DNA of 64,000 nt. It comes from an uncultured Jannaschia sp. (lineage in GTDB: Bacteria; Pseudomonadota; Alphaproteobacteria; Rhodobacterales; Rhodobacteraceae). A program made the translations under genes and the position numbers. The stretch is taken from positions 62,001-126,000 of the forward strand of contig NZ_CANLTQ010000001.1 of the NCBI RefSeq assembly GCF_947494025.1, written 5' to 3'. Shown here piece after piece: positions 1 to 64,000 of the stretch (its first letter is position 1; each line of letters begins with the position of its first letter). Under the pieces are notes generated by a model. The model saw only the letters and a program-made list of their open reading frames with translations, ran no database searches and was not told the origin of the DNA.

Positions 1-1100
1 AACCCGGGGGGCGGGGCGAGCGCCGCCACGGCCTGCGCGCGCCAGACGACGCCGTCCGGCATCTCGACGGCGGTGTCGATCGTGTGGCCGGGGGCGGAGA
101 ATGCCGCGTAGACCGGCCAGAGCGGGCAGCCCGATCCGTTCCGGGGCAACGGGAACCCGGCGACGACCTTGGACCGAAGCACGGCCCCGGCCGCGTCGCA
201 GATCATCAGGCCGCGCCTCGGATCCCGCGCCCCCATTCGCCGCAGCACAAGCGCGACGTCCCCCTCTGCCGCGGGGAAGAGATCCGCGGGCGACGCCGCC
301 GCGTCGACCATGCCGCGCGGCAGCCGCGCCGCATCGGCGGCATCCCCGGCAAGGATCCCCGCCGCCATCTCCCGCGCGACCGGATCGACGATGCCGGCGA
401 CGAGATCGGGGATCGCACCGGCGCCGTCGTCCTCCAGGCGGTCGAAGCGATGTCCGCTGGCGTCGAGAAAGCGCGAAACGGTCTCCGCCGGCAGGTTCGT
501 CTCCGCCTCCCCCGGCCGCGCGTCGAAGAGATCGCGCACCGTGGCCGCGCCCTTTGCCAACCGTCGGCTGTCCTCGTCGAGATTGGCGTAGAACCGGACC
601 AGCCAGTTCGCGTCGATTTCCGGCGTTTGCGCGAGGATCGACGCGGTGGACCGGACGGCGGCCACCGCGGACATCAGCTCGTGCATCGCGTCGGCCACGG
701 CGGGATCGTGGCTCAGACGATCCCCCAACGCGTCGATTCTGCGGACCTGCGCCGCATGCGCCTCCGCCTCCGCCACGAGAAGCCGCGCCCATCGGGGATG
801 TTGCCGCGCGAGGTCGCCGGCCTGATCCCGCGCGGACGCCGGAAGCCCGCGCAGCGCGGCCACGTTCCGCAGCGCGGCGACGAGGTCCGCGTCCCCCTCC
901 CCGGCCAGCGTTGCGCGGTCGGTGCGAAGCGCGGCAGCGAGCCGGGATAGCAGCGCCCCGCCGATGGCACGGCGGTCGTGCTCGATGAGGTTCAAGTAGC
1001 TCGGCGAGACACCTGCCGCTGCGGCAACTTCTCTCTGTTTCAGACCAAGGGCCATGCGCCGTTCCCGTATCCGCTGCCCGGTCGGCATATCCCGTGTCAC
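1..1100 (-). CDS. ScfR-type short-chain acyl-responsive transcriptional regulator (partial, C-terminus off the window)
   Basis: The N-terminus carries an XRE-type helix-turn-helix with the characteristic stretch SPSYLNLIEH around residues 28-37. The visible C-terminal part has the Cys-Pro-x-Trp-Pro and MPDGVVWRA elements typical of the ScfR/RamB family, which usually controls carboxylate or propionyl-CoA metabolism in response to acyl-CoA. About 366 codons are visible and the gene runs past base 1; the family is usually about 430-480 residues. GTG at 1100 is preferred because AGGGGG lies four bases upstream and the resulting MTRDMPTGQRIRERR start resembles family members; ATG at 1088 is the alternative. 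It diverges from the ABC-transporter/acyl-CoA synthetase block, which is its most likely target (inference). Confidence 0.8.
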   Translation of the reverse strand, partial: MTRDMPTGQRIRERRMALGLKQREVAAAAGVSPSYLNLIEHDRRAIGGALLSRLAAALRTDRATLAGEGDADLVAALRNVAALRGLPASARDQAGDLARQHPRWARLLVAEAEAHAAQVRRIDALGDRLSHDPAVADAMHELMSAVAAVRSTASILAQTPEIDANWLVRFYANLDEDSRRLAKGAATVRDLFDARPGEAETNLPAETVSRFLDASGHRFDRLEDDGAGAIPDLVAGIVDPVAREMAAGILAGDAADAARLPRGMVDAAASPADLFPAAEGDVALVLRRMGARDPRRGLMICDAAGAVLRSKVVAGFPLPRNGSGCPLWPVYAAFSAPGHTIDTAVEMPDGVVWRAQAVAALAPPPG

Positions 1101-1322
1101 GAAACCCCCTGATCTTCCTCGAATGCTGCAGCTGCGCGAGAATAAGTTTACAGATTTTCCCACCGCCCCGTCACGTTATTTACAAGAGAATGGAGCCATG
1201 CCGATAGGTTGTTGTCGGATCATGGCCCCTCGCCGAATACTGACGGCGATCCGTCGACACGACGGACCGGCCGGCGTCCATTGGGAGAGGGCGCGGGCCT
1301 CAAGAACAAAGGGAGGGTCCTC

Positions 1323-2696
1323 ATGACCAGATTGCACTTCACCCGGCGTGGCGTGATGAAGACCGGTGCCGCCACCGGCGCCGGTCTCGCGCTGCCGATC
1401 ATCTTCACCGGCGCCGCATGGGCGCAGGAGCAGGGCTTCACCAACGCGCCGACCGGCGACACGGTGACGCTCGGTTTCAACGTTCCCCAGACCGGCCCCT
1501 ACGCCGACGAGGGCGCCGACGAGCTGCGGGCCTTCGAGCTTGCCGTCGAGCACCTGAACGGCGAGGGCGACGGCGGCATGCTGCAGACCTTCTCCTCGAA
1601 GGCGCTCGACGGCGCCGGCATCATGGGCAAGCGGGTCGAGTTCGTCACCGGCGACACGCAGACCAAGTCCGACGCCGCCCGCGCCGCCGCGCAGTCGATG
1701 ATCCAGAAGGACGGCGCCGTGATGATCTCGGGCGGATCCTCGTCCGGCGTGGCCGTCGCGGTGCAGGGGCTCTGTCAGGATGCCGGCGTGATCTTCATGT
1801 CGGGGCTGACGCATTCCAACGACACGACCGGCAAGGACAAGAAGGCCAACGGCTTCCGCCATTTCTTCAACGCCTACATGTCCGCGGCCGCGATGGCCCC
1901 GGTGCTCGAAAGCCTCTACGGCACCGACCGCAGGGCGTACCACCTGACCGCGGACTACACCTGGGGCTGGACACAGCAGGAATCGATCGCGGCAGCGACC
2001 GAGGCGCTGGGATGGGAGACGGTGGAGAACGTGCTGACGCCGCTCGCGGCCACGGACTTCTCCTCCTATATCGCGCCGGTCCTGAACTCGGGCGCGGACG
2101 TGCTGGTGCTCAATCATTACGGCGGCAACATGGTCAACTCGCTGACCAACGCCGTGCAGTTCGGGCTGAAGCAGGCCCAAGCCAACGGCAAGGACTTCCA
2201 GATCGTCGTGCCGCTCTACTCGGAGCTCATGGCGCGCGGCGCGGGCGAGAGCATCGCCGGCATCCCCGGCTCGCAGAACTGGGACTGGAAACTCGAGAAC
2301 GAGCGCGGCTCGCGCTACATCGGGACGAACGCCTTCGTGCAATCCTTCGGCGAGAAATACGGCTTCCCGCCGAGCCAGGCCGCGCATACCTGCTACGCGC
2401 AGACACTGCTCTACGCCGACGCGGTGACGCGGGCGGGCAGCTTCAATCCCTGCGCGGTCGTCGAGGCGCTCGAGGATTTCGAGTTCGACGGGCTGGGCAA
2501 CGGTCCGACGCTTTACCGGGGCAGCGACCACCAGTGCTTCAAGGACGTGGTCGTCGTGCGCGGCAAGGAGAACCCGGAGAACGAGTTCGACCTCGTGGAG
2601 ATCGTCGAGGTCACGCCGACCGAGGCCGTCACCTACGAGCCGGACCACCCGATGTTCGCCGGCGGCGAGCTCGGCGAGTGCAACCCGGGCGCCTGA
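1323..2696 (+). CDS. Periplasmic substrate-binding protein of a branched-chain-type (HAAT) ABC importer
   Basis: This is a 457-residue Leu/Ile/Val-binding-type (Peripla_BP_6) receptor that would deliver substrate to the permeases encoded just downstream. The start at 1323 is set by GGGAGGG six bases before the ATG; a longer in-frame reading from 1209 has no such site. The N-terminus TRRGVMK followed by a small hydrophobic stretch ending in AWAQ looks like a twin-arginine signal peptide with cleavage near residue 33. Substrates of the superfamily range from branched-chain amino acids to amides and organic acids. Linkage to an acyl-CoA synthetase and an ScfR-type regulator suggests a carboxylate or an amide that yields one (inference). 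Confidence 0.87.
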   Translation: MTRLHFTRRGVMKTGAATGAGLALPIIFTGAAWAQEQGFTNAPTGDTVTLGFNVPQTGPYADEGADELRAFELAVEHLNGEGDGGMLQTFSSKALDGAGIMGKRVEFVTGDTQTKSDAARAAAQSMIQKDGAVMISGGSSSGVAVAVQGLCQDAGVIFMSGLTHSNDTTGKDKKANGFRHFFNAYMSAAAMAPVLESLYGTDRRAYHLTADYTWGWTQQESIAAATEALGWETVENVLTPLAATDFSSYIAPVLNSGADVLVLNHYGGNMVNSLTNAVQFGLKQAQANGKDFQIVVPLYSELMARGAGESIAGIPGSQNWDWKLENERGSRYIGTNAFVQSFGEKYGFPPSQAAHTCYAQTLLYADAVTRAGSFNPCAVVEALEDFEFDGLGNGPTLYRGSDHQCFKDVVVVRGKENPENEFDLVEIVEVTPTEAVTYEPDHPMFAGGELGECNPGA

Positions 2697-2705
2697 CCCG
2701 AGCCC

Positions 2706-2730
2706 GGCCGGCCGCCCGGCGCGGCCGGCC
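2706..2730 (+). promoter_or_regulatory. Strong intercistronic hairpin between the binding-protein and permease genes
   Basis: GGCCGGCCGC at 2706-2715 pairs perfectly with GCGGCCGGCC at 2721-2730 around a 5-base loop. It begins nine bases after the binding-protein stop and has no U-run, so it is more likely an mRNA-stabilising or partial-attenuation stem-loop. Such elements commonly keep binding-protein mRNA more abundant than permease mRNA; that role here is inferred. Confidence 0.6.
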
Positions 2731-2844
2731 CCTCCATCGGATCGATCGGGGGCGGGCTGACCTGCCCGATCGCCCGCCCCGGGCCGGCATCCGCTCCGCC
2801 TGCCTCGGGAACCCGACCGTACCTTTTTCAAGGACACCGGCGAC

Positions 2845-3876
2845 ATGGAAGCCTTCCTCCTCCAGATCCTGAACGGGCTCGACAAGGGGTCGGCCTACGC
2901 GCTCATCGCGCTCGGGCTCACGCTTATCTTCGGCACGCTGGGCGTGGTGAACTTCGCGCATGGCGCGCTCTTCATGCTGGGCGCCTTCGTCGCCGTGACG
3001 CTGAGCCGCCTGCTGCAGCTCAGTCACAAGGCGTCGGAGCCGTCGGGCACGGATTTCCTCGGCAATCCGCGCTACGACGACGTCCTCTACGTGGAGGACA
3101 TCTTCGGTCCGGAGCTCGGGCAGGCGCTCCTGGACTGGGCCGTGCCGGTCTCGATCCTCGTCGCCATCCCGGTCATGCTGCTCATCGGATTCGTGATGGA
3201 GCGTGGCCTCATCAAGCATTTCTACAAGCGCCCCCATGCCGACCAGATCCTGGTGACCTTCGGACTCGCCATCGTGCTGCAGGAGGTTATCAAGTACTTC
3301 TACGGCGCCAACCCGATCCCGACGCCGGCGCCCGACGCGTTCCGCGGCAGCTTCGACTTCGGCGTCCTGCTGGGCTTCGATCCGAACACGATCATCTATC
3401 CGTACTGGCGACTCGTCTATTTCGTCTTCGCCGCGATCATCATCGCCGCCGTCTTCGCCTTTCTGCAATTCACCACCTTCGGCATGGTCGTCCGTGCCGG
3501 CATGGCGGACCGGGAGACGGTGGGCCTTCTGGGCATCGACATCGACCGCCGCTTCACCATCATGTTCGGCATCGCCGCCGCCGTGGCCGGCCTCGCCGGG
3601 GTGATGTACACGCCGATCAATCCACCGAACTACCACATGGGGATGGATTTTCTCGTCCTCAGCTTCGTCGTCGTGGTCGTCGGCGGCATGGGCTCCCTGC
3701 CCGGCGCGGTGCTCGCCGGGTTCCTGCTGGGCATCCTCGAGAGCTTCGCCTCGACGACCTGGGCCACGACCGCCGTGCCCGGCATCAACCAGATCATCAT
3801 CTACCTCGTGGCCATCGTCGTCCTCCTGACCCGCCCGCGGGGCCTGATGGGACGCCGCGGCGTGATGGAGGAGTGA
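2845..3876 (+). CDS. livH: Branched-chain-type ABC transporter permease (LivH family)
   Basis: This 343-residue polytopic inner-membrane protein is the first of two permeases of the importer. The N-terminal stretch [26 protein letters not shown] is split here only by description: it contains the ALGLTLIFG and [13 protein letters not shown] motifs that typify LivH proteins. The C-terminal part has the [17 protein letters not shown] signature, the cytoplasmic loop that contacts the ATPase. The gene lies 148 bases after the binding-protein gene, with an intervening hairpin, and four bases before the second permease gene. Family assignment is secure; the exact substrate is not visible from sequence. 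Confidence 0.9.
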
Positions 3877-3880
3877 GGCC

Positions 3881-5158
3881 ATGACGGACCGGACCGACTA
3901 TACCCCCGCCGCCGCGACGCCGCCGTCCCGCAGGGCGGCCCGGGACACGATCCTCGGGCTGACGAAGCAGGATTTCAGCCTCCTCCTCGTCGTGATCGCG
4001 CTGGCGATGCTGGCGCCGTTCCTGCTCAACCCGTTCCCGTCGAACTCTGCGATGGCCCAGTTCAACGCAGGCTACCCGGACCTGATGCAGCGCTTCGTGA
4101 TCTTCGGGATCTTCGCGATCGGCTTCAACATCCTGTTCGGGCTGACCGGCTACCTGAGCTTCGGCCACGCCGCCTTTCTTGGCGTGGGCTCCTATTCCTG
4201 CGTCTGGATGTTCAAGCTCCTGGGCTACAACGTCCTGCCCGGCATCCTGCTCTCGATCGTCGTGTCCGGGCTATTCGCGCTGCTGATCGGCTACGTCTCG
4301 CTGCGCCGGTCGGGCATCTACTTCTCGATCCTGACGCTCGCCTTCGCGCAGATGTCCTTCGCACTAGCCTATTCCGTCCTGTCGAACCCGGCCTTCAACC
4401 TGACGAACGGCGAGACCGGCCTGCAGGTTTACACGAGCGACCCGCAATGGCTGCAGGGCGACGGGCCCCGCGCGCCGCACCTCTTCGGGCTGGCGATGCG
4501 CGAAACGGAAACGCTGTCGATCGGGGCGTGGAACTTCCAGTTCAATGCCGGTTACTACCTCTGCGCCGTGATCATGGTGGTCTGCTTCTACCTTTCGGTG
4601 CGTCTGTTCCGGTCGCCTTTCGGGATGATGCTGCGTGCCGTGAAGTCGAACCAGCAGCGGCTGAACTATACCGGCGTCAACGCCCGGCCCTACACGCTGG
4701 CGGCCTTCGTGATCTCCGGCATGTATGCCGGTCTCGCCGGCGGGCTCCTTTCGGCGATGGACCCGCTCGCGGGCGCCGAGCGGATGCAGTGGACCGCGTC
4801 GGGGGAGGTCGTGCTGATGACGATCCTCGGCGGGGCCGGCACGCTGATCGGTCCGGTGCTCGGGGCGGGATTCATCAAGTATTTCGAGAACATCTTCTCC
4901 AAGATAAACGAATCCACGCTGCATGCCTGGTTCTCCTTCCTGCCCGACGGGCTGGAGGACGCGCTGGTGGCCATCGTCTACCCCTTCGTCGGCAAGGGCT
5001 GGCACCTGACGCTCGGCCTGCTCTTCATGCTGGTCGTCATCTTCCTGCCCGGCGGACTCGTGCAGGGTGGAAACAAGATGGCTACGATCTTCCGCCGCGA
5101 CCGCAAGGGCGGCGGGGTCGAGGACGACGCGGCGACGCAGCGTCAGGCGGGGGAGTGA
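3881..5158 (+). CDS. livM: Branched-chain-type ABC transporter permease (LivM family)
   Basis: A 425-residue polytopic membrane protein with the LivM hallmarks: [19 protein letters not shown] near residues 86-105 and the EAA-like loop [15 protein letters not shown] around residues 314-328. It pairs with the LivH-type protein as the transmembrane heterodimer. It has a longer hydrophilic segment between membrane spans (roughly residues 165-200) than minimal LivM proteins. The start follows the livH stop by four bases and the stop lies five bases before the ATPase gene, so all are one transcript. Confidence 0.9.
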
Positions 5159-5163
5159 GCGGC

Positions 5164-5922
5164 ATGAACATCCTCGAGGTCAAGAACGTCGGCAAGCGGT
5201 TCGGGGGGCTCCACGCGCTTTCCGACGTGAACCTCTCGGTCGCCAAGGACTCGGTCCACGCGATCATCGGGCCGAACGGCGCGGGCAAGTCAACGCTCCT
5301 GAACTGTCTCGTCGGCAAGCTCATCCCCGACACCGGATCGGTGAGCTTCGACGGCCAATCGGTGCTCGGGCGCAAGCCGCACGAGATCAACCAGATGGGT
5401 ATTTCCCGGGTGTTCCAGACACCCGAGATCTTCGGCGACCTCACGGTGCTCGAGAACATGATGATCCCCTGCCTTGCCAAGCGGGACGGCGCTTTCGCGC
5501 TGAACGGCTACCGCGCGCTGATGCGCGACCGGGAGATCGTGGACAGGGCGGAGCACATGCTCGAGGACATGCACATGATCGAGAAGCGCGGCATGCACGC
5601 GGCCTCGATGTCGCGCGGCGACAAGCGGCGGCTCGAGATCGCGATGTGCCTCGCGCAGGAGCCGCGCCTGCTGCTGCTCGACGAGCCGACGGCGGGCATG
5701 GCCCGTGCCGACACCAACAACACGATCGAGCTCCTCAAGCAGATCAAGGACAGCCGGCCGATCACAATCGCGATCATCGAGCACGACATGCATGTCGTCT
5801 TCTCGCTCGCCGAGCGGATCACGGTGCTGGCGCAGGGCACGCCGCTCGTCGAGGACACGCCCGACAACATCAGGGGCCATCCGAAGGTGCGCGAGGCCTA
5901 TCTCGGCGAGACGGAGCATTAG
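5164..5922 (+). CDS. livG: ABC transporter ATP-binding protein (LivG family)
   Basis: A 252-residue ATPase that energises the importer. Walker A is GPNGAGKST near residues 38-46, and the Walker B segment LLLLDEPTAGM lies near residues 174-184, followed by the switch histidine in IIEHDMHVVFSLAERI. The signature motif reads SMSRGDKRRLEIA instead of the canonical LSGGQ, a relaxed form seen in some LivG-type proteins. The start at 5164 is chosen because MNILEVKNVG aligns with family N-termini, five bases after the livM stop; a longer open frame upstream overlaps livM and is rejected. Confidence 0.9.
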   Translation: MNILEVKNVGKRFGGLHALSDVNLSVAKDSVHAIIGPNGAGKSTLLNCLVGKLIPDTGSVSFDGQSVLGRKPHEINQMGISRVFQTPEIFGDLTVLENMMIPCLAKRDGAFALNGYRALMRDREIVDRAEHMLEDMHMIEKRGMHAASMSRGDKRRLEIAMCLAQEPRLLLLDEPTAGMARADTNNTIELLKQIKDSRPITIAIIEHDMHVVFSLAERITVLAQGTPLVEDTPDNIRGHPKVREAYLGETEH

Positions 5923-5931
5923 GAGGACGCG

Positions 5932-6687
5932 ATGAACGTCAATCCGGCAATCGGCGGCGAAACGCCCCGCGACGCGGCCGCACCGGCCTTCTTCTCGGTC
6001 CGCGACATCCACGCCTATTACGGCGAGAGCTACATCGTGCAGGGGATCAGCTTCGACGTGCGCGAGGGGGAAATCCTCGCGCTGCTCGGGCGGAACGGCG
6101 CGGGCAAGACCTCGACGCTCCGGACCTGCGCCCGGCTCGGCAATCCCGAACTCAAACGGGGCGAAATCTGGCTCGACGGCGACGCGCTGCACCGAATGAG
6201 GGCGCACGAAGCCAGCGCGGCGGGGCTGGGCCTCGTTCCGGAGGACCGGCGGATCATTCCCGGGCTGACGGTGGAGGAGAACCTCAAGCTCGCGCAGATC
6301 GCCCCGCCCGTCGGCTGGTCGATCGAGCGCATCTACGAGCTTTTTCCCCGGCTCGGCGAACGCCGCCGGCAGGAGGGGGTCACGCTGTCGGGCGGCGAAC
6401 AGCAGATGCTTTCGATCGCCCGCGCGCTGGCCCGCGACCTGAAGCTTCTGCTGCTCGACGAACCCTACGAGGGGCTCGCCCCCGTGATCGTCGACGAGAT
6501 CGAACGCACGCTCGCCGAAATTCGTCGCAGCGGGATCACCACGATCCTCGTGGAGCAGAACGCCGTCCGGGCGCTGAAGCTGTCGGACCGCGCCGTGATC
6601 CTCGATACCGGCGGCGTCGTGTTCGACGGCACGGCGAGCGAAGTTCTGGAAAACGCGACGCTCCGCGCGGAATATCTGGCGATCTGA
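5932..6687 (+). CDS. livF: ABC transporter ATP-binding protein (LivF family)
   Basis: A 251-residue second ATPase of the importer. It contains Walker A GRNGAGKTS near residues 53-61, the signature LSGGEQQMLSIARAL around residues 145-159, and the Walker B LLLLDEPYEGLAP just after it. The segment ILVEQNAVRALKL holds a glutamine-asparagine pair typical of LivF proteins in place of the switch histidine. An extended N-terminus of about 20 residues precedes the core. A GGAGG site immediately precedes the ATG (AGGAGGACGCG), giving a clear start. LivG and LivF form a heterodimer. Confidence 0.9.
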   Translation: MNVNPAIGGETPRDAAAPAFFSVRDIHAYYGESYIVQGISFDVREGEILALLGRNGAGKTSTLRTCARLGNPELKRGEIWLDGDALHRMRAHEASAAGLGLVPEDRRIIPGLTVEENLKLAQIAPPVGWSIERIYELFPRLGERRRQEGVTLSGGEQQMLSIARALARDLKLLLLDEPYEGLAPVIVDEIERTLAEIRRSGITTILVEQNAVRALKLSDRAVILDTGGVVFDGTASEVLENATLRAEYLAI

Positions 6688-6772
6688 CCGGCAAGGGACC
6701 GCCGCGCGGCCGGGGCTGGCACAAGGAGCCGGGGATCGATAGCCCCGGAAGCAGGGAATGAGGGAGATTACG

Positions 6773-8722
<1,950 letters not shown>

Positions 8723-8748
8723 GGGGCCGGTCCGGCCTTCGCGTCCGC

Positions 8749-8849
8749 CCGGACGATCGGTGACAGGCCGTCCTCCGCGGGCCCTTCGGCCCGACGCGGT
8801 CGAGTGGTGGCAAAGCTGCGCTGTTCGCGCTACGTCCGGACGATCGGTG
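8749..8849 (+). repeat. Pair of 14-bp direct repeats upstream of accB
   Basis: CCGGACGATCGGTG occurs at 8749-8762 and again at 8836-8849, 87 bases apart, in the 194-base gap between acs and accB. Each copy overlaps a GTCCG/CGGAC inverted repeat, so each could be an operator half or a small hairpin. No protein is known to bind here; a regulatory role for accBC is inference. Confidence 0.45.
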
Positions 8850-8916
8850 CCCCCGGGGCGCTTCCCCTGACGCCTGGGACGGGTTAGGGCCCCGAAAACA
8901 CGCAGCGGAGACGGCA

Positions 8917-9405
8917 ATGACGAAGACCCATGACAGCGACGTCGCCTTCATCAAGGCGCTCGCGGAGCTTCTGCGCGAGAACGACCTGACCGAACTCGAG
9001 GTGTCGCGCGAATACGGCGAGGACGACGCCCTTAACGTCCGGGTCGCCCGTCAGCTCACCGCCGCGCCCGCCCCGGCCCCGCAACCCGTCGCCGTGACGC
9101 ACGCGCCGCAGGCCCCGTCCGCCCCGGCCGCATCCACGAGCACCAACGCACCGCAGGACCCGGCGCAGGATCCGGGCGCGGTGACCTCCCCCATGGTCGG
9201 CACCGCCTATCTTTCGTCCGAGCCGGGCGCGTCGCGCTTCGTCCAGATCGGCGACACGGTGGAGGAAGGACAGACCCTCCTTATCGTGGAGGCGATGAAG
9301 ACGATGAACCAGATCCCGAGCCCGCGAGCCGGTCAGGTGAAGCGTATCCTCGTCGAGGACGGCGCAGCTGTCGAATACGGCGCTCCCCTCGTGATCCTGG
9401 CCTGA
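8917..9405 (+). CDS. accB: Biotin carboxyl carrier protein of acetyl-CoA carboxylase
   Basis: A 162-residue AccB. The N-terminal region (residues 1-45) is followed by a Pro/Ala-rich linker (about residues 49-86) and the C-terminal biotinyl domain, where EAMKTM contains the biotinylated lysine K128. The domain starts with the usual SPMVGTAY segment near residue 91. It carries CO2 between biotin carboxylase and the carboxyltransferase in malonyl-CoA synthesis. The accC gene starts four bases after the stop, the common bacterial accBC operon arrangement; carboxyltransferase subunits are not in the window. Confidence 0.95.
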
Positions 9406-9409
9406 TCCC

Positions 9410-10756
9410 ATGTTCTCCAAGATCCTGATCGCCAACCGGGGCGAGATCGCACTGCGCGTCGTTCGTGCCGCCCGCGAGATGGGGGTGGCGACGGTCGCCG
9501 TCCACTCCACCGCCGATGCCGACGCGATGCATGTCCGAATGGCCGACGAGTCGATCTGCATCGGACCCGCCCCCAGCACGCAATCCTACCTCAACGTCGC
9601 GGCGATCGTGTCGGCCTGCGAGATCACCGGGGCCGAGGCGATCCATCCAGGCTACGGCTTCCTGTCCGAGAACGCCGCATTCGTGCAGGTGCTCGAGGAT
9701 CACGACATCACCTTCATCGGCCCCACGGCGGAGCATATCCGCGTCATGGGCGACAAGATCACCGCCAAGGAGACGATGCGGAAGCTGGGCGTGCCCTGCG
9801 TCCCCGGCTCCGACGGCGGCGTGCCGGACCTGCAGGCCGCCGAGCGCATCGCGACGGAGATCGGCTTTCCGGTCATCATCAAGGCCACGGCCGGCGGCGG
9901 CGGGCGCGGCATGAAGCTCGCGCGCAGCGCGGGTGAGCTCGAGACCGCGTTCCGCACCGCGCGAAGCGAGGCGAAGGCCGCTTTCGGCAACGACGAGGTT
10001 TATCTCGAGAAGTATCTCGACACGCCCCGGCATATCGAGGTGCAGGTCTTCGGCGACGGTCGCGGCCGGGCCGTGCATCTGGGCGAGCGCGACTGCTCCC
10101 TTCAACGGCGGCACCAAAAGGTGCTGGAAGAGGCCCCCGGCCCCACGATCACGCCCGAGCAGCGCGCCGAGATCGGCCGCACCTGCGCCGAGGCGGTGGC
10201 GCGGATCAATTATGCCGGCGCGGGTACGATCGAGTTCCTTTACGAGAACGGCAACTTCTACTTCATCGAGATGAACACGCGCCTGCAGGTGGAGCATCCG
10301 GTGACGGAGGCCGTTTTCGGCGTCGACCTCGTGCGCGAGCAGATCAACGTGGCCGCGGGCCTGCCGATGTCGTTCCACCAGGAGGAGCTTCGCCTCAACG
10401 GTCACGCGATCGAGGTGCGAATCAACGCCGAGAAGCTGCCGCAATTCACGCCCTCCCCCGGCCGGATCACGCAGTATCACGCGCCCGGGGGCCTCGGCGT
10501 GCGGATGGATTCCGCCATCTACGACGGCTACCGCATCCCGCCCTATTACGATTCGCTCATCGGCAAGCTGATCGTGCACGGACGCGACCGCAACGAGGCG
10601 CTGGCCCGCCTGCGCCGCAGCCTGGGGGAGATCATCGTGGACGGCGTCGACACCACGATCCCGCTTTTCGCCGAGCTGGTCCAGGATCCGGACATCATGG
10701 CCGGCAACTACACGATCCACTGGCTCGAGGAATGGCTCGCGCGCAACCTCACCTGA
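9410..10756 (+). CDS. accC: Biotin carboxylase subunit of acetyl-CoA carboxylase
   Basis: A 448-residue AccC, the usual length, that carboxylates biotin on AccB using ATP and bicarbonate. The N-terminal domain begins [16 protein letters not shown]. The ATP-grasp glycine-rich loop [13 protein letters not shown] lies around residues 158-170, and the metal/ATP site [16 protein letters not shown] around residues 284-299. The gene is directly behind accB. A short GGACCG/CGGTCC stem at 10758-10775 follows the stop, without a convincing U-run, so read-through into aat is possible. Confidence 0.96.
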
Positions 10757-10829
10757 CGGACCGGCCTTTCGGTCCCCCGCGGGCGCAATGTCGCTTTCAA
10801 GCCGGGGGATCGGTGCCTATCTTCGCGCC

Positions 10830-11474
10830 ATGCCCCGCGACACGCCCGAGATCACGCCCGAGACGCTGCTGATGGCCTATGCCGCGGGCATCTTCCCGAT
10901 GGCCGAGGCGCAAGACGATCCCGAAATCTACTGGGTCGATCCGAAGCGCCGCGGCGTGTTCCCGCTCGACGGGTTCCGCCTGTCGCGCTCGCTCGCCAAG
11001 GTCATCCGCCGGGGCGATTACGAGGTGACGCTCGACCGCGACTTCGCCGGCGTCGTCGATGCCTGCGCGGCGCGGGAGACGACGTGGATCAACGCTCCGA
11101 TCCGGCGTCTTTACGCGGAGCTTTACGCCGACGACTATGCCCATTCGCTGGAAGTCTGGAGCGGCGGCGCGCTGGTGGGCGGCGTCTACGGCGTCACCCT
11201 CGGCACCGCCTTCTTCGGGGAGTCGATGTTCTCGCGCCGGCGCGACATGTCGAAGCTCGCGCTGGCCTTTCTGGTCACGCTGCTGCGCCAGCGCGGCTAC
11301 ACGCTTTTCGACACGCAGTTCCTGACCGACCACCTCGCCAGCCTCGGCGCCGTGGAGATCCCGCGGCAGCATTATCACACCCTTCTCGCCGACGCGTTGC
11401 AGCACCGTGCCCGGCTGACCGGGCCCGTGCCTCAACCGTCCGAAGTCGCGCACCTCAGGAGCCAGACGTCGTAG
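10830..11474 (+). CDS. aat: Leucyl/phenylalanyl-tRNA--protein transferase
   Basis: A 214-residue Aat that attaches Leu or Phe to N-terminal Arg/Lys of proteins, creating N-degrons for ClpS/ClpAP. Recognisable blocks are LLMAYAAGIFPM, YWVDPKRRGVFPLD, VGGVYGVTLGTAFFGESMFSRRRDMSKLA (split across residues 115-145) and LFDTQFLTDHLASLGA. Start 10830 (MPRDTPEIT) gives a family-like N-terminus; 10788 would add 14 residues and is possible, as neither start has a strong ribosome site. The last 43 bases overlap the 3' end of the convergent DUF2155 gene. Confidence 0.93.
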   Translation: MPRDTPEITPETLLMAYAAGIFPMAEAQDDPEIYWVDPKRRGVFPLDGFRLSRSLAKVIRRGDYEVTLDRDFAGVVDACAARETTWINAPIRRLYAELYADDYAHSLEVWSGGALVGGVYGVTLGTAFFGESMFSRRRDMSKLALAFLVTLLRQRGYTLFDTQFLTDHLASLGAVEIPRQHYHTLLADALQHRARLTGPVPQPSEVAHLRSQTS

Positions 11475-11812
11475 CGCGGATGTTCCAGCGCATTGAGCGC
11501 GGGCGAAGAGGCGACCATCCAGCCGGCGAAAAGCTCGGAAACGTCGCGGGCATCGACGACCTTGATGAGGCCGAACGCATCGCCCGATGGGTTGTTCGCC
11601 GGAAAGCGGCATTCCTGAAGCGTCACCTGCAGCGAGCCGTAGGCCATCGTCTGGCCGGAGGACATCTCCACGTCGATCACCTCGCCGGACGTCCGGTCGA
11701 GCGTGCGGAGCACCGCGCCCGGCGCCGTCCGCGTGCGGACCTGCGTTTGCTGCGCGAGCGCGGGGGCGGCCAGCGCGAAACCGAGCAGGCCAGCGAGGAC
11801 CGCGCGGATCAC
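11432..11812 (-). CDS. DUF2155 domain-containing exported protein
   Basis: A 126-residue protein that begins with a hydrophobic export signal (about residues 1-21, ending ALAQ) and continues with the conserved DUF2155 core, including AYGSLQVTLQECRFP and DVWLLRC. The function is unknown; the family is restricted mainly to alphaproteobacteria and the product is probably periplasmic. GTG at 11812 is chosen because GGAG lies six bases upstream and the GTGA overlaps the NDUFA12 stop by four bases, which indicates translational coupling. A longer frame from 11995 would run through the NDUFA12 gene and is rejected. The C-terminus overlaps aat on the opposite strand. Confidence 0.87.
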   Translation of the reverse strand: MIRAVLAGLLGFALAAPALAQQTQVRTRTAPGAVLRTLDRTSGEVIDVEMSSGQTMAYGSLQVTLQECRFPANNPSGDAFGLIKVVDARDVSELFAGWMVASSPALNALEHPRYDVWLLRCATSDG

Positions 11813-12186
11813 TCGGGGCTCCACGCCTCGTAGTCGCGCTCGGGGACCACGTCGGCGCGCCGCAGCGAACCCTTGCGGAAGAACGCCTCGTCGGATCCGG
11901 TCATGTTGTGCTTGGGCGGCTTCTCCCAGCCGCGACGTGTCAGCGGCGCCTCGCTCGGCGGTCGCTGGATCGTGCGGTGCAGCCAGCCATGCCATTCGGG
12001 CGGGACGCGGCTCGCGTCATTGTCGCCCGGATAGAAGACCCAGCGGCGCGAATCGTCGGCGTTGCGGAAATAGACGTGACCCAGATCGTCGCGCCCGACC
12101 TCCTGGCCGTGACGACGGGACCACAGGGCGGTGCCGAAGCTCTGCCCGTCCCACCATCCTACGAGGCGCCTGAAAAACCCGGCCAT
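11809..12186 (-). CDS. NDUFA12-like accessory subunit of NADH:ubiquinone oxidoreductase (complex I)
   Basis: A 125-residue member of the NDUFA12/B17.2 family, a supernumerary complex I subunit shared by mitochondria and alphaproteobacteria. Diagnostic segments are FGTALWSRRHGQEVGRDDLGHVYF-type residues 17-40, RRWVFYPG near residue 47, and PPEWHGWLHRT near residue 62, followed by a Pro-rich tail. It would sit on the cytoplasmic side of complex I. The start at 12186 follows a GGAGG site at the usual distance. The pairing with a DUF2155 gene supports alphaproteobacterial ancestry; the nuo operon itself is outside the window. Confidence 0.92.
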   Translation of the reverse strand: MAGFFRRLVGWWDGQSFGTALWSRRHGQEVGRDDLGHVYFRNADDSRRWVFYPGDNDASRVPPEWHGWLHRTIQRPPSEAPLTRRGWEKPPKHNMTGSDEAFFRKGSLRRADVVPERDYEAWSPE

Positions 12187-12365
12187 GTCGATCCTCCGCG
12201 CATGTCGCATCCCTCCTACACCGCAGGCCGTGGCGGTCAAGGTCGGCAGGGGGCGGGCACAACTCAGGGCTGCGCGGGTTTACCTTGCGCGATCTCCCGG
12301 CCTAGACTTTAAGTCCCGCGCCGGACGCCTGTCGCGACACGGCGCCCCCATGCTAGGCGGACCGC

Positions 12366-14855
12366 ATGACCCCACGCATCGCGCTCAATCTCGCCCTCGA
12401 CCACGTCGCCGTCCTGACCCGCGGCGACGACGGCGCGTGGCTGCGTGAGGGGATCGTGCCGCTCGAGGTCGACGACATGCGCGACCGGCTGGAGCGGATG
12501 CGCCGGCACGCCTTTTCGCGGGCGGGGGAGGACACCACCTCGATCCTGATCCTGCCGGACAACCAGGTCCTTTATACCTCGGTGGAGCGGGACGACCGCG
12601 ATCCGCGGGCGACGATCCGGACGTCGCTGAAGGGGCGGACGCCCTATGCCGTCGAGGACCTCGTCTTCGACTTCGCGCAGAAGGGCGACCGCCTGCAAGT
12701 CGCCGTGGTCGCGAAAGAAACGCTTGCGGAGGCCGAGACCTTCGCGACGGATTTCGGCTTCCGCCCGGTTCGGATCGTCGCCGACCCCGCGGCGGGCCTT
12801 TATCCGGGGCGTCCGGATTTCGGCCCGACCGGCCTCGCGTCGGACCTCCTGCGCGGTGTGCCGGTCACGCTCGACCTCGCCGACGGGTTCGAGGCGCGTC
12901 CCGCTCCGTCCCTGCCGGAGGACGGGCCGGAGGACGAGAGCTTCGAGGCGGCCCTCGGCCGCGTCGAGGACGCCGACCCGCCAGGCCCGGCGATGGCCCG
13001 GTCCGCGCCGCCGCCGACGCCGCCGGTTCCCGCCGTGGCGGATGACCTCATCGAAACGCTGAAGCCGTTGGCGCTTACGGTCTCGAGCGCCGCGCCGGCA
13101 ACGCCCGTCGGGGTCGCGGAGGAGGACGCCCTGCCGTCGGCCGGACCGGGCGAGCAAAAGCTTCCGTCGGACGCGGCCGCCGCCTCGGACGGATCGAAGA
13201 TGCCGGTGGCCGATCCGGGTGAGGAGAGCGATCCGCCAATGCATGCGGCCCGCGCCGACGGGGGGAGCGATCGGACACCCGGTCCATCCTTCGCGTCGCG
13301 GCGCCGGTCCGACACGGACGGTCCGACGGCCGCGCCCCCCGCACCCATGCCGGACGGGGCCACGCAACCTCGGGCGAACAGGCTCGCCGCGCCGCGGATC
13401 GCGCCCCTCGACCCGAAGGCGACAGGGCCAGCGGATACGACGCCGGCCGTGTCCCGACCGGCCGTCGGACGCATGGCGCTTCTGCTCACGGTCGTGCTTC
13501 TGGTCGCCCTTGGAGCGCTTGGACTGTGGTCGGTCATGACGCCGGAGGAGATCGCGCTCGACGTCGCCCCAGCCCCGCCCGTCGAGCAAGCAGCGGTCCC
13601 GGAGCGGGAGGAGCCCGGTGTCATGGCGCCGGATCGCGTCGCGTCGGAGGCTTCCGGGGGCGGGGTGGGGCCTGAAAGCGGACCGGCGGAAACGGCGGAG
13701 GCGACGTCGCCCGGGGCCGCCGGTGAGGAAAGCGACGCGGCGACGTCCTTGGAGGAAGCGACTCCGGAGCGCGACACCGCGCCGGATGTGCCGCCCGCCG
13801 TCGAACTCGCCGCGAGGCCCTCCGCGGAACCGACAGACGGCCCCGGGCCCGCCGCCCGCGCCGAAGCGACCGCGCTCGCCGCCCCCGAGACCGAGGCGGC
13901 CAACGACATCCGTGTCGGGACCGCCGATCCGGCGGTGCCCTCGGGCGAGGCCGCGGCCCTGTCCCGGGCGGAGCCGGCCCCCGACCCGTTCCGCCCGCCG
14001 GACAGCGCGATCCCGGTTGGGACGGAGACCGAGGTTACCTCGGACGACCCCGTCGCGCCGAGCGTGGAAGGCACCCCCGCCACCGGCGGCTATACCGTGA
14101 TCGCCGGTCGGCCGGATGTCATGCCATCGCCCCGCCCGGAGGGTCGCCTCGAACCGGAGGAGGCCGCGGAGGCGGCGATCGAATCCGAGCCCCCCGCGCT
14201 GACGGGCATGCGTCCCGTCCCGCGCCCGGACGATGCCGAGGGCCGCATCGAAATCGAGCCCGCCGAAACGTCCGAGACGTCCGAGACGTCCGAGACGTCC
14301 GAGACGTCCGACGAAATCACCCAGCTGCGCCCCCGACGACGCCCGGAGACCATCGCGACCGCGGCGCAGGCGCAAACCGAAGCCGACGCCGCCGCGGCCC
14401 AAGCGGAGGCCCAGCAGGCCGCGGCCATCGCCGCCGCCGCGGCCGCCGCTGCGGCGTCTCTGGCCAGCCGTGCCGCTGAGGCCGCGCCGGTTCCGGCCCA
14501 GACCTCCGAGGCCCGGACCACGGCCCAGCGCAGCCAGCGTATCGTGACACGACAGGCCGCGCCGCCCGAGCCTGCCCCCGCGGCGGTGAGTCGGCAGGTC
14601 ATCCGCTCCACCGAGGGCGACGTCGCCCGGGCCGCGACGCAGGCCAACGAACTTCGCATGCGGGAAACCAGCCTGATCGGCGTCTACGGCCAGTCCGACG
14701 CCCGCCGGGCGCTGGTGCGCCTGCCGAACGGCCGTTACGTCAAGGTGAAGGCCGGGGACCAGCTCGAACGCGGCCGGGTGATCGCCATCGGCGAAAGCGA
14801 GCTTCGCTATCAGCGCGATGGCCGGAACGTCGTTCTGGAGCTTCCGCAGGGGTGA
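12366..14855 (+). CDS. Large single-span membrane protein with GspL-like N-terminus and PilP-like C-terminus
   Basis: An 829-residue protein of unknown function. Residues 1-160 resemble the cytoplasmic actin-like domain of type II secretion GspL/pilus PilM proteins (SILILPDNQVLY, GRTPYAVEDLVFDF). Residues about 165-368 are acidic and Pro/Ala-rich. A membrane span lies at about 370-392 (LLLTVVLLVALGALGLW). A long low-complexity region with Thr-Ser-Glu repeats and poly-Ala follows, and the last 70 residues (SLIGVYGQSDARRALVRL, YVKVKAGDQL) resemble PilP/GspC-type domains. The topology would place the C-terminus in the periplasm, suggesting an envelope-spanning scaffold. No other secretion or pilus genes are nearby. 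The convergent neighbour ends two bases after it. Confidence 0.7.
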   Translation: MTPRIALNLALDHVAVLTRGDDGAWLREGIVPLEVDDMRDRLERMRRHAFSRAGEDTTSILILPDNQVLYTSVERDDRDPRATIRTSLKGRTPYAVEDLVFDFAQKGDRLQVAVVAKETLAEAETFATDFGFRPVRIVADPAAGLYPGRPDFGPTGLASDLLRGVPVTLDLADGFEARPAPSLPEDGPEDESFEAALGRVEDADPPGPAMARSAPPPTPPVPAVADDLIETLKPLALTVSSAAPATPVGVAEEDALPSAGPGEQKLPSDAAAASDGSKMPVADPGEESDPPMHAARADGGSDRTPGPSFASRRRSDTDGPTAAPPAPMPDGATQPRANRLAAPRIAPLDPKATGPADTTPAVSRPAVGRMALLLTVVLLVALGALGLWSVMTPEEIALDVAPAPPVEQAAVPEREEPGVMAPDRVASEASGGGVGPESGPAETAEATSPGAAGEESDAATSLEEATPERDTAPDVPPAVELAARPSAEPTDGPGPAARAEATALAAPETEAANDIRVGTADPAVPSGEAAALSRAEPAPDPFRPPDSAIPVGTETEVTSDDPVAPSVEGTPATGGYTVIAGRPDVMPSPRPEGRLEPEEAAEAAIESEPPALTGMRPVPRPDDAEGRIEIEPAETSETSETSETSETSDEITQLRPRRRPETIATAAQAQTEADAAAAQAEAQQAAAIAAAAAAAAASLASRAAEAAPVPAQTSEARTTAQRSQRIVTRQAAPPEPAPAAVSRQVIRSTEGDVARAATQANELRMRETSLIGVYGQSDARRALVRLPNGRYVKVKAGDQLERGRVIAIGESELRYQRDGRNVVLELPQG
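14268..14312 (+). repeat. In-frame 9-bp tandem repeat (Thr-Ser-Glu)
   Basis: Four perfect copies of ACGTCCGAG and a fifth ending in C encode TSE-TSE-TSE-TSE-TSD at residues about 635-649 of the surrounding protein. Unit length is a multiple of three, so slippage would change protein length without breaking the frame. Confidence 0.9.
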
Positions 14856-14857
14856 GA

Positions 14858-15199
14858 TCAGAGGCCCAGCGCGGTGCGGGTCGCCTCGGTCCAGCCGAGA
14901 TGAAGGCGTTCGTCCGCTTCGACCACCGGCCGCTTGATCAGGGTGGGATGCGCCACCATCAGCGCTTCCGGATCGCCCGCCCTGTCCGCCTCCTCCAGCC
15001 GCCGCCATGTCGCCGACCGTCGGTTCAGCAGTTCCGGGCCCAACGCGTCGTGCCAACGCGCGACCTCCGCGGCATCCGGCGCCTGCAACCGGAGGTCGCG
15101 CAGAACGACCGTCCGCCCCGTCGCCTCCAAACGCCTGCGCGCCGCCCGACACGTATCGCAGGACCCGAGGCCATGGAGGATGATCGTCGAGGAGGACAT
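14858..15199 (-). CDS. ArsC/Spx-family thioredoxin-fold protein
   Basis: A 113-residue protein of the ArsC/YffB group. The N-terminus HGLGSCDTCRAARRRLEA has a C-x-x-C pair at the position of the catalytic cysteine of arsenate reductases and the CxxC of Spx, and HPTLIKRPVVE near residue 85 is the conserved LI(K/R)RP motif. No arsenic-resistance genes are adjacent, so arsenate reduction is unlikely as a main role; YffB-like glutathione-dependent reductase activity is plausible. ATG 15199 is preferred over the TTG three bases before it. It converges on the large envelope protein. Confidence 0.85.
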   Translation of the reverse strand: MSSSTIILHGLGSCDTCRAARRRLEATGRTVVLRDLRLQAPDAAEVARWHDALGPELLNRRSATWRRLEEADRAGDPEALMVAHPTLIKRPVVEADERLHLGWTEATRTALGL

Positions 15200-15357
15200 C
15201 AAGGTATGCTGACGGACACGAGGATTTCCTTGACGTGGTACATCGAGAGGTTAGCTCAGGATTGTGTTCGCTGATTCGGAACGTGCAGACCCTCCGTGCC
15301 GGCGTCCACCATGCCGCCGCGATGTTGCGGGCGGGACGATACTAAGGAGACACGGGA

Positions 15358-15567
15358 ATGGCCACTGGCACCGTGAAATGGTTCAACACCACCAAAGGCT
15401 ACGGCTTCATCGCCCCGGATGACGGCGGAAAGGACATCTTCGTTCATATTTCCGCGGTCGAGCGGGCGGGGCTGACGGGCCTTCGCGACAATCAAAAGGT
15501 CGAATACGAACTCCGGGACGGACGCGATGGACGCGCCTCCGCATCGGACCTCGTCGCACTCGATTGA
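15358..15567 (+). CDS. Cold-shock protein (CspA family)
   Basis: A 69-residue single cold-shock domain that would bind single-stranded RNA/DNA and melt mRNA structure. It has both nucleic-acid-binding motifs: KGYGFI (RNP1-like) near residue 13 and DIFVHIS (RNP2-like) near residue 26. An AAGGAG site lies just upstream of the ATG. The gap of about 155 bases before it leaves room for the long structured 5' leader common to csp genes. A clear intrinsic terminator follows at 15623-15648. Confidence 0.95.
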   Translation: MATGTVKWFNTTKGYGFIAPDDGGKDIFVHISAVERAGLTGLRDNQKVEYELRDGRDGRASASDLVALD

Positions 15568-15622
15568 GCTGATACGACGACCTGAAGACGGCTGCATCCC
15601 CGGAAAAGCAGGCCGATCCCTG

Positions 15623-15648
15623 GACGCCCGCGAGAGTGGGCGTCTTTT
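15623..15648 (+). terminator. Intrinsic terminator after the cold-shock gene
   Basis: GACGCCC at 15623-15629 pairs with GGGCGTC at 15638-15644 around an 8-base loop, followed by TTTTGTTT. It lies 56 bases past the csp stop and 15 bases before the end of the convergent acyl-CoA synthetase gene. Confidence 0.88.
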
Positions 15649-15662
15649 GTTTGCGGGGACGG

Positions 15663-17567
15663 TCAGGATTTCGCGCCGCCCCGGTCCGCCCATTGCCAAG
15701 GCCGCGTGTAATGCCCCAGCACGTCGGTCACCGCTGCATCCGTAACCTCCCCCGTCCGCTCCAGCTCCGCGACCATGCCCCGCGTCCGGTCCTCGACCAC
15801 GCGCACGACCCTCGCGGCGACGCCCGCCTCGGCCAGCGCGCCGTTGTAGACCCGGGCAATGGCCCTGCGGCGGAGATCGGGCTTGAAGACCTTGCCCACG
15901 GCGGTTTTCGGCAACTCGTCAAGGATCTCGACGTATTTCGGACGGGCGGCCCGTTCCGGCACATGCTGCTGGCAATAGGAAACCAGCTCGTTGGAGGTGA
16001 CGGAAGCGCCGGCGACAAGCTCGACATAGGCGCAGGGCAGCTCTCCCGAAAAGGCGTCGGGCTGACCGACGGCGCCGGCCATGGCGACATCCTCGTGCCC
16101 GGCCAGCGCCTCCTCGATCAGGGCCGGGTCGATGTTGTGGCCGCCCCGGATGATCAAATCCTTCGCGCGGCCGGTGATCCACAGATAACCTTCCGCGTCC
16201 AGCCGGCCCAGATCACCGGTTCGCAGGTAGCGATCGTGGAAATAAAGGCCGTCGTTCTTGGCCGCCTCCGTATAGGTATGCCCGGCATCGACGCCGGGAG
16301 AGGCGACGCAGATCTCGCCCACCTCGCCCGTTTCGCAATCGCGTGGACCGTCCCCGTCCTTGACCATGATCCGCACGTCCGTGTGCATGAACGGGATGCC
16401 GACGGATCCGATCCGCTTCTCCCCCTCGGGCGGGTTGCAGGAAACGAGGCAGGTGCACTCGGTCAGCCCGTATCCCTCGACGACGGTGACACCGGTCTTC
16501 GCCTCGAAGCGCCGGAAGAGTTCCAGCGGCAGGGGGGAGGAGCCGACGAACGCGGTCTGGACGCTGCTCACGTCGGCGTCCACGGGCCGCTGCAGCATGG
16601 CCGACATCGCCGTGGGCACGGTGATCACGAAGGTGATCTTCCAGCGCTCGATCAGCTTCCAGATGTTGTCGAACACGCCGGCGCCCCGGTAGCCCTGCGG
16701 GGTCGGAAAGATCACATGCGCGCCGGAGGTGAGCGCGGCCATCAGGATCACGTGACAGGCGAAGACGTGGAACAGCGGCAGCGGGCACAGGATGTTGTCC
16801 TGTTCGGAAAACAGCAGCCGCTGCCCGATCCAGCCGTTGTAGATCATGCCGGAATAGCGGTGCTGCGCGACCTTGGGCATGCCGGTCGTTCCGCCGGTAT
16901 GGAAATAGGCCGCGACGCGGTCGCCCCCGGCATCCGGGAAGCTCAGTTCGCGCGGCTGCTTCGCGAGCGCCGCCGTCCAGTCGAGGATCCGGGCCCGGTG
17001 CCCGACCTTCGTCTTCGGGCGGAGGAACGGGACGACAAACCGCTTCAGACCCGTCAGGTAGCGGTGCAGGTCCACCTCGAGCACGGTCTCCACGTCCGGC
17101 GCCTGTTCCAGCGCGGCGGCGACCTTCTGCGCCACGTCGCTTTTGGGAAAGGACCGCAGGGTGACCACCACCTTGGCGTTCGTCTCCCGCAGGATGGCGG
17201 CGATCTGGTCGGCCTCGAGCAGCGGATTGACCGGGTTCGCGATCCCCGCGACGCAGCCGGCGAGCAGAACGGTCGCCGCCTCCGTGCAGTTCGGCAAGAT
17301 ATAGGCCACCGTGTCCGTCTCGCCCACGCCGAGCGATCGGAGCAGGTTCGCGCCCCGTGTCACCTGCTCGTGGAACGCGCGCCAGGTCAGCGTCTCCGCG
17401 GCGTCCTTCGGCCCGGAAAAAAGCTGGTAGGAGATGGCGGGCCGGTCACCATGGGCGTTTGTGGTCTTCGTCAGCAGCTCGTAGAGCGTGGCCGCCGGCT
17501 GCACCTCCGCCCAGGGTTCCGCCGCCTCGATGTCGAGGATGTCCTGCCTGGTAACGAAGGATGCCAT
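15663..17567 (-). CDS. AMP-forming acyl-CoA synthetase
   Basis: A 634-residue member of the ANL adenylating superfamily that activates a carboxylic acid to its CoA thioester. Visible motifs are FHTGGTTGMPKVAQH near residue 245, VEGYGLTECT near residue 370, YLRTGDLGRLD near residue 455, the GRAKDLIIRGGHNIDP hinge near residue 475, and LPKTAVGKVFKP with the catalytic lysine near residue 575. The start at 17567 follows GGGAGGG; an upstream in-frame extension to 17645 lacks a site. The length and motifs suit medium- or long-chain or aryl acids rather than acetate. It is 89 bases downstream of an MsbA-like exporter gene on the same strand. Confidence 0.9.
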   Translation of the reverse strand: MASFVTRQDILDIEAAEPWAEVQPAATLYELLTKTTNAHGDRPAISYQLFSGPKDAAETLTWRAFHEQVTRGANLLRSLGVGETDTVAYILPNCTEAATVLLAGCVAGIANPVNPLLEADQIAAILRETNAKVVVTLRSFPKSDVAQKVAAALEQAPDVETVLEVDLHRYLTGLKRFVVPFLRPKTKVGHRARILDWTAALAKQPRELSFPDAGGDRVAAYFHTGGTTGMPKVAQHRYSGMIYNGWIGQRLLFSEQDNILCPLPLFHVFACHVILMAALTSGAHVIFPTPQGYRGAGVFDNIWKLIERWKITFVITVPTAMSAMLQRPVDADVSSVQTAFVGSSPLPLELFRRFEAKTGVTVVEGYGLTECTCLVSCNPPEGEKRIGSVGIPFMHTDVRIMVKDGDGPRDCETGEVGEICVASPGVDAGHTYTEAAKNDGLYFHDRYLRTGDLGRLDAEGYLWITGRAKDLIIRGGHNIDPALIEEALAGHEDVAMAGAVGQPDAFSGELPCAYVELVAGASVTSNELVSYCQQHVPERAARPKYVEILDELPKTAVGKVFKPDLRRRAIARVYNGALAEAGVAARVVRVVEDRTRGMVAELERTGEVTDAAVTDVLGHYTRPWQWADRGGAKS

Positions 17568-17656
17568 CGTGCCCTCCCGGTTGCGCGGGACCTCCCTGCC
17601 CCGCCATGGTCGCGCCACGATGGGGGAGGGTGAGACTGCTTTCAAGCCGCCGTCGC

Positions 17657-19450
17657 CTATTCCGCGGCCAGACCTTCGGTGAATTGCAGCCGCGCCAGCC
17701 GCGCGTAGAGACCGCCCTGCCCGACCAGCTCCTCGTGGGTGCCCTGCGCGGCGATCCGGCCGTCCTGCATCACGACGATCCGGTCGGCCTGCTTCACCGT
17801 GGCGAGTCTGTGCGCGACGATGATGGTCGTGCGCCCCTCGGCCAGTCGGGCCACGGCGTCCTGCACCAGTCGTTCGCTTTCCGCGTCGAGCGCCGAGGTC
17901 GCCTCGTCCAGAAGCAGGACGGGCGCGTCGCGCAGGATCGCGCGGGCGATGGCGATGCGCTGCTTCTGTCCACCCGAGAGCATCACGCCGCGCTCGCCGA
18001 CATAGGTGTCGTAGCCTTCGGGCAGCGCCTCCAGGAAATCATGCGCGGCGGCGGCGCGGGCGGCCCGCTCCACCTCGGCGTCGCTCGCCCCCGGATTGCC
18101 GAACCGGATGTTGTCGCGGGCGGAGGCGGCGAAGATCACCGGATCCTGCGGCACCAGAGCCAGCCGCCCGCGCAGCGCGGCCCGGTCGAGCTCGCGCAGG
18201 TCGACGCCGCCCAACGTGACGCGCCCGCCGCTCGGGTCGTAGAAGCGCTGCAGAAGCTGGATCAAGGTGGTCTTGCCCGCCCCCGACGGACCGACCAGCG
18301 CCACCGTCTCGCCGGGCGCCACCTGCAGCGTCACCCCGTCGAGCGCCGCCGTCCCGGGCCGGGCCGGATACGCGAAACGCACGTCCTCGAACGCGACCGT
18401 CTCGCCGTTGCCACGCTTCGGCGGCAACGGCCGGGCCTGCGCCGGGTCGCGCACTTCGTCCTCGACCTCCAGGAGTTCCACCAGCCGCTCGGTCGCGCCG
18501 GCCGCGCGTTGCAGCTCGCCCCAGATCTCCGACAGCGCCGCCACGGCGCCCGCGACCATGATCGCGTAGATCAGGAACTGGATCAGCATGCCGATGGTCA
18601 TGGCCTCGGCCCGGACGTCCCGTGCGCCGATCCAGAGGACGCCGACGATGCCGGTGAAGGTAAGCAGGATCACGATGGCCGTCATGATCGCGCGCACCCG
18701 GATGCGCGTTTGCGCGCTGCGGAAGCCCTTTTCGGTCACGTCGTCGAAGCGACGCGTGGCCTCGCCCTCGTAGGTATAGGCCTGCACCGTCTGCGCGGAG
18801 AGCAGCCATTCCGACGCCCGCCCCGAGGATTCCGCGATCCAGTCCTGGTTCTCCCGGCTGAGCTTGCGAAGCCGCCGGCCGAGCACGAGGATCGGCACGA
18901 TCACCGCCGGCACGATCACCAGGACGAGCGTCGAGAGCTTCGGCGCCGTCCACAGCATCAGCGCGAGCCCGCCCGCGAAGATCAGGACGTTGCGGAGCGC
19001 CACGCTGACCGACGACCCGATCACCGAAAGTAGCAGCGTCGTGTCCGTGGTGATCCGCGACAGGACCTCGCCCGTCAGGATGTTGTCGTAGAAGGCCGGG
19101 GACATCCCGATCATCCGCCCGAACACCGCCTTGCGGATATCGGCCACGACACGCTCCCCCAGCCGGGTGACGAGGTAGTAGCGCAACCCTGTCCCAACCG
19201 CGAGCAAGCCCGCGATCAGCAGCGCCGCGCCGAAATACTGGTCCAGAAGCTGCGTCTCGCCGGTCTGGAACCCGTCGACGACCCGACGCACGGCCAGCGG
19301 CAGGATCAGCGAGACACAGGCCGTGGACACCAGCGCAGCGAACGCCGCGAAGACCATGAAACGATGCGGCCGAAAGAACGGCGCGAGGGCGCGGAGGCTG
19401 CCGATCCGCTTCGATCTTTCGCGGTCTGCCGTAGCGGAAATATCGGACAT
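17657..19450 (-). CDS. MsbA-like ABC exporter (fused membrane and ATPase domains)
   Basis: A 597-residue half-transporter that would homodimerise in the inner membrane and export a lipid-like or hydrophobic substrate. Residues about 30-315 form a six-helix ABC exporter domain. The ATPase domain has Walker A GPSGAGKTT near residue 388, Q-loop PQDPVIF, signature LSGGQKQRIAIARAI near residue 490, Walker B VLLLDEATSALD, and H-loop IIVAHRLATV. GGAG lies five bases before the ATG. Subfamily resemblance is to MsbA/LipA exporters. Lipid A flipping versus other export cannot be settled from sequence. Confidence 0.9.
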   Translation of the reverse strand: MSDISATADRERSKRIGSLRALAPFFRPHRFMVFAAFAALVSTACVSLILPLAVRRVVDGFQTGETQLLDQYFGAALLIAGLLAVGTGLRYYLVTRLGERVVADIRKAVFGRMIGMSPAFYDNILTGEVLSRITTDTTLLLSVIGSSVSVALRNVLIFAGGLALMLWTAPKLSTLVLVIVPAVIVPILVLGRRLRKLSRENQDWIAESSGRASEWLLSAQTVQAYTYEGEATRRFDDVTEKGFRSAQTRIRVRAIMTAIVILLTFTGIVGVLWIGARDVRAEAMTIGMLIQFLIYAIMVAGAVAALSEIWGELQRAAGATERLVELLEVEDEVRDPAQARPLPPKRGNGETVAFEDVRFAYPARPGTAALDGVTLQVAPGETVALVGPSGAGKTTLIQLLQRFYDPSGGRVTLGGVDLRELDRAALRGRLALVPQDPVIFAASARDNIRFGNPGASDAEVERAARAAAAHDFLEALPEGYDTYVGERGVMLSGGQKQRIAIARAILRDAPVLLLDEATSALDAESERLVQDAVARLAEGRTTIIVAHRLATVKQADRIVVMQDGRIAAQGTHEELVGQGGLYARLARLQFTEGLAAE

Positions 19451-19679
19451 GGAAACTCCGGATTTTCCCGGGTTAGCTATGCGTCAAGAGCATGGGACGC
19501 AAGCGAGCGCGGCGCGCGGTCGCAATCGCTCCGAGGGGCGGAAAGCCGCGCCAGCACGCCATCGCGACGTCCATCGCCCGCATCGAAGGACGATCCCGGC
19601 ACCGTCGTTCGGCGGCCGCGTCGTGCGAACGGGGTCGTGCGAACGGGCCGGACGGACCCGCGAGGAATGGTGCAAATCA

Positions 19680-19753
19680 TGGAGCGGGCGACGGGAATCG
19701 AACCCGTATCATCAGCTTGGAAGGCTGAGGTCTTACCATTACACAACGCCCGC
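19680..19753 (-). tRNA. tRNA-Gly (anticodon TCC), 3' CCA encoded
   Basis: Read on the minus strand, the 7-base acceptor arms GCGGGCG and CGCCCGC pair perfectly. The D-loop has TAATGGTAA, the anticodon loop is CTTCCAA with anticodon TCC, and the T-arm has GGTTCGATTCC. The discriminator T and an encoded CCA give 74 bases in all. Confidence 0.97.
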
Positions 19754-19896
19754 GTCGGACGGAACGCTATCGCGTCACGTGCGGGGGACGCAAGACCCGG
19801 CGGCCGGCGAACTTTACAAAAAGCATACGATGTCGCTGTTGACCTTCACCGGCCGCAGCCTGATTAAGGGACCGTCTGCAAGCGTCAAGGTCTGGA

Positions 19897-20886
19897 ATGG
19901 CAAAGGACCGGTCCGATTTTCCGTCCACACCCGAACCGCTGGAACCGTCGGTCCTGCGGATGCTGGAACAGGTGCGCGTGCCGATCTGCGTGACCGATCC
20001 GAACCAGACCGACAACCCGATCGTCTACGTCAATTCGGCGTTCCTCGACCTCACGGGTTACACGGAGGCGGAGGTCCTGAATCGGAACTGCCGGTTCCTG
20101 CAGGGTCCCGACACGACGGCCGAAAGCATCGCGGCGGTCCGCAAGGCTATCGTCGACAACGTCCGCACGACGATCGAGATCGTGAACTACCGCAAGGACG
20201 GAAGCTCGTTCCTGAATGCCCTCCAGATCGGCCCGATCCAGAACCCGGAGGGCGAGACGATCCTGTTCTTCGGCTCCCAGCTCGACGTGACCGAGAAGCG
20301 CGCGGAAGAGGAACGGAAGCTGGCCGCGGAGATGGAGGAACGGGCGCACCGGCTCCGCAACATCGTAAACGTCATGACGATTGCGGTCCGCGTGACCGCG
20401 AAGGAGGCGCTGAGCGTCGTCGATTTCGCCAAGACGGTCACGGAACGGCTCGACCTGCTCGGTCGCGCGCATTTCTCCACGTTCGAGCGGGCGACGACCA
20501 TGCCGCTCCGCGACCTCGTCGAGACCGTGCTGCACGCCTACGCGCCGCACGGCGCGCGGCAGGCGCGGGTAGAGGGCGCCGGGATCGAATTGTCGCCGTC
20601 GCAGCTCACCCCCCTTACGCTCGCCCTGCACGAACTTGCCGCGAACGCCGTCAAGCACGGGGCGCTCGGCACCGACGAGGGGCATGTGGAGGTGGTCTGG
20701 ACCGATCCGCGCCCGGACGGACGGTTCGAGTTGACCTGGCAAGAGATCGGCGGGCCCAAGGTCGCGACACCCGACCGCGAGAACGGGTCGCGCATCATTC
20801 GCGACCTCATCGAACGATCCGGCGGCACCCTCGTGCCGGACTGGCGGCCCGAGGGACTGGTCGTCCGGATCGAACTGACCCCCTGA
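19897..20886 (+). CDS. LOV-domain blue-light sensor histidine kinase, HWE family
   Basis: A 329-residue soluble photoreceptor kinase. Residues about 18-135 are a LOV domain with NRNCRFLQGPDTT; C65 is the flavin-adduct cysteine (the first position of the canonical GxNCRFLQ is Asn). The kinase core follows a short coiled segment. HRLRN at 151-155 holds the phosphoacceptor H151, HELAANAVKHG lies at 245-255, and LTWQEIGGP around 279-286 provides the W and E of the HWE class. Such kinases typically signal to single-domain or PhyR-type general-stress response regulators. No response regulator is adjacent. There is no transmembrane segment. Confidence 0.93.
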   Translation: MAKDRSDFPSTPEPLEPSVLRMLEQVRVPICVTDPNQTDNPIVYVNSAFLDLTGYTEAEVLNRNCRFLQGPDTTAESIAAVRKAIVDNVRTTIEIVNYRKDGSSFLNALQIGPIQNPEGETILFFGSQLDVTEKRAEEERKLAAEMEERAHRLRNIVNVMTIAVRVTAKEALSVVDFAKTVTERLDLLGRAHFSTFERATTMPLRDLVETVLHAYAPHGARQARVEGAGIELSPSQLTPLTLALHELAANAVKHGALGTDEGHVEVVWTDPRPDGRFELTWQEIGGPKVATPDRENGSRIIRDLIERSGGTLVPDWRPEGLVVRIELTP

Positions 20887-20990
20887 TCGAAGTGCCCCTG
20901 ACGCGCGGCGGCCGCGCTGTGGCATCCCGGCGCGATATTGAACCCGGCCCCCACGCCCTGTAGACCGCGGACGACAAGTCCGGAGGTTCC

Positions 20991-21278
20991 ATGTCCATCG
21001 ACCGCGAAACCGCAAGACGGGTGGCGAAGCTCGCCCGGATCGCCGTACCCGAGGACCGGCTGGACGGTCTGGCACAAGAGTTCAACGCCATTCTCGGCTT
21101 CGTCGAGCAGCTGCGCGAGGTCGATGTCGAGGGCGTTGAGCCGATGGTCTCCGTCACGCCCATGCGCCTCAAGCGCCGCGAGGACGTGGTGACCGACGGC
21201 AATCAGCAGGACGCGGTCCTGGCCAACGCGCCCGATGCGCGCGAGGGGTTCTTCGCGGTGCCGAAGGTGGTCGAATGA
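20991..21278 (+). CDS. gatC: Aspartyl/glutamyl-tRNA amidotransferase subunit C
   Basis: A 95-residue GatC, the small stabilising subunit of the GatCAB complex, which converts misacylated Glu-tRNA(Gln) and/or Asp-tRNA(Asn) to the correct amides. It shows the family pattern: [14 protein letters not shown] at the N-terminus, [21 protein letters not shown] in the middle and [17 protein letters not shown] at the end. A GGAGG-type site precedes the ATG. Its stop overlaps the gatA start by four bases (ATGA). No gatB is in the window. Confidence 0.96.
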
Positions 21279-22762
21279 GCGCGCTGACCGACCTGACCAT
21301 CGCCGGGGCCCGCGACGCGCTCCGCGCCGGCGAGACGAGCGCCGTGGCGCTGACGGAGGCCCATCTGGAGGCGGCCGGGGCCGCGGGCGCCCTCAACGCC
21401 TTCGTCCACCACACGCCCGACCTCGCGCGCGAGCAGGCCCGGGCCGCCGATGCCCGGCTCGCCCGTGGCGACGCGCCCGCCATGTGCGGCATCCCGATCG
21501 GCGTGAAGGATCTGTTCTGCACGAAAGGCGTGCCCTCGCAGGCGGCCTCGCGCATCCTCGATGGCTTCCGCCCGGAATACGAGAGCACCGTCACCGACAA
21601 GCTCTTCACGTCCGGCGCGGTGATGCTGGGCAAGCTCAACATGGACGAGTTCGCGATGGGCTCGTCGAACGAGACCTCGACCTACGGCGCCGCGGTGAAC
21701 CCGTGGCGGGCGGGCAACTCGGACGCGGCGCTGACGCCCGGCGGCTCCTCGGGCGGCTCGGCCGCGGCGGTGGCCGCGCATCTCTGCCTCGGCGCGACCG
21801 GCACCGACACGGGCGGCTCCATCCGGCAGCCCGCCGCGCTGACCGGGACGGTCGGCATCAAGCCGACCTACGGGCGCGTCAGCCGCTGGGGCATCGTCGC
21901 CTTCGCCTCATCGCTCGACCAGGCGGGACCGATGACGCGCAATGTGCGCGACGCCGCGATCATGCTGGAGGCAATGGCCGGCCACGACCCGAAGGATTCC
22001 ACCTCCGCCGACCTGCCGGTGCCGGACTTCGAGGCGATGCTGACCGGCGACATCCGCGGCCAGGTCATCGGCATCCCGCGCGAATACCGCCTCGACGGCA
22101 TGCCCGACGAGGTGGAGGCCCGCTGGCAGGACGGCATTGCCATGCTGCGCGACGCGGGAGCCGGGATCCGCGACATTTCCCTGCCGCACACGAAATACGC
22201 CCTGCCCGCCTATTACGTCATCGCGCCCGCCGAGGCGTCGTCGAACCTCGCCCGCTACGACGGGGTCCGCTTCGGCCGCCGCGCGGCGCTGGATCAGGGC
22301 GACGGCGTGACCGAGATGTACGAGAAGACCCGTGCCGAAGGCTTCGGCGACGAGGTACAGCGCCGCGTCATGGTCGGCACCTACGTCCTCTCGGCGGGTT
22401 TCTACGACGCCTATTACAACCATGCCCGCAAGGTCCGCGCTCTGATCAGACGCGACTTCGAGGAGGCCTTCGCGAGCGGCGTCGACGCGATCCTGACGCC
22501 GGCCACGCCTTCGCCCGCCTTCGAGCTCGGCGCGATGGCGGAGGCCGACCCGATCGAGATGTACCTGCAGGACGTGTTCACCGTCACCGTGAACCTCGCC
22601 GGCCTGCCGGGCATCGCGCTGCCCACGGGGCAGGATCGGCGCGGCCTTCCCCTCGGGCTGCAACTCATCGGACGGCCGTGGGAGGAGGGCGCGCTCCTGA
22701 ACGCCGCACAATGTCTCGAGGATCGTGCCGGTTTCGTGGCACGGGCGGAGAAATGGTGGTAG
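21275..22762 (+). CDS. gatA: Aspartyl/glutamyl-tRNA amidotransferase subunit A
   Basis: A 495-residue amidase-signature enzyme that releases ammonia from glutamine for GatB. The catalytic triad is visible: K in IGVKDLF (about residue 77), the cis-Ser in [12 protein letters not shown] (about 153), and the nucleophile Ser in [11 protein letters not shown] (about 177). The C-terminal [16 protein letters not shown] is also typical. It overlaps gatC by four bases, implying coupled translation. Length and motifs match family norms, so function is secure. Confidence 0.97.
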
Positions 22763-22790
22763 CACGTCCGAAACCGCAGCGAGGTCCGAA

Positions 22791-23582
22791 ATGCGCGCGA
22801 TCCCCGTCCTGATCACCCTGTCCACGCTTACGATTCTGTCGGCCTGCGCGCCTTCCGTTCCCGAAAGCGCCATCGTCCAGCCGACGGGCTACGGGACCGG
22901 CCTCGACACGCCCGCCGCCGGTCGCCGGGGCTCCTTCGAGCGGATGTCGCAGGACCCGTTCGAATTCGACGCGGCCACCTCCACCCAGATCGAGGCGGAG
23001 CGGCTGGCCGGCGAGACCCGCAACGCGCTGGGCCAGCCGCCGCTCGCCGCCAATCCGCTGGGCGACATGGGACCCGTGGAAGATCCCGCGGTTCCCGCCC
23101 TGCCTGCGTCGCCCGCCGCACCCCCGAACGGGGCGCTGACCGATCTCAGCGCATCCTCGCTCAATGTCGGGGATCTGGATCGCAACAATCCCGCCATCAG
23201 CAACGAGCAGGATTTCGGCGCGGTCTCGGCGCAGCGCGGCATCGCCGCCGATGCCGAACGCCTCCGCATCGCCCGCCAGCAGTACCAGGTCGCCGCCCCG
23301 GTCGAGCTGGAACGCCCCGACAGCACGGGCCCCAACATCTTCGCCTACGCGCTCGGTCCGGCGCAGCCGGTCGGGACGCAGGCCTATCGCCGCGGCCTGC
23401 GCGCCTCGACCGACCGCATGGCCCGGCAATGTGCGGGCTACAGCAGCCCCGACCTTGCGCAGGAAGCCTTTCTCGAAGCGGGCGGCCCCGCGCGGGACCG
23501 GCTCGGTCTGGATCCCGATGGCGACGGCAATGCCTGCGACTGGAATCCGTCCGTCGTGCGGACCCTCGTTCAGTCGAACTGA
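22791..23582 (+). CDS. Putative lipoprotein with excalibur-like calcium-binding end
   Basis: A 263-residue protein. The N-terminus has a hydrophobic stretch ending LTILSACAPS, a lipobox with the lipidated Cys near residue 17, so it is probably membrane-anchored in the periplasm. The middle is Pro/Ala-rich and low in recognisable structure. The end, DRLGLDPDGDGNACDWNP, matches the DxDxDGxAC pattern of excalibur domains. The function is unknown. AGGT near the ATG gives a weak ribosome site. It sits between gatA and a cell-wall amidase gene eight bases downstream, so an envelope role is plausible. Confidence 0.75.
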   Translation: MRAIPVLITLSTLTILSACAPSVPESAIVQPTGYGTGLDTPAAGRRGSFERMSQDPFEFDAATSTQIEAERLAGETRNALGQPPLAANPLGDMGPVEDPAVPALPASPAAPPNGALTDLSASSLNVGDLDRNNPAISNEQDFGAVSAQRGIAADAERLRIARQQYQVAAPVELERPDSTGPNIFAYALGPAQPVGTQAYRRGLRASTDRMARQCAGYSSPDLAQEAFLEAGGPARDRLGLDPDGDGNACDWNPSVVRTLVQSN

Positions 23583-23590
23583 CCCACCGG

Positions 23591-24256
23591 ATGCGGATCG
23601 CGGACCGGCCGAGCCCGAACCACGGGCCGCGCCGCGGCGGCGTGACCCGGCCTCACCTGATCGTGCTGCACTACACGGCGATGACGGGCGGACCCGGCCC
23701 CGCTATCAAGCGCCTCTGCGATCCCGCGACCGAAGTGTCCTGCCACTACGTCGTGGGGGAGACCGGCGACGTGAGCAGTCTCGTCCCCGAAACGCATCGC
23801 GCCTGGCACGCGGGCGCCGGACGCTGGGGGCCATGGGACGACATCAACTCGCGCTCCCTCGGGATCGAGCTGTCGAACGACGCCGCCTCTCCGTTCCCCG
23901 CGCCGCAGATAGACGCGCTGGAATCGCTTCTGGCCGACCTCATGGCCCGGCACGACATCGCGCCTGAGGGCGTCATCGGCCATTCCGACTGCGCCCCCGG
24001 CCGCAAGATCGACCCTGGCCCCCGCTTCGACTGGCGCCGCCTCGCACGGGGCGGGCGCGCGGTCTGGCCGCAAAGCGGTGAGGCCGATCCGGCGCAGTTC
24101 CACGACCACGCCCGCCGGTTCGGCTACACCGCCGAGGTCGACGACGCGACGCGGCTCGCCACGTTCCGGCTCCGCTTCCGGCCGGGCGCGCGCGGCCCGC
24201 TCGATGCCGTGGATGCCGGCCTCGCCGCGGATCTCGCCCGTCGCTTTCCGCTCTGA
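23591..24256 (+). CDS. N-acetylmuramoyl-L-alanine amidase (Amidase_2/AmpD-like)
   Basis: A 221-residue zinc amidase that cleaves the MurNAc-L-Ala bond of peptidoglycan. Zinc ligands are visible in LIVLHYTAM (His near residue 27), AWHAGAGRW (His near residue 73) and IGHSDCAPGRKIDPG (His/Asp near residues 135-143). ELSND supplies the conserved acidic region. No obvious signal peptide is present, so it may be a cytoplasmic AmpD-type enzyme. The C-terminal 60 residues may contribute to substrate binding. It starts eight bases after the lipoprotein stop. Confidence 0.9.
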   Translation: MRIADRPSPNHGPRRGGVTRPHLIVLHYTAMTGGPGPAIKRLCDPATEVSCHYVVGETGDVSSLVPETHRAWHAGAGRWGPWDDINSRSLGIELSNDAASPFPAPQIDALESLLADLMARHDIAPEGVIGHSDCAPGRKIDPGPRFDWRRLARGGRAVWPQSGEADPAQFHDHARRFGYTAEVDDATRLATFRLRFRPGARGPLDAVDAGLAADLARRFPL

Positions 24257-24322
24257 GCCGTCGTCCTGGCGCGAATACGCCCGACGGAGGCGCCGTGCCC
24301 CGTAACAGGCGCGGCCGGACCA

Positions 24323-24351
24323 TTGACGCGCGCCGCCGGCCGACTTAACGC
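24323..24351 (+). promoter_or_regulatory. Probable sigma-70 promoter of rnpB
   Basis: TTGACG at 24323-24328 is separated by 17 bases from TAACGC at 24346-24351, and the RNase P RNA begins about 10 bases later. The -35 matches consensus at five of six positions; the -10 is weak but positioned correctly. Confidence 0.55.
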
Positions 24352-24361
24352 CCTGTTCCGC

Positions 24362-24721
24362 GGGGGGCCGGACGGCCGCGGGGTTCGCGCCCCGAGGAAA
24401 GTCCGGACTCCACGAAGCAACGGTGCCGGGTAACGCCCGGGCGGGGCAACCCGACGGACAGCGCCACAGAAAACAGACCGCCCTGCATGCAGGGTCAGGG
24501 TGAAACGGTGGGGCAAGAGCCCACCGGGAGGGCGGCAACGTCCTCCGCATGGCAAGCCCCACCGGGAGCAATGCCGAATAGGGATCGCGTGCCCGCGAGG
24601 GCGGGGGTGCTTCGCCCCGGCGATCCGGGTTGGCAGCTCGAGGTCGCGAAGCGATTCGCGATCCAGAGGAATGGTCGTCACCGCGGAATCCGCGGCACAA
24701 AATCCGGCTTACAGGCCCCCC
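24362..24721 (+). ncRNA. rnpB: RNase P catalytic RNA, bacterial class A
   Basis: The RNA component of RNase P that trims tRNA 5' leaders. Universally conserved elements are present in order: GAGGAAAGTCCGGACTCC near 24394, ACAGAAAACAGACCGCC near 24466, and near the 3' end AGGAATGGTCGTCACCG and ACAAAATCCGGCTTACAGG. The first helix P1 forms between GGGGGGCC (24362-24369) and GGCCCCCC (24714-24721), which defines the ends to within a few bases. A promoter-like sequence lies just upstream. Confidence 0.97.
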
Positions 24722-24869
24722 GCACCTCCGCCGAAATCGGCCGGCTTCGGCAAGAACCCGCCGGGGATCGGCCAGGCCTCCGGGAACTTCCTCGGATTGA
24801 CGATCTTTCCCTTGTGCAATTCCCCTTCCGATCGCCTGATCCTCGGGCGCAGCGACCGAGTGTGAGATC

Positions 24870-25250
24870 ATGATGCAACTGGCCATGCGAGACATACCGA
24901 CTGTCAAGGACGACGGCGACGCGGAGCGGTTTCGGATGATCGTCGCGCAGGGGCGGCGAGGCCTTCTGCACCGCGACGGCCGCATCGCGCTTTTCGGTCC
25001 GGCCCTGCTTCAGGCACTCGGCTTCCGTCGCGACGACGATCTGCGCGGCCTCGCCTTCACGAGCTTCTGGAGCTTCGAGGACCGTCCGGCCGTCGCCGAA
25101 GCGGTCGATGCCGCCGAAGAGGAGGCGCGTACGCTCCGGTTCGACATGCGGTATCACAGCGGCACGGACGACGCCCGCGAAGTCGTGTTCCGGCCCGCCC
25201 CGGTCCGAGCCTACACCCTCGTGGAGTTGCGGGACGCGCCCGCCGTCTGA
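24870..25250 (+). CDS. Stand-alone PAS-like domain protein
   Basis: A 126-residue protein. After a short N-terminal helix ([12 protein letters not shown]), residues about 32-122 follow a PAS pattern: [19 protein letters not shown], a hydrophobic [13 protein letters not shown] segment and a beta-rich end [18 protein letters not shown]...YTLVELRD. No output domain is fused, so it would act as a sensory or partner-binding module. The fold assignment rests on pattern only. Tandem ATGs at 24870 and 24873 compete for the start. It sits between rnpB and rpmG. Confidence 0.6.
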
Positions 25251-25353
25251 CCATGCGCGGCTTGACACCCCCGGAGCAGCGGCTAGAAGGCGACTTCCCG
25301 GATTTTGCGGTCGGCGCGACGAAGCCCGCGCGACCGACAGAAGGAGACACCAG

Positions 25354-25521
25354 ATGGCGAAACCCACCACGATCAAGATCCGGCTGAATTCCTCGGCCGG
25401 CACCGGCCACTTCTACGTCACCAAGAAGAACGCCCGCACCATGACCGAGAAGATGGTCGTGCGGAAGTTCGACCCGGTGGCGCGCAAGCACGTCGAATAC
25501 AAGGAAGGCAAGATCAAGTAA
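25354..25521 (+). CDS. rpmG: 50S ribosomal protein L33
   Basis: A 55-residue L33 of the large ribosomal subunit. It begins [18 protein letters not shown] and contains [11 protein letters not shown] and [22 protein letters not shown]-type residues at the C-terminus. It lacks the zinc-binding cysteines, i.e. it is the zinc-independent form. AAGGAG lies eight bases before the ATG. The longer open frame from 25108 belongs to a shadow reading and is rejected. A GC-rich hairpin follows at 25558-25587. Confidence 0.97.
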
Positions 25522-25557
25522 GGCGCTTCGCCTGAACGAAATTGCCGGGTCGATCAG

Positions 25558-25587
25558 GGGCCGCGCCGGAACAAGCCCGCGCGGCCC
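25558..25587. terminator. Possible bidirectional terminator hairpin between rpmG and the DUF1501 gene
   Basis: GGGCCGCGC at 25558-25566 pairs with GCGCGGCCC at 25579-25587 around a 12-base loop, between two convergent genes. The following T-run is only two bases, so termination efficiency is uncertain. Confidence 0.45.
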
Positions 25588-25595
25588 TTCGCATG

Positions 25596-26744
25596 TCAGG
25601 CGAGCAGCCGCGGGTCCGTTCCCATCTCGAGCCCCGGGAAGATCAGCGTCTCGAGCGCCGCGCGCTCGGTCCCGAACAGGTCATGGAGCGCCCAGGCCGC
25701 GTAGGCCCGCACGTCGCGCGTGGGCATCAGGTCCCGCCCGTCGAGGAGCTGCGTCTCCGCGAGGCCCGGCCAGTCGCCCCAGACGCGCCCGCCGTCGAGC
25801 GCCCCGCCGGCGAGGAGCATCGTGCCCCCGGTCCCGTGATCGGTGCCCATCGTGCCATTCTGCGCCGCCGTCCGCCCGAACTCGGTCATGGCAAGGACCA
25901 TGGTCCGGTCCCACACCTCGCCCAGATCCGCCTTCAGCCGCAGAAGTCCGCTCGACACCGTTTCCAGCCCGCGCGCGACCTGCCGCGGCTGGCCGCGATG
26001 CGAATCCCAGCCGCCGATGGACAGCGTCGCGATCCGGGCATTCTCGCGAAGCTGCGCCGCTGAAAAGGCGAAGAGCGCGTCGGCCCGGCGCCCCTTGCCG
26101 ACCCCGCTCACGCCGGCGAGCTCCAGCGCGGCCTCCGCGTTCTCCCGGAACAGCGGGTCGTCGTGGTAACTGTGGAGAAGCAGGTCGATCGTCGCGGGCG
26201 CGAGGTCGAGCCCGGCATCCGGCGCCCAGCTCGCGTAATCCGCCGCGCCCCGCAGGATCAGCATCTCGTCGCGTCCCACGGCAAAGGCCGTCCGGCCATG
26301 CGCGCCGGGCATCGTGGCGAGCAGCCGGTTGAGCCAGCCGTCGCGCTGGCGCGCATCCGGAACCTCCCCCGCGGTTCCCGCCTCGAGGATGTCCTGCCCG
26401 TCGAAATGGCTGCGCTTGCCGCGATAGGGCGTGCTGACCGCCTGCGCGAAGCCCAGATCGCCCGCCTGCCACAGCGGCAGCAGCGGCCCCAGCGCGGGAT
26501 GCAGCGCGTGGAAGCCGGTCAGGTCAAGCGCCCCCGCCGCCGGGCCGATCGCGAAGCCGGGCCGAAGGCGGGCCAGATCCGGATCGCCGTAGGGTTGCAG
26601 CGCATCGAGCCCGTCCATCGCCCCGCGCAGGATGACGACGACGAGCCGGTTCTCCCCCGGCGCGGAGGCGAAGGCCATCGGCGTCGACAGCGGATAGGCC
26701 GCGGCGGAACAGCCCAGAAGGCTCAGGAATCGGCGACGGTCCAT
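25596..26744 (-). CDS. DUF1501 family protein, Tat-exported
   Basis: A 382-residue DUF1501 (sulfatase/phosphatase-like fold) protein of unknown activity. The N-terminus MDRRRFLSLLGCSAAAYPL has a twin-arginine motif followed by a hydrophobic core, so periplasmic export is expected. Later motifs include ILRGAMDGLDALQPYGD, GGWDSHRGQ and MTEFGRTAAQNGTMGTDHGTGG-type residues near the C-terminal third, which are conserved in the family. ATG 26744 has GGAG six bases upstream; ATG 26750 overlaps the upstream stop (ATGA) and is the alternative. It is paired with a DUF1800 gene, a common partnership. Confidence 0.88.
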   Translation of the reverse strand: MDRRRFLSLLGCSAAAYPLSTPMAFASAPGENRLVVVILRGAMDGLDALQPYGDPDLARLRPGFAIGPAAGALDLTGFHALHPALGPLLPLWQAGDLGFAQAVSTPYRGKRSHFDGQDILEAGTAGEVPDARQRDGWLNRLLATMPGAHGRTAFAVGRDEMLILRGAADYASWAPDAGLDLAPATIDLLLHSYHDDPLFRENAEAALELAGVSGVGKGRRADALFAFSAAQLRENARIATLSIGGWDSHRGQPRQVARGLETVSSGLLRLKADLGEVWDRTMVLAMTEFGRTAAQNGTMGTDHGTGGTMLLAGGALDGGRVWGDWPGLAETQLLDGRDLMPTRDVRAYAAWALHDLFGTERAALETLIFPGLEMGTDPRLLA

Positions 26745-26746
26745 GC

Positions 26747-28093
26747 TCATCTCCGTTGGAATTCCGGTGAGGACAGGACGAGGCCCACGCCCGCGGCGCG
26801 ATCCTCCGCCGCCCTCGCGGCGAAAAGCAGCCGCTCGCTCGCCAGCGGACCAAGCGCCGTGGCGACCAGCTCGCGCGGATCGGGCGGCGGGCTCTGCCAG
26901 CCCGCGGCCGCCATCGCCCAGTCGAGCCGCGCGGCCAAGCCCTGCGGCGTGATCCAGACCGTCGCGTCCTCCGGCCAGCCGTCGGGCCCCGGCGGCCGCA
27001 GCCACGGCTGCCCCATCCGTTCCATCGGCCGCAGGAGGCGCTCCCGCAGCTCCGGATGCTTCGCGCCGTCGAGAAGGTCCGCCGCCCCGGTCGCCCGGAT
27101 CGCCGCGGCCATGAAGTCGAGCGGCGCCCGGACCTTCGCAAGCGCCGGCTGCCACGCGGCGGGATGGTCCAGCATCGCCCCGTAGACCGCCATAAGATCG
27201 CCGTCCGTCCGCAGCCAGGCCGCCTCCATCGCGTCCACGAGTTCGCCGGGCGGGGTGTCGGAGACGAAATGATGCGCAAGCTTGCCCGACACGTGCCGCG
27301 CCGTCGCCGGATGCACCGACAGGTCGTCGAGAACGGCGTCGATGTCGCCGCGATTCGGCCGGTCCCCCCCGTAGGAGCGGCCCAGAACGGTCTCGGCCCC
27401 GGGTTCCGCCATGTTGCGCTGGAACTGCGCCCGCCCCGTCTTGTCCTGCGTCAGCCCGGTCAGAAGCTCCGCGAGCTGGCGCACGTCGGTCTGCGTGTAG
27501 GCGGTCCCCACGCCCAGCGTATGAAGCTCCAGGATCTCGCGCGCGAGGTTCTCGTTGAGCCCCCCGCCCCGCCGTCCGCGCGGGCTGCCCGGTCCGGCGG
27601 AGCGCACCTGGTCGAGATAGTTCAGCATCGCCGGATGCGTCACCGCGGCCCGCAGGAGCGTGGCGAAGTCGCTCGCGACATTGGGCCGGATCGCGTCCTC
27701 CACATAGCCTGCGACGGTCCGGCGCAGGATGTTGGCCCCCTCGATCACGGCGAAATGCCCGGTCCAGAACCAGACCAGCCGTTCCCGCATCCCGTCGGAG
27801 GTCCGCGCGCCGCGCAGAAGGGTCGCGGTCAGGTCCCGCACATAGAGCCGGTCCTCTCCACGCCGCGCGTCCTGGTAGCGTTTGTCGGCCTCCTCGTCGT
27901 CGCGCTTGAGCTTGCGCAGACGCGCGATCTCGGCCCGCGTCTCCATCCGCGCGTCCCAGCCCGGGATCGGCACCTCGCTCGCCATCCTGTCCGCCCCCTC
28001 GAGCGCGGACAAAAGGCCCGCCGGCCCGTCGGGGGCGGCGATGGCGGGGCTCAGGCCGGTGCCGAACCGGATCGCGGCGAGGGTCGGAATCAT
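26747..28093 (-). CDS. DUF1800 family protein
   Basis: A 448-residue DUF1800 protein. Typical segments are LAAIRFGTGLSP at the start, RERLVWFWTGHFAV near residue 105, NENLAREILELHTLGVGTAYTQTDVRQLAELLTG-type residues near 175-205, and SDTPPGELVDAM later. The biochemical role is unknown; the family nearly always neighbours DUF1501 genes, as here, where the two overlap around ATGA at 26747-26750. No clear signal peptide is visible. Coupled expression is likely. Confidence 0.88.
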   Translation of the reverse strand: MIPTLAAIRFGTGLSPAIAAPDGPAGLLSALEGADRMASEVPIPGWDARMETRAEIARLRKLKRDDEEADKRYQDARRGEDRLYVRDLTATLLRGARTSDGMRERLVWFWTGHFAVIEGANILRRTVAGYVEDAIRPNVASDFATLLRAAVTHPAMLNYLDQVRSAGPGSPRGRRGGGLNENLAREILELHTLGVGTAYTQTDVRQLAELLTGLTQDKTGRAQFQRNMAEPGAETVLGRSYGGDRPNRGDIDAVLDDLSVHPATARHVSGKLAHHFVSDTPPGELVDAMEAAWLRTDGDLMAVYGAMLDHPAAWQPALAKVRAPLDFMAAAIRATGAADLLDGAKHPELRERLLRPMERMGQPWLRPPGPDGWPEDATVWITPQGLAARLDWAMAAAGWQSPPPDPRELVATALGPLASERLLFAARAAEDRAAGVGLVLSSPEFQRR

Positions 28094-28195
28094 GACGCAG
28101 AGATAGGCGTCCTCTCACCCCTTGCACAGAGGGATGCGCGTGTCCGTGACCGAAACAGGGTGTGACACCGGCCCCGGGTCGGCTAGACGTTGCCC

Positions 28196-28822
28196 ATGAC
28201 GTCTGACGCGGCCATGGACCTGACCCGATTCCTGGGGGACGACCGCTTCGGCTGCGTTCTCGCCGATCCGCCGTGGCGGTTCGTGAACCGCACCGGCAAG
28301 GTCGCGCCGGAGCACAAACGGCTGGCCCGCTATCCGACGATGGGGGTGGAGGATATCTGCGCGCTTCCGGTGGCCGCGCATCTGGAAGACCGGGCGCATT
28401 GCTACATGTGGGTTCCGAACGCGCTCCTCCCCGAAGGGCTGCAGGTGCTGCGGGCCTGGGGATTCGCCTACAAGTCGAACGTCGTCTGGCACAAGGTCCG
28501 CAAGGACGGCGGCTCGGACGGGCGCGGCGTGGGCTTCTACTTCCGCAACGTGACCGAACTCCTGCTCTTCGGCGTGCGCGGCCGCGACGTGCGCACGCTT
28601 CCGCCCGGGCGGCGGCAGGTCAACATGATCCAGAGCCGCAAGCGCGAACATTCCCGCAAGCCCGACGAGCAATACGACCTGATCGAGGGCTGCTCCTGGG
28701 GCCCCTATCTCGAGCTTTTCGGACGCGGCGTGCGCGAGGGCTGGACCGTCTGGGGCAATCAGGCGGATTCGGACTACAAGCCGAACTGGAAGACCTACGC
28801 CTACAATTCGGCGGCGGAGTAG
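28196..28822 (+). CDS. MT-A70 family DNA N6-adenine methyltransferase
   Basis: A 208-residue methyltransferase of the MT-A70 family. DPPW at residues 24-27 is the catalytic motif for adenine N6 methylation, followed by YPTMGVEDICALPV and YMWVPNALLPEGLQVLRAWGF. The C-terminal half contains NVTELLLFGVRG and EHSRKPDEQYDLIE, which form the SAM-binding region in this circularly permuted fold. ATG 28196 is preferred to the TTG six bases upstream. It converges on a BglII-family endonuclease 166 bases away, so it is probably the protecting methylase of a type II restriction-modification system (inference). Confidence 0.88.
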   Translation: MTSDAAMDLTRFLGDDRFGCVLADPPWRFVNRTGKVAPEHKRLARYPTMGVEDICALPVAAHLEDRAHCYMWVPNALLPEGLQVLRAWGFAYKSNVVWHKVRKDGGSDGRGVGFYFRNVTELLLFGVRGRDVRTLPPGRRQVNMIQSRKREHSRKPDEQYDLIEGCSWGPYLELFGRGVREGWTVWGNQADSDYKPNWKTYAYNSAAE

Positions 28823-28988
28823 CGCCCTCGACAGCCTGAACGGAAGGCCGCCCTTCGCACGCTCGGTTTCACGCGGCGCCGATCCATGCAGTGTTCGGGA
28901 CGGGCGGCCCGGCGCGCGGTTCGCTCAAACCCTGCCGGATCGCGCGCTCACCGGACCGGTCCCGCCCCCGAACGCCGACCCTCCCGCC

Positions 28989-29759
28989 TCACGAGAACAG
29001 GTCCGGCCCCCGCGCCATCGCCGGCAGTTCGGCCACCACCGCCGAAAGCGGCAGGCCCACCAGAAGCAGCGGACAGGGATTGCCGACGCCGCGCGCCACC
29101 CGCGTGGCGAGCTTCTCCCAATGCGTCGTCGCCTGCCCGTACTTGTCGGCCACGAAGCTGCGGGCGAAGGCGCGGGGGAAATCGGCGCCGAGGCGCAGCG
29201 CCCCGTCGATCATGCGCCGCTGCCGCGACGTGCGCTCCTTCATGCCCCAGGCTTCGAGCTCGGCCGCATCGCCGATTCCCTCGGCCCGCAGCACGCCCTC
29301 CACGAGGTCGGGCATCGCCGCCTGCAATGCGGCGCCGCGGGTGACGATGATGCCCAGCGAGATCGCCGATTGCGCGTGCAGCCGCTGGAAGTTCTCGAGG
29401 TCGCGGTCGAAGAACGGATCCTTGTTGTTCCACTCGATCTCGAGCGCGAGCGTGCCCGCCCGGGCGCGCTTCACATGGTCGATCTCGTGGCTGATCGCCT
29501 CGCGCTGCACCCCGTCGACGATGGTGCGGGTGACGAATTCGTGCTTCGGCCAGCCGTCGCGGTAAAGCGCGTCGCGAAGGCGCATCGTGCTGGCCGCCTG
29601 CCCCCCGCCCGAACCGATGATCTCCGCGGCGGTCAGCCGGAACGCGGCCAGCGCGTCGATCAGTCCGGATACCGCACCGGGAAAGTCCCCCGCGAGGATC
29701 GCCTCGGCGTGGTTGCGGGTCTCGATGTCGAACCCGGCGTCGCGCAGCGCGTCGAACAC
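28989..29759 (-). CDS. BglII/BstYI-family type II restriction endonuclease
   Basis: A 256-residue protein whose core ALEIEWNNKDPFFDRDLENF (residues about 105-124) is diagnostic of the BglII endonuclease family. D94 in HEIDHVKR together with E107 and E109 would form the metal site, where characterised BglII/BstYI enzymes use D, E and Q. IGSGGGQAASTMRLRDAL and SAISLGIIVTRG are further family features. It starts at GTG 29759 with GGGG a few bases upstream. Characterised relatives cut sites with a GATC core. AGATCT occurs at 16310, 18523 and 30890, so specificity cannot be inferred from site avoidance here. Confidence 0.82.
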   Translation of the reverse strand: MFDALRDAGFDIETRNHAEAILAGDFPGAVSGLIDALAAFRLTAAEIIGSGGGQAASTMRLRDALYRDGWPKHEFVTRTIVDGVQREAISHEIDHVKRARAGTLALEIEWNNKDPFFDRDLENFQRLHAQSAISLGIIVTRGAALQAAMPDLVEGVLRAEGIGDAAELEAWGMKERTSRQRRMIDGALRLGADFPRAFARSFVADKYGQATTHWEKLATRVARGVGNPCPLLLVGLPLSAVVAELPAMARGPDLFS

Positions 29760-29792
29760 GGACGCCCCGTCAGCGCCGCCGGGCGGGCAGCG

Positions 29793-29858
29793 TCAGCGGC
29801 CCCGCCGCATCCGCTTGAACATCTTCCAGAAGGCGAAAAGTTTGAACAGGCGACCCAT
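29793..29858 (-). CDS. Candidate 21-residue basic amphipathic peptide
   Basis: A short ORF between aspS and the endonuclease gene. It starts MGRLFKLFAFWKMF and ends in a cluster of arginines and one lysine; aromatic and leucine residues alternate with basic ones as in a membrane-active helix. AGGGG lies six to seven bases before the ATG. The stop is 33 bases before the endonuclease GTG. Its reality is unproven: the case rests on the ribosome site, spacing and composition. It could be a real micro-protein or a leader ORF for the endonuclease. Confidence 0.4.
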   Translation of the reverse strand: MGRLFKLFAFWKMFKRMRRGR

Positions 29859-29948
29859 GGCATATCCCCTTTGCTGTATCGGGTTGCAGAAAGCCCAACG
29901 CAGCACGCGGCAAGAGGTTCACCGGACCGGACCGCGCCATGCCAAGGC

Positions 29949-31721
29949 TCACCCCTGCGGCAGCTTCCGCAGGCCGAGCTCGCCCAGCTGCCCGGCCAAG
30001 GGCTCCGACGGCGCGCCCATCATCAGGTCCTCGGCGCGCTGGTTCATCGGGAACAGGATCACCTCGCGGATGTTCGCCTCGTCCGCCAGCAGCATCACGA
30101 TCCGGTCGATGCCGGCCGCGCAGCCTCCGTGCGGCGGGGCGCCGTACTGGAACGCCCGGACCATGCCGCCGAAGCGGCGGCACACCTCGTCCTCGTCGTA
30201 GCCCGCCAGACCGAACGCCTTGAACATGATCTCCGGCTTGTGGTTCCGGATCGCGCCGGAGACCAGCTCGTAGCCGTTGCAGGCGAGATCGTACTGGAAG
30301 CCCTTCACGTCGAGCGGATCGCTCTCCAGCGCCGCCAGCCCGCCCTGCGGCATGGAGAACGGATTGTGAGAGAAGTCGATCCGGCCCTCGTCGTCGCGCT
30401 CGTACATCGGGAAGTCGACGATCCAGGCGAACGCGAAGCGGTCCTTGTCGGTCAGGCCCAGCTCCTCGCCGATGACGGTCCGCGCCCGTCCGGCCACCGG
30501 CTCGAAATCGGACGCCCGCCCGCCGAGGAAGAACGCCGCGTCGCCGACGCCGAGGCCGAGCTGCCGCCGGATCGCCTCGGTCCGCTCGGGACCGATGTTC
30601 TTGGCCAGCGGCCCGGCGGCTTCGATTCCGTCCGCGCCCTCGCGCCAGAAGATGTACCCCATCCCCGGCAGCCCCTGCTCCTGCGCGAACTTGTTCATCC
30701 GGTCGCAGAACTTCCGGCTGCCGCCCGTGGGCGCGGGGATGGCGCGGATCTCGGTGCCGTCCTGCTCCAGAAGCGACGCGAAGATCGCGAAGCCCGAGCC
30801 GCGGAAATGCTCCGAGACGTCCTGCATCCGGATCGGGTTGCGCAGGTCCGGCTTGTCGGTCCCGTACCAGAGCGCCGCGTCCGCGTAGGAGATCTGCGGC
30901 CAGTCCGCGTCCACCCGGCGCCCGCCGCCGAACTCCTCGAAGAGCCCCGCGATCACCGGCTGGATCATGTCGAACACGTCCGCCTGCGTGACGAAGCTCA
31001 TCTCCATGTCGAGCTGGTAGAAATCCGTCGGGCTGCGGTCGGCGCGCGGATCCTCGTCGCGGAAGCAGGGCGCGATCTGGAAATACTTGTCGAAGCCCGA
31101 CACCATCAGAAGCTGCTTGAACTGCTGCGGCGCCTGCGGCAGCGCGTAGACCTTGCCCGGATGCAGGCGGGAGGGCACGATGAAGTCCCGCGCGCCCTCG
31201 GGGCTCGAGGCGGTGATGATCGGCGTCTGGAACTCGTTGAACCCGCTGTCCCACATCCGCTGCCGGATGGAGCGCACGACGTTCGAGCGCAGCACCATGT
31301 TGCGCTGCATCGCCTCGCGCCGGAGGTCGAGGAACCGGTAGCGCAGGCGCGTCTCCTCGGGATATTCCTGATCGCCGAACACCATTAGCGGCAGCTCGCT
31401 CGCCGCGCCCAGCACCTCGATGTCGCGCACGAAGACCTCGACCTCGCCGGTGGGGATCCTGGGGTTCACGAGCTCGGGGGCGCGCGCCTTCACCTCGCCG
31501 TCGATGCGGATGCACCACTCGGCGCGCACGCGCTCCACCTGCGCGAAGACCGGCGAGTCGGGGTCGGCCAGCACCTGCGTCATCCCGTAATGGTCGCGCA
31601 GGTCGATGAACAGGATGCCCCCGTGGTCGCGGATGCGGTGGACCCAACCGGCCAGGCGGACGGTCTCGCCCACATCCGCCTTCGACAGACCGGCGCAGGT
31701 ATGGGTGCGATAGGCGTGCAT
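29949..31721 (-). CDS. aspS: Aspartyl-tRNA synthetase
   Basis: A 590-residue class II synthetase of the bacterial AspRS type, which charges tRNA-Asp (or both tRNA-Asp and tRNA-Asn in non-discriminating forms). The N-terminal anticodon-binding OB fold (residues about 15-110) is followed by motif 1 near [16 protein letters not shown], motif 2 in [16 protein letters not shown], the bacterial GAD insertion in the middle, and motif 3 in [13 protein letters not shown]. The presence of gatCA in the same window is compatible with a non-discriminating enzyme in organisms lacking AsnRS, but this cannot be decided here. Start 31721 matches family N-termini (MHAYRTHTC). Confidence 0.95.
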
Positions 31722-31902
31722 AGGGGGCTCTCCGGGCGTCAAATCGGGCGTCGGTCCTATGCGCACACCGCCCGGAGGCGTGTCAACCGCGGCTCCGGGC
31801 GGCACGGCCCGATAACGTACCGTTAACCCTTTTGACTTGCATCGCGCGGGGCGCCTGCGGTTTCCTGTCGCCGCAACGCGAACGAAGCAGGCAGGCCGGA
31901 AG

Positions 31903-33135
31903 ATGTGGCGGTCGATTGTTCTGACGATGTTGAGGGGCCTGATCGTCAAGGGCGAACTCACGGCGATCCTGCCGGACGGGACGACGCACCGTTTCGGCAC
32001 CGGCGCCGGCGGCCCGGACGTCACCCTCCGCCTGACCGACGCGCGCTATCTGCGCCGTCTCGTGCAGGATCCGGAGCTCGCGCTGGGCGAGGCCTACATG
32101 GACGGCGCGCTCCGCGTCGAGGCGGGCGACCTGCGCGACATGCTCACCCTCTTCGCGATCAATGGCGGGCGCGGCCGGATGCCCCCGGCGGTCGCGGCGG
32201 GCTTCCGCGCCCGCTTCCTCCTCCGCCGCTGGATGCAGGCGAACGACCCCCGCACGTCGCGCCGGAACGTCGCGCATCACTACGATCTGGGGGACGACTT
32301 CTACGCGCTGTTCCTCGACGCGGACCGGCAATATTCCTGCGCTTACTTCGCCGATCCCGCCATGCTTCTGGAGGAGGCGCAGGACGCCAAGAAGGCGCAT
32401 ATCGCGGCCAAGCTGCGGATCGAACCGGGGATGCGCGTGCTCGACATCGGCTGCGGCTGGGGCGGCATGGCGCTGACCCTCGCGCGCGATCACGGCGCCC
32501 GCGTCACCGGCGTCACCCTGTCGGAGAACCAGCACGCCACCGCCACCGCCCGCGCGCGAGACGCCGGGCTCGCGGACCGCATCGACATCCGCCTGCAGGA
32601 TTACCGCGACCTCGCCGGCCCCTTCGACCGGATCGTCTCGGTCGGCATGCTGGAGCATGTCGGCGTGCCGCAATACCCGACCTACTTCTCCAAGGTCGCG
32701 GACCTGCTCGCCCCCGACGGCGTGGCGCTCATCCACACGATCGGCCGCTGCGCCCCGCCGACGACGACCTCGGGCTGGCTCGCCAAGTACATCTTCCCCG
32801 GCGGCTACACCCCCTCGCTGTCGGAGCTTCTGACCCCGCTCGAGCGCACCGACCTCTGGCAGGACGACATCGAGGTCTGGCGCGGGCATTACGCCGAGAC
32901 GCTGCGCCGCTGGCAGGCGCGGTTCGAGGCCAACATCGCGACCGTCCAGGCGATGTACGACGACCGCTTCGTCCGGATGTGGCGCTACTACCTCGTCGCC
33001 GCCGAGGTCGGCTTCGACGCCCACCGCCACGTCGTCTATCAGCTGCAGCTTTCCAAGACGCGCGACGCGGTGCCGAACACCCGCGACTACCTCTACGCGC
33101 CCGGCGCGCGGAGGATGCGGCGCGCCGCCGAGTAG
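31903..33135 (+). CDS. cfa: Cyclopropane-fatty-acyl-phospholipid synthase family protein
   Basis: A 410-residue SAM-dependent enzyme that methylenates unsaturated acyl chains of membrane lipids. The N-terminal lipid-binding region precedes [18 protein letters not shown], the SAM-binding motif [12 protein letters not shown] near residue 183, [17 protein letters not shown] near residue 246, and the C-terminal [21 protein letters not shown]. The start 31903 (MWRSIV) has only a weak GGAAG site; a longer frame from 31837 is less likely. Transcribed divergently from aspS. Confidence 0.9.
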
Positions 33136-33155
33136 CCGCGCGCCGCATCCCGCCC

Positions 33156-33373
33156 TCAGAAGGAGATGTAGTCCATCGGCTCGACGCCGCGCCCGTCGAA
33201 TCCGTCGAGACGGATCCCGTTGTCGCCGAACTCGATGACCGTATCCTCGCCGTCGCGGATGTTCAAAACCGCCCCCACGACTCCCGCGCCCGGTCGGACG
33301 TCACGTCGTACCGCCCCGGACGGTCCCAGTCGAAGACCGTGTGGCCGTCGGCAATCATCTTGAATGCGGGCAT
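33156..33373 (-). pseudogene. Frameshifted small protein with RTX-type C-terminal motif
   Basis: The frame starting at 33373 (GGGGAGG before ATG) encodes [20 protein letters not shown] and stops at about 33263 after 36 residues. The next frame continues without it as [19 protein letters not shown] and ends [11 protein letters not shown], the DxDTVIxFG... pattern found at the ends of RTX/hemolysin-type calcium-binding proteins. The shift falls at a run of five C (33272-33276 on the plus strand). One extra base in that run would restore a single 72-codon ORF. This is either a recent mutation, a sequencing error, or a slippage-controlled gene. Confidence 0.6.
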
Positions 33374-33644
33374 GGGCTGCCTCCCCTTCAAACAGGGTCC
33401 TGAACGTCGAAGCGCGCGATGGTCAGGACCGTTCGCACAAACGCCCCCCGGCTCCGGCCGGGACGGTGCCGGGACGATAGCACGAGACCGGCCGTCGCCC
33501 GAACGAATACGCGCCCGGGACATGTCGGAAGCGCGGACGACGGGAACCCCGCAACCTCCGAGGAGGTCCGCCGCCCCGGCTTGCGCCCGTCCGGCCCCCG
33601 CCCTAAACGGCGGTCGTTTGCCAGAACATACGGGGAGCCGACCG

Positions 33645-36600
33645 ATGCCCAAACGGACCGACATCCGGTCGATCATGATCATCGGCGCGGGCCCCATCGT
33701 GATCGGGCAGGCCTGCGAGTTCGACTATTCCGGCGCCCAGGCCTGCAAGGCACTGCGCGAGGAGGGCTACCGCGTCATCCTGGTGAACTCGAACCCGGCG
33801 ACGATCATGACCGATCCGGGCCTCGCCGACGCGACCTATATCGAGCCGATCACCCCCGACGTGGTGGCGAAGATCATCGCCAAGGAGAAACCCGACGCGC
33901 TGCTGCCGACGATGGGGGGCCAGACGGGGCTCAACACCGCGCTCGCCCTCGACGAGATGGGCGTGCTGGCCGAGCACGGGGTGGAGCTGATCGGCGCGAG
34001 GCGCGAAGCCATCGAGATGGCCGAGGACCGCAAGCTCTTCCGCGAGGCGATGGACCGGCTCGGCATCGAGAATCCGAAGGCCACCATCGTCGCCGCCCCG
34101 AAGAAGGCCGACGGCCGCTTCGACATCCGCGCGGGCCTGGCCGAGGCGATGGACGCCATCGAGTTCGTCGGCCTGCCCGCGATCATCCGGCCCGCCTTCA
34201 CGCTGGGCGGCACCGGCGGCGGCGTGGCCTACAACCGCGCCGATTACGAGCGGATCTGCCGCTCCGGCCTCGAAGCCTCGCCGATGGCGCAGATCCTCGT
34301 CGACGAGAGCCTGCTCGGCTGGAAGGAATACGAGATGGAGGTCGTGCGCGACCGCGCCGACAACGCCATCATCGTCTGCGCCATCGAGAACGTGGACCCG
34401 ATGGGCGTCCATACCGGCGACTCGATCACCGTGGCCCCGGCGCTGACGCTGACGGACCGCGAATACCAGCAGATGCGGACCCATTCGATCGACGTCCTGC
34501 GCGAGATCGGCGTGGAGACGGGCGGCTCCAACGTGCAATGGGCCGTGAACCCCGCCGACGGCCGCATGGTCGTGATCGAGATGAACCCCCGCGTGAGCCG
34601 CTCCTCCGCGCTCGCCTCCAAGGCGACCGGCTTCCCGATCGCCAAGATCGCCGCCAAGCTCGCCGTGGGCTACACGCTGGACGAGCTCGACAACGACATC
34701 ACCCGCGTCACCCCCGCCTCGTTCGAGCCGACGATCGACTACATCGTCACCAAGATCCCGCGCTTCGCCTTCGAGAAGTTCCCCGGCGCCGAGCCGCTCC
34801 TGACCACCGCGATGAAATCCGTGGGCGAGGTCATGGCCATCGGCCGCACCTTCCACGAATCGATGCAGAAGGCGCTGGCCTCGCTCGAGACCGGCCTCAC
34901 CGGCTTCGACGAGATCGACCTGCCCGACGACCCGGCCGCGATCAAGGCGGCGCTGGGCCGGCAGACGCCCGACCGGATCCGCGTGATCGCGCAGGCCATG
35001 CGGCAGGGCCTTTCCGACGTCGACATCAACGCCGTCACCCATTTCGACCCGTGGTTCCTCGCCCGCATCCGCGAGATCGTGGAGATCGAGGCCGAGGTGC
35101 GCCAGGGCGGCCTGCCCGTGACCGAGGCCGGGCTGCGCCGCCTCAAGACCTACGGCTTCACCGACGCCCGCCTGGCCAGGCTGACGGGCCGGAGCGAGGA
35201 CAACGTGCGCCGCGCCCGCCAGAACCTCGGCGTGGTCGCGCAGTTCAAGCGCATCGACACCTGCGCCGCCGAGTTCGAGGCGCAGACCCCCTACATGTAC
35301 TCCACCTACGAGACCCCGGTCATGGACGAGGCGGAGTGCGAATCCCGCCCGACCGACGCGAAGAAGGTCGTGATCCTCGGCGGCGGCCCGAACCGGATCG
35401 GCCAGGGGATCGAGTTCGACTATTGCTGCTGCCACGCCTGCTTCGCGCTGTCGGAGCAGGGCTACGAGACCATCATGGTCAACTGCAACCCGGAGACGGT
35501 CTCCACCGACTACGACACCTCCGACCGCCTCTACTTCGAGCCGCTCACCTTCGAGCACGTGATGGAGATCCTCCGCGTCGAGCGGGAGAACGGCACGCTC
35601 CACGGCGTGATCGTCCAGTTCGGCGGCCAGACCCCGCTGAAGCTCGCCAACGCCCTCCACGACGCCGGCATCCCGATCCTCGGCACCACCCCCGACGCCA
35701 TCGACCTGGCCGAGGACCGGGAGCGGTTCGCCGCCCTGGTCCGCCAGCTCGGCCTGAAGCAGCCCGCCAACGCCATCGCCCGGTCCGACGCCGAGGCGCG
35801 GTTGCGCGCGGAGGAGCTGGGCTACCCCCTCGTGATCCGCCCCTCCTACGTGCTGGGCGGCCGCGCGATGGAGATCGTGCGCGACGCGGGCCAGCTCGAG
35901 CGCTACATCCGCGACGCCGTGATCGTCTCCCCCGGCAGTCCCGTCCTGCTCGACGGCTACCTGTCCGGCGCGATCGAGGTCGATGTGGACGCGCTCTCCG
36001 ACGGGGAGCAGGTCCACGTCGCCGGCATCATGCAGCATATCGAGGAGGCCGGCGTCCATTCCGGCGACAGCGCCTGCTGCCTGCCGCCGCACACCCTGTC
36101 GCGCGACACCATCGCCACCATCCGCGAGCAGACCGGGGCGCTGGCCCGCGCGCTGCGCGTCGTCGGCCTGATGAACGTGCAGTTCGCCGTGAAGGAGGAG
36201 GAGGTCTACCTGATCGAGGTGAACCCCCGCGCCTCCCGCACCGTGCCCTTCGTGGCCAAGGCCGTGGACAGCGCCATCGCCTCGATCGCCGCGCGGCTCA
36301 TGGCGGGCGAGAAACTCTCCGCCTTCCCGCTCCGCGACCCCTATCCCGGCGACGCCAATCCCGACCACGTGCCGATCGGCGACCTGATGACGCTGGCCCA
36401 CCCCGACACGCCCTGGTTCTCGGTGAAGGAGGCGGTGCTGCCCTTCGCCCGCTTCCCCGGCGTCGACACGCTGCTCGGCCCGGAGATGCGCTCCACGGGG
36501 GAGGTCATGGGCTGGGACCGCTCCTTCGCCCGCGCCTTCCTCAAGGCGCAGATGGGCGCGGGCGTCGTCCTGCCCGAGGGCGGCACGGTCTTCCTGTCGA

Positions 36601-36965
36601 TCAAGGACGCCGACAAGGTGCCGCAACTGGTGGAGACGGCGGGCCTCCTCATCGACATGGGCTTCACCATCCTCGCGACCTCCGGCACGGCGGAGTTCCT
36701 CGCCCGCTTCGGCATCGATACGCGGCACGTGAACAAGGCCTACGAGGGCGGCCGCACCATCGTCGACGTGATGAAGGACGGCGAGATCGCGCTGGTGATG
36801 AACACCACCGAGGGCGCCCAGGCCGTCGAGGATTCCCGCTCCATGCGCAACGTCGCGCTGATGGACCGGATCCCGTATTACACGACGCTGGCCGGATCGC
36901 ACGCGGCGGCGCTGGCGATGCAGGCGCGGGACGAGGGGGCGGTGGAGGTGAGGTCGCTGCAGTAG
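33645..36965 (+). CDS. carB: Carbamoyl-phosphate synthase large subunit
   Basis: A 1106-residue CarB that makes carbamoyl phosphate for arginine and pyrimidines using ammonia from CarA. Two homologous ATP-grasp halves are visible: the first begins [21 protein letters not shown] near residue 11 and has [12 protein letters not shown] near residue 180; the second begins [21 protein letters not shown] near residue 578 and has [14 protein letters not shown] near residue 735. The C-terminal allosteric MGS-like domain follows about residue 970. GGGGAG lies eight bases before the ATG. An open frame extends far upstream through cfa but is a high-GC artefact. No carA is adjacent. Confidence 0.97.
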
Positions 36966-37038
36966 GGAGTGCAAGTATCGCCTCCGATGCGACCAATTCC
37001 TCCTCGATCTTGCCCAGAAGGAGGATCATATATCGGCC

Positions 37039-38280
37039 ATGACTATCGACGTGAAACCCGCCATTCTTGTTTGGACACGGGAGACTGCTGGTCTCTCCGT
37101 GGAGGATGCTGCGTCAAAGATTGGCTTGACCACAAGCGCAAAGAGTTCTGCTGCTGAGAAACTCGAAGCGATGGAACGCGGCGAGAAACAACCGACACGC
37201 GGCCAATTAAACAGCATGGCGAAAGTTTACCGCCGCCCATTGCTGACTTTCTACCTTCAAGAGCCGCCGCGCGTAGGACCGTATGGCACAGACTTCCGGC
37301 AAACCCCGGAGAAACGCGGGGCAAAAGCTAATGGCTTGCTGAACGCGCTTCTTCGAGACGTCCGCGCTCGTCAGGAAACCGTGCGAGACATCCTCGAAGA
37401 GGAAGATGACTATAGGCAGTTAGCCTTCGTCGGTTCAGTAAGGATCGAACAGGGCGTGGCAAATGCCGTTCATGCCATCTCTACGACTTTAGGCTTCGAT
37501 CCGACTGCGATTCGGACTGGAAACGCCGATGCGCTCTTCAAGCGGCTCCGAGCGGCAGCAGAAGAAGCTGGTGTTTTTGTGCTGGTCCTAGGCGATCTTG
37601 GAAATCACCATTCCACTGTTGATGCAAGCGTCTTCCGCGGCTTTGCTATCGCTGACGACGTCGCTCCGTTCGTCGTCATTAACGCCAAGGACGCCAAACC
37701 GGCTCGATCATTCACGTTGATCCATGAGCTTGCTCACGTCTTTCTTGGACAGACAGGAGTAAGTGGTACAGTGACTACCGGAGATCCGACCACCCATACA
37801 GCGCGGATCGAACGTTTCTGCAACGATGTCGCTGGAGAGTTACTTCTACCGGGCGACGGCTTTCGAGCGATGAGCGCCGACTTCTCGGCGGATGACGCCT
37901 CGGCCGCTCAGATTGCAATTGAAGCGATTGCAGCCCGGTGGTCGGTTAGCGAACCTATGGTAGCTTACCGACTTCACCGGATAGGACGCGTAACTTCTGA
38001 CGTATATGACGAACTCCGCGCGATCTATCATGTACGCTGGCAGACCAAAGTAGCAAAGGACAACGAAGGCGAGCGGGAGATCAACCAGCACGTTGTGAAG
38101 CAATCTTATCTAGGGAATGCACTTCTCGGACTCGTGCATCGGTATGTACGTGACCATACACTATCGCACACAAAGGCTGCTGCCTTGCTAGGCTCACGTC
38201 CAGCATCCGTCGAGCCGCTCTTGCGGCACTTCGAATCTAATAGAGGCAGATTTGTGGCGGCTAATAGGGCTGCCGTGTAG
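37039..38280 (+). CDS. XRE-HTH / ImmA-IrrE family zinc metallopeptidase
   Basis: A 413-residue two-part protein. Residues about 8-70 form an XRE-like helix-turn-helix region (VEDAASKIGLTT, LEAMERGEKQPTRGQLNSMAKVY), followed by FYLQEPP, the usual linker in this class. The peptidase domain has FTLIHELAHVFLG with zinc ligands H229 and H233 and catalytic E230, then IERFCNDVAGELLLP containing the third ligand region. Such proteins cleave repressors or antitoxins and can regulate their own operons. Base composition drops sharply compared with carB, with many AT-ending codons, indicating horizontal acquisition. The stop TAG shares its G with the next gene's GTG start. Confidence 0.88.
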   Translation: MTIDVKPAILVWTRETAGLSVEDAASKIGLTTSAKSSAAEKLEAMERGEKQPTRGQLNSMAKVYRRPLLTFYLQEPPRVGPYGTDFRQTPEKRGAKANGLLNALLRDVRARQETVRDILEEEDDYRQLAFVGSVRIEQGVANAVHAISTTLGFDPTAIRTGNADALFKRLRAAAEEAGVFVLVLGDLGNHHSTVDASVFRGFAIADDVAPFVVINAKDAKPARSFTLIHELAHVFLGQTGVSGTVTTGDPTTHTARIERFCNDVAGELLLPGDGFRAMSADFSADDASAAQIAIEAIAARWSVSEPMVAYRLHRIGRVTSDVYDELRAIYHVRWQTKVAKDNEGEREINQHVVKQSYLGNALLGLVHRYVRDHTLSHTKAAALLGSRPASVEPLLRHFESNRGRFVAANRAAV

Positions 38281-38777
38281 TGTATCTAATTGATGCAAAC
38301 GTCCTGATTAGTGCAGACGCTCATTTCTACCCCTTAAATCGTATTCCTCAATTCTGGGACTGGCTGATCGATCAAGGGGCGCTCGGAAACGTAAAGATCC
38401 CAGCAGAAATACACGATGAGGTCTCCAGCGGAAAAGGTGCACTTGCCGCTTGGACGAGAGAAGGCGAGGTCAAGAAAGCCCTACTATTAGAGGAGACGCT
38501 CGATCCCGCGCTCGTGAGGCATTGCCTACAAGTTGGCTATCAATCAACAGATCCTAGGTTTACTGACCGTGAACTACAAAAGATTGGCAGAGACGCATTT
38601 TTAGTTGCCTACGGCCTCGCCGGTCCTAACCGAGTAATAGTGACACGAGAGGTATCGAAGCGCACTAAACGGCTGGGTGCGTCAAAGCTACCTGATGCGT
38701 GCGACGATTGCGGAGTTAGGTGGACGTCGGACTTCGAGATGTATCGGATTTTAAATTTTAACTTGAGCGGTCGATAA
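38280..38777 (+). CDS. DUF4411 family PIN-like domain protein
   Basis: A 165-residue protein beginning MYLIDANVLISADAHFYP, the DUF4411/PIN-like N-terminus with the first catalytic-type Asp (D5). Further acidic residues (IHDEVSSG around residue 45, FTDRELQKIGRDAFLVAYGL around residue 97, and D near the C-terminus) fit a PIN nuclease site. It probably acts as a ribonuclease toxin or effector controlled by the upstream HTH-protease. GTG start overlaps the upstream stop by one base (TAGTG), so translation is coupled. The gene is AT-rich like its partner. DUF4411 genes are often found next to ImmA-type genes; the activity here is inferred. Confidence 0.83.
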   Translation: MYLIDANVLISADAHFYPLNRIPQFWDWLIDQGALGNVKIPAEIHDEVSSGKGALAAWTREGEVKKALLLEETLDPALVRHCLQVGYQSTDPRFTDRELQKIGRDAFLVAYGLAGPNRVIVTREVSKRTKRLGASKLPDACDDCGVRWTSDFEMYRILNFNLSGR

Positions 38778-38845
38778 CTCGGTCGTTTAATTAGTAAGTC
38801 CCTATGGTTTAGATTGTACCCGCTCCTCGTTGCCTCAAAGCAAGC

Positions 38846-38914
38846 GTAGGGTGGGTGAAACCCACCGCTTTGTCAGCAGCCAGCCGCGCAACGGTGGGTT
38901 TACACCCACCCTAC
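38846..38914. repeat. 69-bp palindromic repeat element (REP-like) downstream of the island
   Basis: GTAGGGTGGGTGAAACCCAC starts at 38846 and is mirrored by GTGGGTTTACACCCACCCTA ending one base before 38914. The arms are about 22 bases each with a 24-base loop, and each arm is itself partly self-complementary. The form resembles widespread GTAGGGTGGG-type REP elements of many bacterial genomes. It marks the right edge of the AT-rich block. Confidence 0.8.
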
Positions 38915-38978
38915 TTCACCGGACCGCCCCCGTAGGCGTCCTCTCGCCAAACCGACGCGGGATCGAACCCTGCCCGCC

Positions 38979-39365
38979 CTACCTCTTCGACCGCTCGTAC
39001 ATCACGTTGATCACCGAGGCGTCGGGCTTGCGGCTGTCCATCCAGGCCTCGCGGTATTCCTCGGCGAGGTCGTTGCCCTCGATCAGCCCGCCGAGCCGCG
39101 CATGGACGAAGGCGCGCAGGATGTCGTTGATCCGACCGCCCACGTTCGGGCCCATGGAGCGCAGCATCCGCATCACGTCGCGGTCGATGCGCGCCGTGAC
39201 GTGCTCGCGCTCGGGCCGGCGGCTCTCCCAGATCTCCTGCCATTCGGGCGGGATGCGCCCGGCCCGCGCGACCTGCATGTGCATGTCCCATTCGAAGCGC
39301 CGCATCGCCCCGATCATGTCGTTGACATGGCCCTTCTGCGTTTTGCTCAGCTTCTCGCCCGCCAT
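38979..39365 (-). CDS. BrnA-like ribbon-helix-helix antitoxin family protein (no toxin partner)
   Basis: A 128-residue protein. Residues about 55-92 (HVTARIDRDVMRMLRSMGPNVGG, INDILRAFV) match the BrnA-type ribbon-helix-helix DNA-binding core. The N-terminal part is a predicted helix-rich dimerisation region and the tail is acidic-basic. AGGAGAG lies eight bases before the ATG. BrnA normally neutralises the BrnT RNase and autoregulates, but no BrnT-like ORF is adjacent on either side, so this is an orphan regulator or a relic. Three 11-bp direct repeats in its promoter region (39449-39481) may be its operator. Confidence 0.75.
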   Translation of the reverse strand: MAGEKLSKTQKGHVNDMIGAMRRFEWDMHMQVARAGRIPPEWQEIWESRRPEREHVTARIDRDVMRMLRSMGPNVGGRINDILRAFVHARLGGLIEGNDLAEEYREAWMDSRKPDASVINVMYERSKR

Positions 39366-39448
39366 CGCCGCTCTCCTGTCGCGATCCCTCGATTTCGGGC
39401 GACGCTCGGGCGGAGCGGTGAACGCAAGGTTAACGCGAAGCTGTGCCA

Positions 39449-39481
39449 CAGCCGTAACACAGCCATAACACGGCCGTAACA
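39449..39481. promoter_or_regulatory. Three tandem 11-bp direct repeats, candidate operator
   Basis: CAGCCGTAACA, CAGCCATAACA and CGGCCGTAACA follow each other without gaps at 39449, 39460 and 39471. Eleven bases is one helical turn, so all copies face the same side. The site lies between the divergent BrnA-like and sulfotransferase-like genes, 84 bases before the former's ATG. Binding by the BrnA-like protein is inferred. Confidence 0.6.
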
Positions 39482-39569
39482 CACCCGCCCCACGCCCCGA
39501 ATGCGGTTGACACGGGGCCCCGCGCGCCCTCCGGTGCCGCCCGGAAAACATGGGCAGAGGGAGACCGGG

Positions 39570-40556
39570 ATGCGACTGTTCCTCCATATCGGCATGGCCA
39601 AGACCGGCAGCACCGCGATCCAGGGCGCGCTGGCCCGCAGCCGCAACCTGCTCGCCCGCCAGAACGCGGCCTATATCGGCAAGCAGCCTGTTTTCGCTGG
39701 CGATTCCGGCAAGGACATCCCGAGCTACGTGCGGCTCTCGCGGCAGGATCCCGCCACGCAGGCCACCCTCGCCGAGGCCTTCCACGCGGAGCTCGCGGCC
39801 CGGCACGCGGCCCACGGCACCGCCACCTTCGTCGCCTCCCGCGAGGGCATCGTCGAATGGGATCTCCTCCCCTTCGTCCAGCGCCTCGGCGACCTCATGG
39901 ACGTCCGGTGCATCGTCTACCTCCGCCCCGCCCGCCCCTGGCTCTCCTCCGCCTATGTGCAGCGCGCGCTCCGCAACAAGTCCATGCCCGGCCCGATCCC
40001 GAGCTTCGACGAGTATGTCCCTGAACTCATGGGCTATTACGGGCGTGTAAAGACCTGGGCGGAGACGCTCGGACCCGGCCTTCTGGTGCGTGAATACCGC
40101 TCCGACGACATCGTTGCCGACTTCGCCGAGGCCACGGGCCTGGAGCTTCGCGGGGCCGAGCGCCGCATCCACTCCACGAGCGAGGATGCCGAGATCCTGC
40201 TCCGGACGTGGTTCAACAGCCGCTTCGAGGCCGCCAACGGACCTGCGGCCTTCCAGGACGCCGTGACGCCGCACGGCCCCCTCTCGGCGCCCCGCATCGA
40301 CGACATGGTCGCGCGGCACCTCGACCATTCCTCCGTCGACACACATCTGGCGAACCAGTCGGAAATGCTCGACTATTTCCGGGAGACGCACGGCATCGAC
40401 CTCGACCCCGACTCCGCGCCCCTGAAACCCGGCCCCGACCGCGCCGCCCTGCGCGACCGCATGCTCGACATGCTGATCGAGCTCCAGATGCAGAACGCCC
40501 TCCGCATATTCGAACTGGAGAAGCAGCTGGCGAAGGCGAACGGGCCGACGGGCTGA
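39570..40556 (+). CDS. Sulfotransferase-like P-loop protein
   Basis: A 328-residue protein. The N-terminus MRLFLHIGMAKTGSTAIQGA contains the KTGST loop that binds the 5'-phosphosulfate of PAPS in sulfotransferases, and IVYLRPARPWLSSAYVQRALRNK-type residues near 125-145 resemble the 3'-phosphate-binding strand and helix. The C-terminus is a helical tail (LQMQNALRIFELEKQLAK). Target molecule unknown; capsule or extracellular polysaccharide sulfation is a common role. GAGGGAG lies about six bases before the ATG at 39570. Divergent from the BrnA-like gene. Confidence 0.75.
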   Translation: MRLFLHIGMAKTGSTAIQGALARSRNLLARQNAAYIGKQPVFAGDSGKDIPSYVRLSRQDPATQATLAEAFHAELAARHAAHGTATFVASREGIVEWDLLPFVQRLGDLMDVRCIVYLRPARPWLSSAYVQRALRNKSMPGPIPSFDEYVPELMGYYGRVKTWAETLGPGLLVREYRSDDIVADFAEATGLELRGAERRIHSTSEDAEILLRTWFNSRFEAANGPAAFQDAVTPHGPLSAPRIDDMVARHLDHSSVDTHLANQSEMLDYFRETHGIDLDPDSAPLKPGPDRAALRDRMLDMLIELQMQNALRIFELEKQLAKANGPTG

Positions 40557-40984
40557 GACGGCCGGCCTCTGCCCTCGCCGCGGACGAAGCGGGATCCGTT
40601 CGAAGAGGCGCACCCGCCGCTGATCGAGGTTCGGGGCGGCGAAGCGTTCGACGCGGGGGCCGCGCATGTCCCAGCCGTGCTGCACGGCATCGCCGGCGAC
40701 GGCCCCGCGCCGGCCCAGCCGGCCTCCCGCGCGGCCTGAGCCCCGTCGATCAGATGCTTGTTCGGCTCCGATAGATTACGCCGCAGCGCTACGGCGTCCG
40801 CAGCGACTTTGACCGGTATGAACCGCGTCGCGTGCTCCTTGCGCGTTGAGAGAAACGACCAGGCGCTGCCCGGGACGTGACCGTTGCGAGACAGGCCGGC
40901 CGAATGCCCCATCCTTCGCCGCGCCCGACGAAAGCACGGCGCGGTGTCTTGCGCCACGAGACCGGCGGCGGCAGGACGGCGGAC
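40557..40984 (+). pseudogene. Gene-free stretch holding a C-terminal coding remnant (40593-40739)
   Basis: The reading frame from 40593 to a stop at 40739 shows strong G/C third-position bias and protein-like residues (DPFEEAHPPLIEVRGGEAFD, then VPAVLHGIAGDGPAPAQ) but has no start, so it looks like the tail of a deleted gene; I do not recognise the family. Bases 40740-40984 hold only short unconvincing frames on both strands. The stretch adjoins other decayed DNA beyond tdk. Confidence 0.4.
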
Positions 40985-41587
40985 ATGGCGAAGCTCTACT
41001 TCCATTATTCGACGATGAACGCGGGCAAGAGCACGCTGCTCCTGCAGGCCGCCTACAATTACAACGAGCGCGGGATGGAGACCTTCCTGTTGACGGCGCG
41101 GTTCGACGATCGCGCGGGAACGGGGCGGATCGCCAGCCGGATCGGGATCGAGGCGCCGGCGGAGACGTGGGACGTCAAGACCGATCTCTTCGCCATGATC
41201 GCCGCGCGGCTTGCGGCCGGCCCCTGCGGCTGCGTCCTGGTGGACGAGGTGCAGTGGCTGTCGCGCGACCAGGTCTGGCAGCTTGCCCGGGCGGTGGACG
41301 ATCTCGGCGTTCCGGTGATGGCCTACGGTCTGCGCGTCGACTTCCGAGGCGAGCTGTTCCCCGGCTCGGCCACGCTGCTGGCGCTGGCCGACGAGCTGCG
41401 GGAGGTCCGAACGATCTGCCATTGTGGGCGCAAGGCGACCATGGTGGTCCGCCGCGACGCGGAGGGACGTGCCCTAACGGAAGGCGCTCAGGTCGAGGTG
41501 GGCGGCAATGATCGCTATGTCAGCCTTTGCCGGCGGCACTTCCGCGAGGAGATCGGCGACCGCACCCCGTCCGGGCCGCCGATCTAG
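40985..41587 (+). CDS. tdk: Thymidine kinase
   Basis: A 200-residue type II thymidine kinase that phosphorylates thymidine for salvage. The P-loop MNAGKSTLLL (residues about 11-20), the Walker B-like VLVDEVQWLS near residue 82, and a zinc site made of TICHCGRKA and SLCRRHF are visible. The lasso-region glycine-rich segment lies between them. Start 40985 gives the canonical MAKLYFHYSTMNAGKS. It converges on a decayed amidohydrolase gene, overlapping its 3' end by four bases. Confidence 0.95.
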   Translation: MAKLYFHYSTMNAGKSTLLLQAAYNYNERGMETFLLTARFDDRAGTGRIASRIGIEAPAETWDVKTDLFAMIAARLAAGPCGCVLVDEVQWLSRDQVWQLARAVDDLGVPVMAYGLRVDFRGELFPGSATLLALADELREVRTICHCGRKATMVVRRDAEGRALTEGAQVEVGGNDRYVSLCRRHFREEIGDRTPSGPPI

Positions 41588-42487
41588 GTCCTCAGCTCCG
41601 CTACCGCCCGTTCGACCCGCCGCGGCAGGTCCAGCGTCGTGAGCGTCCCGTCGCGCATTCCCTGCCGCCCCGCCACGAAGAGGACGCCCACCTGGCAGCG
41701 CCCGGCAAGGAGAAGCGCGGCGCAATCCCAGCCAGCGCGATGCCGGTGCCGGGCCGGCAGTTCGAACGCGGGCGACGCGCCACCCCCCGTGCGCGTCCGG
41801 GCGAAGAGGTCGATCCCGTCCACCGTCGAGCCTGACGCAATGCGCGTGCCAGACATCCGCGCCGGTCCAGCCGGGATTTCCGGCGTATGGTCCCGGCCGG
41901 CAGCCGAACGTCTCGAGCAAGTAACGCAGGTCTTCGTCGTTCTCCGTCAGATGGGTGTGCAGCCGCACGCCCTTGTCCCGCGTCATCAACGCCGGGTCGC
42001 ACATGATCTCCCGGCTGACCGGGAAGAGCGAGCAAGGGGCGAGACCCACGCGACACACGCAGCCGGGCGCGGATCGTGGAACGCATCGACGACGCGGATG
42101 CGATCGTTGAGGATCGCCGCGCCCCCTTCCATCACTGCGTCGTGTCGCCGAGCCGGCTGCCGTTCGGATGGAGACGAAGGGTGTCCGAGGAGGTGTCGCA
42201 CCCCGACAACGCCAGTTCCGCCAACCCGAGCTGCGTGGCGAGGTGCATGTGCTCCGGCGTGAACCGCGCCTAGGCCGGATCGTCGGATAGAGCGCGCGAA
42301 GCCCGCCGAAGTGCGGCGCGTCCTACCCGGCCGGAACCTCGCGGGTCAGCGTTCGGCACGGATGGCGACGCGTGTTCACGAGGTCCGTGGCGACAAGGCA
42401 GCCCGCGGCCATCAACATCTCGACCGGGGTCGCGAGCCCGGTTCCGATTGCTACGATCACGCCGCCGCGGATCAGCGTCTCAGCCAT
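41584..42487 (-). pseudogene. Decayed 8-oxoguanine deaminase / amidohydrolase gene
   Basis: Fragments in order across all three minus-strand frames match the 8-oxoguanine deaminase class of amidohydrolases. The N-terminus from 42487 reads MAETLIRGGVIVAIG with about 20 codons missing, then LVNTRRH where intact enzymes have a metal-binding NTHHH. Next come NDRIRVVDAFHDP near 42110, VSREIMCDP and RLHTHLTENDEDL near 41960-42010, GWTGADVWHAHC near 41870, and the C-terminal FVAGRQGMRDGTLTTLDLP near 41640. Only about 0.9 kb remains of roughly 1.35 kb. The start overlaps hisN by eight bases, suggesting it was once in an operon with it. Confidence 0.75.
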
Positions 42488-43268
42488 CGAGCAGGCGCAT
42501 CGCGGCTCCGTGCAGCTCCGGGGTCGCTGCGGCCAGAACGCGGCCCCCGCCATGCGCCGGGGCGCCCGTCCAGTCCGTAACGATGCCGCCCGCCGCCTCG
42601 ATCAGGGCGATGGGCGCCACGACGTCGTAGGGGTGCAGCCCCGCCTCGATCACGAGGTCCACATGGCCCGCGGCGAGAAGCGCGTAGGCGTAGCAATCCA
42701 TTCCGTAGCGCACGAGCCGGCACCGCGCCGCGACCCTGCGGAACGCCGCGCCCTCCTCCGGCGTGCCGATCTCGGGAAAGGTGGTGAGGATCGTCGCCGC
42801 CTCGATGGTTTCCGTCCTGCGCACCCGCAAATCGCGCCGTGCCTCCGCCCGCGTCCAGACGGCGCCCTCTGCGCTGCCCTCGAACCGCTCGCCGGTGAAG
42901 GGCTGATCGACGATGCCGTAGATCGGGCCCTTCGCGTCCATCAGCCCGACCAGCACACCCCAGGTCGGTGTGCCGCTGATGAAGCCGCGCGTCCCGTCGA
43001 TTGGATCGAGAACCCAGGTCAACCCGCTTGTCCCCGGCTTGGCTCCCGACTCCTCGCCCAGGATCGCATCCTCGGGGCGAAGCTTCGCGAGCAGGTCGCG
43101 CATCGCGGCCTCGGCCTCCCGGTCGGCGACGGTCACGGGGTCGAAGGCCGCACCCTTGCTCTCCACGTCGATCGGCTGTCGGAAGTGGCGCAACGTCGTT
43201 GCGCGCGCCGCATCGGCGAGGGCGTGGCCGACGCGGCGGATCGCGGGAATGTCGGAGGCAAGGCTCAT
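42480..43268 (-). CDS. hisN: Histidinol-phosphatase, inositol monophosphatase family
   Basis: A 262-residue magnesium-dependent phosphatase. The two metal-binding signatures are present: GEESG near residue 70 and WVLDPIDGTRGFISG near residues 84-98, with PYDVVAPIALIEAAGG near residue 215. The RGF(I/M)SG variant is typical of HisN rather than SuhB, so it probably dephosphorylates histidinol phosphate in histidine synthesis. The start at 43268 is favoured over an upstream ATG at 43304 by family N-termini (MSLASDIPAIRRVGHALAD). Downstream the pseudogene begins within its last codons. Confidence 0.88.
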   Translation of the reverse strand: MSLASDIPAIRRVGHALADAARATTLRHFRQPIDVESKGAAFDPVTVADREAEAAMRDLLAKLRPEDAILGEESGAKPGTSGLTWVLDPIDGTRGFISGTPTWGVLVGLMDAKGPIYGIVDQPFTGERFEGSAEGAVWTRAEARRDLRVRRTETIEAATILTTFPEIGTPEEGAAFRRVAARCRLVRYGMDCYAYALLAAGHVDLVIEAGLHPYDVVAPIALIEAAGGIVTDWTGAPAHGGGRVLAAATPELHGAAMRLLDG

Positions 43269-43332
43269 GGTCCGGGGCGTGGCATCCGGCGGCCGACCGG
43301 TCAAGGCGCACCGGGGGATTCCGCGGCCCGGG

Positions 43333-43602
43333 TCACTCCGCCGCCGCCCGCCCCTGGTCCGGCCCCTTGTCGTTTGCCGCCCGCTCCTCGAACCCTTCGA
43401 AGAAGTAGGCCACCGGCACCCCCATCGCGGCGGCGATATCCCACAGGCGCGAGGCGGAGACGCGGTTCGTTCCGGTCTCGTATTTCTGGATCTGCTGAAA
43501 GCGGATTCCGACCGTTTCGGCCAGTTGCTGCTGCGTCATGTTCGTCTTCCAACGGCGTTGTCGGATACGTTGACCTACATAGAGGTCGACGGGATGCTTC
43601 AT
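43333..43602 (-). CDS. Small XRE-family HTH regulator
   Basis: An 89-residue DNA-binding protein. The HTH spans about residues 10-65: VGQRIRQRRWKTNMTQQQLAETVGIR, then FQQIQKYETGTNRVSASRLWDIAAAMGVPVAYFFEG-type residues. This form is common in Rhodobacteraceae, whose versions are often 110-140 residues, so the C-terminus here is short. Target genes are unknown. It lies 65 bases upstream of hisN on the same strand and diverges from the BI-1 gene across a 388-base gap. Confidence 0.88.
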   Translation of the reverse strand: MKHPVDLYVGQRIRQRRWKTNMTQQQLAETVGIRFQQIQKYETGTNRVSASRLWDIAAAMGVPVAYFFEGFEERAANDKGPDQGRAAAE

Positions 43603-43902
43603 GTCTTCTCCTGCCCGGCCAGCGACGTCATGCCCGTCGGGGTCTTGCCGCTCTGATCATGCCGGCACGGAGTCAGCGCCGACGATCGCTTCATAACGAA
43701 ACGGGTTAACGGAAAGAAACCCTGGAGCGCATCTGCCGCAGGTCATGCGTCGAAATCGCCAAACGTCTGCGCATCTCGCATGGCATCGATGCCGTCCGCC
43801 CCAAAGCCCGGCGTCGGACCGTCCACGACCCTGCCCTGGTTCGCCCGGTCCCGACCCGGACCAGACCGTTAACGGGGCCGGTCCCCGACCGCGCATGAGC
43901 GC

Positions 43903-43931
43903 TTGAAAAACACGGCGCCGATCCCGATATT
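43903..43931 (+). promoter_or_regulatory. Probable promoter of the BI-1 family gene
   Basis: TTGAAA at 43903-43908 and GATATT at 43926-43931 are separated by 17 bases, giving five and four consensus matches. It lies 60 bases before the BI-1 start. The remaining gap 43603-43902 shows no convincing gene. Confidence 0.5.
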
Positions 43932-43940
43932 CGACAGCAA

Positions 43941-43960
43941 GAGGTTCCGGGGAGAACCTC
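43941..43960 (+). promoter_or_regulatory. Leader hairpin upstream of the BI-1 family gene
   Basis: GAGGTTC at 43941-43947 and GAACCTC at 43954-43960 form a 7-bp stem with a 6-base loop, ending 31 bases before the ATG at 43991. It would lie at the extreme 5' end of the mRNA from the promoter above, where such stems usually raise mRNA stability. Confidence 0.5.
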
Positions 43961-43990
43961 AATGCAGAACACGTCACTCGGAGGAGCCAG

Positions 43991-44773
43991 ATGGCACAAC
44001 TCGACGCCCTGCGGACCGGCCGGATCGCCGGAGCCCGCACCGCGGAAATAGATCAGGGCCTCCGCGCCCACATGAACAAGGTCTACGGCACGATGTCCGT
44101 AGGCATGCTGATCACCTTCGCCGCCGCCTGGGCGATCTCGGGGCTGGCCGTGACGTCTGATCCGGCGCAAGCGGTCGGGCAGATCGGCGCGGACAATTAC
44201 CTGACGAGTATCGGTGCGGCTCTCTACGCATCGCCGCTGAAATGGGTCGTTATGTTCGCCCCGCTCGCCTTCGTGTTCGGGTTCTCCGCCGGGATCAACC
44301 GGATGTCGGCCGCCACCGCGCAGTTGGTGTTTTACGCCTTCGCCGCCGTGATGGGCGTGTCGATCAGCTCGATCTTCCTCGTCTTCACCGGCACGTCGAT
44401 CGCGCAGACCTTCCTCGTGACCTCGATCGCCTTCGCGAGCCTGTCGCTGTGGGGCTACGTGACCAACAAGGACCTCAGCGGAATGGGCACGTTCCTGCTG
44501 ATGGGACTGGTCGGCCTGATCGCGGCGATGATCCTCAACATCTTCATCCAGTCCGAGGGACTGGCGATGGCGATCCCGTTCATCGGCGTGCTGATCTTCG
44601 CGGGTCTGACCGCCTACGACACGCAGCGGATCAAGACCGAGTACATCGCCCACGCGCAGCACGGCGACAGCGAATGGCTCGGCAAGTCGGCGATCATGGG
44701 TGCGCTGAGCCTGTATCTCGACTTCATCAACATGTTCATGTTCCTGCTGCAATTCATGGGCAACCGCGAGTGA
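43991..44773 (+). CDS. Bax inhibitor-1 (YccA/BI-1) family membrane protein
   Basis: A 260-residue protein with about seven transmembrane segments between residues 37 and 255. It has the BI-1 family patterns LTAYDTQRIK near residue 208 and GALSLYLDFINMFMFLLQFMG-type residues at the C-terminus. Bacterial members act as pH-sensitive calcium leak channels or modulate FtsH; the exact role here is not visible. GGAGGAG lies just upstream of the ATG. A strong intrinsic terminator follows 25 bases after the stop, so it is monocistronic. Confidence 0.93.
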   Translation: MAQLDALRTGRIAGARTAEIDQGLRAHMNKVYGTMSVGMLITFAAAWAISGLAVTSDPAQAVGQIGADNYLTSIGAALYASPLKWVVMFAPLAFVFGFSAGINRMSAATAQLVFYAFAAVMGVSISSIFLVFTGTSIAQTFLVTSIAFASLSLWGYVTNKDLSGMGTFLLMGLVGLIAAMILNIFIQSEGLAMAIPFIGVLIFAGLTAYDTQRIKTEYIAHAQHGDSEWLGKSAIMGALSLYLDFINMFMFLLQFMGNRE

Positions 44774-44798
44774 CGCGGCGGACGTGACGTAGCTGCAA

Positions 44799-44826
44799 GG
44801 GCCACCCCTCGGGGTGGCCCTTTTTT
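44799..44826 (+). terminator. Intrinsic terminator after the BI-1 family gene
   Basis: GGGCCACCCC at 44799-44808 pairs perfectly with GGGGTGGCCC at 44811-44820, followed by six T. The rest of the gap to 45037 shows no gene. Confidence 0.95.
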
Positions 44827-45037
44827 CGTTTGCGACGCCGGCCCGATCAGGGACCGGGTTCCGGCAGGGATGTCGTAATTCACGCCAGCAGGGGCTCGTG
44901 GCGCTCCGCCAGCCTCGGCGTCCCGTCCCGCCGTTCGAGCGATTCGACCTGCATGGTGTCCGGCCTCCCGATCGTGTCCGGCCTTCGCGCCTCCCTTCGC
45001 CCCGGTGGAAGCGACGGCATCCGGCCGTAGCAAGGTG

Positions 45038-46204
45038 TCAGCGTCGCAGGATCCGCCCCTCTCCCTGGGCGCGCGGCCGGTGGACATGGGCGCTTTGCAC
45101 GAGGCCGAACGCCAGCATCAGGACGAGCATCGCCGATCCGCCGTAGCTGACCAGCGGAAGCGGCACGCCGACGACCGGCGCCATGCCCATCACCATCGAC
45201 ATGTTGACCGCGAAGAACAGGAAGAACGCGACGGCGATTCCGAGCGTGACCAGTGCCGAGAACCGGTCCTTCATCCGGAGCGCCGAGACGATGCAGAAGG
45301 CCACGATCAGCAGGTACAGCGTAAGGAGCGAGATGCCCCCGATCAGGCCGAATTCCTCTGCCAGCGTGGTGAAGATGAAGTCGGTGTGCTTCTCGGGCAA
45401 AAAATTCAGCCGCGCCTGCGTGCCCTGCAGGTAGCCCTTGCCCGTCCAACCGCCCGAGCCGAGGGCGATCTTGGACTGGGTGATGTGGTAGCCCGCACCG
45501 AGCGGGTCGCTGTCGGGGTCGAGAAACGTGTCGATCCGGCGGAACTGGTAATCCTTGATGAGCTGCCACGGCGTGCCCCGCGACTGCAGCACCGCCGTCA
45601 CCAAACCTGCACCGGCCGCGATCACGGTCGCGAAATAGGCCCAGTGGACCCCGGCGAGGAACATCACCGCCCCGCCCCCCGCGATGAGCAGGATCGAGGT
45701 CCCGAGGTCGGGCTGCTTCAGGACGAGGAGGGTCGGGAGCAGGATGATAACGAGCGGCACGACGACCCATTGGGGTCGGCTGACCTTCGTCGCCGGAAGC
45801 CAGTCGTAATAGGCCGCGAGCATCATCACGAGCGTGACCTTCATCAGCTCCGACGGCTGCAGGCGCATGAAACCCAACTCGATCCAGCGCTGCGCACCGC
45901 CACCCGTCGACCCAATCAGCTCCACCGCCACCAGAAGCACGAGCGTCAGCGCGTAGAACAATGCGGAGACGTTGCGCCAAAACCAGATCGGTATCATGCC
46001 CACGGTGAACATGACCGCGAGGCCCAGCAGGAAACGCTGCATCTGCGGCGCAACCCACCGCCAGTCACCTCCGGCGACGGAATAGAGCACCAGAAAGCCG
46101 ATCGCGGCTACGGCGCAGATGAGCAGGACCAGTGCCCAGTGCATCGCCAGCACCTTCCGCAGCCCCGCCGGCGTGCGCGCGACGTTGTATTCTAGGTAGC
46201 TCAT
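45038..46204 (-). CDS. rodA: Rod shape-determining peptidoglycan polymerase RodA
   Basis: A 388-residue SEDS-family glycosyltransferase with about ten membrane spans that polymerises glycan strands with PBP2 during elongation. Diagnostic blocks are QPSELMKVTLVMMLA near residue 118, KQPDLGTSILL near residue 165, LPEKHTDFIFTTLAEEFG near residue 270 and PLPLVSYGGSAML near residue 345. The catalytic Asp is in the large periplasmic loop typical of SEDS proteins. Its ATG overlaps the mrdA stop (ATGA). It is the last gene of the rod-shape cluster. Confidence 0.95.
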   Translation of the reverse strand: MSYLEYNVARTPAGLRKVLAMHWALVLLICAVAAIGFLVLYSVAGGDWRWVAPQMQRFLLGLAVMFTVGMIPIWFWRNVSALFYALTLVLLVAVELIGSTGGGAQRWIELGFMRLQPSELMKVTLVMMLAAYYDWLPATKVSRPQWVVVPLVIILLPTLLVLKQPDLGTSILLIAGGGAVMFLAGVHWAYFATVIAAGAGLVTAVLQSRGTPWQLIKDYQFRRIDTFLDPDSDPLGAGYHITQSKIALGSGGWTGKGYLQGTQARLNFLPEKHTDFIFTTLAEEFGLIGGISLLTLYLLIVAFCIVSALRMKDRFSALVTLGIAVAFFLFFAVNMSMVMGMAPVVGVPLPLVSYGGSAMLVLMLAFGLVQSAHVHRPRAQGEGRILRR

Positions 46205-48141
46205 GCCTTGGTGGTTCCGCCGCTCCGCGCCACGCTTGGATCCAGGTCTAGCGTCGAGAGGCGTTCCTCGATCTCGCCACGCTGGCTGTCGGGATAGGCG
46301 TCGAGCGGGGGCACGCCGCCCGACAGCGCGTAGAGCATGATGTCGCGCGCCGCGGGCGCCGCCACGGCGGAGCCCCCGCCGCCATGCTCCACCACGACGG
46401 AGACCGCGTATTGCGGGTCGTCGTAGGGCGCGTAGCCCACGAAGAGCGCGTGGTCGCGCCGCTCCCACGGGAGGTCCTCGTTGCGGGACACGCCGCGCGC
46501 CCGCTCGGCGGCGGTAATGTTGCGGACCTGGCTGGTGCCGGTCTTGCCCGCCCACTTGATGCCGTCCAGATCGAACCTCGACCGCCCCGCCGTCCCGCCG
46601 GACGCGTTGACCACCTCGTACATCCCGTTCCGCGCGCCGTCGAGCCAGCTTCGCGGCAGGTCGAGCGGTCCTGCCACGCCGGAGGGCTGCGCCACCCCGC
46701 CGATCGTGCGCACGAGGCGGGGCGAGACGTCGAGACCGCTGGCGACGCGCGCGGTCATAACCGCAAGCTGCAATGGCGAGGCCAGCACGAAACCCTGCCC
46801 GATCGAAGCGTTGAGGCTGTCGCCGATCATCCATTCCTCGCCGCGATTCGTCCGCTTCCAGGCGCGGTCGGGGATCAGGCCCTCGCTCACCGAACTCATC
46901 TCAATATCGTGGCGCACGCCCAGGCCGAGCTTGCGCGCCATCGCCGCGATCCGGTCGATGCCGGCCCGTTGCGCCATCTCGTAATAGAAGACGTCGCAGC
47001 TTTCGCGAAGCGAGCCCGCGATGTCGACGCGACCGTGGCCACCGCGCTTCCAGCAGTGGAAGCGGCGGTTGGAGATCGTCGTGTAGCCGCCGCAATAGAC
47101 GGTCTCGTTCGTCCCGATCTCTCCTGCCTCGAGCGCGGCGAGCAGCGTGACGAGCTTGAAGGTGGAACCCGGCGGATAAAGGCCTTGCACGATCTTGTTG
47201 TGCAGCGGCCGGTGGTCGTTGTCGCGCAGCCGGGCGTAGTCGGGAACGCTGATCCCCTCGACGAAGAGGTTCGGATCGTAGCTCGGGCTACTGACCGCGG
47301 CGAGGATGTCGCCGTTGCGCACGTCCATGACCACGGCCGACGCGCTTTCCTGCCCGAGCCGCGCCTGGGTGAAGTTCTGCAGGCCCGCGTCGAGGGTGAG
47401 CTGCACGTCCGCGCCCTTGCCGCTCTCGGTCCGGTCGAGCTCGCGCATGATGCGGCCAGCGGCGTTCTGCTCCACCCGGCGGGCGCCGGCGCGGCCGCGC
47501 AGCACGTCCTCGAGCTGTCGCTCGGTGCCGATCTTGCCGATCTGGAACTGCGGCGTCTGCAGCAGGGGGTCGACCTCCTCGGCCTCCGCGATGTCACGCT
47601 CGGAGACGCGGCCGACATAGCCGATCACATGGGCGTAGTCCTGCCCGAGCGGATAGGCGCGGCTCAGGCCGACCTCCGGCGTGATGCCGGGCAGCGCGGG
47701 GACATTGACCGCGATCGCCGATAGCTCCTCCCAGGACAGGCGATCGGCCAGTGTCACCGCCTGATGCGGACGGCGGTCCATCTCGCGCAGGGCGCGCTGC
47801 AACTCCTCCTCGTCGAGCCGTACGAGGCTGCGCAAGTGACCGATCACCGCGGGCACGTCGTCCGCGTCCTCGCGGATCATGCTGACGCGGTAGATCTGCT
47901 CGTTGCTGGCAAGAGGCACGCCGTTGCGGTCGTAGATGACGCCGCGCGCCGGTGCGATCAGACGGACCTTGATCCGGTTCTCCTCGGCCAGAAGCAGGAA
48001 CTCGTCGGCCTGATCCACCTGCAGGTGCCGCATCCGTGCGAAGAGCAGCGCGCCGAAGGCGAGCTGCCCACCGCCCGCGATGAGCGCCCGCCGCGAGATG
48101 CGACGGGCCGAAAGAGTCATGTCCTGAGCGTTGCGCTTCAT
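46201..48141 (-). CDS. mrdA: Penicillin-binding protein 2 (elongasome transpeptidase)
   Basis: A 646-residue class B PBP. A membrane anchor near residues 20-37 precedes the pedestal domain (ARGVIYDRNGVPLASN near residue 65) and the transpeptidase domain. Active-site motifs: S326-x-x-K329 in YPPGSTFKLV, the SxN/SxD-like RESCDVFYY near residue 376, and KTGT in WAGKTGTSQV near residue 536. It cross-links lateral wall with RodA. Start 48141 lies nine bases after GGAG; ATG 48162 is an alternative. The gene is 35 bases after mreD and overlaps rodA by four bases. Confidence 0.95.
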   Translation of the reverse strand: MKRNAQDMTLSARRISRRALIAGGGQLAFGALLFARMRHLQVDQADEFLLLAEENRIKVRLIAPARGVIYDRNGVPLASNEQIYRVSMIREDADDVPAVIGHLRSLVRLDEEELQRALREMDRRPHQAVTLADRLSWEELSAIAVNVPALPGITPEVGLSRAYPLGQDYAHVIGYVGRVSERDIAEAEEVDPLLQTPQFQIGKIGTERQLEDVLRGRAGARRVEQNAAGRIMRELDRTESGKGADVQLTLDAGLQNFTQARLGQESASAVVMDVRNGDILAAVSSPSYDPNLFVEGISVPDYARLRDNDHRPLHNKIVQGLYPPGSTFKLVTLLAALEAGEIGTNETVYCGGYTTISNRRFHCWKRGGHGRVDIAGSLRESCDVFYYEMAQRAGIDRIAAMARKLGLGVRHDIEMSSVSEGLIPDRAWKRTNRGEEWMIGDSLNASIGQGFVLASPLQLAVMTARVASGLDVSPRLVRTIGGVAQPSGVAGPLDLPRSWLDGARNGMYEVVNASGGTAGRSRFDLDGIKWAGKTGTSQVRNITAAERARGVSRNEDLPWERRDHALFVGYAPYDDPQYAVSVVVEHGGGGSAVAAPAARDIMLYALSGGVPPLDAYPDSQRGEIEERLSTLDLDPSVARSGGTTKA

Positions 48142-48176
48142 GTTCGAGATCTCCGGGTGCATCGGACGGGGGCCGG

Positions 48177-48704
48177 TCAAGCGCGGCTTCCGAGGCTGTC
48201 CAGTTCGCCGGGGGCGAGCCGGCGAACGCCAAGCAGCTGTGAGCCTAGTGCGACGACGGGGTAGAACGCAATCGTCGCCAATGCGTGCAAGGCCTGCCCG
48301 TGGGCGGGCGGGGTTTCGACAAGAAGCAGAACGAGAGCGACGTGGTTGGCCACGAACACCGCCACGATACCGCCGGCCACGAGAAAGAGCTCGGACAGAA
48401 ACGGCAGCGCTTCGGCATGGTCCACGCGGCGACGCAGGTATTCCGACAGCAGGAACACGAGCAGGGTCCACAGGCCCAGCGGCCGCAGCAGCAAGGCATC
48501 GTCCAGAAGCAGCAACGGCAGAAGCAGCCACACGGGAACGTAGTCGGGCCGTCGCAGCACCCAGGCCACGGTCAGGCAAACCATCAGCTCCGGTCCGGGC
48601 CAGGCCCGTTCGCCGACCCCGAAGGGCACCAGCGCGAAGAACAGGATGCCGGCGGACAGCGCGACGAAGAGGAGCCGGAATGCCCAGACCGAGCGCGTCG
48701 CCAT
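48177..48704 (-). CDS. mreD: Rod shape-determining protein MreD
   Basis: A 175-residue polytopic inner-membrane protein with about five or six hydrophobic segments, linking MreC to the elongasome. It has low sequence conservation; the call rests on size, hydrophobicity (LLLPLLLLDDALLL, LATIAFYPVVALGSQLL) and position between mreC and mrdA. Three bases separate it from mreC. A basic segment EYLRRRVDHAE lies between membrane spans. Confidence 0.88.
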   Translation of the reverse strand: MATRSVWAFRLLFVALSAGILFFALVPFGVGERAWPGPELMVCLTVAWVLRRPDYVPVWLLLPLLLLDDALLLRPLGLWTLLVFLLSEYLRRRVDHAEALPFLSELFLVAGGIVAVFVANHVALVLLLVETPPAHGQALHALATIAFYPVVALGSQLLGVRRLAPGELDSLGSRA

Positions 48705-48707
48705 GTC

Positions 48708-49607
48708 TTAGCCGCCGCTTGCCGGCGCCGGCGGTCCCTGAACGGGACCGGGTGCGGGGACGAGGATCGTGCCGGACGCGTCGATCCGCGGCGCCTCGCG
48801 GGTCCGGAGCACGCGCAGGAACTCGAGTCGCGACGTGTCCGCGGCGAGCCGCACGCGCAGCCGTCCGTCGGTGCCGCGCACCACCTGCCCGACGGCGAGG
48901 TCGGGCGGAAACACGCCGCCGTCGCCGGAGGTCACGATCCGGTCGCCGGCACGCACGTCCTCGGGGTTCTCCACGAAGTCGAGCGCCGGGGCCGACGTCG
49001 TGTCGCCTGCGAGAATGGCCCGCTTGCCGGCCGGCTCGATCGTCACCGGAATGCGGCTGTTGCCGTCGGTGAGCAGAAGCACGCGCGACGTACGCGGTCC
49101 CACCCCCGAGATCCGGCCGACGAGGCCCAGACCGTCCATCGCTGCCCACCCGTCGCGGATACCGTCCTCCGCGCCGATGTTGAGCAGGACCGAGCGCCGG
49201 AACGGCGAGCCGGAATCGGTCAGCACCACACCCGTTACGTAGGTCAGCTCCGGCGACAGGCGCACCTTGTTGAGGTCGAGGAGACGGGCGTTCTCCTGTT
49301 CGAGCTGGATCGCCGCCTCGCGCCAGGACTTCATCTGCTGCAGCTCGCGCCGAAGATCGCGGTTCTGCTCGTAGACGCGGGCGTAGCCCTCGAAATCCTC
49401 GATCAGCCGTCCGGCCCAGGTGACGGGGACAAGCGCCCATTCCATGTTGGGCACGACCCGGTCCACGATCGCCGCGCGGATGCCCTCGGCCCGCGGATTG
49501 TCGATCCGCCAGAGCAGGACGAGCAGGACGAGCAGGACGCAGGCGATCGTGACGAACAATCGCCGCAGGGGCCGGGTGTAGATATCCTCGCTGCGCCCGC
49601 GCGCCAT
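48708..49607 (-). CDS. mreC: Rod shape-determining protein MreC
   Basis: A 299-residue bitopic protein. An N-terminal membrane span (about residues 15-30, VTIACVLLVLLVLLWRI) precedes a coiled-coil dimerisation segment (ARVYEQNRDLRRELQQMKSW) and two beta domains with VVLTDSGSPFRRSVLLNIGAEDGI-type residues and NSRIPVTIEPAGKRAILAG. It couples cytoplasmic MreB to periplasmic PBP2. A Pro-rich tail ends the protein. It follows mreB by seven bases. Confidence 0.93.
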   Translation of the reverse strand: MARGRSEDIYTRPLRRLFVTIACVLLVLLVLLWRIDNPRAEGIRAAIVDRVVPNMEWALVPVTWAGRLIEDFEGYARVYEQNRDLRRELQQMKSWREAAIQLEQENARLLDLNKVRLSPELTYVTGVVLTDSGSPFRRSVLLNIGAEDGIRDGWAAMDGLGLVGRISGVGPRTSRVLLLTDGNSRIPVTIEPAGKRAILAGDTTSAPALDFVENPEDVRAGDRIVTSGDGGVFPPDLAVGQVVRGTDGRLRVRLAADTSRLEFLRVLRTREAPRIDASGTILVPAPGPVQGPPAPASGG

Positions 49608-49614
49608 CCGGCTC

Positions 49615-50979
<1,365 letters not shown>

Positions 50980-52557
50980 TCAGCCGACGTCCTTGTAGCT
51001 GATCTCGCGGCCGTCGGGGCCGCCCTTCTCGCGCCGCATCAGCAGGCGGTTCAATGCGTTCACATAGGCGCGCACGCTGGCGACCACGGTGTCGGTGTCG
51101 GCCGACTGGCCGGTGACGATGCGACCGTCCTCCTCCAGCCGCACGGTCACGGTGGCCTGCGCGTCCGTCCCTTCCGTCACGGCGGAGACCTGGTAGAGTT
51201 GCAGCTTGGCCCGGTGCGTGACCAGCATCTTCACCGCGTTGAAGGCCGCGTCCACCGGACCGTCGCCCGTGGCCTGCGCCTCCTGCGGGCTGCCGTCGAT
51301 GCTCAGGCGCAGCGACGCCTCCTGCGGGCCCTCGGTCCCGCAGACGACACGCAGGTGCTCGACCCGGATGCGGTCCTCCGCCTGCCGCTCCTCGACCTGC
51401 ATCAGCGCGACGAGATCCTCGTCGTAGACCTCCTTCTTGCGGTCGGCGAGCGCCTTGAACCGCACGAACACGTCCGCCAGCTGATTGTCGGCCAACTCGT
51501 AGCCCAATTCCTTGAGCTTTGCGCGCAGCGCCGCGCGGCCCGAATGTTTGCCCAGAACCAGCGAGGTCGCGGTCAAGCCCACATCCTCGGGGCGCATGAT
51601 CTCGAAGGTCTCCGCGTTCTTCAGCATCCCGTCCTGATGGATGCCGCTCTCGTGGGCGAAGGCGTTCTTGCCGACGATCGCCTTGTTGAACTGCACCGGG
51701 AAGCCCGAGACGGAGGCCACGCGCCGCGAAATCGTCATCAGCTTCGTCGCGTCGATGCCGGTGGTGAAGGGGATGATGTCGTGGCGGACCTTCATCGCCA
51801 TCACGACCTCTTCCAGCGCGGTGTTGCCCGCCCGTTCGCCCAGACCGTTGATCGTGCACTCGATCTGACGTGCCCCGCCCTCGACCGCCGCAAGACTGTT
51901 GGCCGTCGCCATGCCGAGGTCGTTGTGGCAATGCGTGGCGAAGATCACGTCCTCCGCCCCCGGCACCTCCGCGATCAGGCGGCGGATCAGCTCCGCGCTC
52001 TCGTTGGGGGCGGTGTAGCCCACCGTGTCGGGGACGTTGATCGTGGTCGCACCGGCGCGGATCGCGATCTCCACCACGCGGGCGAGGTAGTCCCACTCCG
52101 TCCGCGTCGCGTCCATCGGCGACCATTGCACGTTGTCGCAGAGGTTGCGGGCATGCGTCACCGTCTCGTGGATGCGCTCGGCCATCTCGTCCTGTGTCAG
52201 GTTCGGGATGGCACGGTGGAGCGGCGAGGTGCCGATGAAGGTGTGGATTCGCGGCGACGCCGCGTGGCGCACCGCTTCCCAGCAGCGATCGATATCCCTG
52301 AGGTTCGCGCGCGCCAACCCGCAGATCGTGGCGGATTTCGCGGCCTTCGCGATCTCGGAGACGGCGGCGAAGTCGCCCTCGGAGGCGATGGGGAAGCCCG
52401 CCTCGATCACGTCGACGCCCATCTCGTCGAGCATGGCGGCGATCTCCAGCTTCTCCTCGTGGGTCATCGTCGCACCGGGCGACTGCTCGCCGTCGCGCAG
52501 TGTCGTGTCGAAGATGATGACGCGGCTGGCGTCGTGGTTCAGCTCGGGATTGGTCAT
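50980..52557 (-). CDS. leuA: 2-Isopropylmalate synthase
   Basis: A 525-residue LeuA that condenses acetyl-CoA with 2-ketoisovalerate, the first committed step of leucine synthesis. FDTTLRDGEQSPGATM at residues about 15-30 is the catalytic signature and THCHNDLGMATANSLAAVEGG-type residues near 205-225 hold the metal-binding HxH. The C-terminal LeuA regulatory domain (about residues 400-520) confers leucine feedback inhibition. The start 52557 is preceded by AAAGGATCAGAG, part of which can pair with an upstream leader segment. A 14-residue Leu-rich leader ORF lies at 52630-52674. Confidence 0.96.
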   Translation of the reverse strand: MTNPELNHDASRVIIFDTTLRDGEQSPGATMTHEEKLEIAAMLDEMGVDVIEAGFPIASEGDFAAVSEIAKAAKSATICGLARANLRDIDRCWEAVRHAASPRIHTFIGTSPLHRAIPNLTQDEMAERIHETVTHARNLCDNVQWSPMDATRTEWDYLARVVEIAIRAGATTINVPDTVGYTAPNESAELIRRLIAEVPGAEDVIFATHCHNDLGMATANSLAAVEGGARQIECTINGLGERAGNTALEEVVMAMKVRHDIIPFTTGIDATKLMTISRRVASVSGFPVQFNKAIVGKNAFAHESGIHQDGMLKNAETFEIMRPEDVGLTATSLVLGKHSGRAALRAKLKELGYELADNQLADVFVRFKALADRKKEVYDEDLVALMQVEERQAEDRIRVEHLRVVCGTEGPQEASLRLSIDGSPQEAQATGDGPVDAAFNAVKMLVTHRAKLQLYQVSAVTEGTDAQATVTVRLEEDGRIVTGQSADTDTVVASVRAYVNALNRLLMRREKGGPDGREISYKDVG

Positions 52558-52559
52558 GG

Positions 52560-52699
52560 CTCTGATCCTTTGTTCGGTGGTCTTCTTCGGCGCTGCCTCA
52601 CTCCCGAGCGGTCGCGCCGGATGGCACGCTCAGGAGCGGCTAAGAAGAAGGTCCGTTGGAAGGATCGTCGTCATGGGCAACAGGATAGTCGGATCAGAG
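52560..52699 (-). promoter_or_regulatory. Long-range pairing that could mask the leuA ribosome binding site
   Basis: On the leuA strand, CTCTGATCC (52699-52691) is the exact complement of GGATCAGAG (52568-52560), which overlaps the leuA ribosome site three bases before the ATG. The loop contains the whole leader peptide ORF. Formation would depend on ribosome movement through the leader (inference). Confidence 0.55.
52630..52674 (-). CDS. Leucine-rich leader peptide of leuA (putative leuL)
   Basis: A 14-residue ORF, MTTILPTDLLLSRS, that ends 72 bases before the leuA ATG. Four of 14 residues are leucine, three consecutive, and all four use CTT, rare in this genome, where neighbours favour CTC/CTG. 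This is the pattern of an amino-acid-sensing leader. No U-run terminator is visible between it and leuA, so the output could be translational masking (see the pairing at 52560-52699). Its own ribosome site is poor, which lowers confidence. Confidence 0.6.
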   Translation of the reverse strand: MTTILPTDLLLSRS

Positions 52700-52805
52700 A
52701 TGATGTGAAGGCCTTTTTGCGGGACGCACCCGGATGGGCGGGGTGCGACGCGACGGCACGGCGCGCCCACTGGACCGCACCGGGCCGCCCCGTAATATGG
52801 GCCAC

Positions 52806-53456
52806 ATGGAACACGCCATTGTTTTCGGAGCGTCCGGCGGGATCGGCGCGGCGCTCGCCGACCATCTCGCCGAACGCTACGACGTCACGCGGCTGAGCCG
52901 CCGTCACGACGGGCTCGACGTGACCGACGAGACCTCCGTCGCCTACCTCGTGGGCCGCCTCGACCGGCCCGTCGAAATCGTCTTCGTCGCCACAGGCCTT
53001 CTCGCGCCCGAGGGCCACACGCCCGAGAAGTCGCTGGACGCGGTCGAGGCGGCGGCGATGGCGCAAACCTTCGCGGTCAACGCCATCGGTCCCGCGCTGA
53101 TCCTGCGCCACATCGCGCCGAAGCTTTCCGAGACGGCGCGGGTCGGCGTGCTGACCGCGCGGGTGGGCTCGATCGGCGACAACCGGATGGGCGGCTGGTA
53201 CAGCTACCGCGCCGCCAAGGCCGCCGCGAACCAGATCGTCCACGGCGCGGCCATCGAGATCGGGCGCAAGCGCAAGCGGGCGGTCGTCGTGGCCCTGCAC
53301 CCCGGCACGGTCGACACGCCCTTCACCGAAGGCTACGCCGCGTCGAAGGTCGCGGCCCCGGAGGCGGCGGCGAACCTCGTCCGCGTCCTGACCGCGCTTA
53401 CGCCGGAGCAGACGGGGGGCTTCTTCGATTATGCGGGCCGCCCGGTCGAATGGTGA
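52806..53456 (+). CDS. Short-chain dehydrogenase/reductase
   Basis: A 216-residue classical-like SDR. The nucleotide-binding motif is AIVFGASGGIGAAL near residue 4, NAIGPALILRHIAP lies near residue 95, and the catalytic Tyr/Lys pair appears as WYSYRAAKAAANQ near residues 135-147; the catalytic Ser position is in TARVGSIGDNR. CsgA-like SDRs share this layout. Substrate unknown. The photolyase ATG lies inside its last codons (7-base overlap), so the two are co-expressed; in related bacteria SDR-photolyase neighbours recur. Confidence 0.88.
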   Translation: MEHAIVFGASGGIGAALADHLAERYDVTRLSRRHDGLDVTDETSVAYLVGRLDRPVEIVFVATGLLAPEGHTPEKSLDAVEAAAMAQTFAVNAIGPALILRHIAPKLSETARVGVLTARVGSIGDNRMGGWYSYRAAKAAANQIVHGAAIEIGRKRKRAVVVALHPGTVDTPFTEGYAASKVAAPEAAANLVRVLTALTPEQTGGFFDYAGRPVEW

Positions 53457-54985
53457 GGGAGCCGCGCCTCGTCCTCATCCTCGGCGACCAGCTGTCCGAC
53501 GACATCGCCGCCCTGCGGGAAGCCGATCCGGCCCGGGACGTGGTGGTGATGGCCGAGGTGCAGGCGGAGACGGACTACGTCGCCCACCACCCCAGGAAGA
53601 TCGTCTTCCTGTTCTCGGCCATGCGGAAGTTCGCGGCGCATCTGCGCGAGGCGGGCTGGCAGGTCCGCTACACCACGCTCGACGACCCGGAAAACACGCA
53701 ATCCATTTCGGGCGAGCTCCTGCGCGCGGCCGAGGCCACCGGCGCGTCGGAGGCGATCGGAACGGAGCCGGGGGAGTTCCGTCTGATTTCCGCGCTGGAG
53801 GATGGGCCGATCCCGGTCCACCTGTTTCCCGACGACCGGTTCCTATGCTCCCACGCCGAGTTCGAGACTTGGGCCGATGGCCGCCGCGAGTTGCGGATGG
53901 AGTGGTTCTACCGCGACATGCGCCGCCGCACCGGACTGATGATGGAGGGGGGCCATCCGGCGGGCGGCAGGTGGAACTACGACCACGACAACCGCAGGCC
54001 GCCGAAGACGGGGCTCGACGCGCCCGAGCCCCTGCGCTTCGCGCCCGACGCGACCGTGGAGGCGGTGACGGAGCTCGTCCGGGCGCGGTTCGGCAACCGC
54101 TACGGCAGCCTCGACGACTTCTGGTTCGCCACCGACGCCGACGGCGCGCGTCGGGCGCTCGCCCATTTCGTGGAGCGTTCCCTTCCCGAATTCGGCGCCT
54201 ATCAGGACGCGATGGTAAAGGGCGCCCCCTTCATGTTCCACGCGGTCCTGTCGGTCTACATGAATGCCGGGCTTCTTGGCTGGCGCGAGGTCTGCGAGGC
54301 GGCAGAGCGGGCCTGGAAGGACGGCGCCGTGCCGATCAACGCGGCCGAGGGCTTCATCCGTCAGATCATCGGCTGGCGCGAATACGTCCGCGGCGTCTAC
54401 TTCCTGCAGGGGCCGGACTACACGTCGCGCAACGCGCTCGGCCACAACCGCGACCTGCCGGACTTCTACTGGTCGGCCGAGACCGATATGGCCTGCATCG
54501 CGGAATGCGTCTCCGCCACGATGCGGGAGGCCTACGCCCACCACATCCAGCGCCTGATGGTGACGGGAAACTTCGCGCTCCTCGCCGGGCTTGATCCGCA
54601 TCAGGTCCACGAATGGTACCTGATCGTATACGCGGACGCCTACGAATGGGTTGAAAGTCCGAACGTCATCGGGATGAGCCAGTTCGCCGACGGAGGGGTG
54701 GTCGCTTCCAAGCCCTACGTCTCCGGCGGCAACTACATCAATCGGATGTCGGATTACTGTCGCCATTGCAGCTATTCGGTGACGACGAAATCCGGCGAGG
54801 GCGCCTGCCCCTTCAACCTGCTCTACTGGCACTTCCTCGACCGGCACCGCGACCGGTTCCAGCCGAACACGCGGATGCGCCGGATCTACGCTGCCTGGGA
54901 TCGAATGGACGAAGACCATCGGGCGAACGTGCTCGCGGAGGCGGCGGAAATCCTCGCGAAGCTCGACGCGGGCGAGCGGGTCTGA
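53450..54985 (+). CDS. FeS-containing bacterial cryptochrome/(6-4) photolyase
   Basis: A 511-residue member of the FeS-BCP/CryPro family, which uses FAD, a lumazine-type antenna and a 4Fe-4S cluster, and repairs (6-4) photoproducts or senses light. The N-terminal LVLILGDQLSDD starts the antenna domain; IIGWREYVRGVYFLQGP near residue 306 and HHIQRLMVTGNFALLAGLDP near residue 365 are FAD-domain signatures. Cysteines in MACIAEC, DYCRHCSYS and GACPFN supply the cluster ligands. It overlaps the SDR gene by seven bases. Repair versus photoreceptor function cannot be separated by sequence alone. Confidence 0.92.
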   Translation: MVREPRLVLILGDQLSDDIAALREADPARDVVVMAEVQAETDYVAHHPRKIVFLFSAMRKFAAHLREAGWQVRYTTLDDPENTQSISGELLRAAEATGASEAIGTEPGEFRLISALEDGPIPVHLFPDDRFLCSHAEFETWADGRRELRMEWFYRDMRRRTGLMMEGGHPAGGRWNYDHDNRRPPKTGLDAPEPLRFAPDATVEAVTELVRARFGNRYGSLDDFWFATDADGARRALAHFVERSLPEFGAYQDAMVKGAPFMFHAVLSVYMNAGLLGWREVCEAAERAWKDGAVPINAAEGFIRQIIGWREYVRGVYFLQGPDYTSRNALGHNRDLPDFYWSAETDMACIAECVSATMREAYAHHIQRLMVTGNFALLAGLDPHQVHEWYLIVYADAYEWVESPNVIGMSQFADGGVVASKPYVSGGNYINRMSDYCRHCSYSVTTKSGEGACPFNLLYWHFLDRHRDRFQPNTRMRRIYAAWDRMDEDHRANVLAEAAEILAKLDAGERV

Positions 54986-55339
54986 GACGCCGCGCAATAG
55001 ACCCGATCCACGTCTTCCGGTCGTCCCGCCCGACCGCAGGGCCGGGCAGAACCTGCTTGGTCGTCCGGCGCTTTCAGCGGACGTGACCTCGTTTGCCGGT
55101 CGACACAAGGAGCGACGTCGAGATGCCGCGGGAGACAACCTTCGCCCGCCGAGGCGATCCGGAAATATCATCGGGCGCGCGCCCGATGCAAAGGCGGAAG
55201 GACACGGCGGAAGGCCGGGGCGGTTTTGTCGAGGACAGGGCCTGTCCGGCATGCCGCCGAACGGGACGAAATCGGGGCGCGATCCGGGGTGACCTCGAGA
55301 CAGCCGACGTGTCCCGCGGATCACGGGATCACGACCCGG
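54986..55339. other. Intergenic gap between the photolyase and MORN-protein genes
   Basis: The two genes converge. Open frames cross this stretch in several phases but none has a ribosome site, a consistent codon bias or recognisable sequence. No U-run terminator is visible. Confidence 0.5.
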
Positions 55340-56869
55340 TCATCCGCCGTTCGCCGGCGTCTCCGCATCCACCTCGCCATCCCCGGAACCGGTGCCCGGC
55401 GGGACTACGGCGGCCCCCGCCTCGGGGTCCGGTTCCGCCGTTCCGGCCTCCGCCGGCGCGGCCGGGGCCGTGCCGGCGTCCGAACCCTGGCCGCCCTCGC
55501 TCAATGCGCCGCTCTCCCAGTCGCCTTCTTCCACCTGTCCGGTCGCGTAGCGCATCGTGCCCGGCCCCTCGCGCCGGCCGGCGACGAAGGACCCTTCGTA
55601 GACGTCACCGTTGGCATAGGTCGCGACGCCCTGCCCCTCGATCTCGCCGTTCGCCCATTCGCCCTCGTAGGTGAAGCCGTCGGGCATGGTGATGACGCCC
55701 TCGCCCTCGCGCTGGCCCTGCACGAAGCCGCCCTCGTAGATCGTGCCGTCGGCATAGCTCGCCCGTCCCCGCCCGTGGCGCAGCCCGTCGGCCCATTCGC
55801 CTTCGTAGCGGTAGCCGTCCCCGGAGGTCATGACGCCATAGCCGTGGTTCTGCGCGTCGACGAAGCCGCCCGCGTAGACGAGGCCGTTCGGGTAGACCGC
55901 GCGCCCCTCGCCCTCGATCACGCCGTCGGACCATTCGCCCTCGTAGGTCGCGCCGTCGGCATAGGTGATCTTGCCTTCCCCGTTGGCGAGATCGTTGGCG
56001 AACTGCCCGACATAGACCGAGCCATCGGGATAGGTCACCGTGCCCTCGCCCTCGATCCGGCCCTCGGACCATTCCCCCTCATAGAGGTAGCCGTCGGTGC
56101 CGGTGAAGGTGCCCCGCCCGTCGCGGCGATCGTCGGCGAAGCCACCTTCGTAGACGGAGCCGTCCGCGTAGGTCACCGTGCCCTGCCCCTCGCGCCGGCC
56201 GTCCGCGAGCTCGCCCTCGTAGATGTCGCCGTTGGCCTGCGTAAGCGTGCCGGTGCCGTTGATCTGGCCGTCCGCCCATTCCCCCTCGTAGATGAGCCCG
56301 TCGGGCGTCGTCAGCGTTCCCGTGCCGGCGCGGACGCCCCCCGACATGCTGCCCTCGTAGGTGGAGCCGTCGGGATAGGTGATCTGTCCCCGCCCGTCCT
56401 TCAGACCGTTCGACCAGCCGCCCACGTAACGGTAGCCGTTCTCCGCCTCGAGCGTGCCCTCCCCGTCGTGGACGGCGTTGCGGAACCCGCCGGAATAGGT
56501 GCTTCCGTTGGCGTATTCGGCCACGCCCCGCCCCTCGATGCGGCCCTCGACCCATTCGCCGGTATAGGTCGCGCCGTCGGCGAAGGTGATCGTGCCCTCG
56601 CCATGCGGCTCCCCCGCGGCGAAGCCGCCTTCGTAGACCGAGCCGTCGGCGAAGGTGGCGCGGCCCTGACCGCGGATCTCGCCCTCGACCCATTCGCCCG
56701 TATAGGTATAGCCCGAGGGCAGCGTGTAGGTCCCGGTCCCGTGCTGCTTGCCGTTCAGGAACGTCCCCTCGTAGACGCCGCCGCCGTCGTATTGCTTGGT
56801 GATGACGTCCTGCGCGTGCGCCGCGCCCGCGATCATCGCCAGAAGCGCCGCCCCGATCACCCGTCTCAT
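55340..56869 (-). CDS. Exported MORN-repeat protein
   Basis: A 509-residue protein with an N-terminal signal peptide (MRRVIGAALLAMIAGAAHA). About 18 tandem MORN motifs of 23 residues follow (Y-x-G-x-[FW] plus G-x-G, e.g. YEGEWADG, YEGGFVQG) from about residue 32 to 455. The tail of about 55 residues is Ala/Pro/Glu/Gly-rich. MORN arrays form elongated beta sheets for lipid or protein contacts. GGAGG precedes the ATG at a slightly long spacing. The repeats also cause repetitive DNA with about 69-bp periodicity. Confidence 0.88.
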   Translation of the reverse strand: MRRVIGAALLAMIAGAAHAQDVITKQYDGGGVYEGTFLNGKQHGTGTYTLPSGYTYTGEWVEGEIRGQGRATFADGSVYEGGFAAGEPHGEGTITFADGATYTGEWVEGRIEGRGVAEYANGSTYSGGFRNAVHDGEGTLEAENGYRYVGGWSNGLKDGRGQITYPDGSTYEGSMSGGVRAGTGTLTTPDGLIYEGEWADGQINGTGTLTQANGDIYEGELADGRREGQGTVTYADGSVYEGGFADDRRDGRGTFTGTDGYLYEGEWSEGRIEGEGTVTYPDGSVYVGQFANDLANGEGKITYADGATYEGEWSDGVIEGEGRAVYPNGLVYAGGFVDAQNHGYGVMTSGDGYRYEGEWADGLRHGRGRASYADGTIYEGGFVQGQREGEGVITMPDGFTYEGEWANGEIEGQGVATYANGDVYEGSFVAGRREGPGTMRYATGQVEEGDWESGALSEGGQGSDAGTAPAAPAEAGTAEPDPEAGAAVVPPGTGSGDGEVDAETPANGG

Positions 56870-57024
56870 GTCGCTCGTTTCCTCCGGCCGTTCGCGGGCG
56901 AAGCTAGGCAAAGCGGGCGCAAACGGCAACGGGCGATCCGGCCCGCGCGCGATCGGCGCTTTCACCCCGTCGCGAGGCGCGCTAGGTCGAGGCCGTCCCG
57001 CCGCGTGAGGCTCCGGAGCTTGCG

Positions 57025-58659
57025 ATGTCCGACACCTTCCGCCTGACGATGGCGCAGCTCGACGCGACGCCGGGCGACCTCCACGGCAATGCCGCGAAGG
57101 CCCGCGCGGCTTGGGCGGCGGCGCGCGAGGCGGGCGCGGACATGGTGATCCTGCCCGAGATGTTCCTTGCCGGCGGGCCGCCGCGGGGCCTCGCGCGGCG
57201 GCCCGCCTTCGTCGCCCATGCCCGGCGCGTCCTCGACGAATTGATCGCCGCCTGCGCCGACGGTCCCGCCATCGGCATCGGCGTGCCCTCCTGGCCCGAC
57301 GGCGCGGAGTTGCCCTTCAACGCCTGGGTCGTGGCCGAACGCGGCCGGATCGTGGCCGAGATCCGCAAGCATCACCGCACCCGCGAGGGCGGCCTCGACG
57401 AGACGCGCGATTTCGGCGCGGGCGACGTGTCCGGCCCCTACCGGGTCGGCCCGGTCCGGCTCGGCACGCCGATTTCCGAAGATGCCCGGTTCGAGGACGT
57501 CGCCGAGACGCTGGCCGAGACGGGGGCGGAGATCCTCGTCGTTCCGAACGCCGCCCCCTACGCCCGCGGGGGACAGGACGCTCGCTGGAGCCACGCCGTC
57601 GCGCGCGTGGTCGAGACCGGCCTGCCGCTCGTCTGGCTGAACCTCGTCGGCGGCGCGGACGACCTCGTCTTCGACGGCGCGAGCTTCGCGCTGAACCCGG
57701 GCGGCCGGCTCGCCGATCACCTGCCGTCCTTCGCGGAGGCGATCGTGCATGTCGATTTCGACCGGACGGACGAAGGGTGGCGCGCGCGGGATGGCGCCCG
57801 CGTGCCGCAGCCGGAGGGGCCGGAGGCCGATTACCGCGCGATGGTGGCGGGCCTGCGCGCGCGCATGGCCGGGGCCGGAACCGCGACGGCCTTGCTCGAA
57901 CTTTCGGGCGATCCGGCATCGGCCCTCGTCGCGGCCGTCGCCGCCGACGCGCTCGGACCCGCGAACCTGCGCTGCGTCACGCTGCTGCGCGAAGGCGATC
58001 CCGCCGCCCCGCTGGAGACCGCGCGCACGGTGGTGGAGCGGCTGGGTTGCCGGTTCGAGACGTGTTCCACCGACGCGTGCGACGTAGCCGCGGCGGATAT
58101 CGTCGCACGCCTTCTCGGAGAACGCCCGTCCGGCGCGGCTCGGGCGAACGTCCGGTCCCGTTGCGGCGAGCTGCTGCTGACCTCGTTGGCCGAAGCGTCC
58201 GGGGCATTGTTGCTGCGTTCTGCCTGCAAGTCGGATCTCGCGACGGGGGGCGACGGGATCGGGGGCGGCTACGATCCGGTAGCCGACCTCTACGGAAGCG
58301 AGCTTCCCGCGCTTTGCCGGTGGCGGAACGCGCATCATGTCGAGGGCTTCCTCGGGCCCGCGGGCGAAGTCGTGCCCGCTTGCCTGCTGGACGCGGCGAC
58401 GGCGGCGGGCACGGACGCGCTGCCGTCTAATTCCGTCCTCGACGACATCCTCGAGCGCCTGCGGGAGCGCGGGCAATCCCCGGGCGAGATCGTCCGGGCC
58501 GGTCACGACCGCGCGACCGTCCGGCGCGTCGCGGAGCGCGTCCGGAGCGCGTCCGGACGTCCCCGTCCCACGGGCCCCGGAATCGCGGGGCGAACCGCCG
58601 GGCTCGACCGGCTGGATCCGGTCGCGCATCGCTGGCGCGACCCCTCCGGCGAGGATTGA
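57025..58659 (+). CDS. NAD synthetase homologue lacking key catalytic residues (probable pseudoenzyme)
   Basis: A 544-residue protein with the full two-domain layout and length of glutamine-dependent NAD synthetase. The nitrilase-like domain keeps E45 and K115, but the glutaminase cysteine is Ser: TPISEDARF at 148-156 stands where active enzymes have PICED. In the synthetase domain the PP-loop SGGIDS is SGDPAS at 294-299, and the GNKSE region is altered to SACKSDLATGG. The last 50 residues also diverge. The frame is nonetheless intact, so it may be under a different constraint. It is transcribed with a small ORF and a VOC gene. Confidence 0.8.
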   Translation: MSDTFRLTMAQLDATPGDLHGNAAKARAAWAAAREAGADMVILPEMFLAGGPPRGLARRPAFVAHARRVLDELIAACADGPAIGIGVPSWPDGAELPFNAWVVAERGRIVAEIRKHHRTREGGLDETRDFGAGDVSGPYRVGPVRLGTPISEDARFEDVAETLAETGAEILVVPNAAPYARGGQDARWSHAVARVVETGLPLVWLNLVGGADDLVFDGASFALNPGGRLADHLPSFAEAIVHVDFDRTDEGWRARDGARVPQPEGPEADYRAMVAGLRARMAGAGTATALLELSGDPASALVAAVAADALGPANLRCVTLLREGDPAAPLETARTVVERLGCRFETCSTDACDVAAADIVARLLGERPSGAARANVRSRCGELLLTSLAEASGALLLRSACKSDLATGGDGIGGGYDPVADLYGSELPALCRWRNAHHVEGFLGPAGEVVPACLLDAATAAGTDALPSNSVLDDILERLRERGQSPGEIVRAGHDRATVRRVAERVRSASGRPRPTGPGIAGRTAGLDRLDPVAHRWRDPSGED

Positions 58660-58663
58660 TCCG

Positions 58664-59077
58664 ATGATCACGTTCCTCGTTCTCGTCCCGCGCTTCCGCA
58701 CGAACGTGTTCTTCGCGACCCGCGCCCTGATCGGCGCCCGGCACCGGGCCGACGTCGCGGTGGCCGGGATCGCGGATGCCCGAAGCACGGACCGGATCGA
58801 CATTCGCGCCGACTTTCCCCCTTCGGAGATGGCGGGGATCGACGCGTCGCACGATATCCGTGTCCGGCCCTCCGTGGGCGGGCCGCCGGGCGCGACGACG
58901 CTCGGGGGCAATCCCGGTTCCGCGCGCATGTCGGACGCGGCCCGCCGCTTCGCCGCGACCGAACTGCCGCCCGCGCGTTACGTCGCCCGGACGGAGCGCT
59001 GCCGCAACGCGCCGAAGGGGGCCGCGCGCCCCGTACCGAAACCGAGATTGAGCCCAACTGCTAGGACGCATCCATGA
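58664..59077 (+). CDS. Hypothetical protein, 137 residues
   Basis: No recognised family. It begins MITFLVLVPRFRTNVFF and becomes rich in Arg, Ala and Pro toward the end. Evidence for reality is positional: GAGGA lies eight bases before the ATG, it starts four bases after the NadE-like stop, and its stop overlaps the VOC gene start by four bases (ATGA). The C-terminal composition resembles an out-of-frame reading, so it may be shorter than drawn or spurious. Confidence 0.35.
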   Translation: MITFLVLVPRFRTNVFFATRALIGARHRADVAVAGIADARSTDRIDIRADFPPSEMAGIDASHDIRVRPSVGGPPGATTLGGNPGSARMSDAARRFAATELPPARYVARTERCRNAPKGAARPVPKPRLSPTARTHP

Positions 59078-59484
59078 GCATCTTCCACCTCGCCTACAAT
59101 GTCGGTGACCTCGACACCGCCCGGGCCTTCTACGGCGACCTTCTGGGCTGCACCGAGGGGCGTTCGACCGAAACCTGGATCGATTTCGACTTTTTCGGGC
59201 ACCAAGTCAGCCTGCATCTGGGCAAGCCCTTCGCGCACGAGCCCACCGGAAAGGTCGGCGATCACATGGTCCCGATGCCGCATCTGGGCGTGCTGCTCCA
59301 GATGGACCAGTGGCGCGTGCTGGCCGACCGGTTGCGGGCGGCGGGGCAGGACTTCGTGATCGCGCCGACGCTGCGCTTCGAAGGGCAGCCGGGAGAGCAG
59401 GCGACGATGTTCCTGCTCGATCCGTTCGGCAACCCGATCGAGTTCAAGGGCATGCGCGACCTCGCGGGAGCCTTCGCGACGTGA
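59074..59484 (+). CDS. VOC (glyoxalase/dioxygenase) superfamily protein
   Basis: A 136-residue protein of two beta-alpha-beta-beta-beta modules. Three metal ligands can be placed: H5 in MSIFHLAYNV, H70 in MPHLGVLLQ, and E123 in GNPIEFKG. Family members act as lyases, isomerases or dioxygenases; the dioxygenase-like LLDPFGNPIEFKG end is common, but the reaction is unknown. The stop overlaps the next gene's GTG by four bases. Confidence 0.88.
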   Translation: MSIFHLAYNVGDLDTARAFYGDLLGCTEGRSTETWIDFDFFGHQVSLHLGKPFAHEPTGKVGDHMVPMPHLGVLLQMDQWRVLADRLRAAGQDFVIAPTLRFEGQPGEQATMFLLDPFGNPIEFKGMRDLAGAFAT

Positions 59485-60434
59485 GCGGCGCGACCCGTAT
59501 CCTCTTCGCCGCGAAGCCCGAGACTCGGGACGCTTACCGCGCGCACCTGCCCGCAGCCCTCGCGGAGGCCGAAGTCGCGGCCCGGATCGTCGCGCCGGAG
59601 GACGATTTCGATCCGGCCGGCATCGACTGGATCGTCTACGGCCCGTCCCCCGCGGCGGCGCTTTCCGACTTCGCGCCCTACGTGAACCTCAAAGGTTGTC
59701 TGAGCCTTTGGGCCGGCGTCGAGGGGATCGAGGGCAACCGGACGCTCACCGCGCCGCTTGCGCGGATGGTGGACCAAGGGCTGACGCAGGGCATGGTCGA
59801 ATGGGTGACGGGCCACGTGCTACGCCACCACCTGGGCATGGACGCGCATATCGTGAACCCCGACCGGAGATGGACCCCCGGCGCTCCGCCGCTCGCGCAT
59901 GACCGGTCCGTCGCGGTGCTGGGGCTCGGCGTGCTCGGTACGGCGGCGGCGCGGGCGCTCTCCGGCGTCGGCTTCGACGTGACCGGCTGGTCGCGAAGCG
60001 CCAAGGACATCGACGGTGTTCGGGCCCTGCATGGCGCCGATGGGCTCGAGATCGCGATCCGTGCAGCCGAGATCGTCGTTCTGCTGCTGCCGCATACCCG
60101 TTCGACCGAGGAGCTGATGAACGCGGATCGCTTCGCGCTGATGCGGCCCGGCGCGGTGCTGATCAACCCGGGGCGCGGCGCGCTGGTGGAGGAGGACGCG
60201 CTTCTGGACGCGCTGGAGGGCGGGCTCGGACACGCGACGCTCGACACGTTCCGGACCGAGCCGCTGCCGCGGGATCATCCGTTCTGGGCGCATCCGAAGG
60301 TCACTGTGACCCCGCACATCGCCTCGGCCACGCGGCCCGCCTCCGCCGCGCGCGTGATCGCCGAGAACGTCCGCCGCGGCGAGGCCGGCCTGCCGCTTCT
60401 CCACCTCGTCGACCGGAGCGAGGCACTGGCATGA
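59481..60434 (+). CDS. D-2-hydroxyacid dehydrogenase (glyoxylate/hydroxypyruvate reductase A-like)
   Basis: A 317-residue NAD(P)-dependent oxidoreductase. The dinucleotide motif is VLGLGVLGTAAA near residue 148. Catalytic residues fall in NPGRGALVEEDAL (Arg-containing loop), DTFRTEPLP (Glu near residue 260) and VTPHIASATRP (His near residue 280). It resembles GhrA enzymes that reduce glyoxylate or hydroxypyruvate. GTG 59481 is favoured by the GTGA overlap with the VOC gene. The aminotransferase gene overlaps its end by four bases. Confidence 0.9.
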   Translation: MSGATRILFAAKPETRDAYRAHLPAALAEAEVAARIVAPEDDFDPAGIDWIVYGPSPAAALSDFAPYVNLKGCLSLWAGVEGIEGNRTLTAPLARMVDQGLTQGMVEWVTGHVLRHHLGMDAHIVNPDRRWTPGAPPLAHDRSVAVLGLGVLGTAAARALSGVGFDVTGWSRSAKDIDGVRALHGADGLEIAIRAAEIVVLLLPHTRSTEELMNADRFALMRPGAVLINPGRGALVEEDALLDALEGGLGHATLDTFRTEPLPRDHPFWAHPKVTVTPHIASATRPASAARVIAENVRRGEAGLPLLHLVDRSEALA

Positions 60435-61528
60435 GACTGACCCCGCTCACCGAAAGCCTGCCGGCCTCCGTGCCCTTCGTCGGGCCCGAGGCGCAGGAAC
60501 GCGCGCGCGGCGGCCCCTTCGCCGCCCGGCTCGGCGCTAACGAAAGCGTGTTCGGCCCTTCCCCCCGCGCCCTCGAGGCGATGCGGAATGCGGCGGCGGA
60601 CGGCTGGATGTACGGCGATCCCGAGGCGTGGGAGCTGCGCGAAGCCATCGCCGCGCATCATGGCGTGGCTGTCGAGAGCGTGGTCGCGGGCGAGGGGATC
60701 GACGGCCTGCTGGGCTATCTCGTCCGCCTGCTGGTCGCGCCGGGCGACGCGGTCGTGACCTCGGCGGGCGCCTATCCGACCTTCAACTACCACGTCGTGG
60801 GCTTCGGCGGCACGCTCCACCCCGTTCCCTATCGCGACGACCACGAGGATCCGGAGGCGCTCGCGGCGAAGGCGAGGGAGGTCGGCGCGAAGCTCGTGTA
60901 CCTCGCCAACCCCGACAACCCGATGGGAAGCTGGCACGACGCGACCCGGATCGCGGCGCTGATCGACGCGTTGCCGGAAGAGACGCTGCTCTGCCTCGAC
61001 GAGGCCTATGCCGAGTTCGCCCTGCCCGAGGCGATCCCGCCGCTCGACCCCGGCGATGTTCGCGTGATCCGGATGCGCACCTTCTCCAAGGCGCATGGCA
61101 TGGCCGGGCTGCGCGTCGGCTACGCCATCGGTCATCCCGATCTGATCCGCGCCTTCGAGAAGGTGCGCAACCATTTCGGCCTGAACCGCGTGGCACAGGC
61201 CGGCGCGCTGGCGGCGCTCGGCGATCCGGACTGGCTCATGGAGGTGCGCGCGCGGGCGCTGCAATCGCGCGACGCGATCGCCGCCATCGCCCACGCGAAC
61301 GGGCTCGTGCCGCTGCCCTCGGGGACGAACTTCGTCGCGGTCGATTGCGGGCACGACGGCGATTTCGCGCGCCGGGTGCTTTCCGGCCTGCTCGAGCGCG
61401 GGGTCTTCGTGCGGATGCCGGGCGTCGCGCCGCTCGATCGCTGCATCCGCATCTCCTGCGGGACGCAGGCCGACATGGAGGCTTTGGGCGCCGCCCTGCC
61501 CGACGCGCTCGTGGCGGCGCGATCCTGA
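60431..61528 (+). CDS. PLP-dependent aminotransferase, HisC-like (class I/II)
   Basis: A 365-residue fold-type I aminotransferase similar to histidinol-phosphate aminotransferases. Markers are RLGANESVFGPSPRALEAM near the start, YLANPDNPMGSWHD near residue 157, CLDEAYAEFA near residue 190, and the PLP lysine in RTFSKAHGMAGLRVGYAIG near residue 219. The substrate could be histidinol phosphate or another amino acid; linkage to a 2-hydroxyacid dehydrogenase suggests an amino/keto-acid pathway. Translationally coupled to the upstream gene (ATGA). Confidence 0.9.
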   Translation: MRLTPLTESLPASVPFVGPEAQERARGGPFAARLGANESVFGPSPRALEAMRNAAADGWMYGDPEAWELREAIAAHHGVAVESVVAGEGIDGLLGYLVRLLVAPGDAVVTSAGAYPTFNYHVVGFGGTLHPVPYRDDHEDPEALAAKAREVGAKLVYLANPDNPMGSWHDATRIAALIDALPEETLLCLDEAYAEFALPEAIPPLDPGDVRVIRMRTFSKAHGMAGLRVGYAIGHPDLIRAFEKVRNHFGLNRVAQAGALAALGDPDWLMEVRARALQSRDAIAAIAHANGLVPLPSGTNFVAVDCGHDGDFARRVLSGLLERGVFVRMPGVAPLDRCIRISCGTQADMEALGAALPDALVAARS

Positions 61529-61973
61529 CCTCACCCGCGCGGGCCATGCGCCGGTCCCTTGCCGAAGGGGGGCGCCGCGTGGACGACGGTCGCCACGTCC
61601 GGGACGAGGATCGCACGAAGGCGTTCCGTGCGACGTTCTACCTGATCCTCGTCATGGCCCTCGTACGGAACCGGGGTGCCTGGGGCTGTTCCGCCGCGCT
61701 CGCGCTCCGCGCCGCGTTGCACGGGGCGGTCTGCCCGCTGGACCCGCGTCGCGCGCGGGCCGCGGCCGAACGGGAGGCCCGCAGCGCGGCGATCCGCGCG
61801 CGACACCGCTAGAGGCGAGCGCCGGACGCTCATCCGGCGCCCGGAATCGCGGCACGACGTTCAGCCGATGGGCGCGATGCCGGAATTCCACGGGGAATGT
61901 CCGGGTCGCACTGGACACCGCGTCGATCCGCCCGAATTAGACCGGGATGCGCGGCATGACAGGAGGTTCAGGC
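61529..61973. other. Gap between the aminotransferase and Gph-like genes
   Basis: One 88-codon frame (61546-61812) starts MRRSLAEGGRRVDD and has a hydrophobic middle (FRATFYLILVMALV), but it lacks a ribosome site and continues an upstream shadow frame. I see no other gene and no clear terminator. Confidence 0.4.
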
Positions 61974-62642
61974 ATGAAGGACGGCACCCGGCGGTTCACG
62001 GCGATCGTCTTCGATCTTGACGGTACGCTCATCGACAGCGCGCCCGGCCTTCGTGCGGCGGTGGGGGCGATGCTGGCGGAACGCGGCCTGCCGGAGCCGG
62101 ATCTGGAAACGGTGATCGGTCATATCGGTCGCGGGGCCCCGACCCTCGTCGAGCGCAGCCTTCGATGGGCGGGGGCGGACCCGTCGAACCACCCCGGCGC
62201 CGTCGAGCGCTTCCACGACCTCTACGGAGCCGATCCGCATTCGGGCACCACGGTCTATCCCGGCGCCCGGGAGGTGCTCGCCACCTTGCGCGCCGCGGGC
62301 CTGAAGCTCGGCCTGTGCACCAACAAGGCCGAGGCGCCGACACGCGACCTTCTCGCGACGCTGCCGCTCGGGCCGTTCGACGCGGTGGCAGGCGGCGACA
62401 GCCTGTCCGAGCGCAAGCCCGATCCGGCGCCCCTTCTCCATGTCGCGGAAATGCTGGGCGCGGTGCCGGAAGACGTCCTCTATGTCGGGGATTCCGAGAC
62501 TGACTGGGAGACGGCCCGGGCCGCGGACATCGCCTATGCCCACGTGGAGGGTGGATATCAGCGCCGGTCGATCCCCGGCTTCCTCCCCTGGCTGACGCTT
62601 CGCCGGATCGGCGAACTTCCTGCGGCGATAACCGTTTCATGA
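61974..62642 (+). CDS. gph: HAD-family phosphatase, phosphoglycolate phosphatase-like
   Basis: A 222-residue HAD hydrolase. Motif I is FDLDGTLIDSAPG near residue 13 with both catalytic Asp, motif II LGLCTNKAEAPT near residue 110, and motif III/IV in ERKPDPAPLLH and YVGDSETDWETARAA. The alpha-helical cap after motif I fits Gph enzymes that remove 2-phosphoglycolate. AGGAGG precedes ATG 61974, which rules out the ATG at 61947. Confidence 0.9.
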   Translation: MKDGTRRFTAIVFDLDGTLIDSAPGLRAAVGAMLAERGLPEPDLETVIGHIGRGAPTLVERSLRWAGADPSNHPGAVERFHDLYGADPHSGTTVYPGAREVLATLRAAGLKLGLCTNKAEAPTRDLLATLPLGPFDAVAGGDSLSERKPDPAPLLHVAEMLGAVPEDVLYVGDSETDWETARAADIAYAHVEGGYQRRSIPGFLPWLTLRRIGELPAAITVS

Positions 62643-62744
62643 CCGGTATTTGTTATGCGGCCCGCGGCATGGCATGGTCCGTCTGAGCGAGGCGTGCCGG
62701 AAGATGCCCGGAACGGGCAAGCCGCGGGCGAAGGTAACAGGTGA

Positions 62745-63206
62745 ATGGCGAACGAATGGCAGCAGGTCGCGGCGATGCCGCTGCGCTGGAACAAGAATTC
62801 CATCGAGGTCCTGATGATCACTTCTCGGGATTCGGGGCGGTGGATCGTGCCCAAGGGCTGGATGATGAAGGGCATGAAACCCTGGGCCGCCGCCGCGATC
62901 GAGGCGATGGAGGAGGCCGGGGCCGAGGGCCGTGTCGCGCGCGACGTGTTCGGCACCTACAGCTACGAGAAGATGCTCGACGACGGCACCGCGCTGCCCT
63001 GCAACGTGCGGGTCTACCCGATGATCGTGGAGCGGCTGAAATCCGACTGGAAGGAACGCAAGGAACGGACCCGCAGGTGGTTTCCGCTCAAGAAGGCGGC
63101 CAAGCTGGTGGACGAGCCCGAGCTTGCCGACATGATGACCCGCCTGACCGTGAAGCCGAAGAAGGTGCCGGTGGTCGGACCGCTGCTCAGAAGGGCCGCG
63201 TCCTAG
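62745..63206 (+). CDS. Nudix hydrolase, DIPP-like
   Basis: A 153-residue Nudix protein resembling alphaproteobacterial diphosphoinositol-polyphosphate-phosphatase-like enzymes. The box region is PKGWMMKGMKPWAAAAIEAMEEAGAEG near residues 36-62, given here in two parts: PKGWMMKGMKPW and AAAAIEAMEEAGAEG. The EExG metal ligands are kept, but the first Glu of GX5E is Lys and the RE pair is IE, so catalysis may be reduced. AAGGT lies before the ATG. Confidence 0.82.
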   Translation: MANEWQQVAAMPLRWNKNSIEVLMITSRDSGRWIVPKGWMMKGMKPWAAAAIEAMEEAGAEGRVARDVFGTYSYEKMLDDGTALPCNVRVYPMIVERLKSDWKERKERTRRWFPLKKAAKLVDEPELADMMTRLTVKPKKVPVVGPLLRRAAS

Positions 63207-63276
63207 CCCGCCGGCCCGGGCGCGGATCGGACTGCACTTCGGGATCGCGGCAAGGGCTGACGGAGGGCAATACCGA

Positions 63277-63858
63277 ATGCGGGCGATCCCGGCCATTCTC
63301 GTTCTCGCCGCGGGGGCGTCTTCCCGGATGCGCGGGGCGGACAAGCTTCTCGAGGAGATCGACGGCCTGCCCCTGCTCCTGCGCGCGGTCCGGGCCGCCT
63401 GCTCGGTCACGCCCGAGACGATCGTTGCCCTGCCCCCGTCGAGCGCTCGGCGCGCGCTTCTGCGAGACAGCCCGGCCCGGATCGTCGAGGTGCCCGAGCG
63501 GGCGATGTCGGCGTCGATCCGGGCGGGTGTCGCGGCCTGCGAGAGCGCAGCTCTGATGATCCACCTCGCCGACATGCCGGAAATCGGTGCCGCGGACCTG
63601 CGAACTGTGGCGCGGGCCTGGCAAGAGACGACGGGCCCGACCCTGCGCGCGACGTCCGAAGACGGTCGCCCCGGCCAGCCGGTCGTCTTCGACCGGACCC
63701 TGTTCCCCGCGCTCGCCGTGCTTTCCGGCGACGATGGCGCGCGATCCGTCCTGCGCGCGCATCCCCCGGCGCTGGTCGCTCTCCCCGAAACCCGCGCACT
63801 GGTCGATCTCGACACGCCGGAGGCCTGGGTGGCCTGGCGCGCGGCGCGGTCGCGCTGA
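63277..63858 (+). CDS. MobA/MocA-like nucleotidyltransferase
   Basis: A 193-residue NTP transferase. LVLAAGASSRMRGADKLLEEID at residues about 8-30 (motif LAAGASSRM...DK) binds the nucleotide, and HLADMPEIGAADL near residue 95 holds the metal-binding Asp. The protein resembles MocA molybdenum-cofactor cytidylyltransferases or related small-molecule transferases. No molybdoenzyme genes are in view, so the acceptor is unknown. Confidence 0.85.
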   Translation: MRAIPAILVLAAGASSRMRGADKLLEEIDGLPLLLRAVRAACSVTPETIVALPPSSARRALLRDSPARIVEVPERAMSASIRAGVAACESAALMIHLADMPEIGAADLRTVARAWQETTGPTLRATSEDGRPGQPVVFDRTLFPALAVLSGDDGARSVLRAHPPALVALPETRALVDLDTPEAWVAWRAARSR

Positions 63859-63966
63859 ACTTCGCGACAAATCCGCCGGATTACGTCCGCCGACCGCCAC
63901 GATTCATTCGCGCCGCGTTAACGAATGGACCGCATCTATGCCGAAGCTCCGCACAGGAGGAATCGG

Positions 63967-64000
63967 ATGCTTCAGAACCACATCGACGTCAAATCGTCCG
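63967..64000 (+). CDS. Start of an unidentified gene (cut by window end)
   Basis: ATG at 63967 is preceded by AGGAGG at ideal spacing. Only 11 codons are visible (MLQNHIDVKSS), too few to name a family. Confidence 0.6.
   Translation, partial: MLQNHIDVKSS

Follow-up and report, generated by a model that had tools for sequence, protein, structure and literature searches.

The window, a stretch of 64,000 nucleotides from an uncultured Jannaschia sp., carries a compact two-gene module directly downstream of carB on the plus strand. The carB stop codon, read directly from the sequence at 36963–36965, is followed by a 73-nt leader (36963–37038 together with the stop) in which a GGAGG is present at 37020–37024. 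Gene 1 (37039–38280, plus strand, ATG start) encodes a 413-aa protein with an HTH, an IrrE/ImmA (M78) metallopeptidase and a C-terminal domain, and gene 2 (38280–38777, plus strand, GTG start) encodes a 165-aa DUF4411 PIN-domain protein. The last base of the TAG stop of gene 1 (38278–38280) is also the first base of the GTG codon that opens gene 2, a one-base overlap that gives the junction TAGTG. An AT-rich island after carB ending near 38830, with exactly two genes joined in this way, had been described in an earlier sequence-only reading of this DNA, and both observations were borne out. In a composition scan, the G+C content was 0.66–0.73 (about 0.70) in carB over intervals of 34.0–36.8 kb, fell to 0.50–0.56 across the module (37.0 to 38.8 kb), and was back at 0.65–0.73 in intervals starting at 38.8 kb or later. 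An imperfect 18-nt inverted repeat (89% complementary) lies just behind the module at 38846–38914; it was rejected as a repeated element after one of its arms, searched as a pattern with at most two mismatches, gave one match in the genome.

Neither reading frame is interrupted, and each retains the residues that family members conserve. A scan of 36900–39000 for promoters of the sigma-70-like type, the only type it covered, found none, and expression of the gene pair could come via read-through from carB. No RNA structure beyond chance was detected in the leader (z −0.06), and no common palindrome indicative of a shared operator was seen by eye among 14 family loci. The lack of a sigma-70-like promoter in that interval, together with carriage of the pair by only one of 20 congeneric genomes, would fit an acquired but inert remnant, in which the genes are intact in sequence and either unexpressed or no longer toxic. 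This is highly improbable in our judgement, given the open frames, the retained family residues and the possible drive from carB.

The closest characterised counterpart of the module is VapBC52 (Rv2515c/Rv2514c) of Mycobacterium tuberculosis, a pair described in 2026, for which PDB entries 9vzy and 9vzz were deposited for the VapC52 and VapBC52 structures; VapC52 is reported to be a DUF4411 toxin acting as a PIN tRNase (PMC13273310). Gene 2 of the window matches DUF4411 at 3.6e-28 in Pfam. As a single sequence, its best match among the sequences of solved structures is 9vzy_D, a weak one (E 0.005), and the same chain is matched at 1.7e-16 by a toxin family profile built from 49 members. An AlphaFold2 model of the toxin adopts a PIN fold (mean pLDDT 94.0, pTM 0.87). 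A structural search with this model returned VapC and other PIN proteins, and 9vzy and 9vzz were not among the 50 structural matches listed (library to April 2026). Four acidic residues are invariant in 49/49 aligned toxins, namely D5 in the first strand (38292–38294), which is placed like D6 of VapC52, E47 (38418–38420), D105 (38592–38594) and E124 (38649–38651), all encoded on the plus strand; their individual roles we take to be those general to the PIN family, in keeping with the conservation measured here. Thus, the PIN-like nature proposed for this protein in the sequence-only reading is upheld by the Pfam match and the model, and the acidic PIN residues, whose absence had been considered there, are in place. 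No PADLOC match was found for gene 2 at 0.1. The DUF4411 protein is predicted to be a PIN-fold metal-dependent RNase, probably a tRNase.

Gene 1 matches Peptidase_M78 at 4.2e-17 in Pfam, and its N-terminal HTH (residues 14–66; 37078–37236, plus strand) matches HTH_31 at 1.7e-4 with 22.2 bits, below the cut-off of 27, so the HTH plus HELAH metallopeptidase named in the earlier reading is recovered with the HTH part scoring below threshold. Among the sequences of solved structures, 9vzy_A (3e-27) is the sole match with an E value of at most 1 for gene 1 as a single sequence, and the antitoxin family profile (49 members) matches this chain at 1e-48 over its residues 2–388 of 393. The same profile also matches the controller protein C.Csp231I at 2.6e-5 in the HTH region. 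The family alignments and profiles comprised 49 sequences, the window pair and 48 of 76 listed loci. Across these antitoxins, H229, E230 and H233 of the zinc-binding HELAH motif (residues 229–233; 37723–37737, plus strand) are invariant (49/49), and so are E258, the third zinc ligand by homology, and C261 in the E..CN motif (37810–37821, plus strand). A DFR at residues 85–87 (37291–37299, plus strand) aligns with the DFR of 9vzy_A and is the counterpart of its 'FR' probable self-cleavage motif; R87 is invariant and D85 is conserved at 90% or more in the 49 antitoxins, and in the wider locus set the first two letters of the motif vary.

The reported VapBC52 complex has a 1:2 stoichiometry, in which one VapB52 chain binds a toxin dimer by its N-terminal domain and its C-terminal domain occludes an active site (PMC13273310). 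In vitro, VapB52 cleaves itself when triggered by ssDNA, in a reaction that needs the HExxH histidines and frees the N-terminal domain (PMC13273310). Overexpression of VapC52 protected M. smegmatis from phage D29 and co-expression of toxin and antitoxin did not (PMC13273310), so that defence by the intact VapBC52 is not shown in that work. The window pair shares with VapBC52 the antitoxin architecture of HTH, IrrE peptidase and C-terminal domain, the DUF4411 PIN toxin partner and, by alignment with 9vzy_A, the HExxH, the third-ligand Glu and the DFR linker. It differs in having Ser242 in place of C229 of VapB52, in the weak similarity of its toxin (E 0.005 for the single sequence), and in residing in a GC-rich genome where it is known here from its genes. 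Other VapB proteins are reported to be about 8–13 kDa in size and to form 2:2 or 4:4 complexes (PMC13273310), compared with 413 aa for the window antitoxin, which is thus outside the canonical VapBC range. Of the features of the DUF4411/VapBC52 type, the window pair has a DUF4411 PIN toxin with four conserved acids, a large HTH and M78 antitoxin with a C-terminal extension encoded directly upstream, and the zinc and FR linker motifs.

From these data, it is very likely that the module is a laterally acquired type II toxin-antitoxin system of the DUF4411/VapBC52 kind at a carB exchange site, in which a PIN RNase would be held by the HTH-M78 protein and freed by self-cleavage at the DFR upon a danger signal. 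By analogy with the homologue, the HTH-M78 protein would bind the toxin by its N-terminal domain, with its C-terminal domain covering the toxin active site, and it may perhaps also act as the operon repressor. The danger signal could be ssDNA, which acts on the homologue in vitro and for which damage or phage was the proposed source; the peptidase would then cleave the polypeptide of which it is part at the DFR linker, which connects the toxin-binding domain to the peptidase, and the freed toxin would stop growth. Binding, neutralisation, toxicity, tRNA cleavage and DFR self-cleavage are in this scheme what the M. tuberculosis proteins lead us to expect, and cysteine-free gating and an anti-phage function are suggestions that go beyond homology. 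That a DUF4411 PIN-like toxin is held in check by a fused HTH-protease, as the sequence-only reading had suggested for the window, has been found for the homologous VapC52/VapB52 (PMC13273310), and the window proteins match both chains of that complex. The pair adds a member to an established class of systems, and its aspects that merit further work are the exchange site and the serine found where VapB52 has the switch cysteine. A literature search with the word DUF4411 returned, in the text it covered, bench work on one pair only, that from M. tuberculosis.

Operons of this type had been predicted earlier. Makarova et al. (2009) described COG2856-Xre fusions with PIN or RelE partners and named Rv2515c as an example of the fusion (PMC2701414), the same operon type as the window pair. 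Their model was a three-component circuit in which the fusion cuts another repressor, whereas the later VapBC52 structure points to direct neutralisation. Applied to the window, the 2009 proposal would have the HTH-protease act on a repressor or antitoxin encoded elsewhere and free the PIN toxin indirectly; it draws on the suggestion that a fused COG2856-Xre protein cleaves an Xre repressor, maybe the antitoxin (PMC2701414), and on the reported cutting of separate partners by ImmA, PprI and CapP. We regard this as very unlikely here, since there is no third gene in the module, the two-gene pairing is conserved, and the homologues form a solved 1:2 complex. CapP/CapH of CBASS and PprI/DdrO of Deinococcus resemble the module in employing a peptidase of the IrrE family activated by ssDNA (PMC10904395, PMC13273310). 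However, CapP and PprI cut a separate repressor, whereas in the window pair a single polypeptide would combine sensor, protease and presumed substrate, with a PIN toxin as the presumed output. Indeed, the module has no separate HTH gene and its sole partner gene encodes the DUF4411 protein, which places it outside CapPH. In the PADLOC anti-phage library, gene 1 matches RmrA best (7.5e-14), over a best stretch of residues 175–327 of 413 only, and gene 2 is unmatched.

The window antitoxin differs from VapB52 at the residue that is central to the published model of activation. In VapB52, C229, nine residues past the second zinc histidine, was suggested to block the active site for as long as ssDNA is lacking (PMC13273310); the aligned position in the window antitoxin is Ser242 (37762–37764, plus strand). 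Serine is conserved here at 90% or more in the 49 aligned antitoxins. When distinct HExxH-to-Glu stretches were scored by pattern, 136 of 148 fitted, the window included, with Ser in 120, Cys in 5 and other residues in 11; the 12 that did not fit were, by alignment, nine Ser, one Arg, one Phe and one unaligned. Alignment of the loci gave Ser in 76/78 named-genome, 7/7 plasmid, 44/46 viral and 30/44 sampled-genome loci. The cysteine switch is absent from the window antitoxin, and this survey indicates that the residue does not define the family. Any activation by ssDNA would therefore need another mechanism here, perhaps a PprI-like one, and if ssDNA triggers these antitoxins it would mostly not be via a cysteine switch. 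Such another route is known, as Deinococcus PprI is reported to be activated by ssDNA with its overall conformation almost unchanged (PMC10904395). The invariant Cys261 (codon at 37819–37821, in the E..CN motif) is a candidate part of a cysteine-free gating. The roles proposed for it are our assumption, drawn from general knowledge of the IrrE family and from the conservation measured here.

The missing switch cysteine in the window and in most relatives scored would also suit an ordinary labile antitoxin that is degraded by housekeeping proteases, with an M78 domain that has another role, or zinc binding only, rather than serving as the trigger; self-cleavage, moreover, was seen for one member in vitro (PMC13273310). 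This reading appears unlikely to us because H229, E230, H233, E258 and R87 are invariant in 49/49 antitoxins, which fits selection for peptidase activity and for the linker site. The window pair, which lacks the residue underlying the published activation model, offers a direct test of that model beyond VapB52.

A conserved pairing of the two families, for which the earlier reading had recommended a search, was evident in named genomes, where 78 of 80 loci have the peptidase gene directly upstream of the toxin gene and in the same orientation; the gene pairing in the window is therefore not a matter of chance. The set was the best 80 of 250 stretches encoding a toxin relative in one scan, a number that marks the family as common, and the two unpaired loci lie at contig ends (L140 begins 126 nt and L156 2 nt from the end). 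The pair was also found in 7/7 plasmid loci (7 of 32 records in one set), 3/3 further plasmid loci (3 of 30 records in another), 46/46 viral-contig loci and 44/48 sampled-genome loci. These counts are not independent of each other, because the groups overlap (L048 and L090, for instance, score identically) and the viral loci include many near-duplicates. The sampled-genome count covers 48 of 52 loci, after L068, L071, L222 and L223 were dropped for having no match to the toxin profile; L001 is the window itself. Its exceptions are L049, in which an internal stop interrupts the toxin match, L067 and L224, which are near the locus end, and L221; among the 44 paired loci, the partner match in L003 is weak (1.8e-4, none of its residues being scored), and one place is covered by both L219 and L225. 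Distances between toxins and between antitoxins were strongly correlated in a Mantel test (r 0.92, against a maximum of 0.46 in 2000 permutations, n=49), a high value that co-inheritance alone would give.

The ten plasmids examined include conjugative, mobilizable and non-mobilizable ones. On a plasmid of Acetobacter vaccinii (L078:1847–3492), a type I restriction operon holds the pair between its S and R subunit genes, with a gene of the Abi family next to it. The 46 viral-contig loci (L159–L204, IMG/VR), which encode the pair according to an alignment scan, are in many cases likely prophages of isolates. A single-protein scan of viral contigs gave two stretches that fitted the pattern, none of which was confirmed. 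In 50,697 phage records the window toxin had no match; one match to the Gordonia toxin and three partial matches to the window antitoxin were observed in phage records.

Among relatives of the window genome, the family is patchily distributed. Rather than standing at the same site in all relatives, the pair belongs to a family with no representative in the 19 other congeneric genomes, and DUF4411 was found in 3 of 60 relatives, the own genome included, the other two sharing with it the family in one case and the class in the other. In wider sampling it was present in 30/385 genomes of the class and 23/398 of the phylum, the own genome being counted in both. The module is also unusual in composition, as its G+C difference from the flanks is the third largest of 79 loci; family modules have a median difference of −0.027 and are more than 0.05 lower than their flanks in 28 of these 79. 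Measured on the 900 bp of lowest G+C in the 3 kb downstream of carB, the drop is 0.20 in the window, 0.21 in G012 and 0.17 in G001, and it does not exceed 0.10 in any of the remaining 17 of the 20 congeneric genomes.

The sequence-only reading had proposed a comparison with close relatives for an empty site between carB and a BrnA-like gene. The pair is indeed absent at the site in relatives, but the site is not empty in the closest relative compared, G012, where a different A+T-rich module is present. G012 is 95% identical to the window over 2814 bp; the homology is lost two bases past the stop codon of carB and picks up again at 38970, immediately outside the BrnA-like gene on its 3' side. 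The intervening 2.0 kb, mostly with a G+C of 0.43–0.55, contain two overlapping minus-strand genes (L025:2973–4447, at the site corresponding to 36966–38970 of the window) for proteins of 305 aa and 186 aa. The 186-aa protein belongs to DUF6932 (Pfam 4.1e-29) and matches the PADLOC candidate PDC-M63A at 8.3e-11; its 305-aa partner gave a weak match to PDC-M63B (0.005) and has no Pfam family. No description of DUF6932 was found by a literature search with that word. In G001 (L027), a single A+T-rich minus-strand gene directly downstream of carB encodes an HTH protein with a HEIAH motif, which is CapP-like in PADLOC (1.6e-7) and has no Pfam M78 match.

Because G012 and G001 carry other A+T-rich genes at this place, the 3' side of carB appears to be a site at which small A+T-rich genes of a defence-like character are exchanged in the genus, as judged from the small number of three occupied cases; it would offer a modest set, assembled in nature, of such genes replacing one another. 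More speculatively, most of this widespread family, the window pair included, might constitute a one-chain DNA-damage or phage fuse without a cysteine switch, in which ssDNA directly licenses DFR self-cleavage and C261 or Ser242 gates it, with the carB 3' end serving in the genus as a small site at which defence-like modules of this sort replace one another; we put this forward as a tentative and rather doubtful proposal. The BrnA-like neighbour is a real BrnA_antitoxin family gene (38982–39365, minus strand, Pfam 2.9e-8), with the small correction that its place is in the GC-rich sequence that follows the module. Of the 19 other congeneric genomes, 15 have a relative of it (16/20 with the own genome), and in five of these, G012, G014, G001, G010 and G005, such a relative is located within about 2 kb of carB.
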